42,063 bases of DNA, taken from assembly GCA_018666805.1 (NCBI GenBank), contig JABIXB010000310.1, forward strand, positions 1 through 42,063, written 5' to 3'. Both the position numbers and the translations under genes were made by a program. Shown one piece after another: positions 1-42,063 of the stretch (position 1 is its first letter; each line of letters starts with the position of its first letter). This stretch comes from Rhodospirillaceae bacterium (lineage in GTDB: Bacteria; Pseudomonadota; Alphaproteobacteria; UBA828). The notes below the pieces were generated by a model, which was given only the letters and a program-made list of their open reading frames with translations, ran no database searches and was not told the origin of the DNA.

Positions 1-193
1 CGTCGTCCTGCAGCCAGACCACCGTATCGCCCGGGTTGATCATCACCTTGGCCGGTTCGAATAAAAAATCGCCGCTGTCCTCGTCGAATTTCATTTTGAC
101 GACCGTCGTGTCGGCCTGGGCAGCAGTGGAAACACCCAATCCGATCAGTGCGGCGAGGGCCGCAGAAGCGGCCAGTTTTCCGTATTTCATCAT
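1..193 (-). CDS. Cupredoxin-like periplasmic copper protein (N-terminal part, cut by window edge)
   Basis: Only about the first 64 residues lie in the window. A hydrophobic signal peptide (KLAASAALAALIGLGVSTAAQA) is split by a predicted cleavage after about residue 27 (AQA/D). The mature part then reads DTTVVKMKFDED and continues to INPGDTVVWLQDD, the pattern of plastocyanin/pseudoazurin-like cupredoxins (strand, then pGDtVvW). The copper ligands (His, Cys, His, Met) would lie beyond the edge and cannot be checked. The start is taken as the first of two adjacent ATGs because GGAG sits 7 bases upstream (201-204). It is the last visible gene of the minus-strand metal operon, 24 bases after a small secreted His-rich protein. 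A role as electron carrier or copper carrier for the multicopper oxidase upstream is inference. Confidence 0.7.
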   Translation of the reverse strand, partial: MMKYGKLAASAALAALIGLGVSTAAQADTTVVKMKFDEDSGDFLFEPAKVMINPGDTVVWLQDD

Positions 194-217
194 CTGTATT
201 CTCCGCTAGTGTTAGAG

Positions 218-613
218 TTAATGATCCATGTCTTGGTGTTGGCTCGATTGCGGTTGTTCTTCCGTTATGAGGGATGGGTTAGTCCCTGTGCAGGCGGCGC
301 GGGTGGCGTGGTCGTGGATAAGGTTCTCCGACGCCATGAGCGCATTGCAGCGCGCTTGGTGCGTTATTCCGGCAGCCGATATTGCGGCGCTGGCACGCCC
401 GTCCAGCGGGACGGTTTCCCAACGCCCGTGCAATAGCATTTTCGGATTTTCCCGCCCGACATAGGACCACGAGCCGTCTTCGCCGACAGACATCATGGCC
501 GACATATCGTGCCCCGCATGACCGCCGTCCTCTTGCGCGAAGGCCGGCGCCGTGAGGGCGGTAAGAGCGGCCAGCGCCGCCACAAGCAGAAGCGTTTTAC
601 TTTTGATTAGCAT
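218..613 (-). CDS. Small secreted His/Met-containing protein of unknown function
   Basis: A 131-residue protein with a clear Sec signal peptide (hydrophobic stretch from about residue 7 to 24, cleavage AFA/Q near 26). The mature part begins with a metal-binding-looking segment (GGHAGHDMSAMM), and the C-terminus is again His/Met/Gln rich (SSQHQDMDH). Two cysteines lie in the second half. I do not recognise the family. The ATG at 613 is preferred over an in-frame codon 15 bases upstream because GGAGGAG lies directly before it. It starts 12 bases after the stop of the outer-membrane barrel gene and is followed by the cupredoxin gene, so it is probably translated from the same mRNA. A periplasmic copper-binding role is suggested only by composition and neighbours. 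Confidence 0.7.
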   Translation of the reverse strand: MLIKSKTLLLVAALAALTALTAPAFAQEDGGHAGHDMSAMMSVGEDGSWSYVGRENPKMLLHGRWETVPLDGRASAAISAAGITHQARCNALMASENLIHDHATRAACTGTNPSLITEEQPQSSQHQDMDH

Positions 614-624
614 TATCTCCTCCC

Positions 625-1869
625 TCAATGGCCAAGCCCGGCGGGGCCGGGGTTGAGCATGTTGTGTTCCAGGTCAAGAATAGAGCCGCGTGCGCCGACC
701 GATTCATTGAAGGTCGTATCAAGGGCGAAGGAGAGGCCAAGAAAGAGCGCGTGGCTGCTATCCTTATTCTCTGCCGTGCCCAAGGTGGCGCCATTGTCGA
801 GATAGCGGTACTGGCCGAGCGCCTCGATGCCGCTGCCGATCCGCCAGGCAACGCTCGGCACCAGGGCAAGGGAGGAGGCGTCATTGAAATCGGCGTAATC
901 CTTCCACGCCACCGTGAGCGCCGCCTGCCAATCGGTTTGCAGTTGCGGGCGGGATGTATAGCGCAGCGCACTCACCAGAGCATATTGTTCGCCGCGTGCC
1001 CGCGTCACATCGGAGCCGAGATTGGCAACCCCGGCACCGAAATTATAGATGCCCTGAAAATCCACCGCCCAACCGGCCTCGGGATCGTCGTTGAGATTGT
1101 AGCTGAAGCCGGCCAGGAGCGCCGCGACATCGTCATCATCGCCACCCGCCAATTCGTCGACGCGCTGCCAATCGAAGCCGACGCCGGCATAGCGGATGCC
1201 GCGGTCGAACTTGATCGCTTCGGGCATTTCATAGGCGAAGCCGAGCGCCGCGCCGTTTAAATTGGAGCGCGAGGTGCGATCGCTGCTGGAAAGGTCGCTG
1301 ACATCGGTCTCGGCCCGGGCGGTGGCGAAGGCGCGCGCCTGGAAACGTTTCCACAAATAGCGCGTGCCGCCGAGAACGCCGCCGAAGATTTGATCTTCCT
1401 CGGCTTCCACATTGGCGCCGGCATTGCCGACATGGGTGAAGGCGAGAAGGTCGTCATCGCGCAGCGTCGGAAACGACACAAGCGTGTTGGGCAGGCGCGT
1501 GCGGCCAAGAACAAAATCATAATCCTGGCTGCCCATGCCGACGAGCGCCTGATGGACGAAGATTTCGTCCGGCAGGTCGGAATCGTCTTCCGGTAAAATC
1601 AGGCCGAGCACCGCGTAGCCGTAATCACCGGCGTTGAACATATATTTGCTGGCGCTGATCAGGATGCTTGAATCGGCGATATCGAGCGCTGCCTCGCTCT
1701 TGTTGCCGCCGACCGGACGATCGGTATCGGAGAAATTGGCTGTGGCGATAAGGCGCCCGCCGAGACTGATCTCGGGCGGAACATTGGGATCGATCTCGAG
1801 CGCCACGGCATTCGCGGCGAACAGCGCCGCCGTCAAGCCGGCGGCCATGGATATAATCTGTCTTTTCAT
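625..1869 (-). CDS. Outer-membrane beta-barrel (porin-like) protein
   Basis: A 414-residue protein with a Sec signal peptide (MKRQIISMAAGLTAALFAANAVA, cleavage about residue 23). The rest is made of alternating hydrophobic/polar stretches with many Gly, Asp and aromatic residues, typical of a beta barrel (for example YAGVGFDWQRVDE, ALFLGLSFALDTTF). There is no transmembrane helix after the signal peptide. Acidic loops such as GGDDDDVAA and LPEDDSDLPDE look like extracellular or periplasmic loops. Start ATG has GGA about 10 bases upstream. It lies 18 bases after the multicopper oxidase gene, the position that CopB/PcoB occupies after CopA in copper-resistance operons, but I cannot match it to CopB from motifs. 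Export, import or anchoring of a metal or substrate for the oxidase are all possible. Confidence 0.7.
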   Translation of the reverse strand: MKRQIISMAAGLTAALFAANAVALEIDPNVPPEISLGGRLIATANFSDTDRPVGGNKSEAALDIADSSILISASKYMFNAGDYGYAVLGLILPEDDSDLPDEIFVHQALVGMGSQDYDFVLGRTRLPNTLVSFPTLRDDDLLAFTHVGNAGANVEAEEDQIFGGVLGGTRYLWKRFQARAFATARAETDVSDLSSSDRTSRSNLNGAALGFAYEMPEAIKFDRGIRYAGVGFDWQRVDELAGGDDDDVAALLAGFSYNLNDDPEAGWAVDFQGIYNFGAGVANLGSDVTRARGEQYALVSALRYTSRPQLQTDWQAALTVAWKDYADFNDASSLALVPSVAWRIGSGIEALGQYRYLDNGATLGTAENKDSSHALFLGLSFALDTTFNESVGARGSILDLEHNMLNPGPAGLGH

Positions 1870-1887
1870 AGCTCTGGTCCTTTCCGG

Positions 1888-3153
1888 CTATTCGTTGATG
1901 GCGATTGAGGGCACATAGGGCACGTCGCCCATATCCTCATATTCAAGCAGGGTGAGCATGCCGCCCGGATAGATGCCGTTATTCATCACGCGCCGGACAT
2001 CATGGTCATGGAAGGTCCAGAAGCCCGGATTGTCGCCATAGACGATGATGTCCGCCGTCTTGCCGGGAAAGAGCGACACGGTGTTGAGGCGCTTCGGTTC
2101 GGGCAGCGGATTGCCGTCCTCCGCCACTTGCCAGAAATTATGGCCGTGCAGATGCATGTGATGGGAGAGGAAGCCGCCATTGATCAGGCGGATACGGATA
2201 TATTCGCCTTGCTTGATGAGGAGCTTTTCGGTCGCTGGATAGCATTTGCCGTTGATGGCGAAAAATTCCGGCTCGGGCGTGCTGCGTTCCGCCGCGCCGC
2301 GCGTATAGGGCGGCGTCCAGCCATCGGCGATGGCGGCTTGGAATTCGTCATAATCACGGAAGAAGCCGTGCGTGATCGGATCGAGCTTGCCCATCGCCAT
2401 CAGCTTGTTGACCCGCTTCATGCCGCCCAACACTTCATTGATGTGCTTGCGCGACCAATTAACGTCGAAAGCTTCAAGCATCAGCGTGTAATCACGCGTG
2501 TAGGGGAACATCTTACGCACCGGATCATCGGCCTGATCGATGATAAAGGCGCCGTGCAGGGCCGACATCATGTGCAGCGGCGTTGACCAGTGGCAGTGGT
2601 AAAAGCGCGTGCCGGCGGGGCGCGCCTGAAAGCGGTAGACGAAAGTCTCGCCTGGATGGATTGGGTCCTGCGTCACCATCGGCACGCCGTCCATGGTGTA
2701 GATCACGTCGAGGCCATGCCAATGAATGGTGTGCATTTCCTCGGTGTTGTTGGTGACGTTGACCTTAACCCAGTCGTTTTCCTGCACCCGGAAGAGCGGC
2801 CCCGGCACCTGCTTGTTGAAAGCAAAGACCGGCAGGCTGACGCCCGGTACCAGCTCATGCTCCATCATGTCAAAGCTCATATCGAAGCTGCGGTAGGGCA
2901 CTTCATGATCGCCCGGCGCGCCGGGTGGGTTGGTGCGCGCGCCGATCATATTGTGGCCCTTCATAAACATCATCGAGCCCTGGGCTGGTTGATATTCGCC
3001 GGCCCGCGCCGCGCCGCCCGCAACGCCCATCAGGGCGCCGCCGGTTGCCGCCACCGCCGCCGAACGCAGCAGCGCGCGCCGCGTCGGCCCGGAAGCCGGG
3101 GTATCCGCTTCGGCGTCCCCGGCCGGCAGCGGTGATTTACTCTTCTCGCTCAT
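1888..3153 (-). CDS. Tat-exported two-domain multicopper oxidase, type 1 Cys in domain 1
   Basis: 421 residues. The N-terminus carries a twin-arginine signal (TRRALLRS at about 24-31, then a hydrophobic stretch ending near 51). Domain 1 holds H141, the HWH pair (H144, H146) and the HCH motif (186-188) followed by H194 and M195/M196. Domain 2 holds SHHMHLHGH (H332-H338) and HDH (382-384). The trinuclear copper histidines (HWH, HCH, HLHGH, HDH) are all present. The type 1 cysteine is C187 in domain 1, while the position that carries Cys in ordinary three-domain laccases is Asp383. This fits the two-domain type C layout and recalls nitrite reductase domain 1. Start chosen at ATG with GAGGAG just upstream (the frame is open further upstream). 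Its substrate (Cu(I), Mn(II), phenol or other) cannot be told. The gene sits inside a cluster of secreted metal-binding proteins. Confidence 0.88.
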   Translation of the reverse strand: MSEKSKSPLPAGDAEADTPASGPTRRALLRSAAVAATGGALMGVAGGAARAGEYQPAQGSMMFMKGHNMIGARTNPPGAPGDHEVPYRSFDMSFDMMEHELVPGVSLPVFAFNKQVPGPLFRVQENDWVKVNVTNNTEEMHTIHWHGLDVIYTMDGVPMVTQDPIHPGETFVYRFQARPAGTRFYHCHWSTPLHMMSALHGAFIIDQADDPVRKMFPYTRDYTLMLEAFDVNWSRKHINEVLGGMKRVNKLMAMGKLDPITHGFFRDYDEFQAAIADGWTPPYTRGAAERSTPEPEFFAINGKCYPATEKLLIKQGEYIRIRLINGGFLSHHMHLHGHNFWQVAEDGNPLPEPKRLNTVSLFPGKTADIIVYGDNPGFWTFHDHDVRRVMNNGIYPGGMLTLLEYEDMGDVPYVPSIAINE

Positions 3154-3260
3154 GATCACTCCTCGAAAATTATCCGTCTCAACCGCCATGGATTTAAGAA
3201 GGCCATGGCAGGCCGTCAAGAGCTTCATTGTTGAAGCCCGTCTTCCAAACATGAAACGGG

Positions 3261-3280
3261 AAAACCCGCCTTAGGCGGTT
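3261..3280 (-). terminator. Probable rho-independent terminator after the His-rich gene
   Basis: On the minus strand this reads AACCGCC, loop TAA, then GGCGGG followed by TTTT. The 5-bp GC stem can be lengthened by AA/TT with one bulged base. The loop is the TAA stop codon of the upstream His-rich gene, so the hairpin forms exactly at the end of that reading frame. It is short, so termination may be only partial and the multicopper oxidase may be partly co-transcribed. Confidence 0.45.
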
Positions 3281-3684
3281 CGGGGAGGTTGTTTGAGGCT
3301 CTCGGGTGAGTAGCCGGGCGGCAGATTGCTGAAAAATGATTCTGCGCCGAGAAGTACATAATAGCGCGCCATATCGAAGCCTGCGCCGGCCAGTGCGGAG
3401 GACAAAACGCGCGAGCCCTCACACAGTTCGTCGCCATGATCTGCATGGTTGGTGTGGCCGGGGGTCGATGCGCTGCAATAGACCTTAACCGAGTCTGCAT
3501 CGCTTTGGTCATGCGCCGCGACCGGCGAATGATGGTCGGCATTGGCAGGGCTATCGCGGTGGTGTTGCGCCGCTTCAGTTGCGCCGTTCAAATCCGGCGC
3601 GGCGGCGTTTATTTGGCTGGGGCCGAGATAAATCGTGAGCGCCAGAGCCAGTGCAATGGCGATGCGTCCGGCAATTTTGAACAT
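3271..3684 (-). CDS. Secreted His-rich hypothetical protein
   Basis: 137 residues starting at MFKIAGRI. A Sec signal peptide covers about residues 1-28 (cleavage near NAAA). The mature N-terminal half is rich in His and Asp (QHHRDS, ADHHSPVAAHDQSD, HTNHADHGDE) and has two cysteines (KVYCSAS, ELCEGS). The C-terminal half is more hydrophobic and ends SPESLKQPPRTA. I do not recognise the family. An in-frame codon further upstream would put polar residues ahead of the signal peptide, so the ATG at 3684 with GGAG about 10 bases upstream is preferred. It lies between the cupin and the multicopper oxidase genes. The composition suggests a periplasmic metal-binding protein. Confidence 0.65.
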   Translation of the reverse strand: MFKIAGRIAIALALALTIYLGPSQINAAAPDLNGATEAAQHHRDSPANADHHSPVAAHDQSDADSVKVYCSASTPGHTNHADHGDELCEGSRVLSSALAGAGFDMARYYVLLGAESFFSNLPPGYSPESLKQPPRTA

Positions 3685-3803
3685 ATTAGCCTGCTCCAGC
3701 CGATGTGGCGGGCCAAATTCCCAAGCGTCACTCCTCATACTGCCAACATATGGTTTCCAGTAACAGGAAGGTCAAGGGGAAAGGCAAAGTTTGGCGATTT
3801 AAT

Positions 3804-4301
3804 CTAATCATGATGATCGTCATCATCACCGGAGTCATGATGGCCACCGTTGCTACCGTGCTGGTCATCGTCAGAACCATGATGGCCTGACGCGCCGGCG
3901 CGGTCGATATTGATGATGAGACCGCTTAGCCCTTCGCTTTGGCTCGCGTTCCGCGCCACGGTCTTGCTCCCGAGCGTTTCGTAATAGGTGTCGCCGGGCC
4001 CATATTCACGCTCGCCGCGCGCTTCCACATCAGAGATCAGATTGCCCTCAAGCACGTAGATCACGGCGTCGGTTTCGTGCACATGGGCATCGCCCTGCCA
4101 ACCGGGCGGCACATGAAAGCGCGTAATTTTTATTTTCAAATCCGCATCGGCGGCGAGCGCGTGCTCAACAAGAACGCGCATCTCGATTTCCTGCGCGGCC
4201 GCGCCAGGCGTCTGGCAGGCAAGCATCAGCGAAGCGGTAACGACGAATGCGAAAATTAGGCGAGTGCCAGATCCAATTCCAAACCCATTGCCAAGTCCCA
4301 T
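3804..4301 (-). CDS. Secreted cupin-domain protein with His/Asp-rich tail
   Basis: 165 residues. The N-terminus has a hydrophobic signal (RLIFAFVVTASLMLACQTPGAAA). The SLMLAC context could instead be read as a lipoprotein box, with Cys29 as the lipid site. A single cupin barrel follows: FHVPPGWQGDAHVHETD gives the HxH...E metal-site pattern (motif 1), and YGPGDTYYE gives the PGD of the inter-motif. The last 30 residues are almost only Gly, His, Asp and Ser (GHHGSDDDQHG, HHDSGDDDDHHD) and look like a flexible metal-binding or metal-buffering tail. Start ATG has a GAAGGGA upstream. It is 18 bases downstream of the cyclase gene. A metal storage or sensing role is inference from the tail and the operon. 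Confidence 0.78.
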   Translation of the reverse strand: MGLGNGFGIGSGTRLIFAFVVTASLMLACQTPGAAAQEIEMRVLVEHALAADADLKIKITRFHVPPGWQGDAHVHETDAVIYVLEGNLISDVEARGEREYGPGDTYYETLGSKTVARNASQSEGLSGLIINIDRAGASGHHGSDDDQHGSNGGHHDSGDDDDHHD

Positions 4302-4319
4302 GACGATTTCCCTTCAAAT

Positions 4320-5633
4320 TTAGTTACCAAGGCTGGCTATATTTAGCCGGAAAACTTCTACCGATCCAGTACGCCCAGGAAGATTCTGCGGCGGCAGGGC
4401 CTGCCATCTAGGGTCGTCCGTCATCTCGTCGGCGGCGTGCAACAGATCTGCCGAGACGACGAGCGGCGCGCCGACGGTTCGTGTCAGCTTTTCGAGACGT
4501 TCGGCGACGTTCACGGTATCGCCGATGACGGTGTATTCGAGGCGGGTCTCATTGCCTATGGCGCCGGCGAATACCTGACCGTAATGGACGCCGATGCCGA
4601 GCGCGATCGCCGGCCGGCCGTCAGCCTGCCGTTCGCGATTCCAGCCGTGCAGGGTTTCAACCATGTCGAGGGCACAATGTAAGGCGTTTCGCGCATCGTC
4701 CGGCCCCGGCCGGGGCGTTCCAAAAACGCCCATGATGGCGTCGCCGATGAATTTATCGATGACGCCGCCATGTTGCTCGATAGGGTGCGACATGCGGCCT
4801 CGGAAATCTGTCAGAAGCGCTGCCACTGCACCTGCCTCTAATTTCTCCGACATGGCGGTGAATCCCCTGATATCGACGAAGAGCACCGCCGCGTCTTGTC
4901 TGTGACCCTGCCACATCGCTTCGAGGCCGGAATCGGCAAGCTCTCCCGCCATGCCGTGCGGAACATAGCGCGCCAGGTTGGCGCTTCGCCGGGTTTGCGT
5001 GATGGAAGTGAACAGGCAGTTCCTGGCCCGCGATACGGAAACCACGACGATGATGCCCGTTAATATAATAATTGCCACGCGCACTGCTTCGCTGGCCAGA
5101 CCGTGGTGGCCGGTCCCCATTTGCAGGCCGGCGGGCAGGAGGTCCTCGCCTCCGCTTACCGGAAAAATATCGGAGAGGCCGATGAGCAGCACCCAAAGGG
5201 TGCTAAAGAGCGCAACGGTGTATGCGATCAACCAGGGGCGGTGGCGCAACGCGGCATGCGCAATAAATACAAAAATCAATGCCGAGCCGGGAATGCCGAG
5301 GATGGCGCTCAGCGGCGCCTCCATCGCCAGCGACATAAGGATCAGAAAGCCGAGCAGTAGGAGCACATCTATCGTCACGAACAACCACGGCAGCCAGGGC
5401 CGGAAGAAGCGGCGAAAAGCGAGTATTTCCGCGCTTAAGGTGAGCAGGCCGTAACCGCCGGCAAGCGCATACATGGATTGATGATGGTGATGGCCGGGCG
5501 CCGAAATATTAAGCACCAGGGCGAGAATTACAGCGAAGACCAAAACGCGCAAATGGGCAGAGAGGAGTTCGCTGTGGCGCTCCGCCTGCTCGAAGATGGT
5601 TTTTATATGTGCGGACATATCCATTATATGCAT
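4320..5633 (-). CDS. Membrane-bound class III adenylate/guanylate cyclase
   Basis: 437 residues. About six membrane helices occupy residues 28-205, and a class III cyclase catalytic domain covers about 245-430. Metal-binding aspartates are D254 (FVDIRGFT) and D298 (FIGDAIMG); a substrate lysine is at K294; and IGDTVNVAERLE supplies the transition-state N375 and R379. So the domain looks active. The first loop after helix 1 carries HHHH (48-51), and a later loop has GHHG (175-178). No HAMP or PAS is visible. The exact start is uncertain: three ATGs lie within 18 bases (5633, 5624, 5618), and AGGA overlaps the first. It is first in the minus-strand metal operon, followed after 18 bases by the cupin gene. 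Whether it makes cAMP or cGMP cannot be decided by eye. Metal sensing by the His loop is a hypothesis. Confidence 0.88.
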   Translation of the reverse strand: MHIMDMSAHIKTIFEQAERHSELLSAHLRVLVFAVILALVLNISAPGHHHHQSMYALAGGYGLLTLSAEILAFRRFFRPWLPWLFVTIDVLLLLGFLILMSLAMEAPLSAILGIPGSALIFVFIAHAALRHRPWLIAYTVALFSTLWVLLIGLSDIFPVSGGEDLLPAGLQMGTGHHGLASEAVRVAIIILTGIIVVVSVSRARNCLFTSITQTRRSANLARYVPHGMAGELADSGLEAMWQGHRQDAAVLFVDIRGFTAMSEKLEAGAVAALLTDFRGRMSHPIEQHGGVIDKFIGDAIMGVFGTPRPGPDDARNALHCALDMVETLHGWNRERQADGRPAIALGIGVHYGQVFAGAIGNETRLEYTVIGDTVNVAERLEKLTRTVGAPLVVSADLLHAADEMTDDPRWQALPPQNLPGRTGSVEVFRLNIASLGN

Positions 5634-5683
5634 CCTGGATAATTGAGTATTGCAGGTGGCTGTAAAACGAGAGAAATCAAGAG

Positions 5684-6661
5684 ATGTTATTTAATTTTCT
5701 CGGCCGCACCGGGCTTTCGGTATCGCCGCTTTGCGCCGGCACCTTAGCCTTTGGCGGCGATGCCGATGAAGCTGAATCCTTGGCGATGTATGGCGCCTGC
5801 CGTGATGCCGGGGTCAACTTTTTCGATTGCGCCGATAGCTATGCCGGCGGGCAGGCCGAGACGGTTTTCGGCAAACTCATGGCGCATGAGCGCAACGAAC
5901 TGGTGATCACGTCGAAATGCGGTTATCCGGTGAGCGCCGAAGACAGTGGTGAGGGCGCCAGCCGGCAGCACATCACGCGCGCGGTCGAGGCCAGCCTGAA
6001 GCGGCTCGGCACCGATCGGCTCGATGTATTTCTCATGCATCAGTGGGATGCACAGACGCCGCTTGAAGAAACATTGCGCTGCCTGGAAGAACTCCGCCGC
6101 GCCGGCAAGGTGCTCCATCTTGGCGCCAGCAATTATGCCGCCTGGCAGGTGGCCAAGGGCCTGGGCATTGCCGAGCGCCACGGCTGGGCGCGCTTCGAGG
6201 TGGTTCAGCCGATGTACAATCTGATCAAACGCCAAGCGGAATCCGAAATCCTGCCGTTGGCCAAATTCGAACAGCTCGCCGTCACGCCCTATAGCCCGAC
6301 GGCGGGCGGATTGTTGAGCGGCGATTACCGCGATGGCAAACAACCCGAGCGCGGTCGTCTGGTGGTGAACGATGAATATGCCGCGCGCTACGGCGAGGAT
6401 TGGATTATGGAATGCGCCACCAACTTCGCCGATTTCGCCGAAGCGCGCGGACACCACCCGGTGAGCCTCGCAGTGGCCTGGGTCGCGGCCCATCCCGATG
6501 TGACCTGCCCAATCATCGGCGCGCTTGATGTCGCCCAGCTAAGACCTTCCCTGAACGCCCTCGACATCGGGATGACGGCGGAACTGCACGGCGAAATCAG
6601 CCGCCTTTCGCGCCGGCCGGCACCGGCGCACGATCGCTCTGAAACGCTCAATATGGATTAA
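5684..6661 (+). CDS. Aldo/keto reductase
   Basis: 325 residues, the usual length for aldo/keto reductases of the YajO/Kv-beta type. The catalytic tetrad is visible: D48 and Y53 (FFDCADSYAGG), K78 (ITSKCG) and H119 (FLMHQWD). The N-terminal LGRTGLSVSPLCAGT and the later CPIIGA near 278 (cofactor phosphate region) support an NAD(P)H-dependent (beta/alpha)8 barrel. The substrate cannot be inferred. AAGAG lies just before the ATG. It is divergent from the cyclase gene with only 50 bases between the starts. Its stop codon overlaps the stop of the convergent SulP gene by 4 bases. Confidence 0.88.
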   Translation: MLFNFLGRTGLSVSPLCAGTLAFGGDADEAESLAMYGACRDAGVNFFDCADSYAGGQAETVFGKLMAHERNELVITSKCGYPVSAEDSGEGASRQHITRAVEASLKRLGTDRLDVFLMHQWDAQTPLEETLRCLEELRRAGKVLHLGASNYAAWQVAKGLGIAERHGWARFEVVQPMYNLIKRQAESEILPLAKFEQLAVTPYSPTAGGLLSGDYRDGKQPERGRLVVNDEYAARYGEDWIMECATNFADFAEARGHHPVSLAVAWVAAHPDVTCPIIGALDVAQLRPSLNALDIGMTAELHGEISRLSRRPAPAHDRSETLNMD

Positions 6662-8394
6662 ATCACCGGCCCGGGGTCGAGCGGCTTTTCCAGCTTTGCT
6701 AAGGCGTCGTGGGTACTGAGAAATACCTCTCCCGCGCCCAAATGGCCGAGAAAATCGGTTTTCTCGAGCTTGTCCATGACCGGGCCTTTGACCTCGGCCA
6801 GATGCACCGTCACCCCGGCTTCGCTGAGCGCGCGGACGGTGTTCTCCAGGCTTTCGAGCGCGCTGGCGTCGATAAAATTGATGGCGCTGCAAATCAACAC
6901 GAGATGCTTGATACGTGGCTGATCCGCGACGGCGGCGAGCAGGCGGTCTTCAAGGAAGCGGGTGTTGGCGAAATAGAGATTTTCATCGACCCGGAGCGCC
7001 AGCACATGCGGCAGCGTCTTTACATCGTGACGCAGGATATTGCGGAAATGTTCGGTTTCGCCGACGCGTCCGACAATTGCCATATGCGGGCGGCTGGTGC
7101 GCCATAGGTAAAAGGCGATCGAGAGCGCCGCGCCCAACATGATGCCGATCTCGATACCAAGTGCGAGCACGGCGGCGAAGGTCGCCAATTGGGAAAGTCC
7201 GTCGAGGCCATTGTAACGCCAGGTACGAAACAGCGAGCGGAAATCGACCAGCCCGGAAACGGCGACGACAATGATCGCGGCGAGCGCGGCCTTCGGCAGA
7301 TAGTGGAAGAGCGGCGTGAGAAAAGCCAATGTAAAGGCGATCAATATGGCGGTGACGATGGCGGCGAGGCCGGTATTGGCGCCGGCGGTGAAATTGACCA
7401 TCGAGCGGCTGAAGCCGCCGGTGACGGGATAGCCGCCGCTGAAGGCAGCGCCGATATTGGCGACGCCGAGGGCGCGTAATTCCTGATCCGCGTCGATCTT
7501 CTGGCGCCGTTTGCTGGCCAGCGCTTTCGCCACCGAGACGCTTTCGACAAACCCGACCAGGGCAATCAGGCCGGCGGCGGGCAGCAAATCCTGGGCCATC
7601 GTCAGGTCGATGCCCTGCCAATTGAGGGTGGGGAGGCCGGCCGGAATTTCGCCGACGATCTTCACCCCGGCGTTGACGTCAAGGCGAAACAGCCACACCA
7701 GCCCGGCGCCAAGAATGACGACGGCAAGCGGCCCCGTCTTGGTGAGCGGGCCGACCCACGCCGGGTTCATGCCGGCGCGCCGCAGCAGAGCGCCTAGCGG
7801 CCCGCGCCACAGGAGCAACAGCGCCACCAGGCCGACACTGAGCGCGACGGTGACGATATTGGCGCTTTCCGCCTCGCGGATCACAAAACCTACAATGTCG
7901 GTGAGCAAGTGGCTGCGCGGAATTTCCATGCCGAGCAGGTGTTTGAGTTGGGAAAAGCCGATGATCAGCGCTGCCGCACTGGTAAAGCCGGAGATCACCG
8001 GATGGCTGAGGAAATTGGCGAGAAAGCCGAGCCGCGCGACACCCATGACAAACAGCATCAGGCCGCTTGCCAGCGCCAGGATCAGAGCGCCGGCCATCTG
8101 GTTGTCACTACCGCTTAAGCCCGCGAGCGCGCTCGCGGTCATCAGCGAAACCATGGCGACCGGCCCGACCGCCAGGGTACGGCTGCTGCCGAACATGGCG
8201 TAGAGAATAAGCGGCAGAACGCTGGCGTAGAGCCCGACCTGCGGCGGCAGGCCGGCGAGCATGGCGTAGGCCATGCCTTGCGGCACCAGCATGATGGTGA
8301 CGATCAGACCGGCGATCAAATCGCCGGAGAGATCTGATTTGCGGTAGTTTCCGAGCCAGTCGAGGATGGGCAGATAGTGCGCGATGATCGCCAT
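6658..8394 (-). CDS. SulP-family anion transporter with STAS domain
   Basis: 578 residues from the ATG at 8394. The frame can also be opened by a TTG 15 bases upstream, but the ATG has GGAAAATAGGA before it. The N-terminus DLSGDLIAGLIVTIMLVPQG is the SulP signature. About ten to twelve membrane helices extend to roughly residue 420, and a cytoplasmic STAS domain follows (LALRVDENLYFANTRFLED ... LICSAINFIDASALESLE). Family members carry sulfate, bicarbonate or other anions by symport. It is the third gene of an operon with a persulfide-sensor-like ArsR and a rhodanese, so a sulfur oxyanion substrate is the best guess. It ends tail-to-tail with the aldo/keto reductase gene with a 4-base overlap. 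Confidence 0.9.
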   Translation of the reverse strand: MAIIAHYLPILDWLGNYRKSDLSGDLIAGLIVTIMLVPQGMAYAMLAGLPPQVGLYASVLPLILYAMFGSSRTLAVGPVAMVSLMTASALAGLSGSDNQMAGALILALASGLMLFVMGVARLGFLANFLSHPVISGFTSAAALIIGFSQLKHLLGMEIPRSHLLTDIVGFVIREAESANIVTVALSVGLVALLLLWRGPLGALLRRAGMNPAWVGPLTKTGPLAVVILGAGLVWLFRLDVNAGVKIVGEIPAGLPTLNWQGIDLTMAQDLLPAAGLIALVGFVESVSVAKALASKRRQKIDADQELRALGVANIGAAFSGGYPVTGGFSRSMVNFTAGANTGLAAIVTAILIAFTLAFLTPLFHYLPKAALAAIIVVAVSGLVDFRSLFRTWRYNGLDGLSQLATFAAVLALGIEIGIMLGAALSIAFYLWRTSRPHMAIVGRVGETEHFRNILRHDVKTLPHVLALRVDENLYFANTRFLEDRLLAAVADQPRIKHLVLICSAINFIDASALESLENTVRALSEAGVTVHLAEVKGPVMDKLEKTDFLGHLGAGEVFLSTHDALAKLEKPLDPGPVI

Positions 8395-8470
8395 TTTCCT
8401 ATTTTCCAACCCATCGCTCGAGGAATGCGCTGCCGCTAATCCTTATGTATCACATGTCGGGAGCAGGTTC

Positions 8471-8797
8471 CTAACCGGCGCTTTGCACCGGAAACCCAGA
8501 CCTTTTCCAGTCAATCAACCCGCCGGCGAGGTGGAACGCCTCGTTGTGGCCAGTGGCAATTAATTTTTTGCCGGCCTTGCGCGAGCGCATGCCGGAGCCG
8601 CAATAGAGCACCAGCTTTTGCCCTTCGTCTGGCGTAAAGGCGGCCGGATCGAAGCGGCTGAGCGGATTGAGGTGCGAGCCTTCGATCCGCGCGCCGGCAT
8701 GTTCGGCGCTCTCGCGGACATCGACGAGCAGGGCTTCGCCGTTTTCCAGCCAGGCCGCCAGGGTATCTGAGGTGATGTCGTGCACTTTGTTACTCAT
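8471..8797 (-). CDS. Single-domain rhodanese (sulfurtransferase)
   Basis: 108 residues from MSNKVHD. The single rhodanese domain has VDVRESAEHAGARIEGSHLNP at the front and the active-site loop CGSGMRSRKAG with the catalytic Cys (about residue 66). GGLIDWKRSGFPV closes the fold. Such proteins move sulfane sulfur from persulfides or thiosulfate to an acceptor. The start ATG overlaps the 3' end of the ArsR gene by 8 bases, and AGGAAGGA lies inside that gene, so translation is probably coupled. The gene lies between the regulator and the SulP transporter, and together they look like a sulfide/persulfide response unit. Confidence 0.9.
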   Translation of the reverse strand: MSNKVHDITSDTLAAWLENGEALLVDVRESAEHAGARIEGSHLNPLSRFDPAAFTPDEGQKLVLYCGSGMRSRKAGKKLIATGHNEAFHLAGGLIDWKRSGFPVQSAG

Positions 8798-9137
8798 GGG
8801 GTGTGGTTCCTTCCTGTGGGCCGCAGGGGCCCGCCTTTGTTGAACAGTAAATGTCATAGAGAAGTTGGATCACCTGGGCGGCGCGTTGATCCGCCAGGGC
8901 GTAATGAATGGTTTGTGCTTCGCGCCGGGTCTCGACCAGCGCGTCGCGCCTGAGCACGGCCAGATGCTGCGACATCGCCGATTGCGAAAGACCGATCCGC
9001 GCCGTCAATTCACCCACCGTCATCTCGCCGCCGATCAATTGGCAGAGAATCATCAGGCGGTTTTCATTGGCCAGCGCCTTCAGCATGGTGCTCGCCTCGC
9101 GGGCCGAGCTTTGCATGGTGGACAGGTCTATATTCAT
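8790..9137 (-). CDS. ArsR-family regulator with SqrR/BigR-type cysteine pair
   Basis: 115 residues. The winged helix includes ALANENRLMILCQLIGG and the recognition helix region SQSAMSQHLAVLRR (about 51-64). There are cysteines at 32 and 98, 66 residues apart. In the persulfide sensors SqrR (C41/C107) and BigR (C42/C108) the pair has the same spacing and the same local settings, LCxLI in the first helix region and the end of the last helix (LLYDIYCS). The protein lacks the CxC site of metal-sensing ArsR proteins. I infer that it derepresses its own operon (rhodanese, SulP) when persulfides form. No clear Shine-Dalgarno precedes the ATG, so the start is slightly uncertain. A dyad overlaps the start codon. 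Confidence 0.88.
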   Translation of the reverse strand: MNIDLSTMQSSAREASTMLKALANENRLMILCQLIGGEMTVGELTARIGLSQSAMSQHLAVLRRDALVETRREAQTIHYALADQRAAQVIQLLYDIYCSTKAGPCGPQEGTTPHE

Positions 9138-9159
9138 AAATGCTAATTTAGTGATTTAT
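9136..9159. promoter_or_regulatory. AT-rich dyad, candidate operator of the ArsR regulator
   Basis: The 24 bases form an inverted repeat with outer arms ATAAAT/ATTTAT and inner arms CTAA/TTAG. The dyad overlaps the start codon of the ArsR gene. Size and AT-richness are like operators bound by dimeric SqrR/BigR-type ArsR repressors. Autoregulation is inferred from position only. Confidence 0.45.
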
Positions 9160-9183
9160 AATATACATTCAAGGGGCAGGCAC

Positions 9184-9210
9184 AAAAAAAGCCGCCCGCA
9201 GGCAGCTTTT
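9184..9210 (-). terminator. Rho-independent terminator of the class IV aminotransferase gene
   Basis: On the minus strand: GCTGCC, loop TGCG, GGCGGC, then seven T residues, with flanking AAAA/TTTT lengthening the stem. It lies 23 bases after the stop of the aminotransferase gene and before the ArsR promoter, isolating the two units. One stem pair is G-U. Confidence 0.88.
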
Positions 9211-9232
9211 CTCGATTTATTGGCTCAAGCCC

Positions 9233-10171
9233 TTAGTCAGCGCCGGCTGCCTGAGGTATTTCAGGCTCCAGAATATCGCTAAAGGGCGTGCTATCCCAGC
9301 CTTCGGAGCGCTTTTTCCAATAATTATCGCTGAGCTTGCTGGTGGTGATGCCGGGCGCGCCATTGCCGATCGGCTTGTCGTTGATCAGAGTCACCGCCAT
9401 CACGCCGCCGCCGGTGGAGGAGACGAAAACTTCGTCGGCATCCTGCAGATCGGCCTTGGTGAGGTCCGCGGCTTCGGCTTGCAGGCCGGCATCGGCGCAG
9501 AGCTCAAAGACGCTCTGCCGGGTGATGCCTTCCAATAGATTCTCGCCTGGTGTCAGCACTTTGCCGTCTTTGAGAATCCACACATTGAAGCCCGGCCCCT
9601 CGGTGATATAGCCATCCAGCGAGAGCAGCACCGGCGCATCGGCGCCATTGTCGAGTGCTTCGAAGTGGGCGCGCGTGAGGTCCATGCGGTTGAAATTTTT
9701 AACCCGCTGGTTGATCGCCTCGTTGGGCGCGCGCCGGATGGTCTCAGCGACCCAGAGATGGGCGCCGGCATTGGGCCGGTCGTTGGGCACAATCCAATAA
9801 TAGGGCACGGCATAGGCGATGAATTCATTTTCGGATTCGCGCGGATCTCCGGTCGCGGCGCCACCGGCATAACGCCCGCGCGTACACAGGAAATAAACGC
9901 AGCAATTGTCGAAGCCCGAGCGCACCGCGCACTCGGCCATGATGCGGCGCATTTCGTCTTCGCTGCACGGTGGCTTGACGCGGATGTATTCGCACGAGCG
10001 GCGGAAGCGGGCCAAATGGTCTTCAAGCTTGAAAAAGGCACCGTCCCAGGCCGAGACAACATCAAACACCACATCGCTCTTGGTAAAGGCCGGATCCAAG
10101 AGCGGTATTGTCGCCTCGTCGACCGGCATGTAACGCCCTTGGCTATAGGCGATTCCCTTTGATTCGCTCAT
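9233..10171 (-). CDS. Class IV PLP-dependent aminotransferase (BCAT/D-amino-acid/amine transaminase type)
   Basis: 312 residues with the fold-type IV pattern. The catalytic lysine lies in NQRVKNFNRMDLTRA (about residue 159). The TEGPGFNVWILKDG motif follows, and the PLP phosphate-binding segments GITRQSVFELC and FVSSTGGGVMAV come later. Members include branched-chain and D-amino-acid aminotransferases and (R)-selective amine transaminases. The STGGGVMAVTLIND segment resembles the amine-transaminase branch, but I cannot settle the substrate. Start ATG has AGAAGGA 7 bases upstream. It is divergent from the acetamidase/formamidase gene (176 bases between starts) and ends in a good terminator. 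Confidence 0.85.
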   Translation of the reverse strand: MSESKGIAYSQGRYMPVDEATIPLLDPAFTKSDVVFDVVSAWDGAFFKLEDHLARFRRSCEYIRVKPPCSEDEMRRIMAECAVRSGFDNCCVYFLCTRGRYAGGAATGDPRESENEFIAYAVPYYWIVPNDRPNAGAHLWVAETIRRAPNEAINQRVKNFNRMDLTRAHFEALDNGADAPVLLSLDGYITEGPGFNVWILKDGKVLTPGENLLEGITRQSVFELCADAGLQAEAADLTKADLQDADEVFVSSTGGGVMAVTLINDKPIGNGAPGITTSKLSDNYWKKRSEGWDSTPFSDILEPEIPQAAGAD

Positions 10172-10263
10172 GATTTATTCCTTCTGCAAATTGCCTGGCG
10201 CCGTCCTGGCAGCGTATTTCGTTTCTCTCTTCCTGCCATGAAACAGCGTGAGCGCGGGCGGTG

Positions 10264-10284
10264 CAAGCCGTATTATATGGCTTG
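10264..10284. promoter_or_regulatory. Inverted repeat between divergent aminotransferase and amidase genes
   Basis: CAAGCC and GGCTTG flank a 9-base AT-rich core (GTATTATAT) that also looks like a -10 element. The site lies in the 176-base space between two divergent genes, so it may be an operator for one or both. Nothing in the window encodes an obvious dedicated regulator. Confidence 0.3.
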
Positions 10285-10347
10285 AACCAAAGCGGCCGCT
10301 CCGGGATGATTGCCGTCAAGAAAAAATGCAAATAGGGGAGATGGATC

Positions 10348-11361
10348 ATGGCGATGGATGTAAAGGCGCTGGCTGCGTGGCTTGGCGATTCGATTATGGC
10401 GCAGCGCGGCGTCGGGCGCGAGGCGGCGGGCGAGACACATCATTTAACGGAAGAAATGCAAGGTGATTTTCATTACACCATGGGGCCCTATTCGGACCCG
10501 GTGCTGACGATTAAGCCGGGCGATACGGTGGTGGTCGATACGCGCGACGCCTTTGAGGGCAAGCTCACCAGCGAGAGCGACAAGCCGAGCGAGAAATTAC
10601 GCCTGCCGTTCGTCAATCCGCAGAACGGACCGATCATGGTTGAAGGGGCGGAAAACGGCGATGCGCTCGCGGTCTATATCGCCTCGATGTATCCGCGCGG
10701 CGAGGATCCGCATGGCATGGTCGCGATGATCCCCGAATTCGGCGCGCTGACCGGCACCGCCTACACCGCCACTCTCAACGATCCACTGCCGGAGAAAGTG
10801 CGGCGTATCGCGGTTGATGAGGAAAATGTTTACTGGAGCAAGCGCATCACGCTGCCCTATAAGCCGCATATCGGCACGCTGAGTTGTTCGCCGGAAATTG
10901 ATTCGATCAATTCGCTCACGCCCGACAATCACGGCGGCAATATGGATTTGCCCGATATGGGGCCGGGCACGGTGACCTATCTGCCGGTGCGCTCACCCGG
11001 TGCCAGGCTTTTCATCGGCGATGCCCATGCCTGTCAGGGCGATGGCGAGCTGTGCGGCACGGCGGTGGAATATTCCTCAACCACCACCCTCAAGGTCGAT
11101 CTAATCAAGGGCTGGACCCTCGATTGGCCGCGTCTTGAGACCGAAGACAAGATTTTCGGCATCGGCAGTGCGCGGCCTCTCGAAGATGCGACGCGCATCG
11201 CCTACCGCGAGCTGATACGTTGGATGGAAGCCGATTACGGCTATGACAAGTGGGACGCCTATATGATGCTCAGCCAGTGCGGCATCGTGCGCCTCGGCAA
11301 TTTCGTCGATCCCAAATACAGCGTTGCCGCCGGTATCCGCAAGAAATTCCTAGCCGAATAG
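10348..11361 (+). CDS. Acetamidase/formamidase family amidohydrolase
   Basis: 337 residues. The FmdA/AmdA pattern is visible: TIKPGDTVVVDTRDAFEG near residues 54-71, then HIGTLSCSPE, NHGGNMDL, and GDAHACQGDGELCGTAVE near 228-245, which holds the His/Glu residues typical of the family. The family hydrolyses short aliphatic amides to ammonia and an acid. The exact substrate is unknown. GGGGAG lies 7 bases before the ATG. It is divergent from the class IV aminotransferase and convergent with the VOC gene, whose stop lies 9 bases away. Confidence 0.88.
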   Translation: MAMDVKALAAWLGDSIMAQRGVGREAAGETHHLTEEMQGDFHYTMGPYSDPVLTIKPGDTVVVDTRDAFEGKLTSESDKPSEKLRLPFVNPQNGPIMVEGAENGDALAVYIASMYPRGEDPHGMVAMIPEFGALTGTAYTATLNDPLPEKVRRIAVDEENVYWSKRITLPYKPHIGTLSCSPEIDSINSLTPDNHGGNMDLPDMGPGTVTYLPVRSPGARLFIGDAHACQGDGELCGTAVEYSSTTTLKVDLIKGWTLDWPRLETEDKIFGIGSARPLEDATRIAYRELIRWMEADYGYDKWDAYMMLSQCGIVRLGNFVDPKYSVAAGIRKKFLAE

Positions 11362-11369
11362 GTGGCCAC

Positions 11370-12014
11370 TTAATCCGCCGCGTCGGTTTCAATTTCGGTT
11401 TCAATTTCGGTGGCAAATTCGGGCTTGGGCGCGGCCAGGTCTTTGCGCATAAATTCGTCGCGCATTTGGTAGCCATTGCCGGGATGCGCGGTCATTTGCT
11501 CTGGCGGTGTGGGCGAGGTGACGTCGGGCCAAATGCCGGGTTGCGGCCCGGAACCTTCTTCGGCGACAGGCAGCGGGTCGTCCTCGACAATCGCCGGCGT
11601 CTTGACGATATCCAAAAAGTCCCAACTGGCCTCAAGCGGTATGTTGTTGTTATCGAAAAAATAGATCGACCAGATGAAGCCGTGATCGACGGCGCCTGTG
11701 ACTTCGACCCCGGCGGCTTCGAGCCGGTCTTTCAAGGCGAATAAATCTTCTTTTGAGGCGACACTGATGGAGAGGTGATCGAAGCCGAGCGGCTTGGTGC
11801 TGGGCGAGCCGTGGAATTTTATCTCCATCGGTTGGGCGCCGTCATAGGCAAAGAAGGCGATATAATTATTGCCGGTCTTGAAAAAATAATGACGGTAGCC
11901 GTCGTGGCCGATACCGGCCGTCAATTCCATGCCCAACAGGTCACGGTAAAAGCGGATGGTTTTCTCCATGTCAGGCGTAATGAAGGCGAGGTGGTTGATT
12001 TCCTTTAAATACAT
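11370..12014 (-). CDS. VOC (glyoxalase/dioxygenase-fold) protein with extended C-terminus
   Basis: 214 residues from MYLKEINHLAF. Two beta-alpha-beta-beta-beta modules are seen: INHLAFITPDMEKTIRFYRD at the front and FDHLSISVASKEDLFALKDRLEAAG in the middle, with IPLEASWDF supplying a terminal metal-ligand glutamate. The last 70 or so residues are an unusual Pro/Glu-rich tail ending EIETEIETDAAD, encoded by a direct 12-base repeat (about 11386-11410). The ATG at 12014 is chosen because GGGAGG lies 7 bases upstream. The reaction is unknown: the fold serves glyoxalases, extradiol dioxygenases and isomerases. It is not clearly in an operon. Confidence 0.82.
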   Translation of the reverse strand: MYLKEINHLAFITPDMEKTIRFYRDLLGMELTAGIGHDGYRHYFFKTGNNYIAFFAYDGAQPMEIKFHGSPSTKPLGFDHLSISVASKEDLFALKDRLEAAGVEVTGAVDHGFIWSIYFFDNNNIPLEASWDFLDIVKTPAIVEDDPLPVAEEGSGPQPGIWPDVTSPTPPEQMTAHPGNGYQMRDEFMRKDLAAPKPEFATEIETEIETDAAD

Positions 12015-12219
12015 GCCGATCCTCCCGAGATATGGCAGCGCTCGTCTATAGGTAAGGCTTTTGCCGCAAAATTCCAAGTGAGGGCGGCAATGCGATCACT
12101 TTGTTCGCAGATTTAGGCAATGTATTTCAGGCGTGCTGAAGGGCACTGCTTTCTGCTATGAAAAAGCAGACGAGCTATTGAGGTTTTCGATTGGCGTGGC
12201 TGAAGAGGTGGCATAGAGC

Positions 12220-12939
12220 ATGGCGGGATGGAAGCCGGATGCCGAACAAATCGCGAGCGGCCGTCTGGCCGGGGCCGATCTGAGCGGCATGGAATTGAAA
12301 GAGCATAATTTTCGCCAGGCCGATCTTGAGGGCGCCGATTTGGCCGGCGCCGATCTGCGCGAGGCGAATTTCTGGGGCGCCAATCTCAGCGGCGCGGACC
12401 TCAATGAAGCCAATGCGCGGGTGGCGAATTTTCAGGGCGCAAACCTCACAAACGCACAATTGGGTGAGGCCAATCTTTGGGGCGCGAACCTTAAGGTGGC
12501 GCGCTTGAGCGGCGCCTTTCTGGCGCGCGCCAATATGGCGCAGGCCGATCTGCCTGGCGCGCAATGCGCCGGCGCGAATTTTACCGAGGCTAATTTGTGG
12601 GGCGCGGTGCTGCGCTTAACGACGCTTAGCGACGCCAATATGGCTAAGGTGCAATTGGGCCTTGCCAAGATGGAGCAGGCGGTGCTGGACGGCGCCAATC
12701 TGCGCGAGGCGGATTTGACCGGTGCCAATCTGCGCGGCGCCAGCCTGATTGGTGCGGATTTTACTGCCGCCGTCCTGCGTGATGCACGCTTCCGCGAAGC
12801 CAATTTAACCCGGGTGGATTTCCGCGACGCCGATCTCAAGCAGGCTTTTTTCGATGACGCCACGTTCGATGGCACGATTATGCCGGACGGCACCATCGAG
12901 GCCGGCCCGTTACATGAATGGCCGCCTGAAAGCGATTAA
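12220..12939 (+). CDS. Pentapeptide-repeat protein
   Basis: 239 residues, almost entirely tandem A(D/N)LxxA(N/D) pentapeptides from about residue 19 to 215 (for example ADLEGADLAGADLREANF, GANLTNAQLGEANLWGA). This predicts one right-handed quadrilateral beta-helix of roughly forty pentapeptides. There is no signal peptide, so it is probably cytosolic. Some family members protect DNA gyrase (Qnr/MfpA) but most have no known role. The repeat region here is uninterrupted and lacks the loops of Qnr, so I assign no function. The Shine-Dalgarno (GAAGAGG) is rather far from the ATG. Two strong hairpins follow the gene. Confidence 0.88.
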   Translation: MAGWKPDAEQIASGRLAGADLSGMELKEHNFRQADLEGADLAGADLREANFWGANLSGADLNEANARVANFQGANLTNAQLGEANLWGANLKVARLSGAFLARANMAQADLPGAQCAGANFTEANLWGAVLRLTTLSDANMAKVQLGLAKMEQAVLDGANLREADLTGANLRGASLIGADFTAAVLRDARFREANLTRVDFRDADLKQAFFDDATFDGTIMPDGTIEAGPLHEWPPESD

Positions 12940-12941
12940 TT

Positions 12942-12964
12942 CCAGAAGGCGTATCGCCTTCTGG
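12942..12964 (+). terminator. Perfect 10-bp hairpin after the pentapeptide gene
   Basis: CCAGAAGGCG and CGCCTTCTGG pair perfectly around a TAT loop, starting 3 bases after the stop codon at 12939. No T-run follows in either direction, so it may act as a rho-dependent or mRNA-protecting 3' hairpin and not as a classical terminator. Confidence 0.55.
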
Positions 12965-12997
12965 CAAGCGCGACCGCCCGGCGTCTGAGGGAACATA

Positions 12998-13023
12998 CAA
13001 TGGGTCATTTTTTTGACCCATTG
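12998..13023 (-). terminator. Perfect 10-bp hairpin with T6 loop after the methyltransferase gene
   Basis: CAATGGGTCA and TGACCCATTG pair perfectly around a loop of six T. It starts 3 bases beyond the stop of the minus-strand methyltransferase gene and faces the other hairpin at 12942-12964. The T-run is inside the loop (six A on the minus transcript) and does not follow the stem, which is unusual for an intrinsic terminator. Confidence 0.5.
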
Positions 13024-13026
13024 GAT

Positions 13027-13716
13027 TCAAATGGTGCCACGGTAAAAATTGATCAGCATGGGCTGCTCAAAGACATAACCGTCTTCTGTTTTGGCGGCCT
13101 CGAAATTTCTCCGCACCTCGGGCTGGTCGATTAATTCGCGCGCAATCGGGTTGTAAGAGAGGGACGAGAATTTATTGACCATGGCGGCAAAGTTCTCATG
13201 CTTGGGGCGCTGCATATAGACATATTGCGCCGCCTCCCCGAACAACGGTGCGGCGGCGCGCTCGAGCGCCTGTTGCGCCAGGGTGCGTACCTCATACTCA
13301 TCATTGAAGGGCCGCATCATGGTGAAATGGCTGCCTTCCATGCCGGGCTCGGCGACGTAAAGAAATCCGTTGGGTTTTAGCACGCGCGCCGCCTCGGCAA
13401 GGGCAGCATCCATCAGCTCGCGCGGCACATGGTGGAGCGAGCGGAAGAACAATACGCCATCGGCGCTGCCATCCTCGGCCGGGAGCGCTTGGGCGCCGGC
13501 TTCCATGAATGTGACATGCGGCGTGGCGGGGGCGTCGCGGTTCTTTTTCGCCTGGGCCGCATCCGGCTCGACAGCGAGTATTTCAGCGCCGCGTTCTGCC
13601 AGACCGCGCGCTGCATCGCCTGCCGCGCAGCCGGCTTCGATGAGCTTCAGGCCGGCAATCGCTACGACCTTTTCAAGCGCATCCAAATCGCCCAACTCGC
13701 CAAGATCCGTTCTCAT
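13027..13716 (-). CDS. SAM-dependent methyltransferase (class I, Methyltransf_11-like)
   Basis: 229 residues from MRTDLGELGDLD. Motif I is LIEAGCAAGDAARGLAERG (the acidic residue and Gly-rich loop for SAM), followed by an acidic residue at the end of strand 2 (ILAVEPD). Motif post I is FMEAGAQALPAEDGSADGV, the LHHVPRELMDAALAEAARVLKPNG segment is typical of methyltransferase 11, and FLYVAEPG follows. The acceptor is unknown. The frame stays open far upstream and overlaps the next gene, but the ATG at 13716 with GGAAAT just before it gives a normal N-terminus. It is divergent from the histidine-kinase-like gene. Confidence 0.82.
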   Translation of the reverse strand: MRTDLGELGDLDALEKVVAIAGLKLIEAGCAAGDAARGLAERGAEILAVEPDAAQAKKNRDAPATPHVTFMEAGAQALPAEDGSADGVLFFRSLHHVPRELMDAALAEAARVLKPNGFLYVAEPGMEGSHFTMMRPFNDEYEVRTLAQQALERAAAPLFGEAAQYVYMQRPKHENFAAMVNKFSSLSYNPIARELIDQPEVRRNFEAAKTEDGYVFEQPMLINFYRGTI

Positions 13717-13828
13717 TTCATTTCCAAATATTGTTGCTGACCGGCCGGCAGATTTACGGTTCTCCGGAATGGCGTCAAGTGTGATACCGATCCACCAGCA
13801 AACTTTTTCGCGACACAAGGGCGCCTGA

Positions 13829-14902
13829 ATGGTGCAGAATGCGAACAACAGGTACGGCGGGATGGCTGAAGAAAATACAAATAAAGGGTCCCTTGGGGAT
13901 CTCCTAGAGAAATACCGCTATTTGGGTGTGGCGATCGCCCTGATCGGCGGTGTTGCGCTTGTCCTGGTTATTTTCAAGGACATTATCTTCGGCGATGGCG
14001 GCGGCGAATCGACGCTTGGCACCAATTCCTTCATCGCCATCGCGGCGGTCGGCATATTGATTATCTTCGCCATCGTCGTCGATGCCCGGGCCAAGAACCG
14101 GGCGCTGACAGAGCGTGCCGAAAAGCTCGGCGTTATGGCCAAGCGGATGTACACCACGGTGGCGGAGTTGAACGCCGCCAATGAGGAACTCGCGCGCGCC
14201 CATCTGCAGGCCGATTTCGCCAGTCAGGCAAAATCAACCTTCCTGACAAATTTAAGCGGCGAAATAGAATCGCCGATCAAGGCAATTTTAGGCGATGCTC
14301 TGATACTCAGGAGCAAGCAGGATTTAAACGAAATTCAGCTTCAGGCGGTGAACAGCATCGCGCTCAACGGCGAGAGGTTATCGACCATCATTGCCTGCGT
14401 GCTGGAGATTTCGCGCATCGAAGCCGGAGATGTCGAGTTTGTGCCGGCTGATTTTAATCTCGGCGAATTAATTGCCCAGCTGGGTAAATCGCATGGTGTC
14501 AGCGTTGATGTCGCGGCGAAAGCATTCGGCGCGGTGAATGGCGATGCCCGGCTGCTGCGTGACGTGCTCCAATTCCTGCTCGATAACGCGACAAACGCGG
14601 AACAAGGCGGCGCCGTTCAATTTTCCGTCTCGCACCAGGGTGAGAATGATTTTGAGTTCGAAATCCGCGATGACGGCCCGGGCCTCTCGGCGGAAGCGTT
14701 GGCGCATATTTTTGAGCCGTTTTACCGGCAGGCGGGGGAGGATGGCAAAGGAATCGCCGGCCTTCGCTTCGCGGTTGCCGACAAAAAGGCCGGGATCATG
14801 GGCAGCGAATTGAAATGCGATTCGGAGCCGGAAAAGGGCAGCCGCTTCTGCTTTACCGTCAAGCTCCCTGCCGCTGCCAAAAACCTTGCCGCGAGCGGTT
14901 GA
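13829..14902 (+). CDS. Histidine-kinase-like membrane protein lacking the phospho-acceptor His
   Basis: 357 residues. Two membrane helices (about 32-50 and 66-84) precede a coiled-coil (to 130), a DHp-like segment (131-200) and an ATPase-like domain (235-347). In the DHp box the usual S-H-E-L-R-T-P is S-G-E-I-E-S-P (143-149), so the His is Gly144. The N box is present (FLLDNATNA, N253), and the G1 box is present (DDGPGLSAEALAHIFEPFYR). The G2 box is degenerate (GIAGLRFAVADKKAG). It keeps GSRFCFTVKLP at the end. It therefore cannot autophosphorylate in the usual way. AAGGG lies 8 bases before the ATG. No response regulator is next to it. A role as signalling scaffold or decoy is inference. Confidence 0.8.
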   Translation: MVQNANNRYGGMAEENTNKGSLGDLLEKYRYLGVAIALIGGVALVLVIFKDIIFGDGGGESTLGTNSFIAIAAVGILIIFAIVVDARAKNRALTERAEKLGVMAKRMYTTVAELNAANEELARAHLQADFASQAKSTFLTNLSGEIESPIKAILGDALILRSKQDLNEIQLQAVNSIALNGERLSTIIACVLEISRIEAGDVEFVPADFNLGELIAQLGKSHGVSVDVAAKAFGAVNGDARLLRDVLQFLLDNATNAEQGGAVQFSVSHQGENDFEFEIRDDGPGLSAEALAHIFEPFYRQAGEDGKGIAGLRFAVADKKAGIMGSELKCDSEPEKGSRFCFTVKLPAAAKNLAASG

Positions 14903-14940
14903 GACAACAATTATAATTCAACAGAAAGACCGCGAAAGTC

Positions 14941-15729
14941 ATGCCTAAGTTTGCCGCCAACCTCAGTTTTCTTTTCCAGGACATTGATTTTTTTGAGCGC
15001 TTTGCCGCTTCGGCCGAATGCGGCTTCGAGGCGGTGGAGTATCTCTTTCCCTATGATTACGCGCCGGAAAAAATAAAGCAGGCGCTCACGGCGAACGGCC
15101 TCACCCAGGCGCTGTTTAATCTGCCGCCCGGCGATTGGGATGCGGGCGAGCGCGGCCTCGCTGCCTTGCCTGGGCGCGAGGCGGAATTTCGGGGTGCCGT
15201 GGCGCAAGCAGGAGACTATGCCGAGGCGCTCGGCTGTGCCCAAGTGCATGCCATGGCGGGCATCGTTCCGGAAGGCGCCGATCCCGCGCCCTATGAGGAA
15301 ATTTACGTCGCCAACCTCAAATACGCGGCGGATTATTTTGCCGCGCGCGGCATTCGCACCTTGATCGAGCCGCTCAACAGCTTCGATATGCCGAACTATC
15401 TGCTGAACGGCACCAAGCAGGCGCGGCGCATCATCGAGGCGGTGGGCAGCGACAATCTCTATCTACAATATGACGCCTATCATCTGCAGATCATGGAAGG
15501 GAACCTGGCGCACAGCTTTGAGCGCGACCTCGATATTATCAGCCATGTGCAGATTGCCGGCGTGCCGGGGCGCTTTGAACCGAGCGTCGGCGAGATCAAC
15601 TATCCCTATCTCTTCGCCCTGTTTGACCGGCTCGGCTATGACGGTTGGATCGGTTGTGAATACCGCCCCGCAGGCGAGACACGCGCCGGCTTCGGCTGGG
15701 CGAGTGAATATGGTATTCGCGCCGGATAG
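14941..15729 (+). CDS. hyi: Hydroxypyruvate isomerase / 2-oxo-tetronate isomerase family
   Basis: 262 residues, a TIM-barrel of the xylose-isomerase-like AP-endonuclease-2 superfamily. The start KFAANLSFLFQDIDFFERF, the segment RTLIEPLNSFDMPNYLL with E143, QYDAYHLQIMEG with D178 and H181, HVQIAGVPGRFEP, and GCEYRP with E240 match Hyi/OtnI proteins. Hyi interconverts hydroxypyruvate and tartronate semialdehyde. OtnI isomerises 2-oxo-tetronates made by DenD/LtnD. A DenD-like dehydrogenase lies 1.5 kb downstream on the other strand, which favours the OtnI role, though other pathway genes (OtnK, OtnC) are not in the window. GAAAG precedes the ATG. Confidence 0.88.
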   Translation: MPKFAANLSFLFQDIDFFERFAASAECGFEAVEYLFPYDYAPEKIKQALTANGLTQALFNLPPGDWDAGERGLAALPGREAEFRGAVAQAGDYAEALGCAQVHAMAGIVPEGADPAPYEEIYVANLKYAADYFAARGIRTLIEPLNSFDMPNYLLNGTKQARRIIEAVGSDNLYLQYDAYHLQIMEGNLAHSFERDLDIISHVQIAGVPGRFEPSVGEINYPYLFALFDRLGYDGWIGCEYRPAGETRAGFGWASEYGIRAG

Positions 15730-15735
15730 ACAGGA

Positions 15736-16608
15736 CTAGTCCTTGTCCCGATTGCCCGCCTGAGGAATTGTCGAGCGCCGTTTGCGCGGCTCTTTGGGGC
15801 GCGGCTGGGATTGTAGCCATGGTCCCTTTATTTCCGGACCCCAGGGTCCGGGCCGGTCCGGCTCCGGGTCGGGCTCCGATTCAACAGCCGCGACTGCGGC
15901 CAGGCCGGGGTGCGCGGTTTGGTTCAAATCGCCGCGCCCGAAAAGTTTCACATGGCGGTATTTGAACAGCAGCACCAGCACCATGCCGACAGCGAAACCG
16001 CCGACATGCGCCCACCAGGCAATGTTGCTTTCCCCGCCGCCACCCAGATTGACGACCTGCATGACAATCCACAGACCAAGCACCAGAAAGGCCGGCAACG
16101 GCAACAGCATGTAGAAAGCGAAGACCAGCACCTTGGCGCGTGGATAGAGCAACAGATAGGCGCCGAGCACGCCCGAGACAGCACCGCTCGCGCCAATTGT
16201 TGGGACGATCGAATCGGGCTCGACCCCGGCATTGATCAACGCCGCGCATGCGCCGCACAGCAGATAAAAAATGAGGAAGCGCACATGCCCCATGGCGTCC
16301 TCGATATTATTACCGAAAACCCAGAGATAAAGCATGTTGCCGATCAGGTGCCACCAGCCGGCATGGAGAAATTGCGAGGTGATGACGCTCAGGAAATCGA
16401 CACTGGAGGGCAGGATCGCGTCCTGTGCGGCAATTTCCTTGACCTGGAAAATAACCGCCGGAATGGCGCCAAGGGCGAACTTCACTTGCGCGTCGCCGCC
16501 ATCCGGCAGCGCCAGGGTAATCAGAAACACCACAACATTGACCGCGATCAGGGCGATCGTCACATAGGGTGTGATGTGGGTCGGATTGTTGTCCTTAATC
16601 GGCAGCAT
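15736..16608 (-). CDS. Rhomboid-family intramembrane serine protease
   Basis: 290 residues with six to seven membrane helices. The family signatures are HAGWWHLIGNMLYLWVFG (HxxxN at 87-91), the catalytic serine S141 in GASGAVSG, and the catalytic histidine H201 in WWAHVGGFAVG. The C-terminal 60 residues after the last helix are cytosolic, Pro/Arg-rich and poorly conserved in appearance (PDRPGPWGPEIKGPW). Rhomboids cut membrane helices of other proteins, but no substrate can be named. It starts 15 bases after the RDD gene and is probably co-transcribed with it. Its stop lies 6 bases from the convergent hyi stop. Confidence 0.9.
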   Translation of the reverse strand: MLPIKDNNPTHITPYVTIALIAVNVVVFLITLALPDGGDAQVKFALGAIPAVIFQVKEIAAQDAILPSSVDFLSVITSQFLHAGWWHLIGNMLYLWVFGNNIEDAMGHVRFLIFYLLCGACAALINAGVEPDSIVPTIGASGAVSGVLGAYLLLYPRAKVLVFAFYMLLPLPAFLVLGLWIVMQVVNLGGGGESNIAWWAHVGGFAVGMVLVLLFKYRHVKLFGRGDLNQTAHPGLAAVAAVESEPDPEPDRPGPWGPEIKGPWLQSQPRPKEPRKRRSTIPQAGNRDKD

Positions 16609-16623
16609 TCGCCGGCGCCGATC

Positions 16624-17172
16624 CTAGATACCTGGCGGGGCGTCTGAAAACACGGCCCGGCGTTTGACCACCAGGCAGCCGGCCATGATGTCGTGCAGCC
16701 CCTGTTTGCGCTTGGTAAAGGCGACGCTCAGACAGGCAGCCAACGAAACCAGGCTGATCAGGAGATCGAGTATGGCCACCGAATTAATCAGGCCGGGCAG
16801 CCATAACGGCCAGGTGCGGTAGCTCGCGGTAAACAGGTTGATGCGGTCGCCATTGTAATTGCAGACCCTAATTCCAAACAGGCGTTTACCCAGCGTTGCC
16901 TGGGCCTTGCCGCATTCCTGCAGCGCCAAATAGGCCCAGACCGCGATACCCATCACCAGCAGCCCGAGCAGAGACGGTGTATAGGCGGACAGTGCCTCGC
17001 CGCCATCGGGGCTTTCCATGACCTGTTTGATCAGAAGGTCATCCCAGATAAAAAAAGCGACAATCAGATAGGCGGCATAGATCAGGAACGCGTCGATAAA
17101 CCAAGCCCCGGCACGGCGCCAGAAGCCGGCAAAAGGGTCGCCTGCCGGCATCGATAAACTGCCCCCTGTCAC
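16624..17172 (-). CDS. RDD-family membrane protein
   Basis: 182 residues with about four membrane helices. The family motif is seen as FAGFWRRAGAWFIDAFLIY (R and D of the first helix), and GKRLFGIRVCNYNGD follows the second helix pair. RDD proteins are small membrane proteins, a few of which affect ion transport, but their role is mostly unknown. The start is taken as GTG with AGAGG 8 bases upstream. An ATG 21 bases further in (17151) with AGGGGG upstream is an equally possible start. The gene is followed at once by the rhomboid protease, a pairing that suggests a membrane-protein quality or processing role (inference). Confidence 0.82.
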   Translation of the reverse strand: MTGGSLSMPAGDPFAGFWRRAGAWFIDAFLIYAAYLIVAFFIWDDLLIKQVMESPDGGEALSAYTPSLLGLLVMGIAVWAYLALQECGKAQATLGKRLFGIRVCNYNGDRINLFTASYRTWPLWLPGLINSVAILDLLISLVSLAACLSVAFTKRKQGLHDIMAGCLVVKRRAVFSDAPPGI

Positions 17173-17204
17173 GATACTGCCTCTATCCCTGCCGCGTCGG
17201 TCCG

Positions 17205-18191
17205 CTACGCATCCGCATAGTCTTCAATATAGGCACGAATGATGGAATCCAAATCCTTGTCCGCCGGCAGGCCGAGGGCGTCGGCGCGTGGCGATTGCCC
17301 ACGGCCCGGCCAGCCATCGCAAATCGCCTGAATGGCCGCGTCCGGCACCGCATTGATTTGGCCGAGCGGGCGATCGCCGGCGACGCGCTGGAGGCCCTCG
17401 ATCATTTCCGCCACCGTCAATGTAATGCTCGGCAAATTGACCGAGCGGTCATCGCCGATGGCGTCGCTCTCGGCTTCGTGCAGGGCGAGAATACCGTCGA
17501 CGATGGTGCGGTAGCCGCTCACCGCCATGCGTGTTTCGTTCTTGACCGGTAGATCATAGTCGATGCCCGAGAGTGGCTCGCGGAAGACGCCGCTGGCGAA
17601 ACCCGACGCCGCCTTGTTGGGCTTGCCGGGGCGGATGATAACGGTTGGCAGGCGCGCGCCGCGGCCATCGAGAAAGCCCTTGCGGGTATAGTCGTTGAGC
17701 AACAGTTCATTGACCACTTTGGTCATACCGTAGGTCGTCATCGGCGTAATCTTGGTGTCGTCGCTGACCGTATCGGGGAGGGTCGAGCCGCCATAGACGG
17801 CAAAGCTGCTGGTAAAGACCACGCGTGTTAAGCCGGGCGCCGCGCGCGCCGCCTCAAGCACATTGATGCCGCCGTCGAGATTGACCTTCATGGCGAGGTC
17901 GAAATCCTGCTCGGCACCGGCGCTGACGACGGACGCGAAATGGAATACCGAGAGCGAATCGCCGGATATGAGGCGCATCACCAGATCGCGGTCGGCAATA
18001 TCGCCGCTGACAATTTCGACCCGCTCGTCGAGGCCAGCGGGGCGCTCGGGCGGCGTGACGGCATCAAACAGGATCATTTTATCGATCGGCTCCGGCGCGC
18101 CGGACGCGCCGCATATTTCGCCGCGCTCGAGAATGACGCGCGCCAGCCTCAGCCCCAAAAACCCGGTGCCGCCCGTGATAACCACTTTCAT
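17205..18191 (-). CDS. denD: D-erythronate dehydrogenase-like SDR oxidoreductase
   Basis: 328 residues from MKVVITGGTGFLGLRLA. The extended SDR pattern includes the NAD-binding GGTGFLG (7-13), the conserved FHFASVVSAGAEQDFDLAMK and FTSSFAVYGG with Ser, and the YxxxK dyad in TTYGMTKVVNELLLNDYTRK. RLPTVIIRPGKPNKAASGFA and a late LPSITLTVAEMIEGLQRVAG are close to what I recall for DenD, which oxidises D-erythronate to 2-oxo-D-erythronate with NAD. Start ATG is preceded by GAGGAG at 10 bases; an in-frame codon 30 bases further upstream is less likely. It is divergent from the D-threonine-aldolase-like gene. Together with hyi it suggests C4 sugar-acid use. Confidence 0.85.
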   Translation of the reverse strand: MKVVITGGTGFLGLRLARVILERGEICGASGAPEPIDKMILFDAVTPPERPAGLDERVEIVSGDIADRDLVMRLISGDSLSVFHFASVVSAGAEQDFDLAMKVNLDGGINVLEAARAAPGLTRVVFTSSFAVYGGSTLPDTVSDDTKITPMTTYGMTKVVNELLLNDYTRKGFLDGRGARLPTVIIRPGKPNKAASGFASGVFREPLSGIDYDLPVKNETRMAVSGYRTIVDGILALHEAESDAIGDDRSVNLPSITLTVAEMIEGLQRVAGDRPLGQINAVPDAAIQAICDGWPGRGQSPRADALGLPADKDLDSIIRAYIEDYADA

Positions 18192-18371
18192 TTTATGTAA
18201 ACTCCTCATTGATCGGCGCATTGGTTTGCTTGCGCAGACCTTATAACAGGCGGCGCTTTCGGAACAACGCGTTCGCCTGCCTTGATTTCACGGATGGAAT
18301 CTAACATAGGTAGCGCCTTAATCACCGGCCTGCGCTGTTATTTGCGCCGGCCCATCACGGAGGATAAACGC

Positions 18372-19520
18372 GTGGCAAATGCGAACGACCTTGGACCGAA
18401 TGCGGCGCTGATCGGCCAACCCGGATCACGCGCCCGGCTGATGACACCTTCGCTGGTGCTCGATCTCGACGGTATGGAGCGGAATATCGAGCGCATGCGC
18501 AGCTTTGCGGCGGAGAAAAACATCGGCCTCAGGCCACATTGCAAAACCCATAAGAGCATCAATATCGCGCGCCTGCAGATCGAAGCCGGTGCGCTCGGCA
18601 TTGGCGCGGCGACGCTGGGCGAAGCGGAAACCATGGGATATGCCGGCATTCCCGGCGTCCTCGTGACCTCTCCGGTCATCGCCGATACCAAGGTCGATGC
18701 CTTGATAGCGCTTAATCAAAGCGCCGACGGATTGATGCAAACGGTCGATAATATGGCCAATTTGCGCAGCCTCGATAGCGCCGCCGGGAAGTCCGGCAAA
18801 TCGCTTAACGTGGTCATTGATGTCGATGTCGGCCTGCACCGCACCGGTGCGGCCAGCGTGGCTGACGCGGTCGCTCTGGTGCAAGCCACCGTGGCGGCAG
18901 AGCACCTCAACTATTCGGGCGTGCAAGGCTATGCCGGCCATATTATGCATATCGAGGATTTCGAGGAGCGGCGCAAGACGAATATCATCGACACGAAGCC
19001 TCTCAACGATACCTGCGCGGCGTTGGCCGAATTGAATTTGCCCCCCGCCATTGTTTCCGGCGCCGGCACCGGCACCTACGATATCGATGCCGAACTCGGC
19101 GTAATGAATGAAATGCAGACCGGCTCCTATGCGGTGATGGATGTGGAATACCGCGATGTACATTGCGAGAGCGCCGGGGATTGGCTGTTTGAGCCGGCAT
19201 TGTTCGTCCGCGCCACGGTGGTGAGCAACAATCATAACGGTCACGCCACCATCGATGCCGGGCTGAAATGCTTCGCCACCGATGGGCCGTTGCCCGATTT
19301 CGCCAGCGGCGCGCCGGTCGGCTCGAGCTACAGCTATTTTGGCGATGAGCATGGCCGTATTGCGTTTGCCCAGGCAAATGAGCGCCTTGCGCTTGGCGAT
19401 GCGGTGGAATGCATCGTTCCGCATTGCGACCCGACCATCAATTTGCACGATTTTTACCACTGCGTGCGTGGCGATACGCTGGTCGATATCTGGCCCGTCG
19501 ATGCGCGCGGCCTGCACTAA
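18372..19520 (+). CDS. D-threonine aldolase / DSD1-type PLP enzyme
   Basis: 382 residues from a GTG start. GGAGGAT lies 7 bases before this GTG, whereas the frame open upstream to a TTG at 18282 has no such site. It is a fold-type III (alanine-racemase-like) barrel: the PLP lysine is K58 in GLRPHCKTHKS, and the metal ligands of the family are H351 and D353 in VPHCDPTINLHDFYH. Also seen are GLHRTGA, GYAGHIMH and VSGAGTGTYDID. Enzymes of this group cleave D-threonine or D-3-hydroxyaspartate-type beta-hydroxy amino acids, or dehydrate D-serine. The exact substrate is open. Its end lies 21 bases before the YeiH-type exporter. Confidence 0.87.
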   Translation: MANANDLGPNAALIGQPGSRARLMTPSLVLDLDGMERNIERMRSFAAEKNIGLRPHCKTHKSINIARLQIEAGALGIGAATLGEAETMGYAGIPGVLVTSPVIADTKVDALIALNQSADGLMQTVDNMANLRSLDSAAGKSGKSLNVVIDVDVGLHRTGAASVADAVALVQATVAAEHLNYSGVQGYAGHIMHIEDFEERRKTNIIDTKPLNDTCAALAELNLPPAIVSGAGTGTYDIDAELGVMNEMQTGSYAVMDVEYRDVHCESAGDWLFEPALFVRATVVSNNHNGHATIDAGLKCFATDGPLPDFASGAPVGSSYSYFGDEHGRIAFAQANERLALGDAVECIVPHCDPTINLHDFYHCVRGDTLVDIWPVDARGLH

Positions 19521-19541
19521 AAGGCCAGGCTGCGCTTGGCG

Positions 19542-20567
19542 ATGAAAGCCGATAGGTTACCGCCACCGCTCGCTTGGGCGTGGGGTATCGTACCCGGCCT
19601 GCTGATTTGCATCGTTATTGCCTTTGCGTCGACCTTCGTGTCGGAACATTATGGCGGGCCGACGCTGCTTTACGCCCTGCTGCTCGGCATGGCGTTTTTC
19701 TACCTTTCGAAAAACCCGAACGCCAGTGCCGGCATTCAGTTCGGTTCGCGCACGGTGCTGCGTCTTGGCGTGGCGCTGTTGGGCGCGCGCATCACCCTGG
19801 CGCAGATTATCGAATTGGGGCCGGCGCCAATATTGATCGTCATTGGCTCCATAATCCTGACCATTCTGTTCGGCCGCTTTGTCGCTACGTTGCTGAAGCT
19901 CGAACGTGGCATGGGTCTCTTAACAGCCGGGGCGACGGCGATTTGCGGCGCTTCCGCCGCTCTCGCCATATCCGCCGTAATGCCCAAGCATGACAAGCTT
20001 GAGCGCGATACCATCTTTACCGTCATTGCCGTCACCGCGCTCAGCACCCTGGCGATGATCATCTACCCGCTGATCGTCGACGCGATTGGCTTCGACAATA
20101 CCGAAAAGGGTATTTTTATCGGCGCGACGATCCACGATGTGGCGCAGGTCGTCGGCGCTGGCTACATGGTCTCCGACGAAACCGGCGATGTCGCCACTTT
20201 CACAAAATTATTGCGCGTCGCCATGTTGGCTCCGGTGGTATTGATTTTCGCGCTTGTCGTCGCCCGTTGGGGGCGTGGGCAGGTCGGCAGCACGCGCGGC
20301 GCGCGCGCCGGTCTGCCGTGGTTTCTGGTCGCCTTTGTGGTGATTGTCGCGATCAACAGCATCGGCGTCATTCCGGCACCGGTCCAGGATGGCATGGTTG
20401 TGATGTCGCGCTGGTGCCTGGTGATCGCCATTGCCGGCCTTGGTATGAAGTCCTCGTTCCAGGAAATGTCCGTGCTGGGTTGGCGGCCGATCGCGCTGGT
20501 GGTGATCGAAACGCTTTTCCTCGCCGGTCTGGTGTTGATCGCCCTGATTCTTGAAGCCGGCCTGTGA
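19542..20567 (+). CDS. YeiH/UPF0324-family membrane exporter (putative sulfate/sulfite export)
   Basis: 341 residues with about ten membrane helices. Family hallmarks are TLLYALLLGMAFFYLS, GIQFGSRTVLRLGVALLGARITL, TAGATAICGASAALAISAVM and GATIHDVAQVVGAGYMVS. The ATG at 19542 is taken over the TTG 6 bases upstream. The family is annotated as putative sulfate exporters, and relatives are found near taurine/sulfonate and sulfite metabolism genes. Here it stands 32 bases before sat, which supports a link to sulfite or sulfate traffic. The aldolase-like gene before it is probably co-transcribed. Confidence 0.85.
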   Translation: MKADRLPPPLAWAWGIVPGLLICIVIAFASTFVSEHYGGPTLLYALLLGMAFFYLSKNPNASAGIQFGSRTVLRLGVALLGARITLAQIIELGPAPILIVIGSIILTILFGRFVATLLKLERGMGLLTAGATAICGASAALAISAVMPKHDKLERDTIFTVIAVTALSTLAMIIYPLIVDAIGFDNTEKGIFIGATIHDVAQVVGAGYMVSDETGDVATFTKLLRVAMLAPVVLIFALVVARWGRGQVGSTRGARAGLPWFLVAFVVIVAINSIGVIPAPVQDGMVVMSRWCLVIAIAGLGMKSSFQEMSVLGWRPIALVVIETLFLAGLVLIALILEAGL

Positions 20568-20599
20568 GACACGGACTGTAAGAAAAAGGAGCGTTCTGG

Positions 20600-21772
20600 A
20601 TGTCAACATTAGTGCCGCCATATGGTGCGGATTCCCTGAAGCCGCTGCTGTTGCCGGAAGTCGAACGCGCGGAGGAGGCGCGACGGGCGCAGCATCTGAA
20701 GACCGTGCCGCTTTCCAGCCGCGAGGTTTCCGACCTCCTTATGCTCGGCATGGGCGCCTACACGCCGCTCGACGGCTTTATGGGCGAGGCGGACTGGCGC
20801 GGCTGCTGCGCACATATGAAGTTGGCCGGCGGCCTCTTCTGGCCAATTCCGATTACGCTGTCCTGCGCCCAGGACCTTGCCGACGAAATCGGCATCGGCG
20901 AAGACGTGGCGCTCACCGATGGCGAGAGCGGTGAGCTTCTCGGCATCCTCGCGGTCGAGGAGAAATACGCCATCGACCGCGCGTTCGAATGCTCGCACGT
21001 CTTTCGCACCATAGACACCGGCCATCCCGGCGTGGAAAAGGTGATGCGCCAGGGCCCGGTCAATTTGGGTGGCCCGCTGCGCACCCTGTCCGAGGGCCAT
21101 TTTCCAAAAACCTATGCCGGGCTCTACCACCGCCCGGCGGAGACGCGCGCGATGTTTTTGGAAAAAGGCTGGTCCAAGGTCGCTGCCTTCCAGACGCGTA
21201 ATCCGATGCATCGCAGCCACGAATATCTGGCCAAGATCGCCGTCGAGATATGCGATGGTGTGCTGGTCCACCAGGTGCTTGGCGCGCTCAAGCCGGGTGA
21301 TATCCCGGCTGAGGTCCGGGCCAAGGCGATCGACGCGTTGCTGCGCAACTATTTCGTACCGGGAACCGTCCTCCAGGCCGGCTATCCAATCGAGATGCGC
21401 TATGCCGGGCCACGCGAAGCCTTGCTGCACGCCGTGTTCCGCCAGAATTTCGGCTGCTCGCATTTGGTGATCGGGCGCGACCACGCCGGCGTCGGCGACT
21501 ATTACGGGCCGTTCGACGCCCACCATATTTTCGACAGCGTGCCGCCCGGCAGCCTGAAGACCGAGCCGCTGAAGATCGACATCACCTTCTTCTGCTACAA
21601 ATGCCACGGCATGGCGACCGGTAAGACCTGCCCGCACGACGCCGATGACCAGCTCGCGATCTCGGGCACCAGGCTGCGCGAGATGTTTGCCAATCATGAG
21701 GCGATCCCGACCGAGTACAGCCGCCCCGAAGTGGTTGCCGTGCTGCAAGACTATTACGATGGGCTGAAATGA
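20600..21772 (+). CDS. sat: Sulfate adenylyltransferase (ATP sulfurylase), dissimilatory type
   Basis: 390 residues, the single-domain Sat form without an APS-kinase domain. The nucleotide motifs are [12 protein letters not shown] (198-209) and [18 protein letters not shown] (292-309). A zinc motif C332-x2-C335-x8-C344-x-H346 ([15 protein letters not shown]) is like that of thermophilic and dissimilatory Sat proteins. With AprBA it would convert APS and pyrophosphate to ATP and sulfate during sulfite oxidation. AAGGAG lies 9 bases before the ATG. A 377-base gap separates it from aprM, so co-transcription with aprMBA is probable but not certain. Confidence 0.95.
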
Positions 21773-22045
21773 AGCGGCGGCCGCCGGTCTCTTGCTAATG
21801 GGTGGCACGGAGATTACACTGTTCGCAGGTGTGAATATCAGTATGTCGAACTAGCTCCAAAACGGTAAGGTGGAGGGGTTCGGTTTCTCGGTGCGAAGCG
21901 CGCCGGTCGGTGGCGAAATCGACCAGCGTATTCCCACTGGAGCCGACAGGGTTCTTTCGATCTTCTGACTGGCGGCGCCGACAATATAGCCTGCGTTTTT
22001 GCCCTTTGGCGGGCGGCGCTTTCAGACGGGGAGACCGTATCCAGC

Positions 22046-22150
22046 ATGAGCGATCCTAACGTTATTACCAATCGCGAGATCGTCGGTTTCGAAATAGGCT
22101 TGTCGTCCGGCGGCCAATCAATCTGCGCCGCCAACCTCGGGGTAATTTGA
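22046..22150 (+). CDS. Possible 34-residue small ORF coupled to aprM
   Basis: The 377-base space between sat and aprM has no larger gene. It contains an ATG at 22046 with GGGGAG 11 bases upstream and a frame (MSDPNVITNREIVGFEIG...) that ends in TGATG, its stop overlapping the ATG of aprM by one base. The frame is open upstream back to about 21880 without another start codon (reading FDLLTGGADNIACVFALWRA). That could mean a remnant of a longer gene. No hydrophobic segment or family is recognised. It may be a leader ORF or chance. Confidence 0.3.
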   Translation: MSDPNVITNREIVGFEIGLSSGGQSICAANLGVI

Positions 22151-22935
22151 TGTTCACCAGCAATCCCTTCGCAGAGCTTTCGCTGTCCCTATCGCCCCTC
22201 GCCATTCAGATTTATGTCGCGGTCATGATTTTTCTGGTCGTTGCCGGCACGCTGGTCGACATCATCCACAAGAAGAGCGCCAAATATTTCTTCAACAATT
22301 GGCGAAATGCGCAGAACAAGGGAACGCACCAAGTCGGCGGCGGGGAAATGGTATCTCTGGCGGCGCAAACCGCCATTGTCGAGGTCATGACCTCGGCCGA
22401 GTTTTGCTCCATGCGGCGGCGAATTTCCCATCTCTTCACGATGTACGGATTCCTGATTTATGTTGTTACCACCGTCATCATGGTGTTCGCCTATCCGACG
22501 CCCGCCACGCCGACGCCGGTCATCCTGGCGCTGCTCTGGTACATCGGGGCGCTGATGGTTTGCCTTGGCGGCTACGGCTTCTGGTTTTTCATTCGGGCCG
22601 ATGTCGCAGCCGAGGGTAATTCGCGGTTCCGCATCATGCGCGCCGACCTGTTCATCCTCTCGCTGCTGGCGAGCGTGTCGCTGGGCCTGATCTGGGCCTA
22701 TCTGCAACTGTCGGGCAACACGTGGAGCCCTCTGCTGCTCGGTCTCTATCTGATCGCGACGACGCTGCTGTTCGGCGCCATCCCGTGGTCAAAATTCTCG
22801 CATATGTTTTTCAAACCTGCCGCCGCGTTGCAGAAGCGCGTTGAAAACGCCAACGGTTCGCGCAGCAACCTGCCGGCGCCCGCCGACAAACCGGAAATAT
22901 ACCGCCGCGCCCGCGAACTGCCCCGACATTACTGA
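22150..22935 (+). CDS. aprM: AprM, membrane protein associated with APS reductase
   Basis: 261 residues with about five membrane helices (about 19-38, 92-110, 120-142, 163-185, 190-212). Its place directly before aprB and aprA, its size, and conserved-looking parts such as HKKSAKYFFNNW and CSMRRRISHLFTMYGFLIY fit AprM, which replaces QmoABC as presumed electron link between AprBA and the quinone pool in many sulfur-oxidising bacteria. Several His (H93, H219) could bind haem, though this is unproven. The ATG at 22150 is used; the TTG just before it is the tail of the small upstream frame. GGGG lies 9 bases upstream. Confidence 0.85.
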   Translation: MFTSNPFAELSLSLSPLAIQIYVAVMIFLVVAGTLVDIIHKKSAKYFFNNWRNAQNKGTHQVGGGEMVSLAAQTAIVEVMTSAEFCSMRRRISHLFTMYGFLIYVVTTVIMVFAYPTPATPTPVILALLWYIGALMVCLGGYGFWFFIRADVAAEGNSRFRIMRADLFILSLLASVSLGLIWAYLQLSGNTWSPLLLGLYLIATTLLFGAIPWSKFSHMFFKPAAALQKRVENANGSRSNLPAPADKPEIYRRARELPRHY

Positions 22936-22978
22936 TCCTGCCATCTTTTGAATTCGATATAGGAACTTAAGAACCATC

Positions 22979-23440
22979 ATGCCAACATTCGTCTATATGA
23001 CCCGTTGTGACGGTTGTGGTCACTGCGTCGATATCTGTCCTTCCGTCATCATGCACATCGACAAGACCTACCGCCGCGCTGTCAACATCGAGCCCAACAT
23101 GTGCTGGGAGTGCTACTCCTGCGTAAAGGCTTGCCCGCAAAACGCGATCGACGTTCGCGGTTACGCCGACTTCGCCCCCTTGGGCCATAGCGTTCGAGCG
23201 CTGCGCGAAGAGGCGAAAGGCACGATTTCGTGGAAGGTCAAGTTCCGCAATGGCCACGAGAAGAATTTCGTGTCGCCGATCCGGACCACGCCTTGGGGCT
23301 CGATCAAATCACCGGCCGATTACGAGGCGCCAACCGCGGAAGCTCTGAATTCCCAGGAAATCGCGCACGAACCCGAGTCCCTTAACATCGACAAGTTGCC
23401 CGCGTTGCGCCCGGATCAGCTCAAGCTGGGTGTGGTCTGA
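22979..23440 (+). CDS. aprB: Adenylylsulfate reductase beta subunit
   Basis: 153 residues. Two [4Fe-4S] cluster motifs are complete: C10, C13, C16, C20 (CDGCGHCVDIC) and C42, C45, C48, C52 (CWECYSCVKAC). The C-terminal tail (residues 90-153) wraps the alpha subunit in known structures. The protein carries electrons between the FAD of AprA and the membrane partner AprM. Its stop overlaps the aprA start by one base (TGATG), so the two are translationally coupled in equal amounts. It follows aprM by 43 bases. Confidence 0.96.
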   Translation: MPTFVYMTRCDGCGHCVDICPSVIMHIDKTYRRAVNIEPNMCWECYSCVKACPQNAIDVRGYADFAPLGHSVRALREEAKGTISWKVKFRNGHEKNFVSPIRTTPWGSIKSPADYEAPTAEALNSQEIAHEPESLNIDKLPALRPDQLKLGVV

Positions 23441-25284
23441 TGGGTCTGTTCTCGCGGCGAAAAACGATTCATGTCGATTCCGACATCCTGGTCATTGGTG
23501 GCGGCATGGCCGGCTGTGGGGCGACCTACGAATCGCGCTACTGGGGCCGCGACCTGAAGGTCGTCTGCGTCGAGAAGGCGAACATCGAGCGTAGCGGCGC
23601 CGTCGCCCAGGGCCTCTATGCGATTAACTGCTACATGGGCATGCAGTGGGACGAGAACCAGCCCGAGGACCATGTCCGCTATGCCCGCAACGACCTCATG
23701 GGCCTGGTGCGCGAGGATCTCGGCTACGACATCGCACGCCACGTCGATTCCACGGTGCACAAATTCGAGGAGTGGGGCCTGCCGATCATGCGCGACCCGG
23801 AAACCGGGCAATACCAGCGCGAGGGCAAGTGGCAGATCATGATCCACGGCGAGAGCTATAAGCCGATCGTCGCCGAGGCTGCCCGCAAAGCCGCCACCAA
23901 GATCTATAATCGGATTATGGTGACCCACCTGCTGATGGACGATACCAAGCCCAACAGGGTGGCCGGTGCGGTCGGATTCAATGTCCGGACCGGGGATTTC
24001 TACGTCTTTCGCGCCAAGGCGGTCATCGTCGGGGCCGGCGGCGCATCGCACATCTTCAAGCCGCGCGCGGTCGGCGAGGGGATGGGCCGCACCTGGTATG
24101 CGCCCTGGAGCAGCGGCTCGGCCTACGCGCTTCCGATCCTGGCCGGCGCCAAGATGACCCAGATGGAGAACCGCATCGTCCTGACCCGGTTCAAGGACGG
24201 TTACGGCCCCGTCGGCGCCTATTTCCTGCATCTCAAGACCTATACCGAGAACGCTTACGGCGATGAATATGAGAGCAAGTGGTACGACCACACCAAGGAA
24301 TTGGTGGGCGATTACATAGATCGGCATCCGGTGCCGACCTGCCTGCGCAATCACGCTTTCCTCGAGGAAGTCAAAGCCGGCCGGGGCCCGATCCGCATGG
24401 TGACGAAGGAGGCCTTCCAGGATCCGCACCTGGAGACCATCGGCTGGGAGAATTTTCTCGGCATGACCATCGGTCAGGCGGTCGTCTGGGCATCGCAGAA
24501 TATCGATCCGAAGCATACCAATCCCGAATTGACCACGTCCGAGCCTTACGTCATGGGCTCGCACGCCACCTGCTCGGGCGCGTGGGCGAGCGGGCCGGAA
24601 GATTACGCGCCGTCTGAATACCAGTGGGGATACAACCGGATGATGACCGTCGACGGGCTTTTCGGCGCCGGCGACACCATCGGCGGCACCGCCCACAAGT
24701 TTTCATCCGGCTCCTTCACGGAAGGCCGGATCGCCGGCAAGGCGGCGGTCAAATATGTCAACGATTTGGGCAGCGAACAGCCGCAGGTCAGTGAGGCGGA
24801 GTACGAGGGTCTCAAAAAGACCGTCTTCCAACCGATGGAAAACTACGAGGTGGGCCGCAACGAGATCGTCGGGGGAACTGTCTCACCGAGCTATATATTG
24901 CCCATTCATGGGCTTCAGCGTCTCGAGAAGATCATGGACGAATATGTCGGCGGCATCAGCGCACACTATTCAACCAATGAGCCGCAGCTCACCCGCGGGC
25001 TCGAGCTGTTGGGCATGCTGAGGGAAGACCTCAATCATCTCGGCGCCGAAGACCTGCACCAGCTGCAGCGCGCGTGGGAGCTTAACCACCGGCTGCTGGC
25101 CTCGGAGTCCGTGACACATCACACGATGTTCCGGACGGAGACGCGCTGGCCGGGATATTACTACCGCGCCGATCATCCCAAGCTGGATGACGACGATTGG
25201 CACTGCTTTACTTTGTCGCGCTATGACCGGGAATCCGGAGAGTGGGAAATGGAAAAGGCCCCCGTCTATCATATTGTCGATTAA
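23440..25284 (+). CDS. aprA: Adenylylsulfate reductase alpha subunit
   Basis: 614 residues, the usual length. The FAD-binding dinucleotide fold starts at DILVIGGGMAGCGATYESRY (15-34). Family-specific segments are ERSGAVAQGLYAINCYMG, WYAPWSSGSAYALPILAGA, MENRIVLTRFKDGYGPVGA, SEPYVMGSHATCSGAWASGP with the active-site His at about 375, and FGAGDTIGGTAHKFSSGSF for FAD. The enzyme interconverts sulfite plus AMP and APS. The direction is oxidative here by inference, from the presence of aprM and sat and the lack of qmo genes and reductive-type dsr genes in the window. No terminator is evident after the gene. Confidence 0.96.
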   Translation: MGLFSRRKTIHVDSDILVIGGGMAGCGATYESRYWGRDLKVVCVEKANIERSGAVAQGLYAINCYMGMQWDENQPEDHVRYARNDLMGLVREDLGYDIARHVDSTVHKFEEWGLPIMRDPETGQYQREGKWQIMIHGESYKPIVAEAARKAATKIYNRIMVTHLLMDDTKPNRVAGAVGFNVRTGDFYVFRAKAVIVGAGGASHIFKPRAVGEGMGRTWYAPWSSGSAYALPILAGAKMTQMENRIVLTRFKDGYGPVGAYFLHLKTYTENAYGDEYESKWYDHTKELVGDYIDRHPVPTCLRNHAFLEEVKAGRGPIRMVTKEAFQDPHLETIGWENFLGMTIGQAVVWASQNIDPKHTNPELTTSEPYVMGSHATCSGAWASGPEDYAPSEYQWGYNRMMTVDGLFGAGDTIGGTAHKFSSGSFTEGRIAGKAAVKYVNDLGSEQPQVSEAEYEGLKKTVFQPMENYEVGRNEIVGGTVSPSYILPIHGLQRLEKIMDEYVGGISAHYSTNEPQLTRGLELLGMLREDLNHLGAEDLHQLQRAWELNHRLLASESVTHHTMFRTETRWPGYYYRADHPKLDDDDWHCFTLSRYDRESGEWEMEKAPVYHIVD

Positions 25285-25333
25285 GGCGGGTTCGTCACGC
25301 AGTCTCCAACGCCATCACCGCTCCTTGGTATAA

Positions 25334-26095
25334 ATGATAATCGGCCACATCAGCGATACCCACATCCTGGCGCCGGCATCGGATCATCCGGCGGCGCAGC
25401 TGCGGGCGGATTGTCTGCGGCGCTGCATTGCCGATATCAACCGTCAACAGCCTGATGTCGTGATCTTTACCGGCGATACGGTGCAGCACGGCGCGCCGGA
25501 AGAATACGCGCACCTGCGCGAGCTGCTGGCGCCGTTGCAGGCGCCGCTCTACCTGATCCCCGGCAATCGCGACGACAACGCGGCCTTGCGCTCAGCTTTC
25601 AGCGACCGGCCTTACCTGCCCGAAGAAGGCGGGTTCCTGCATTACGTCATCGACGATCATGCGATCCGCCTCATCGCCATCGATTCAACGCTCCCCGGCG
25701 AGCGTATGGGCGTCTTCTGCCCGGCGCGCCAAGCCTGGCTCGAGGCGGCGCTGAGCGACCAGCCGGAGCGGCCGACAATGCTGTTCATCCACCATCCGCC
25801 CTTTGACATTGATGACCATTATGTCGGCGGCTATCGCCGGCCCGAGGATGCTTCCGCACTCGCCGGCGTGGTCAGCCGCCACCCGCAGGTCAAGGGACTG
25901 CTCTGCGGCCACGTCCACTGCGTGACCGAGCGCTCCTGGTCCGGCACCGTGGGGTGCGTCATGTCGAGCATCGCCGTCGACGTCCGCAAGGATGGCGGCG
26001 AGACCGAGGCCAGCGGGCCCCTCTACCTACTGCACCATGTGTCGGGCGAGAGCGGCCTCCTCAGCCGGACAAGGCGGGCCGAGCATACGCGCTGA
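25334..26095 (+). CDS. CpdA-like metallophosphoesterase (cyclic-nucleotide phosphodiesterase type)
   Basis: 253 residues. The class III phosphodiesterase pattern is complete: D8 and H10 (SDTH), D48 (TGDT), N78 (PGNRDD), the HHPPF motif near 157 and GHVH near 195. R79 replaces the His of the more common GNHD. Some CpdA relatives also vary there. Such enzymes hydrolyse cAMP or other phosphodiesters with two metal ions. A link to the class III cyclase at 4.3-5.6 kb is possible in principle but they are 20 kb apart. The Shine-Dalgarno is weak. It follows aprA by 49 bases on the same strand and could be read through from it. Confidence 0.85.
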   Translation: MIIGHISDTHILAPASDHPAAQLRADCLRRCIADINRQQPDVVIFTGDTVQHGAPEEYAHLRELLAPLQAPLYLIPGNRDDNAALRSAFSDRPYLPEEGGFLHYVIDDHAIRLIAIDSTLPGERMGVFCPARQAWLEAALSDQPERPTMLFIHHPPFDIDDHYVGGYRRPEDASALAGVVSRHPQVKGLLCGHVHCVTERSWSGTVGCVMSSIAVDVRKDGGETEASGPLYLLHHVSGESGLLSRTRRAEHTR

Positions 26096-26193
26096 TATCA
26101 ACATGGCAGCCTGTATCTTGTTGCTGCTCGTGCGAGGTGATGGAGCGTCTTCCCTGCGGAAGCCGTTCGAGGCCGCAATACAGCACTGAAGGG

Positions 26194-26331
26194 CTAGAGC
26201 AGAACATGGCTTGTCGGAATCGCCCCGGCGATCCGACAAGCCATGTTCTGCTCTAACTATTTGATATCGATCGGATTCACACGATTAAATTGAACCGCAA
26301 AGCGGTTCCATTAAATCGTGATTCGATCTAG
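26194..26331. repeat. 138-bp palindromic intergenic element (MITE/REP-like) with two hairpins
   Basis: The element is bounded by CTAGA (26194-26198) and TCTAG (26327-26331). Hairpin 1: a perfect 24-base inverted repeat (26195-26218 and 26232-26255), extended by TCGCC/GGCGA inside, with one bulged A. Hairpin 2 (about 26269-26330): GAACCGC-AAA-GCGGTTC core with imperfect AT-rich arms containing GATTAAAT/ATTTAATC. The design recalls short non-coding palindromic repeats dispersed in alphaproteobacterial genomes. It contains no gene. A copy number cannot be told from one window. Confidence 0.75.
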
Positions 26332-26810
26332 TTGATCGTTGGGTATAAAGCTGCGTCGAGCGCCGTTGCTGGAACGCCTAAGAGCGGCTCATTTCTGAGG
26401 CGGAGCTTCTCGATCGCCCCGCATATAGTGTCTTTCCGGGCGGTATGCGGAATTTCCGAAATTTTTGCGCAGCCGATGCCGCACTCTGTCGACAAGAACG
26501 CCCCACCTTTCGGCAACGAGCTTGGAGAGCTTACTTGACATGGCTAATGAGATTTCCGTTGATGTTGACCCGGCCGGCACGCTTTATGCCAGCTTCCAGT
26601 ATAGTAGACCGCTGGGTAAGTCACCTTTTTTTTTAGGTTTTTAGGGCGGCCTCACGTCAGCTGTAACATCGCCCTCTGGCTTGTGACGGCGATAGTGATA
26701 CACCGGTTCGTAGTTTTATCGTGTCCGGTGTATCGGTTGCGCCGGGCGCGGCGCGGTGAAAAGATAGAAATGCCCTAATTTGAAGGGCATAGCAGGAAAG
26801 GAATTTGAGC
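26332..26810. other. Gene-poor stretch with two dyads upstream of the PA14 gene
   Basis: No convincing gene was seen. Short frames exist: a minus-strand frame from 26516 whose stop lies in the palindromic element, and a 34-codon plus-strand frame from 26540. Neither has recognisable features. Two clear dyads stand before the PA14 gene: GATACACCGG/CCGGTGTATC (26697-26706 and 26725-26734, 18-base loop) and ATGCCCT/AGGGCAT (26770-26776 and 26784-26790, 7-base loop), the latter ending right before the AGGAAAGGA ribosome site. They may regulate transcription or translation of that gene. Confidence 0.4.
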
Positions 26811-27371
26811 ATGATAGGGTGGAAATGGATCTTGGGCACCGTCGTTGGCGTCAGTTTGGCGTTTGGCGCCGGAAGTGCCGGCGCGGCCGATGCGCCGATG
26901 CGTAATGACGGCATGCAGGCGGGTCTTGCAATCGATTATTATTATGGCGATTTTGGCCATGTGGATAAAGTGACCGAATATGCCGCGAGCAATGAAGCAA
27001 CGCCGGGCGAGCCCTTGCCCAATTTGGATTTCCGAGGCGGCGCCGGCAAAAAAGTACTCAATCAAAAACATAAGGATTGGGTCGGCGCGATCATTACCGG
27101 ATATATCTATTTTTCGGCGCCTGGAACCTACATGTTCAAGGTTCGTTCAAATGACGGGGTGCGCGTCGCCATTGGCGGGCTGAACGTGCACGAAGACCCC
27201 AAACCCCACCCTGACCGCACCTCGGACCCGGTGCCGGTCAAGGCAAGCGCGGCAGGCTGGGTACCGATAGAAGTCGTCTATTTCGAACGTAAGGGAGGCT
27301 GGTCGGTCGAGTTAACGTGGCAGAACGGTGGTGATTTTAGCGCCGTTCCGGCATCGCATTTCGCTCATTAA
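26811..27371 (+). CDS. Secreted PA14-domain protein
   Basis: 186 residues. The Sec signal peptide ends about residue 24 (GAGSAGAADA). The mature part is a single PA14-like beta sandwich: AIDYYYGDFGHVDKV at the front, then GYIYFSAPGTYMFKVRSNDG, VRVAIGGLNVHED and WVPIEVVYFERKGGWSVELTW, which follow the PA14 order (aromatic edge strand, SxDGxR-type loop, terminal EL-W strand). PA14 domains usually bind carbohydrates or occur in adhesins and glycosidases; here the domain stands alone. The ATG at 26811 is preferred over a TTG 6 bases upstream because AAAGGA lies 8 bases before it. It precedes the ABC importer genes by 172 bases, so it may capture the same ligand (inference). Confidence 0.8.
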   Translation: MIGWKWILGTVVGVSLAFGAGSAGAADAPMRNDGMQAGLAIDYYYGDFGHVDKVTEYAASNEATPGEPLPNLDFRGGAGKKVLNQKHKDWVGAIITGYIYFSAPGTYMFKVRSNDGVRVAIGGLNVHEDPKPHPDRTSDPVPVKASAAGWVPIEVVYFERKGGWSVELTWQNGGDFSAVPASHFAH

Positions 27372-27498
27372 CGCAGTTCGCACCACGGAATTTAATTAGA
27401 CTTGGTGGTAAGTGGGGAATCGCCATAACCGTGGTGATGGTTTAGACTTGTCAGTAATCCTTGAGAGGGGTATCCCGCTCGCTTGGAGAATAATTCAT

Positions 27499-27519
27499 GC
27501 CCGCTGGTTAACGGCGGGC
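27499..27519 (+). promoter_or_regulatory. Leader hairpin before the ABC binding-protein gene
   Basis: GCCCGC (27499-27504) pairs with GCGGGC (27514-27519) around a 9-base loop. It ends about 11 bases before the GGAGAGG ribosome site. It could stabilise the mRNA 5' end or affect translation. Function is unproven. Confidence 0.35.
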
Positions 27520-27543
27520 TGCGGAGGCAATAGGAGAGGATTT

Positions 27544-29172
27544 ATGTCAAAAAAAATGAAATCACAGAGCGGCATCACACGTCGGCAAGCGCTTAAGGCG
27601 AGTGCAGCGGGTGCGGCGTTTACAGCAGCGGCGGGCATTGGGCCTCGCTGGTTGAAATCCGGTGATGCCTGGGCGGCCGATTTGGCTCCCGGTATGACCG
27701 GCGGCCCGACCGGCTTCGCCGGCGCCGAGCGTTATCAATATGACGACACTATGTCGGAAGGCCGCGCCGTTGCGGCGGCGCGCAAGCTCAAAGCCGAAGG
27801 AAAGGCGCCTGAGACGCTCAGAATTTTGATGGCGGACGGCGCGATTGGCCATTTCACCAATCCGTGGCCTGCGGACGGACCCACGTTGCAGTCGATTTGG
27901 GAACGTGAGACCGGCATTAAGCTCGAGTTCTTCAGCGTTTCGCCGCAAGAACAGTTCAGCAAGGTGATTCAGGACGTTACCACGGGCTCCAATGCCTATG
28001 ATGTCTACACCTTTGGCTATGCCGCGATGGGCGATTTGTCTGAAGCCAACGGCATCGTGCCGCTCGGCGAGTGGATGGATAAGCACGGCGCGGACTTTGC
28101 CGATCCCGAGCGTGGCATGCCGACGCCGGAATCCTACAACATGCTTTACAAGTATGGCGGCGAGCCCATGTCGGTCTGTTATGACGGCGATGCGCAAGTC
28201 TGGGTCTACCGTAAGGATTTGACCGAAGATCCGGTCCACAAGGCGGCATTCGCTGATAAATACGGCTGGGAGCCGGGCCCGCCCCGCACCTGGGCCGAGG
28301 CTGACCAGTTGGCCGAATATTACACCGGCAGAGGCACTCCGGAGATGCTCGGTAACGGTAACATGATGAGTGCGTTCTGGGGCATCAGCACCTGGTACAA
28401 TCGTTATGTCAGTAAAGATAACCCCAACCAGTTTCTGTTCGATGATGAGGGCAATACTCTCATCAATACGGATGCCGGCATTGCGGCGACCGAAGAGCAT
28501 ATCAAGAGCCTGGATTGGTCCGATAAGGGCGGTCTTGGCTGGCAATGGAGTGAATATTACGGCGCCATGGCGGCCGGTAATTCCTTCATGCTCGGCACTT
28601 TCTCGAATTGCCCGAAATTCCTGGATACCGTCAACGCAGACGGCTCACCGGGAAGCGCTGTAACCGGCAAATTGGGGTCGTTCTTGCCGCCGGGCAATCA
28701 GTTCGGTGATGATTTGGTGCGCCGCTCAACGATCTATCTTGGCAACAATGGCGGCGTGTCGAGCCAAAGCGCCTATCAGGAACTGGCCTATCTGTTCCTG
28801 CAATGGTCGGGCTCGACCCGTATCTTCAGCCTGTTAACTGGCAATCCGGGTGGTTTCTTCGATCCGTTCCAGTTGGCCAACTTTGCTGATCCGCTGGTCA
28901 ATCAGTCGTATCACGACTATCACGTGCCGATCATTGAGGGCACGGTGGCACGCGCCGTTCCGACCCTTGCCATTCCAGGCCAGTTCGCCATGCACAATAC
29001 GCTGAGCGAGAATCTGGTGACGGCGATGACCGGCGGCATGACGGCTAAGGAAGCGATGGATGCGACAGCCAAGTCGTGGAAGAAGCATCTTAGGAAGAAA
29101 GGTGAGGATAAAATGATTGGCCTCATCAATGCAGCGAAATCCGGTTGGTCGACGGTTATCGACAAAGCCTGA
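27544..29172 (+). CDS. ABC importer substrate-binding protein, Tat-exported (family 1/CUT1-like)
   Basis: 542 residues, longer than typical sugar-binding proteins. The twin-arginine signal is GITRRQALKASAAG (10-23), with likely cleavage near DAWA/AD (about 45). The mature protein shows solute-binding family 1 features: LRILMADGAIGHF, TGIKLEFFSVSPQEQFSKV, YDVYTFGYAAMGDL, and a C-terminal GGMTAKEAMDATAKSWKKHL. The ATG at 27544 with GGAGAGG is used; the frame is open 132 bases further upstream but that part has no protein character. The large size and the two-ATPase system recall the GlpV glycerol importer of rhizobia, but this is only a similarity of layout. The ligand is likely a sugar, polyol or related compound. 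Confidence 0.87.
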   Translation: MSKKMKSQSGITRRQALKASAAGAAFTAAAGIGPRWLKSGDAWAADLAPGMTGGPTGFAGAERYQYDDTMSEGRAVAAARKLKAEGKAPETLRILMADGAIGHFTNPWPADGPTLQSIWERETGIKLEFFSVSPQEQFSKVIQDVTTGSNAYDVYTFGYAAMGDLSEANGIVPLGEWMDKHGADFADPERGMPTPESYNMLYKYGGEPMSVCYDGDAQVWVYRKDLTEDPVHKAAFADKYGWEPGPPRTWAEADQLAEYYTGRGTPEMLGNGNMMSAFWGISTWYNRYVSKDNPNQFLFDDEGNTLINTDAGIAATEEHIKSLDWSDKGGLGWQWSEYYGAMAAGNSFMLGTFSNCPKFLDTVNADGSPGSAVTGKLGSFLPPGNQFGDDLVRRSTIYLGNNGGVSSQSAYQELAYLFLQWSGSTRIFSLLTGNPGGFFDPFQLANFADPLVNQSYHDYHVPIIEGTVARAVPTLAIPGQFAMHNTLSENLVTAMTGGMTAKEAMDATAKSWKKHLRKKGEDKMIGLINAAKSGWSTVIDKA

Positions 29173-29201
29173 TCGGTTCGCTACGTAGTACCGGTTTCCG
29201 C

Positions 29202-29233
29202 CGGGCGGTGCGCCAAACTGGGCGCGCCGCCCG
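29202..29233 (+). terminator. Strong GC hairpin between binding protein and permease genes
   Basis: A 13-bp stem (CGGGCGGTGCGCC with GGCGCGCCGCCCG, one G-U pair) has a 6-base loop and lies 30 bases after the binding-protein stop. No T-run follows. In importer operons such hairpins often protect the binding-protein mRNA or reduce downstream expression so that the binding protein is made in excess. That role is inferred here. Confidence 0.55.
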
Positions 29234-29297
29234 CGCGGCACCCCGGTTAGGGTCACGACGCGTGATCGTCTAGAAAACTTCTGAAGATAATATACAC

Positions 29298-30158
29298 ATG
29301 CCCAAGCCCCTACACTCCTATATATGGCGCTATGCGCTTATTCTGATTGCCGTTGGACTGGCGCTTCTCCCCGTTGCGTGGATGGCCACAATGGCGTTTA
29401 AACCGCACACCGAATGGGTGACAAGCGCGTCTGATCTGCATTGGTGGCCCCATCAGGAGACCTGGGGAAATTTTGAGTACATCTTTACCGGCCAAACGGA
29501 AGCGGTTACCGTTTCTCATGAGAGAACGGCCGGCAAACCAATCTTGGCCAGCCTCGTCACCTCGCTGCTGGGGACATTAATCGCGGTCGTGGCTGGAACT
29601 CTCGGCGCCTACGCCGTGTCGCGCTTTAAGGTTGGCGGCAATTTGCCGCTTGGCGTGCTTCAGTTGCGCCTCTTTCCGCCGCTCGCAGTGATGATTCCGG
29701 TGATGATCATGTGGGCCTTTTTGGGCGCCATGGACACCTGGTGGGGTCTCTCGCTGATCTATGGCATCGTTACCTTGCCTTTCGCCTTTTGGCTGATGAA
29801 GACATTTTTCGACGAAGTGCCGCGTGAAATCGAGGAGGCTGCGCTGGTTGAGGGCTGCAGCTGGTTCCGCGTGTTTTGGAAAGTCACGCTGCCGATGGTT
29901 AAGGAGGCGCTCGCCAGCACGGCACTGTTCGTCTTTATTCTCAATTGGAGTGACTATGTCATCGCCCTTCTGCTGACGCGCAAAGAATGGGTGACGATCC
30001 CGGTCTATATGAATTCACTCTCCTCCGCCATGTCGGGGCAGATGTATGGCGCCAAGGCGGCGCTTGGTTTGATCGCGGCGTTGCCGCCGGTGATATTCGG
30101 CATCGCCATCCAGAAATATCTCGTGCGCGGCCTCACATTCGGGGCGCTTAAACAATGA
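29298..30158 (+). CDS. ABC importer permease, MalG-like
   Basis: 286 residues with six membrane helices. The cytoplasmic coupling loop EEAALVEGCSWFRVFWKV fits the EAA---G motif that contacts the ATPase. The N-terminal helix is followed by a rather long polar segment (about residues 38-80) and the C-terminus ends RGLTFGALKQ as in MalG-type permeases. The start ATG has a poor Shine-Dalgarno. The last codons overlap the next permease by 4 bases (ATGA), giving translational coupling. The order MalG-type before MalF-type is the reverse of the common arrangement. Confidence 0.9.
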   Translation: MPKPLHSYIWRYALILIAVGLALLPVAWMATMAFKPHTEWVTSASDLHWWPHQETWGNFEYIFTGQTEAVTVSHERTAGKPILASLVTSLLGTLIAVVAGTLGAYAVSRFKVGGNLPLGVLQLRLFPPLAVMIPVMIMWAFLGAMDTWWGLSLIYGIVTLPFAFWLMKTFFDEVPREIEEAALVEGCSWFRVFWKVTLPMVKEALASTALFVFILNWSDYVIALLLTRKEWVTIPVYMNSLSSAMSGQMYGAKAALGLIAALPPVIFGIAIQKYLVRGLTFGALKQ

Positions 30159-31087
30159 CAAAGAAGAAAAAGCCCGTCCTCACAACACTGGAGCGTGAGG
30201 GCAAAACACTGGGTCTTTACATGACCCTGCCGGCCCAGCTTCTGCTCCTCTTTATCGTCGCATTCCCGCTCTGCATGCAGCTCTATGTCAGTCTCAGCTG
30301 GTGGGGCCCGCTCGACGGGGTGAAATGGTATTACGCCTATGAATCGCTGAACTGGTTCGGCAATTACGGTGAAATTTTCAGCGATGCAAAATTCTGGGGC
30401 TCGCTTGGACGCACCTTCCTGATCGTCGCTGTTGTCGTGCCGGTCGAATTTTTGCTTGGCCTTGGCCTGGCCATGTTGTTCGCCGATAAATTCCCCGGTA
30501 AGCGGGTGTTTTATTCGATCATGCTGATGCCGATGATGATCGTGCCGGCGGTTGCCGGTTACATGTTTTTCATGCTGTTTCAGAGCTCGGGGCCGATCAA
30601 CGATATCCTGAGCGCGATCTCCGGAACCAAGGTGGACACGGTCTGGCTTGCCGATCCCGATCTCGCCATGATCTCGGTCATGATTGCCGATATCTGGCAA
30701 TGGACACCGCTGATGTTCTTGATCCTGCTTGCCGGCATGGTCGGCGTTCCGGAAGATCAGATAAAGGCGGCGACGCTGTTGGGCGCCAATGCCTGGCACC
30801 GCTTCTGGCGCATTGTCTTGCCGCGCATGAAGACGGTGATGATCATCGCCCTGGTCATCCGCTCGGTCGAATGTTTCAAGATTTTCGATATTCTCTATGT
30901 CATGACCGGTGGCGGACCGGGCGTCGCCACCAAGTCGATCTCGGTTTATATCCTCGACCTCACCTTCAAGGATCTGGAATGGTCCTATGTGGCGGCAATC
31001 GGCCTCTTTATTCTGGTCGCTCTCAGCCTGATTGCAGTGGTTGGTATCTATTACATGCAGGCCGCACAAAAGAAGGCGGAGGCGTGA
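30155..31087 (+). CDS. ABC importer permease, MalF-like
   Basis: 310 residues with six membrane helices. The EAA-type loop is KAATLLGANAWHRFWRIV (about residues 206-223). The N-terminus is polar and basic (TKKKKPVLTTLEREGK), then helix 1 begins near residue 20. The ATG overlaps the preceding stop as ATGA. With the MalG-like partner it forms the translocation channel of the importer. Substrate specificity cannot be read from the sequence. Confidence 0.9.
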   Translation: MTKKKKPVLTTLEREGKTLGLYMTLPAQLLLLFIVAFPLCMQLYVSLSWWGPLDGVKWYYAYESLNWFGNYGEIFSDAKFWGSLGRTFLIVAVVVPVEFLLGLGLAMLFADKFPGKRVFYSIMLMPMMIVPAVAGYMFFMLFQSSGPINDILSAISGTKVDTVWLADPDLAMISVMIADIWQWTPLMFLILLAGMVGVPEDQIKAATLLGANAWHRFWRIVLPRMKTVMIIALVIRSVECFKIFDILYVMTGGGPGVATKSISVYILDLTFKDLEWSYVAAIGLFILVALSLIAVVGIYYMQAAQKKAEA

Positions 31088-31091
31088 GCTG

Positions 31092-32195
31092 ATGGCATCA
31101 ATTGAACTGATAAACCTGACCAAAAAATTCGGCGATTTGACCGCCGTGAACGACCTTAACCTTGTCATTCCCGACAAGGAATTCGTCGCACTTCTGGGAC
31201 CGTCCGGTTGCGGCAAGACAACGACGATGAACATGATCGCCGGCATTGAGATGCCAAGCGAGGGCTCGATCCTGTTTGGTGGCGAGGATATGCGGACCAT
31301 TCCCGCCAACAAGCGGGATGTTGGTTTTGTATTCCAAAACTATGCCATCTTCACCCATATGACGGTGCGCAAGAATCTCGAGTTCGGCCTCAAAGTGCGC
31401 GGCGTCGAGAAAAGCGAGATCAAGCGCCGGGTGCAGAACATGGCCGATCTGATGCGTCTTAATGACCGCCTCGATTGGCGCACCAGCAAGCTCAGCGTCA
31501 ATGAATTGCAAAAGGTCGCGATTGGCCGTTCCGCCGTCACCGAGCCGGAGATCTTTCTGCTGGACGAACCGCTCAGTAATTTGGACGCCGCCTTCCGCGC
31601 CTTCATGCGCACCGAGCTCAAGCATCTCCAGCATGAATTCCAGCAGACCATGGTCTATGTCACGCATGACCAGATCGAAGCCATGAGCCTGGCCGACCGT
31701 ATCGCGGTGTTGGATATGGGACTGCTGCAGCAATATGGCACGCCGAACGAGGTCTATAACAAACCACACAATACGTTTGTCGCCAATTTTATGGGTAGCC
31801 CGAGCATGAATTTATTGCCCTGCCGGCTGACCAATGGCGGCGGCGATCATGCGCTCGATTTCGGCGATGCCGGAACGTCGATGATTGAAGATGGCGAGCT
31901 GATGCGGCGCTGCAAGCTGGCGCGCAATGCCGATGTGGTATTTGGCATGCGGCCGGAAGATATCGATATTCAACCGCGCGAAGTAGGACGGCCAGGCATA
32001 GATATGGAAGTGAGTTTTGTTGAACCGATCGGGCCGCGCACGGTGGTTCATCTGTCGGCTGGCAGTCACAGCATCAAGGTGGCAAAAGATAAGCAATATC
32101 CGATCGAGCTTGGCGCCAAGGTCAAGGCAGAGTTTCCGAAGGGCCGTTGCCATATATTCGATGCCGAATCCGGCAATGCGATAGGCTTGGAGTAG
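31092..32195 (+). CDS. ABC importer ATPase 1, degenerate signature motif
   Basis: 367 residues. Nucleotide-binding domain about 1-235, then a TOBE-type regulatory domain. Walker A is GPSGCGKT (36-43), the Q loop is at FQNY, Walker B is FLLDEP (155-160), the D loop is SNLDA, and the H loop is H192 (YVTHDQ). The signature that should read LSGGQ is LSVNE (134-138), so the half-site it offers to the partner ATPase is probably dead or weak. Start ATG (31092) has GGAGG at 9 bases; a longer open frame upstream overlaps the permease and is not used. It lies 4 bases after the permease stop. Confidence 0.9.
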   Translation: MASIELINLTKKFGDLTAVNDLNLVIPDKEFVALLGPSGCGKTTTMNMIAGIEMPSEGSILFGGEDMRTIPANKRDVGFVFQNYAIFTHMTVRKNLEFGLKVRGVEKSEIKRRVQNMADLMRLNDRLDWRTSKLSVNELQKVAIGRSAVTEPEIFLLDEPLSNLDAAFRAFMRTELKHLQHEFQQTMVYVTHDQIEAMSLADRIAVLDMGLLQQYGTPNEVYNKPHNTFVANFMGSPSMNLLPCRLTNGGGDHALDFGDAGTSMIEDGELMRRCKLARNADVVFGMRPEDIDIQPREVGRPGIDMEVSFVEPIGPRTVVHLSAGSHSIKVAKDKQYPIELGAKVKAEFPKGRCHIFDAESGNAIGLE

Positions 32196-32199
32196 AGCC

Positions 32200-33270
32200 A
32201 TGGCAAGTCTCGAGCTGAGCGGTATCAATAAATCCTACGGCGACACGGTCGCGGTGGCCGAAATCGACCTGAAAATCGAAGACAATGAATTTTTTTGCAT
32301 CTTCGGCCCGCCGAGCTGCGGCAAGACGACAATTCTCCGACTGCTGTTGGGGCTCGTCGCGCCGGATACGGGTGAAGTGCGTATTGGTGGCGAGGTCGTC
32401 ACGGACGCGCCGCCCAAGGAACGCAATCTCGCCATGGTGTTCCAGAATTTAGCGCTCTTTCCGCATATGACGACGCGGCAAAATCTTGCTTTCCCTCTGA
32501 CCGAGCGCAAGATGGAAAAGAGTGAGGTTGAGGCGCGCATCAACAGCGTGGCCGAGACGCTGCACATCACACCGCTCTTGAAGAAACTGCCGGCGCATTT
32601 GAGCGGCGGCGAGCGCCAGCGGGTGGCCATTGGCCGCGCCCTGGTGCGCGATCCGGGCGCGTTCCTGATGGATGAGCCGATCGCCGCCCTTGATGCGCGT
32701 TTGCGCGAAGAAATGCGGGTCGAGCTGAAGCGCCTGCAACGCGAGCAAAACCACACCCTGGTTTACGTGACGCATGACCAGGAAGAGGCCATGTCGGTGG
32801 CCGACCGGATGGCAATTTTTGAGGATGGCCGCATTCGCCAAATCGGAACGCCGACGGAAATTTATAACAAACCGAACAGCCGCTATGTGGCCGAGCTGAT
32901 TGGCTCTCCGCCGATGAATTTTATCGATGGCACCTTTGCCGATGGAAAATTCACGGCTGAGAAAGAGAATGTCATCGTTGCGATTGACGGCGTCAGTGCG
33001 AGCGGTGCGGCAACCCTTGCCATCCGGCCCGAGGATATCGAAATCCGCGACAGCGATCAGCCGGGAATCGATGCCAAGGTTTACGAAGTCGAGCCGCTCG
33101 GCGCCTTTACCATCGTCGATATCATCATCGGCGAGAAGATCGTCAAGGTGCAGGTTACTGGGCAACCCGATTTTGAGCTTGGCAGCGGCGTGCGCTTAAA
33201 TTTCGATCCGCTGAACTGCCATTTGTTCGATGGCGTAAGCGGCGACATTATCGCCCACGCCAAACATTAA
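32200..33270 (+). CDS. ABC importer ATPase 2, canonical motifs
   Basis: 356 residues, similar in layout to the ATPase before it. Walker A is GPPSCGKT (36-43), the signature is LSGGE (134-138), Walker B is FLMDEP, the D loop AALDA and the H loop in YVTHDQEEAMS. A TOBE-type domain fills the C-terminal third (LAIRPEDIEI...). With canonical motifs it can supply the working signature to the other subunit. GGAG lies 8 bases before the ATG, 4 bases after the preceding stop. The gene ends in a strong hairpin that contains its stop codon. Confidence 0.92.
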   Translation: MASLELSGINKSYGDTVAVAEIDLKIEDNEFFCIFGPPSCGKTTILRLLLGLVAPDTGEVRIGGEVVTDAPPKERNLAMVFQNLALFPHMTTRQNLAFPLTERKMEKSEVEARINSVAETLHITPLLKKLPAHLSGGERQRVAIGRALVRDPGAFLMDEPIAALDARLREEMRVELKRLQREQNHTLVYVTHDQEEAMSVADRMAIFEDGRIRQIGTPTEIYNKPNSRYVAELIGSPPMNFIDGTFADGKFTAEKENVIVAIDGVSASGAATLAIRPEDIEIRDSDQPGIDAKVYEVEPLGAFTIVDIIIGEKIVKVQVTGQPDFELGSGVRLNFDPLNCHLFDGVSGDIIAHAKH

Positions 33271-33292
33271 GCGCGGCAAACTCCGCGCTTAA
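33267..33292. terminator. Bidirectional hairpin terminator between convergent genes
   Basis: TTAAGCGCGG and CCGCGCTTAA pair perfectly (10 bp) around CAAACT. The left arm holds the TAA stop of ATPase 2, and the convergent dehydrogenase gene ends 10 bases beyond the right arm. Short A/T flanks on each side make it usable in both directions, though long T-runs are absent. Confidence 0.75.
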
Positions 33293-33301
33293 ATCCCGCA
33301 G

Positions 33302-34192
33302 CTAAATCTTCTGTAGAAGCTGAATCAGGCTGGACGTATCCCAGCGCCCACCGCCGCGCTGCTGCACGTGGGCGTAAAACTGATCGACCAACATCGCCAT
33401 TGGCAGGAGCGCACCGTTTTTCTTGGCCTCCTCGAAACAAAGCCCTAAATCCTTACGCATCCAATCGGCGGCGAAGCCGAATTCGAACTCGCCGTCGAGC
33501 ATGGTCGAGCCGCGGTTCTCCATTTGCCAAGACTGCGCCGCACCCTTGGAAATAACATTGAGCACGCGCTCGCCGTCGAGGCCGGCGCGCTGGGCAAAGT
33601 TGATGCCCTCGGCGAGACCCTGCACCACACCGGCGATACACAGCTGGTTGACCATCTTAGTGAGCTGGCCGTTGCCCGCTTCCCCCATATGGGTGACGTT
33701 GCGCGCATAGCATTGCATCACCGGCTCGGCCGCCCGGAAGCTTGCCTCAGCGCCGCCGACCATGACCGTAAGCGCGCCGTTTTCCGCCCCCGCCTGGCCG
33801 CCTGAAACCGGCGCATCGAGAAAACCAAGCCCGGCTTTTTCGGCCGCCGCGTTTACTTCGCGTGCGACATCGGCCGAATCGGTGGTGTGATCGACGAATA
33901 TGGCGCCCGCCGGCATGCCGGCGAGCGCACCGTCTTCGCCATAGGCGATTTCGCGCAAATCATCGTCGGCGCCGACGCAGGTGAAGACGATTTCGGCGCC
34001 AGCGGCAGCTTCCGCCGGGCTGTTCGCGATACGGCCCGAATACTCGCCGGCCCATTTATCGGCGCGCGCCCGGGTTCGGTTGAACACCGCAACATTGTGC
34101 CCAGAATTTACCAAATGCCCGGCCATGGGATAGCCCATGACGCCCAGTCCGACAAAGGCGACATTCTTGCCTCCGGCGCTCTTATCACTCAT
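33302..34192 (-). CDS. 3-hydroxyisobutyrate-dehydrogenase-family NAD(P) oxidoreductase
   Basis: 296 residues. The beta-hydroxyacid dehydrogenase pattern is complete: the dinucleotide fold VAFVGLGVMGYPMAGHL (11-27), the substrate motif DAPVSGGQAGAENG (126-139), the catalytic lysine K179 in GNGQLTKMVNQ, and the C-terminal KDLGLCFEEAKKNG. The family includes 3-hydroxyisobutyrate, tartronate-semialdehyde, L-threonate and gamma-hydroxybutyrate dehydrogenases. Given hyi and denD in the window, a tartronate-semialdehyde or threonate role is possible, but the gene is 15 kb away. AGGAGA lies 9 bases before the ATG. A perfect FNR-type box lies about 280 bases upstream. Confidence 0.9.
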   Translation of the reverse strand: MSDKSAGGKNVAFVGLGVMGYPMAGHLVNSGHNVAVFNRTRARADKWAGEYSGRIANSPAEAAAGAEIVFTCVGADDDLREIAYGEDGALAGMPAGAIFVDHTTDSADVAREVNAAAEKAGLGFLDAPVSGGQAGAENGALTVMVGGAEASFRAAEPVMQCYARNVTHMGEAGNGQLTKMVNQLCIAGVVQGLAEGINFAQRAGLDGERVLNVISKGAAQSWQMENRGSTMLDGEFEFGFAADWMRKDLGLCFEEAKKNGALLPMAMLVDQFYAHVQQRGGGRWDTSSLIQLLQKI

Positions 34193-34508
34193 GCCACGTC
34201 TCTCCTGTTGGCCTAAATCAGGCCGGCATCATAGCCGTACACCAGGGGACGGACAATGTGGCGCGCGCAAAATCGGCGGCAGAAAATTATCGGTTTGGAA
34301 GGGAGAGGAGGGGTGTTGTGGGCGGCGCCCCAGAAGGGTCCGGGTCGCGAGGGAGGAGTGAAGGTTCAGCGCAGGGAAGGAACCAGTCGCGATGAGCCCC
34401 GAATTGATTTGTTCTAAATCACACCGTCCACAACAAGGCCCATCCTATATATGTGCCTCCGCATCACTTTGATGTGGATCAAAAAATAGGGATTAATTGG
34501 TGTACTGA
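34193..34508. other. 316-bp non-coding stretch upstream of the dehydrogenase gene
   Basis: No gene was seen. It holds a small hairpin GGCCT-AAATC-AGGCC (34210-34224), a purine-rich part (about 34295-34375), a dyad TGATTT-N5-AAATCA (34405-34421) and an FNR-type box (34469-34482). The dehydrogenase gene is read leftwards from its start at 34192, so this is its leader and promoter region, and the 3' end of the operon to the right. Confidence 0.5.
34469..34482. promoter_or_regulatory. Perfect FNR/FixK-type box
   Basis: TTGATGTGGATCAA matches the FNR/FixK consensus TTGAT-N4-ATCAA without mismatch. Leftwards (minus strand) a TATAGG element lies at about 34444-34449, so a class II promoter with the box near -40 is possible, giving a leader of about 240 bases before the dehydrogenase gene. 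A rightward -10 (TTGATTAT-like) also exists but no plus-strand gene follows. Oxygen or redox control is therefore suggested for the leftward gene. Confidence 0.6.
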
Positions 34509-34733
34509 TTATCTTTTATGGCTGGTCGGTGTGAGGCGCAGAATTTCGAATTTATTGAGCAGATGAATGCTGCCGTCCTCGGCTTCGAACGGGACGAAAG
34601 TTGCCGAATCATTCACGAGATCCAGCACGCGCGAATCAATATTAATGAAGACATTGCCTTTCATGGTAACGCCGTCGGTCATTTGCAGTTGGACCGACAC
34701 TTTGGCTTTTCTGATGAAAAAACGATTCGGCAT
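34509..34733 (-). CDS. Small conserved-looking protein (DUF6812-like), 74 residues
   Basis: The 74-residue sequence reads like a small beta-rich domain: FFIRKAKVSVQLQMTDG, then MKGNVFINIDSRVLDLVNDS, FVPFEAEDGSIHLLNKFEIL and a basic end. I recall similar small proteins with a TDG...RVLDLLND...PF...LINK pattern under DUF6812, without a known function. There is no signal peptide or membrane helix. It starts 6 bases after phnW (spacing and AGGAA suggest co-translation) and is the last gene of the minus-strand molybdenum-enzyme maturation operon. Confidence 0.65.
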   Translation of the reverse strand: MPNRFFIRKAKVSVQLQMTDGVTMKGNVFINIDSRVLDLVNDSATFVPFEAEDGSIHLLNKFEILRLTPTSHKR

Positions 34734-34739
34734 TTCCTG

Positions 34740-35861
34740 TTACTCCCCTCCGCCAGTCATGCTCACACCCATGTCCTTGAGCACGGTCTCGATTACACCG
34801 AGCAAGCCGTTCATATCCGCTGCCCGGACAGCGCCGATACAACCTATCCGAAAGCTCGGGTCGCTGGTTAGTTTTCCAGGATATATCAGATAGCCGTGGT
34901 GCGCCAAAGCATCGTAGAAGGCGTTAAATTCGAATGCCGGGTCGCTGGGCATGCGAAAGGTCACAATAATCGGCGCTTGGGTCTCATCCGGCACGTAAGT
35001 GTCGAAGCCAAGCGCGCGCATGCCGGTGACCAGGGTGTGGCAATTTTCCCAGTAGCGCGCGAAACGCCCACCGATGCCGCCTTCCGCCGCGAGTTGATCG
35101 AGGGCGCTGTCCAATGCCGCCAGCACCTGGGTCGGCGGGGTGAAGCGCCATTGGCCGTTTTTCTCGAAACCCTGCCACTGGGCATGGAGGTCGAGGCTGA
35201 GGCTGTGGCAGTTTTCCGCGCACGCTTCGAGTCGGCTCCGGCGCGCCAGCACAAAGCCCATGCCGGGCACGCCCTCAAGGCCCTTATTGGCCGAGGCGGC
35301 GAGGCCGTCAAAGGCGGTCTGGCGGGCATCTATCGGAATCGCGCCGAACGAGCTCATGGCATCGACCAAAAGGCGTTTGCCGCGCCGGGCGACCGCCTCG
35401 GCAATGGCATCGAGCGGATTGAGAACGCCGCTGGTGGTCTCGCAATGGACCAACACGACATCGCTGATGCGGCTGTCCGCATCCAGGCGCGCGGCCGCTG
35501 CCTCGGCGTCGAGCGGCAAATTCTCCGCACCTTCGATGATTTCAAAAGTGCGGCCGCAAAGTTTAAGGATATCGGCAATGCGCCGGCCATAGGCGCCGTT
35601 GACCAGGACCAACGTCCGACCATCCCGCGGCAGCAAGGTGCCGAGCATGGCTTCGACCGCCGATGTACCGCTGCCCGGCAGTGGCACGCAGACATGATCC
35701 GCCTCTGCCCGTGCCAGCGCGGTTAGCCTTTGCCGGAGGCGCGCCGTCAGTTCGATAAAGGCGCCGTCGCGCGAGCCCCAGTCGCGCAGCATCGCCTGTT
35801 TGGTCTCCCGGCTGGTGGTCAGCGGCCCGGGGGTGAGGAGCAGCGGTTCCTTGTCCGGCAT
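34740..35861 (-). CDS. phnW: 2-aminoethylphosphonate-pyruvate transaminase-like enzyme (class V)
   Basis: 373 residues, fold-type I PLP enzyme. The N-terminal LLLTPGPLTTS followed by AMLRDWGSRD is the PhnW signature. PGSGTSAVEAML binds the PLP phosphate, VDAMSSFGAIPID carries the cofactor aspartate, and SANKGLEGVPGMGFVLARR carries the Schiff-base lysine. PhnW moves the amino group of 2-aminoethylphosphonate to pyruvate, giving phosphonoacetaldehyde and alanine. Serine-glyoxylate-type relatives are the main alternative. No phnX, phnA/phnY or phosphonate transporter is in the window. The ATG overlaps the stop of the MoeA-MobA fusion gene by one base (TGATG), so it is translated from the Mo-maturation operon, an unexpected setting. 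Confidence 0.8.
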   Translation of the reverse strand: MPDKEPLLLTPGPLTTSRETKQAMLRDWGSRDGAFIELTARLRQRLTALARAEADHVCVPLPGSGTSAVEAMLGTLLPRDGRTLVLVNGAYGRRIADILKLCGRTFEIIEGAENLPLDAEAAAARLDADSRISDVVLVHCETTSGVLNPLDAIAEAVARRGKRLLVDAMSSFGAIPIDARQTAFDGLAASANKGLEGVPGMGFVLARRSRLEACAENCHSLSLDLHAQWQGFEKNGQWRFTPPTQVLAALDSALDQLAAEGGIGGRFARYWENCHTLVTGMRALGFDTYVPDETQAPIIVTFRMPSDPAFEFNAFYDALAHHGYLIYPGKLTSDPSFRIGCIGAVRAADMNGLLGVIETVLKDMGVSMTGGGE

Positions 35862-37519
35862 CAATCCGCCTCAGCCGCTTTGTTCAGGGATTTCAGCGCC
35901 TCGGGCGTATCGACATCGAAGGTAACGGCAGGATCGCCACACTCGATTTCACGCACCGCATCGCTATGTTCGCCTATCAAGTGACGCGCGCCGACATCGC
36001 CGGACAGGTTTTTCATGGCGGGAAAATAGCGTGCCGCCCACAGCACCGGATTGCCGCGCTTGCCCTTATAGGTGGGTACGCAAATGGCATGCCCGCGCGC
36101 CGGGTCGAAACCCTCGATCAGGCGCGAGATCAGGGCCGCATCGACATGCGGCATATCGCCGAGACATATCAGCGCCGCAGCGCTATCGGCCGGCAGCGCA
36201 TTCAGGCCGGCGCGGACGGACGTGCTCATGCCCTCGGCGAAATCCGGATTGTGCAATATCTCGGCGGCGCGCCCGGCCAAAACCTGCTCAATCCGTTCGC
36301 GCTCATGGCCGGTGACGACGATCACCGGGTCGGCGCCGCTGGCGAGTGCGGCATCGACGGCGCGCGCCACCATGGCGGTGCCATCGACCTTAACCAGAAG
36401 CTTGTTGATATCGCCCATACGGCGCGATTGGCCGGCGGCCAGCACAATCGCGGCGATCTTCGTTGTACCACTCTCGTGTCTATCCTCGGGCAGCGCCGTC
36501 GGGTCTTTCGGTGAGGCAAAGGCGCGCGGCAGCGGGCGGCTCGAAATCTCCATCAGCAGGCCGCCGGCGCCCATGGTCATAATGTCGTGCCGGGTCACCG
36601 GGATATCGGCAAAGCGGCGGCGCAGCACCCAATCGAAGCCGTTCAGCTTGAGCGAACGCGCACAGCCGGGGAGGCCAAGAACGTCGATTTCGCCGAGATG
36701 GGCGCTGAGGAGAAGGTTTCCCGGATCGACCGGCATGCCGAAATGGTCGATCTCGCCGCCCGCTTCAACGATACCGCTCGGCACGATATCGCGCCGGTCG
36801 ACAATCGCCGAGGCGCCGGCGATCAGGATCATGTCGCAGTCGAGGCCGGCCAAGCGCCGCACGGCTTCGGCAATCTCATGGCTCGAATGGGCGCAACGAA
36901 TTTCGCTCGCCAGTTCGCCGTCGAGAATGGCGAGTCGGCCGAGGAGGGTGCCGGTGGTTGAATCAAGCACGCTCTCCTTGGTGCCGGGCAGACGTGTCTG
37001 AATAAAGCCGACGCGGCGGCCGCGGAACGGCGCGACGCGGATCATGTCACCGCCTTCGCGCGCGATCGCCAGGCAGCCGTCGACAATGGCGCGCGGCAGG
37101 GCAAACGGAATTACCTTAACGGTCGCCACCATCTGGCCCGGCTCGACCTGGCTGTAGGGCGCCAGCGTGCCGACGGTCATGCCTTCATCGATTAGGTTTA
37201 TTCGGTCGATCCGCGCTGTGTCTGGGATCACCAGGCCGCGCTCGGTGGCGAACAGGTTGCAGCGCCCGGTAAAGGCCTTGCCGAGCGCGAGGCCGGGCCC
37301 CGCCAATGTCTGCGCCAGCGCCAAGGCGGCACCATCCTCGCCGATATCATCCGCTTCGAGCCGCGCGCCGGAGACGTTCGTCACCCCGCCCGACCGCAGC
37401 AGTTCGATATCCTCAGCTGAAAGAATGCGGCCCTTTTTAAAGGCGCCCTTGGGCAGGCGAACGCTGTGCGCGAGGATCAAACCCTCTGCTTCAGCGACAG
37501 GGATTTCGCCGAATATCAT
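35861..37519 (-). CDS. MoeA/MogA-like and MobA/MocA-like fusion (Mo-cofactor nucleotidyltransferase)
   Basis: 552 residues in two parts. Residues about 1-330 form a molybdopterin-binding (MoeA/MogA-like) half: GEIPVAEAEGLILAHSVRLP, the ILIAGASAIVDRRDIVPSG active region and the GLPGCARSLKLNGFDW segment. Residues about 354-552 form an NTP transferase of MobA/MocA type: VLAAGQSRRMGDINKLL (359-375), ICLGDMPHVDAALIS (451-465) and KRGNPVLW. Such fusions are found in alphaproteobacteria near CO-dehydrogenase and other xanthine-oxidase-family enzymes and are thought to make molybdopterin cytosine dinucleotide. The start overlaps the stop of the XdhC-type gene by 4 bases (ATGA), the end overlaps phnW by one base. 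Confidence 0.9.
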   Translation of the reverse strand: MIFGEIPVAEAEGLILAHSVRLPKGAFKKGRILSAEDIELLRSGGVTNVSGARLEADDIGEDGAALALAQTLAGPGLALGKAFTGRCNLFATERGLVIPDTARIDRINLIDEGMTVGTLAPYSQVEPGQMVATVKVIPFALPRAIVDGCLAIAREGGDMIRVAPFRGRRVGFIQTRLPGTKESVLDSTTGTLLGRLAILDGELASEIRCAHSSHEIAEAVRRLAGLDCDMILIAGASAIVDRRDIVPSGIVEAGGEIDHFGMPVDPGNLLLSAHLGEIDVLGLPGCARSLKLNGFDWVLRRRFADIPVTRHDIMTMGAGGLLMEISSRPLPRAFASPKDPTALPEDRHESGTTKIAAIVLAAGQSRRMGDINKLLVKVDGTAMVARAVDAALASGADPVIVVTGHERERIEQVLAGRAAEILHNPDFAEGMSTSVRAGLNALPADSAAALICLGDMPHVDAALISRLIEGFDPARGHAICVPTYKGKRGNPVLWAARYFPAMKNLSGDVGARHLIGEHSDAVREIECGDPAVTFDVDTPEALKSLNKAAEAD

Positions 37520-38226
37520 GCGCCGCCGCTAGCCGCCGCCATGCGCCGCGCCTCGGTGATTTCGGCCATGATCGAAATGGCTATTTCGGCCGGCGATTTA
37601 GCGCCGATATTGAGGCCGACGGGGCCATGAATGCGGCCCGTCTGCTGCTCGCTGAAGCCCTTCTCATGCAGTCGCACCAGGCGTTTGCCATGGGTCCGGT
37701 TGCTGCCGAGCGAGCCGATATAAAATACCTCCGAGGCCAATATCGATTCGAGCGCCGGATCGTCGATCTTGGGATCGTGCGTGAGGGTGACGATGGCGGT
37801 ACGCCGGTCGGGTGCGGCGCGGCCGAGAACGTCATCGGGCCATTCGGTCGAGACCTCGATACCGGGAAAACGTTCGCTATCGGCAAAGGCGCGGCGCGGG
37901 TCGATCACAGTCACGCCATAGCCGGCGAGAGAGGCGATTTGCGCCAGCGGTTGGGTGATGTGTACCGCGCCGATGATAAAGAGACGCAGCGGCGGATTGT
38001 GAACCTGGATGAAATATTGCTTGCCGCCGTTTTCGACCGCTTCGCTGCGGTCATTGGCGAGCGCGGCGCGCGCTTGGGAGAGAACTTCCTGCGGTAATTC
38101 CTCGCCGGATGTTTGTTCGTCCTCGTAAACCAGCGTTTGACTGCCGGCGCCGGTTTCGCTGACCAGCGCGACCGGTCGTTTGTTTTCTCTATCCGCATTG
38201 AGGCGGTCAAGCATGCCGCGCTTCAT
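37516..38226 (-). CDS. XdhC C-terminal (Rossmann) domain protein, Mo-hydroxylase maturation
   Basis: 236 residues. A short N-terminal part (1-85) precedes the XdhC_C Rossmann domain: LRLFIIGAVHITQPLAQIAS (the GxxHxxxPL dinucleotide motif), GVTVIDPRRAFADSERFP, DRRTAIVTLTHDPKIDDPAL, FYIGSLGSNRTHGKRL, and IHGPVGLNIGAKSPAEIAISI, all typical. XdhC proteins bind the Mo cofactor and help its sulfuration and insertion into xanthine-oxidase-type enzymes. The gene starts 3 bases after the stop of the CoxI-domain gene and in the same reading frame, so the two look like one XdhC split by a stop. Confidence 0.9.
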   Translation of the reverse strand: MKRGMLDRLNADRENKRPVALVSETGAGSQTLVYEDEQTSGEELPQEVLSQARAALANDRSEAVENGGKQYFIQVHNPPLRLFIIGAVHITQPLAQIASLAGYGVTVIDPRRAFADSERFPGIEVSTEWPDDVLGRAAPDRRTAIVTLTHDPKIDDPALESILASEVFYIGSLGSNRTHGKRLVRLHEKGFSEQQTGRIHGPVGLNIGAKSPAEIAISIMAEITEARRMAAASGGA

Positions 38227-38229
38227 GGC

Positions 38230-38553
38230 TTATTCGACCTTCTCCACATAGACTTGGACGTTACCGCCGCAGGCGAGGCCGACTTCCCAGGCCTGCTCGT
38301 CCGAGACGCCGAATTCAAGTATCGCCGGCTTGCCGCTCTCCATCGCGCCGTTGGCCGCCTCGATCACAGCGCCCTCGATGCAGCCGCCCGATACCGAGCC
38401 CTCAAAATGGCCTTCGCCATCGACCACCAATTGGCTGCCGACAGGGCGCGGCGAGGAGCCCCAAGTGGTGATTACGGTGGCCAATGCGACCTGCTGGCCG
38501 GCATCGCGCCACGCCGCGGCGGTTTTTAAGATATCGTCCTGTCGAGCTGTCAT
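38230..38553 (-). CDS. XdhC/CoxI N-terminal domain protein
   Basis: 107 residues covering only the XdhC_CoxI domain: VALATVITTWGSSPRPVGSQL, GHFEGSVSGGCIEGAVIEAA with the conserved Cys, and LACGGNVQVYVEKVE with a second Cys of the family. The rest of XdhC is encoded by the next gene. The end is TAA, one codon (GCC), then ATG of that gene, all in the same frame. It acts in maturation of molybdenum hydroxylases. The start ATG has AGGG upstream and lies 90 bases after the AAA+ gene. Confidence 0.87.
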   Translation of the reverse strand: MTARQDDILKTAAAWRDAGQQVALATVITTWGSSPRPVGSQLVVDGEGHFEGSVSGGCIEGAVIEAANGAMESGKPAILEFGVSDEQAWEVGLACGGNVQVYVEKVE

Positions 38554-38643
38554 ATTGTGAGATCCCTGGTATCAGCCAAAGCGACAATCAAGATGTAGAG
38601 CTTTGCCGTTCGCTCTGCAAGGGTGCGCCGCGCCGCCTTCAGG

Positions 38644-39546
38644 TCAGGCGGCAGCATCCAGCAGGCGGCGCAATTCGTCGCCCTCAATTTTCTCGATATC
38701 GTCCTGGTATTTAAGCAGCACGCCGAACGTCTGGCGGACAATATCCGCTTCCAGACTGCTGACGCCGAGAATGCCGAGGGCCGACAGCCAATCGATGCTT
38801 TCCGCGACGCCGGGCAGTTTGAACAGGTCGATCTTACGTAACTCCTGAACGAAGGCGACCACTTGGCGGCTGAGGTTTGCGTCCGCGCCCGGCACGCGGG
38901 TGGCGAGAATGGCCTGCTCGCGTTCGGCATCGGGATAATCAATCCAGTGATAGAGGCAACGGCGCTTGAGCGCATCGTGGATTTCGCGCGTGCGGTTCGA
39001 GGTAATCAGCACGATCGGCGGTTCCGCCGCCTTCACGGTGCCTATTTCCGGGATGGTGATCTGATAATCGGCCAGCACTTCGAGGAGAAACGCCTCAAAC
39101 GGCTCATCGGCGCGGTCGAGCTCATCGATGAGGAGAACCGGCGCACCTTCCGGGGTCGGCTCGAGGGCGCTCAGGAGCGGGCGCGAAATCAAAAAGCGCT
39201 CGGAGAATATATCCTCGGCGAGAGAATCGCGGTCGCGGTCGCCGAGCGCCTCGGAGAGGCGGATTTCGATCATCTGGCGGGCGTAATTCCATTCATAGAC
39301 AGCGGAAGAGACATCGAGGCCCTCATAGCATTGCAGGCGCAGCAGCTTGCGTCCGAATTGCTCGGCCAACACCTTGGCCAATTCGGTCTTGCCGACACCG
39401 GCTTCGCCCTCGAGGAATATCGGCCGTTGCAGGCTTAAGGAAACATAGAGGCTGGTCGCCAGGTTGCGGTCGGCGACATAGTTGCCGGCAGTCAATATGT
39501 CGAGCGTTTCATCGACTGAGGTGGGCAGAGCGCGGGTCATGGTCAC
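38644..39546 (-). CDS. coxD: MoxR/CoxD-type AAA+ ATPase
   Basis: 300 residues. Walker A is GEAGVGKT (47-54), Walker B is VLLIDELDRADEPF (137-150), sensor 1 is VLITSNRTREIHDALKRRC, and the lid has DYPDAEREQAIL. This is the MoxR layout and size of CoxD, which helps assemble the CuSMo active site of form I CO dehydrogenase. Related MoxR proteins act on other complexes, so the cox assignment depends on the neighbours (coxG, XdhC). The GTG at 39546 overlaps the previous stop (GTGA); an ATG at 39540 is an alternative start. The VWA partner CoxE, usually next to coxD, is not here. Confidence 0.82.
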   Translation of the reverse strand: MTMTRALPTSVDETLDILTAGNYVADRNLATSLYVSLSLQRPIFLEGEAGVGKTELAKVLAEQFGRKLLRLQCYEGLDVSSAVYEWNYARQMIEIRLSEALGDRDRDSLAEDIFSERFLISRPLLSALEPTPEGAPVLLIDELDRADEPFEAFLLEVLADYQITIPEIGTVKAAEPPIVLITSNRTREIHDALKRRCLYHWIDYPDAEREQAILATRVPGADANLSRQVVAFVQELRKIDLFKLPGVAESIDWLSALGILGVSSLEADIVRQTFGVLLKYQDDIEKIEGDELRRLLDAAA

Positions 39547-40001
39547 GGGTTCTTTTCCGGTGGCGGGCTAAGAATGAAGTCGGTGATTTGCTCTGTTCTG
39601 TCAAGCTGGAAAGCCGTCTCAGCCTGTCCGGCATGAGTTGCGTGCATGGCGCCGTCCTCGCCATTCAGAACAAGGCTGACATCCGCCGCGTTCTCAAAAC
39701 CGGGCGCCAAAACGACATCGACCGGATCGAGGCGGGCCAACAGCTCGGCCATTTCGGGGCGGGCGGGGGTATCTGATTCATGTACCAGTGCCCAGCGCAG
39801 GCGCGAGACCGCCAGCACCTCGCGCGCGCCGGCCCGGCGGTGCTCGTAACTGTCTTTGCCGGGGATGTCGATCTCCGTCGAAGCGCCGGCATAGGCGATC
39901 ACCGAGACACTTTTATCCCGTGCGCGCAGCGCAGCCACCAAAGAGCGGGTTAATTCGGCTTGCTCGCTAAGGCCGCCGCCGCAAATGCCGACGAGAGTCA
40001 T
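39543..40001 (-). CDS. MobB-like protein without a P-loop
   Basis: 152 residues. The segment DIPGKDSYEHRRAGAREVL (46-64) followed by SRLRWALVHE matches MobB (GKDSYxxRxAGA and WAL), the adaptor of Mo-cofactor dinucleotide formation. LLARLDPVDVVLAPGFENA fits the MobB strand ending in the EGFK-type loop, here PGFEN. The N-terminus reads GICGGGLSEQAELTRSLVAAL, where MobB has a Walker A ending in GKTTL. The lysine and threonine are missing, so GTP binding by a P-loop looks lost. It follows coxG by 45 bases and overlaps the AAA+ gene by 4. The assignment is by motif order only. I could not exclude another family. Confidence 0.65.
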   Translation of the reverse strand: MTLVGICGGGLSEQAELTRSLVAALRARDKSVSVIAYAGASTEIDIPGKDSYEHRRAGAREVLAVSRLRWALVHESDTPARPEMAELLARLDPVDVVLAPGFENAADVSLVLNGEDGAMHATHAGQAETAFQLDRTEQITDFILSPPPEKNP

Positions 40002-40024
40002 GGGGCGAGGGTCATGGGGCGAGG
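39997..40024. repeat. 14-bp tandem duplication around a start codon
   Basis: GTCATGGGGCGAGG occurs twice in a row (39997-40010 and 40011-40024). The first copy contains the ATG (minus strand, 40001) of the MobB-like gene. The second copy provides another ATG (40015) that is out of frame. The duplication leaves no good Shine-Dalgarno before the true start. Confidence 0.85.
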
Positions 40025-40046
40025 GTCACGGGATTTATGCGCCGCC

Positions 40047-40652
40047 CTAAAAGACGCCGCTTGCCCACAATATTAATACGGCGACGACGCCAATGATGCT
40101 GATAACCCAGACCGGCGTCGGTATGCCATGCTTGGCCGCGGCGCCGGCTTTCGGGGTGGTTGGGGTGCTGGGCGCTGTGGCTTCGGCGCTATCCGGAGCT
40201 CCCGCGCCACGCTCAGCCATTATTTCGACGAAGGACTCGAAAAATTTAGCCGCCAATCTTTTGGCGACGGAATCGATCAGGCGCGATCCGATTTGCGCCA
40301 ACTTTCCGCCCACTTTGGCCTCGACGGTATAGTTCAGCACCGTGCCGCCATCATCTCCGTCGCTTAAGGTCACCTTTGCCGCGCCCGAGGCGAATCCCGC
40401 TGCACCGCCCTGGCCTTCGCCGCTGAGTGTGTAGCTGTTCGGCGGATCGAGGTCGGACAGCGTGACCGCACCGGAGAAAGTAGCTTTCACCGGGCCGATT
40501 TTGGTCGTGATGGTGGCCGTCATATCGGTGTCGGAGGTTTTTTCCAGATCGTCGCAGCCGGGCAGACATGCCTTTAACATTTCCGCGTCGTTCAATGCTT
40601 CCCAGACTGCCTGGCGCGTGGCCGGAATATGATGTTCGCCGCTTAAATTCAT
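40047..40652 (-). CDS. coxG: CoxG-family protein (SRPBCC domain with membrane anchor)
   Basis: 201 residues. The SRPBCC fold of CoxG covers about 1-145: GEHHIPATRQAVWEALND, LKACLPGCDDLEK with the typical PGC, ATITTKIGPVKATFSG and LNYTVEAKVGGKLAQIGSRL. A Pro/Ala/Thr linker (150-172) leads to one C-terminal membrane helix (VWVISIIGVVAVLILWASGVF). CoxG anchors CO dehydrogenase to the membrane and recent work ascribes to it quinone binding and electron transfer. GGAGG lies just before the ATG. It opens the minus-strand maturation operon, divergent from the Panacea gene. Confidence 0.92.
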   Translation of the reverse strand: MNLSGEHHIPATRQAVWEALNDAEMLKACLPGCDDLEKTSDTDMTATITTKIGPVKATFSGAVTLSDLDPPNSYTLSGEGQGGAAGFASGAAKVTLSDGDDGGTVLNYTVEAKVGGKLAQIGSRLIDSVAKRLAAKFFESFVEIMAERGAGAPDSAEATAPSTPTTPKAGAAAKHGIPTPVWVISIIGVVAVLILWASGVF

Positions 40653-40670
40653 TATGCCTCCGATGTGCAG

Positions 40671-40716
40671 GTAAATAATTGCCGGGAATTTCGGGCAATC
40701 TTAACAGTTTATTTAC
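40671..40716. promoter_or_regulatory. Nested dyad in the coxG/Panacea divergent promoter region
   Basis: Outer arms GTAAATAA (40671-40678) and TTATTTAC (40709-40716) enclose inner arms ATTGCC (40678-40683) and GGCAAT (40694-40699). The element sits 18 bases before the coxG start and 68 bases before the Panacea start. It may be an operator or a 5' UTR structure. Confidence 0.35.
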
Positions 40717-40783
40717 GGTAATTTTCCAACAATTAGGCGGACACGCGCGCCATCTTGCGCTTCATAACATTCAGACAGCGAAC

Positions 40784-41395
40784 ATGGTACCGATCGTTTC
40801 GTCTACATTCGATATAGCACACTGGTTCCTGCAGCGCGGTGAGCTGGGTCAAGTTTATATCTCGCCGCTCAAGCTGCAACGGCTGCTCTATCTTGCCCAG
40901 GCATACTATGCCGGGCAGCATGATGGCCAGCCCCTGATGCCCTCAATTTTTGTCGTGAGTGAGGTTGGCCCGCTCGAGCCCAATATTCACCGCGCCATCG
41001 AGCATGAGCCGCCCAAGGTTTCGGTTCGCGATATCCCGGAAGAGACGATGGATTTCGTCGAAATGATCTGGAGCAAATATGGCGAACGCAAGATCGACGC
41101 TCTGAACCGATTGGTCTTGCAGGATCCGGCGTTCAGGGAAACCGAGGCGCGCGACGGGCTGCAGGCAATTATCGGTCTCGACGTCATGCAGCGCCATTAT
41201 ACCCCCAAAAAGGCGGCCAAACCTGCACAGCGAATACCCGAAAGGCTGCCCGATGAGATCCCCGATTTCCTCGCCGATATAATCGCCGCCGCGCGTGAAG
41301 AGGCGCGCGAGGAAGAAGCGCGCAGCAAAGCCACGCCGGACGGCGGCAGCAAAGATCTCGCCACCTGGATTCCGGGCGCTCCTACCTCGTCATAA
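40784..41395 (+). CDS. Panacea-domain (SocA/GepA-like) protein
   Basis: 203 residues from MVPIVSSTFDIAHWFLQRGE. The Panacea (DUF4065) domain covers about 8-150: IAHWFLQRGE, ISPLKLQRLLYLAQAYYAGQH, LMPSIFVVSEVGPLEPNIHRA and FVEMIWSKYGERKIDALNRL. The C-terminal 50 residues form a charged helix (EEAREEEARSK) and a loose end. Panacea domains act as antitoxins of many unrelated toxins or, as SocA in Caulobacter, as a protease adaptor. No small toxin gene stands beside it. The frame is open upstream to a TTG at 40679, but the ATG at 40784 begins right before the domain. It overlaps the convergent rsmJ gene by 14 bases. Confidence 0.85.
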   Translation: MVPIVSSTFDIAHWFLQRGELGQVYISPLKLQRLLYLAQAYYAGQHDGQPLMPSIFVVSEVGPLEPNIHRAIEHEPPKVSVRDIPEETMDFVEMIWSKYGERKIDALNRLVLQDPAFRETEARDGLQAIIGLDVMQRHYTPKKAAKPAQRIPERLPDEIPDFLADIIAAAREEAREEEARSKATPDGGSKDLATWIPGAPTSS

Positions 41396-41984
41396 AAACA
41401 TCGTAGCGCGTCGTTTTACCGCGAATTTGGTGTGAGGGCGGCGCTAGTTCAGCCATTGGCGCCGCGCGGAGCGGCCATTTCAACACCACGCGTTTTGATG
41501 CGGCCTGAAGCGCCGCCTGCATAAGTTCGAGTGCATCCTCGTCGCTGCCGACAATATCGCGCAACAGACGCATCTTCTTTTTCACCAGGGCGCTATTGCC
41601 GCGCGGCGGGTGCATGGGGTCGACCAGCACCACTTCCGCCACCATCTCCGGCAATAATTGTTTGGCATCACCGAGCACCAGCGTCATGCGGGCAGCGACC
41701 TCAGCCGCCGCGCCGCCGGCCGCACTGGCGCGCGCCAGGCCATCTTCGAGCAGAGCGTGAATTTGCGGTGCGCGTTCGATCAGCGTGACGTTTGCGCCGA
41801 GCGAGGCGAGCAGGAAGGCATCGCGTCCGAGCCCGGCGGTGGCGTCGACCACAGCGGGCGTGCGGCTTTTGCTGAACCCGGCGGCACGCGGCAGCGCCTG
41901 CCCACGCCCGCCGCCAGCGCGTAGGCGGTGGCCGACCGCACCGCCGGTGAAGTCGCAGATCAGCTCCGTTTGCTCATTGCTCAA
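41382..41984 (-). CDS. rsmJ: 16S rRNA (guanine-1516-N2) methyltransferase RsmJ
   Basis: 200 residues. SAM motif I is AVVDATAGLGRDAFLLASLG, the next strand VTLIERAP, motif IV is LVDPMHPPRGNSALVKKKM (E. coli RsmJ has DPM-P---SALVKK), followed by LLRDIVGSDEDALELMQAAL. The N-terminal part (DFTGGAVGHRLRAGGGRGQALPRA) is the family substrate segment. The start is a TTG at 41984 that overlaps the stop of the preceding gene as TTGA, with GGAG about 10 bases upstream. The product modifies the 3' minor domain of 16S rRNA. It is shorter than the E. coli form (about 250), lacking its N-terminal piece. Confidence 0.9.
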   Translation of the reverse strand: MSNEQTELICDFTGGAVGHRLRAGGGRGQALPRAAGFSKSRTPAVVDATAGLGRDAFLLASLGANVTLIERAPQIHALLEDGLARASAAGGAAAEVAARMTLVLGDAKQLLPEMVAEVVLVDPMHPPRGNSALVKKKMRLLRDIVGSDEDALELMQAALQAASKRVVLKWPLRAAPMAELAPPSHQIRGKTTRYDVFMTR

Positions 41985-42063
41985 GCCCGTTTTCTCCGGC
42001 GCAACAACATCCCGGCAATGCGGCCGTCTATCGCCGCGAGACCGACACCGATAACCGCCATGC
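41981..42063 (-). CDS. C-terminal end of an upstream gene (partial)
   Basis: The last 26 codons (…VIGVGLAAIDGRIAGMLLRRRKRA and stop) run from the window edge to 41981. They are hydrophobic with a basic end, like the C-terminus of a membrane protein. The TGA overlaps the TTG start of rsmJ by 4 bases, which supports both reading frames. The family cannot be identified. Confidence 0.45.
   Translation of the reverse strand, partial: MAVIGVGLAAIDGRIAGMLLRRRKRA

Follow-up and report, generated by a model that had tools for sequence, protein, structure and literature searches.

At the start of the window, i.e., the whole stretch of 42,063 nucleotides analysed here, seven consecutive genes lie on the minus strand in the order cyclase, cupin, His-rich protein, two-domain laccase, barrel, His/Met protein and cupredoxin (Table 1), and the order given in a preliminary description of this DNA was thereby found for all seven. 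Contig C229 begins with the window; the cupredoxin is cut at this end, and the operon may therefore continue beyond it.

Table 1. Genes and features of the cyclase locus (positions in the window)
Feature	Position	Strand	Remarks
Cupredoxin, truncated by contig end	1..193	-	Gene runs 193 down to 1
Small secreted His/Met-containing protein, conserved core	218..613	-	Moderately His/Met rich, not strongly His-rich
Outer-membrane barrel-like protein, conserved core	625..1869	-	50-86% in relatives; Pfam match only sub-threshold
Tat-type two-domain laccase (multicopper oxidase), conserved core	1888..3252	-	71-91% in relatives
Secreted His-rich protein, part of conserved core	3271..3738	-	52% identical in G002
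Secreted cupin with His/Asp-rich tail GHHGSDDDQHGSNGGHHDSGDDDDHHD	3804..4301	-	PF07883
Predicted class IIIb adenylyl cyclase, N-terminal 6-TM domain, 437 aa	4320..5633	-	PF00211, E 1e-23, 84 bits
Catalytic domain core, residues 244-387	4473..4904	-	PF00211; Foldseek to CyaC, Cya2, CyaB
Six-helix membrane domain and signalling helix, residues 1-222	4968..5633	-	AF2 helices
GHHG, residues 175-178, TM5-6 loop, predicted periplasmic	5100..5111	-	Low-confidence loop in model
HHHH, residues 48-51, TM1-2 loop, predicted periplasmic	5481..5492	-	Unique to window member
Promoter-like site TTTACA-N16-AATTAT, just upstream of cyclase	5639..5666	-	Consensus match only

The oxidase features Cu-oxidase domains and a Tat-type motif, TRRALLRS. 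Its top PDB matches were the two-domain laccases 2zwn and 3g5w, and with two cupredoxin domains it falls into the two-domain laccase class; compared with plasmids at E 1e-60, it had no match. The preliminary description had counted two secreted His-rich proteins. This holds for the protein encoded next to the cupin, for which no family match was found, whereas the term is too strong for the small protein encoded next to the cupredoxin. The real start of the cyclase is likely Met4 at position 5624, because an AGG lies 7 nt upstream and the promoter-like site ends at 5639; sites of the TTTACA/AATTAT kind were no more frequent than in shuffles. A divergent aldo/keto reductase gene (5684-6661) begins at a distance of only 50 bp from the cyclase and may share its promoter region.

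In a 98% complete genome of the same genus (G002), the operon comprises a His protein, a laccase (87-91%), a barrel (86%), a small protein and a cupredoxin. DNA similarity to the window ends at position 3777, just short of the cupin, and both cyclase and cupin are absent from this operon. The two-domain laccase operons of G007, G008, G021 and G243 likewise have the laccase–barrel core in the order of the window (partial in some contigs, which are cut by their ends) without its cyclase and cupin, and a membrane domain of the window type occurred in 0 of 20 other genomes of the genus or family. The cyclase and the cupin are therefore additions in the window's genome. A role of the cyclase as the standard leader or regulator of a laccase–cupin operon was rejected, since the core of the relatives lacks it. 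The preliminary description had made its case depend on synteny of the cyclase with this oxidase and cupin; this synteny was not found in the host's relatives, whereas a link to copper genes was found for the clade of the cyclase itself. Also, its picture of an operon led by the cyclase fits the window and Phyllobacterium, whereas at most related cyclase loci the gene is last or internal.

Two further features of the G002 locus concern its 3' part. The cupredoxin (L251:10138-10971) has a long Met/His/Asp repeat tail (GMKHGDMDDMKHGDKDG...) like copper-binding repeats. Roughly 150 bp past it, another membrane class III cyclase is encoded convergently (L251:11114-12547), which matches the window cyclase at 34% and in the catalytic part only; as these genomes are rich in cyclases, its position could be chance.

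One cyclase clade is recurrently tied to copper and metal modules

Searches with the membrane half alone returned close relatives from unrelated alphaproteobacterial families. The profile scores were two-peaked, lying above 120 or below 105 bits in the order searches and above 220 or below 98 bits in an even class sample. Of the 8 cyclases with more than 220 bits in this sample of 372 class genomes, 7 were metal-linked; the score after these 8 was 98. A tree of 55 rows united the high-scoring group, L127 and L232 in a single clade that includes the window (support 97/95). L127 and L232 belong to this clade but are not metal-linked. The metal label required 3 changes on the tree vs 18.1 in shuffles, and 0 of 500 shuffles were as low.

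Linkage was scored in neighbourhoods of up to 19 kb by copper or heavy-metal resistance genes within 10 kb of the cyclase, the marker set comprising oxidase, cupredoxin, CusF, CusC, Czc parts, P-type ATPase, DUF411, COG4315 and others. Two or more kinds of marker were found at 29 of 30 readable clade loci, a count that is circular for those markers that were drawn from clade loci, compared with 1 of 25 sister cyclases (one kind) and none of 20 loci drawn at random from the same hosts. By these two controls, the abundance of cyclases was rejected as the source of the linkage. The 20 loci fetched after the markers had been chosen (L199-L219 minus the 4 kb L212) were still metal-linked throughout, and Pfam searches on the sample neighbours returned Cu-oxidase, Copper-bind, CusF and heavy-metal ATPase. 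Metal-linked members came from at least eight families (f1, f129, f94, f97, f108, f39, f68 and Methylobacteriaceae), with many of the sampled clade loci from one family, f68; plasmid records add Rhizobiaceae and Phyllobacteriaceae. In two phylum samples, the clade was not found outside the window's class, to which all matches listed belonged, and the reach of these searches may have been limited. These data show that the metal-linked cyclases are one clade recurrently tied to different copper/metal modules in Alphaproteobacteria. The tie between a class III cyclase and copper genes, which had been described for the window, hence extends far beyond it.

A plasmid search with the membrane half of L129 gave six records from two species. 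All five records examined, from Sinorhizobium and Phyllobacterium, place the cyclase in copper clusters by their own independent annotation. In S. meliloti (GR4 pRmeGR4a, Ak57, HM006), the order is TolC, copper oxidase, plastocyanin-like protein, copper-binding protein and cyclase; two strains carry the locus on conjugative plasmids and the third on a replicon named pSymB, and in GR4 the cyclase lies at 164145-165497 of pRmeGR4a. In Phyllobacterium zundukense the cyclase comes first, followed by two small genes, TolC, copper oxidase, cupredoxin and copper-binding protein. The annotation of strain A18/3m splits the cyclase into two frames (L306:8977-10258), so that it may be broken there. The Microvirga locus reads cueR, FixH proteins, RND, cyclase and the copper-binding protein CusF, and in Thalassobaculum an APC permease precedes the cyclase inside a copper and mercury region.

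The location on plasmids in Thalassobaculum, Microvirga, Sinorhizobium and Phyllobacterium, together with the absence of the cyclase from close relatives of the window's host, would agree with a passenger gene that rides mobile copper islands without a role in the copper response. We consider this very improbable, since the linkage is confined to one clade across varied modules and several families, and since residues for activity are kept and, at several loci, the genes follow each other closely on one strand, at 0-11 bp in the case of a P-type ATPase. The cyclase also often closes a metal operon or lies inside it, and MerR genes are found close by, as would be expected if it were an output that CueR/MerR or CopRS induce with the operon and that then makes cAMP either constitutively or as directed by bicarbonate or another cytosolic control. 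Bicarbonate is known to act on class IIIb enzymes, CyaC among them, which counts for this explanation. Induction alone, however, would need neither the selection on the membrane half nor the loop composition unlike that of sister cyclases (see below), and we regard a pure output role as rather unlikely.

Architecture of the cyclase and its periplasmic loops

The catalytic residues D254, K294, D298, T368, N375 and R379 are all present in the window cyclase. Metal-binding D254 and D298, as in class III nucleotide cyclases, occur in all clade members with data, and the Lys/Thr pair for substrate specificity (K294/T368) and the Asn/Arg pair of the transition state (N375/R379), as in class IIIb, in 31 of 31. 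We predict the window protein to be a class IIIb adenylyl cyclase; its product may also be cGMP, one PDB relative, Cya2 (2w01), being titled guanylyl cyclase. The catalytic domain is nearest to IIIb enzymes of the CyaC type. CyaC, Cya2 and CyaB (1wc0, 2w01, 3r5g) share the catalytic fold at ~30% identity but have no membrane domain matching that of the window cyclase. Between TM6 and the catalytic domain, no HAMP match was found in Pfam or NCBIfam. The sister cyclases L133, L134, L136, L137 and L138 have Lys in place of Arg at transition-state position 379 and a context of their own, several with a response regulator, a metallo-beta-lactamase-like protein, a small gene and the cyclase.

The AF2 model (mean pLDDT 80, from a thin 18-row alignment, with a poorly resolved TM5-6 loop) places helices at residues 2-43, 51-73, 81-103, 108-128, 133-156 and 178-221, ahead of the catalytic domain. 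Lys and Arg make up 17-23% of the predicted cytoplasmic segments vs 2-4% of the periplasmic loops. Helices and positive-inside charge thus describe a 6TM-anchored protein with short loops and both ends in the cytoplasm. The preliminary description had placed a His cluster on the outer side of the membrane. Both motifs, HHHH and GHHG, are present at the residues it named, and helix placement and the K/R distribution lead to their prediction as periplasmic. The HHHH cluster did not prove conserved, being found in the window member alone, and it was rejected as a conserved metal site.

The recurring feature of the clade is rather a His, sometimes a Met, somewhere in the periplasmic loops, with no fixed His position. 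In the TM1-2 loop, 11.8% of residues are His in the clade vs 0.3% in sister cyclases, and at least one His occurs there in 28 of 32 clade members vs 1 of 21 sister cyclases; the TM3-4 loop holds 2.2 His and Met residues vs 0.9, and for all these comparisons the rows are related by descent, so that p-values overstate their independence. Four of the 32 members (L125, L211, L213 and L232) have no His in the first loop, and the first three of these are metal-linked although they lack it. The TM5-6 loop displays no overall His/Met enrichment in the clade. In L126, L130, L218 and L219, Met-rich TM5-6 loops (GMPMAMPQRM, DHMMGMAGMPMG) replace His clusters and hint at Cu(I) ligands. Purifying selection acts on the membrane domain, as the 200 N-terminal codons gave dN/dS values of 0.07-0.24 in eight pairs, near the value for the rest of the gene.

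Since the His positions vary, direct coordination would not take place at a fixed site, and the membrane domain might instead sense another copper-stress signal, for example, the redox or heme state, envelope damage or a partner such as a cupredoxin or CusF. The frequent c-type cytochromes among the neighbours would agree with this. However, the 21 representatives have no conserved intramembrane His pattern of the heme type, and H126, present in 15 of them, lies at the cytoplasmic end of TM4. We hence hold an indirect signal to be improbable.

Copper as a candidate signal

CueR, CopRS/CusRS, CsoR and CopY are copper-sensing regulators linked to copper oxidase and efflux genes, and kinases of the CusS type sense periplasmic copper. 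The output of these regulators is direct transcription or phosphotransfer, whereas the window clade would put out cAMP. Recurrence of the cyclase in copper-resistance clusters suggests a so far undescribed route from copper outside the inner membrane to a cAMP signal. We give about an even chance to the reading that this copper-linked cyclase makes cAMP and that its membrane domain serves as a sensor, either of periplasmic copper or of a signal related to copper. That the six-helix domain itself is a direct periplasmic receptor converting external copper into cAMP is a more tentative proposal. We infer copper as the signal, its direct binding, cAMP as the product and the regulator that would read it.

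In the mechanism that we propose, copper, or a partner loaded with it, would bind to the periplasmic side of the homodimer's membrane domain. The helix that follows TM6 would relay this signal to the catalytic dimer, which would respond with a rise in cAMP, and a Crp-type regulator might then alter transcription of copper or envelope genes. At the window locus, the cyclase and the His-tailed cupin have been added ahead of a conserved laccase–barrel–cupredoxin operon. Clade support, linkage, intact catalytic residues, purifying selection and the His-richer loops speak for such a sensor. Variable His positions, the two unlinked members, the relatives' core without a cyclase, the split P. zundukense frame, the weight of f68 in the sample and the lack of a recurring effector outside Phyllobacterium speak against it.

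It has been argued that membrane anchors of class III cyclases, six-helix ones included, can work as receptors, and that of Rv1625c has been called an orphan receptor (PMC4821796). The same work defines cluster 3, i.e., 6TM class IIIb cyclases without HAMP that are found mainly in alphaproteobacteria and of which, to its authors' knowledge in 2016, none had ever been tested (PMC4821796). The window clade, compared with this cluster by description only, shares with it six short TM helices, class IIIb, no HAMP by Pfam and an alphaproteobacterial origin, and differs in being defined by copper-cluster linkage and His-bearing periplasmic loops. In M. tuberculosis Cya, an extracellular site, Ex1, was proposed to bind cations, and activity of the mutant was strongly reduced (PMC9433096). 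This enzyme (Rv1625c, 7yzk) also consists of a 6TM domain, a long helix and a catalytic domain, and Foldseek aligns it with the window model over 429 columns. In contrast, it belongs to class IIIa, is 22% identical, has an acidic rather than a His-bearing site and has no known copper link. A literature search, with subscription journals mostly outside its scope, found no description of a copper-linked cyclase, which is not proof of absence; the text of a large 2020 review of bacterial copper homeostasis makes no mention of cyclases or cAMP.

Among the signals that the large anchors of class III adenylyl cyclases may sense, the gene neighbourhood names copper as one candidate for this clade. 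If the sensor model holds, a second-messenger arm would be added to bacterial copper control. Were the membrane domain a direct receptor, an orphan 6TM anchor of a bacterial cyclase would, to our knowledge, have a physiological ligand for the first time, namely, copper, and copper would be sensed by a route not described so far.

A cNMP effector linked to the cyclase was rejected as a rule, as none recurs beside clade cyclases except in Phyllobacterium. In P. zundukense, a Crp/Fnr gene with a cNMP-binding domain lies 1.3 to 3 kb upstream of the cyclase; the genes of this type in two strains (L307:7165-7725 and L306:5400-5960) are candidate readers of the signal. The window's genome (G000) contains about a dozen cNMP-binding genes elsewhere, so that a reader protein would be available. 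The clade includes members in the genetically tractable S. meliloti. Several clade copies can also occur in one genome, namely, two in G299 (L128, L129) and three in G784 (L199-L201), each in its own metal neighbourhood.
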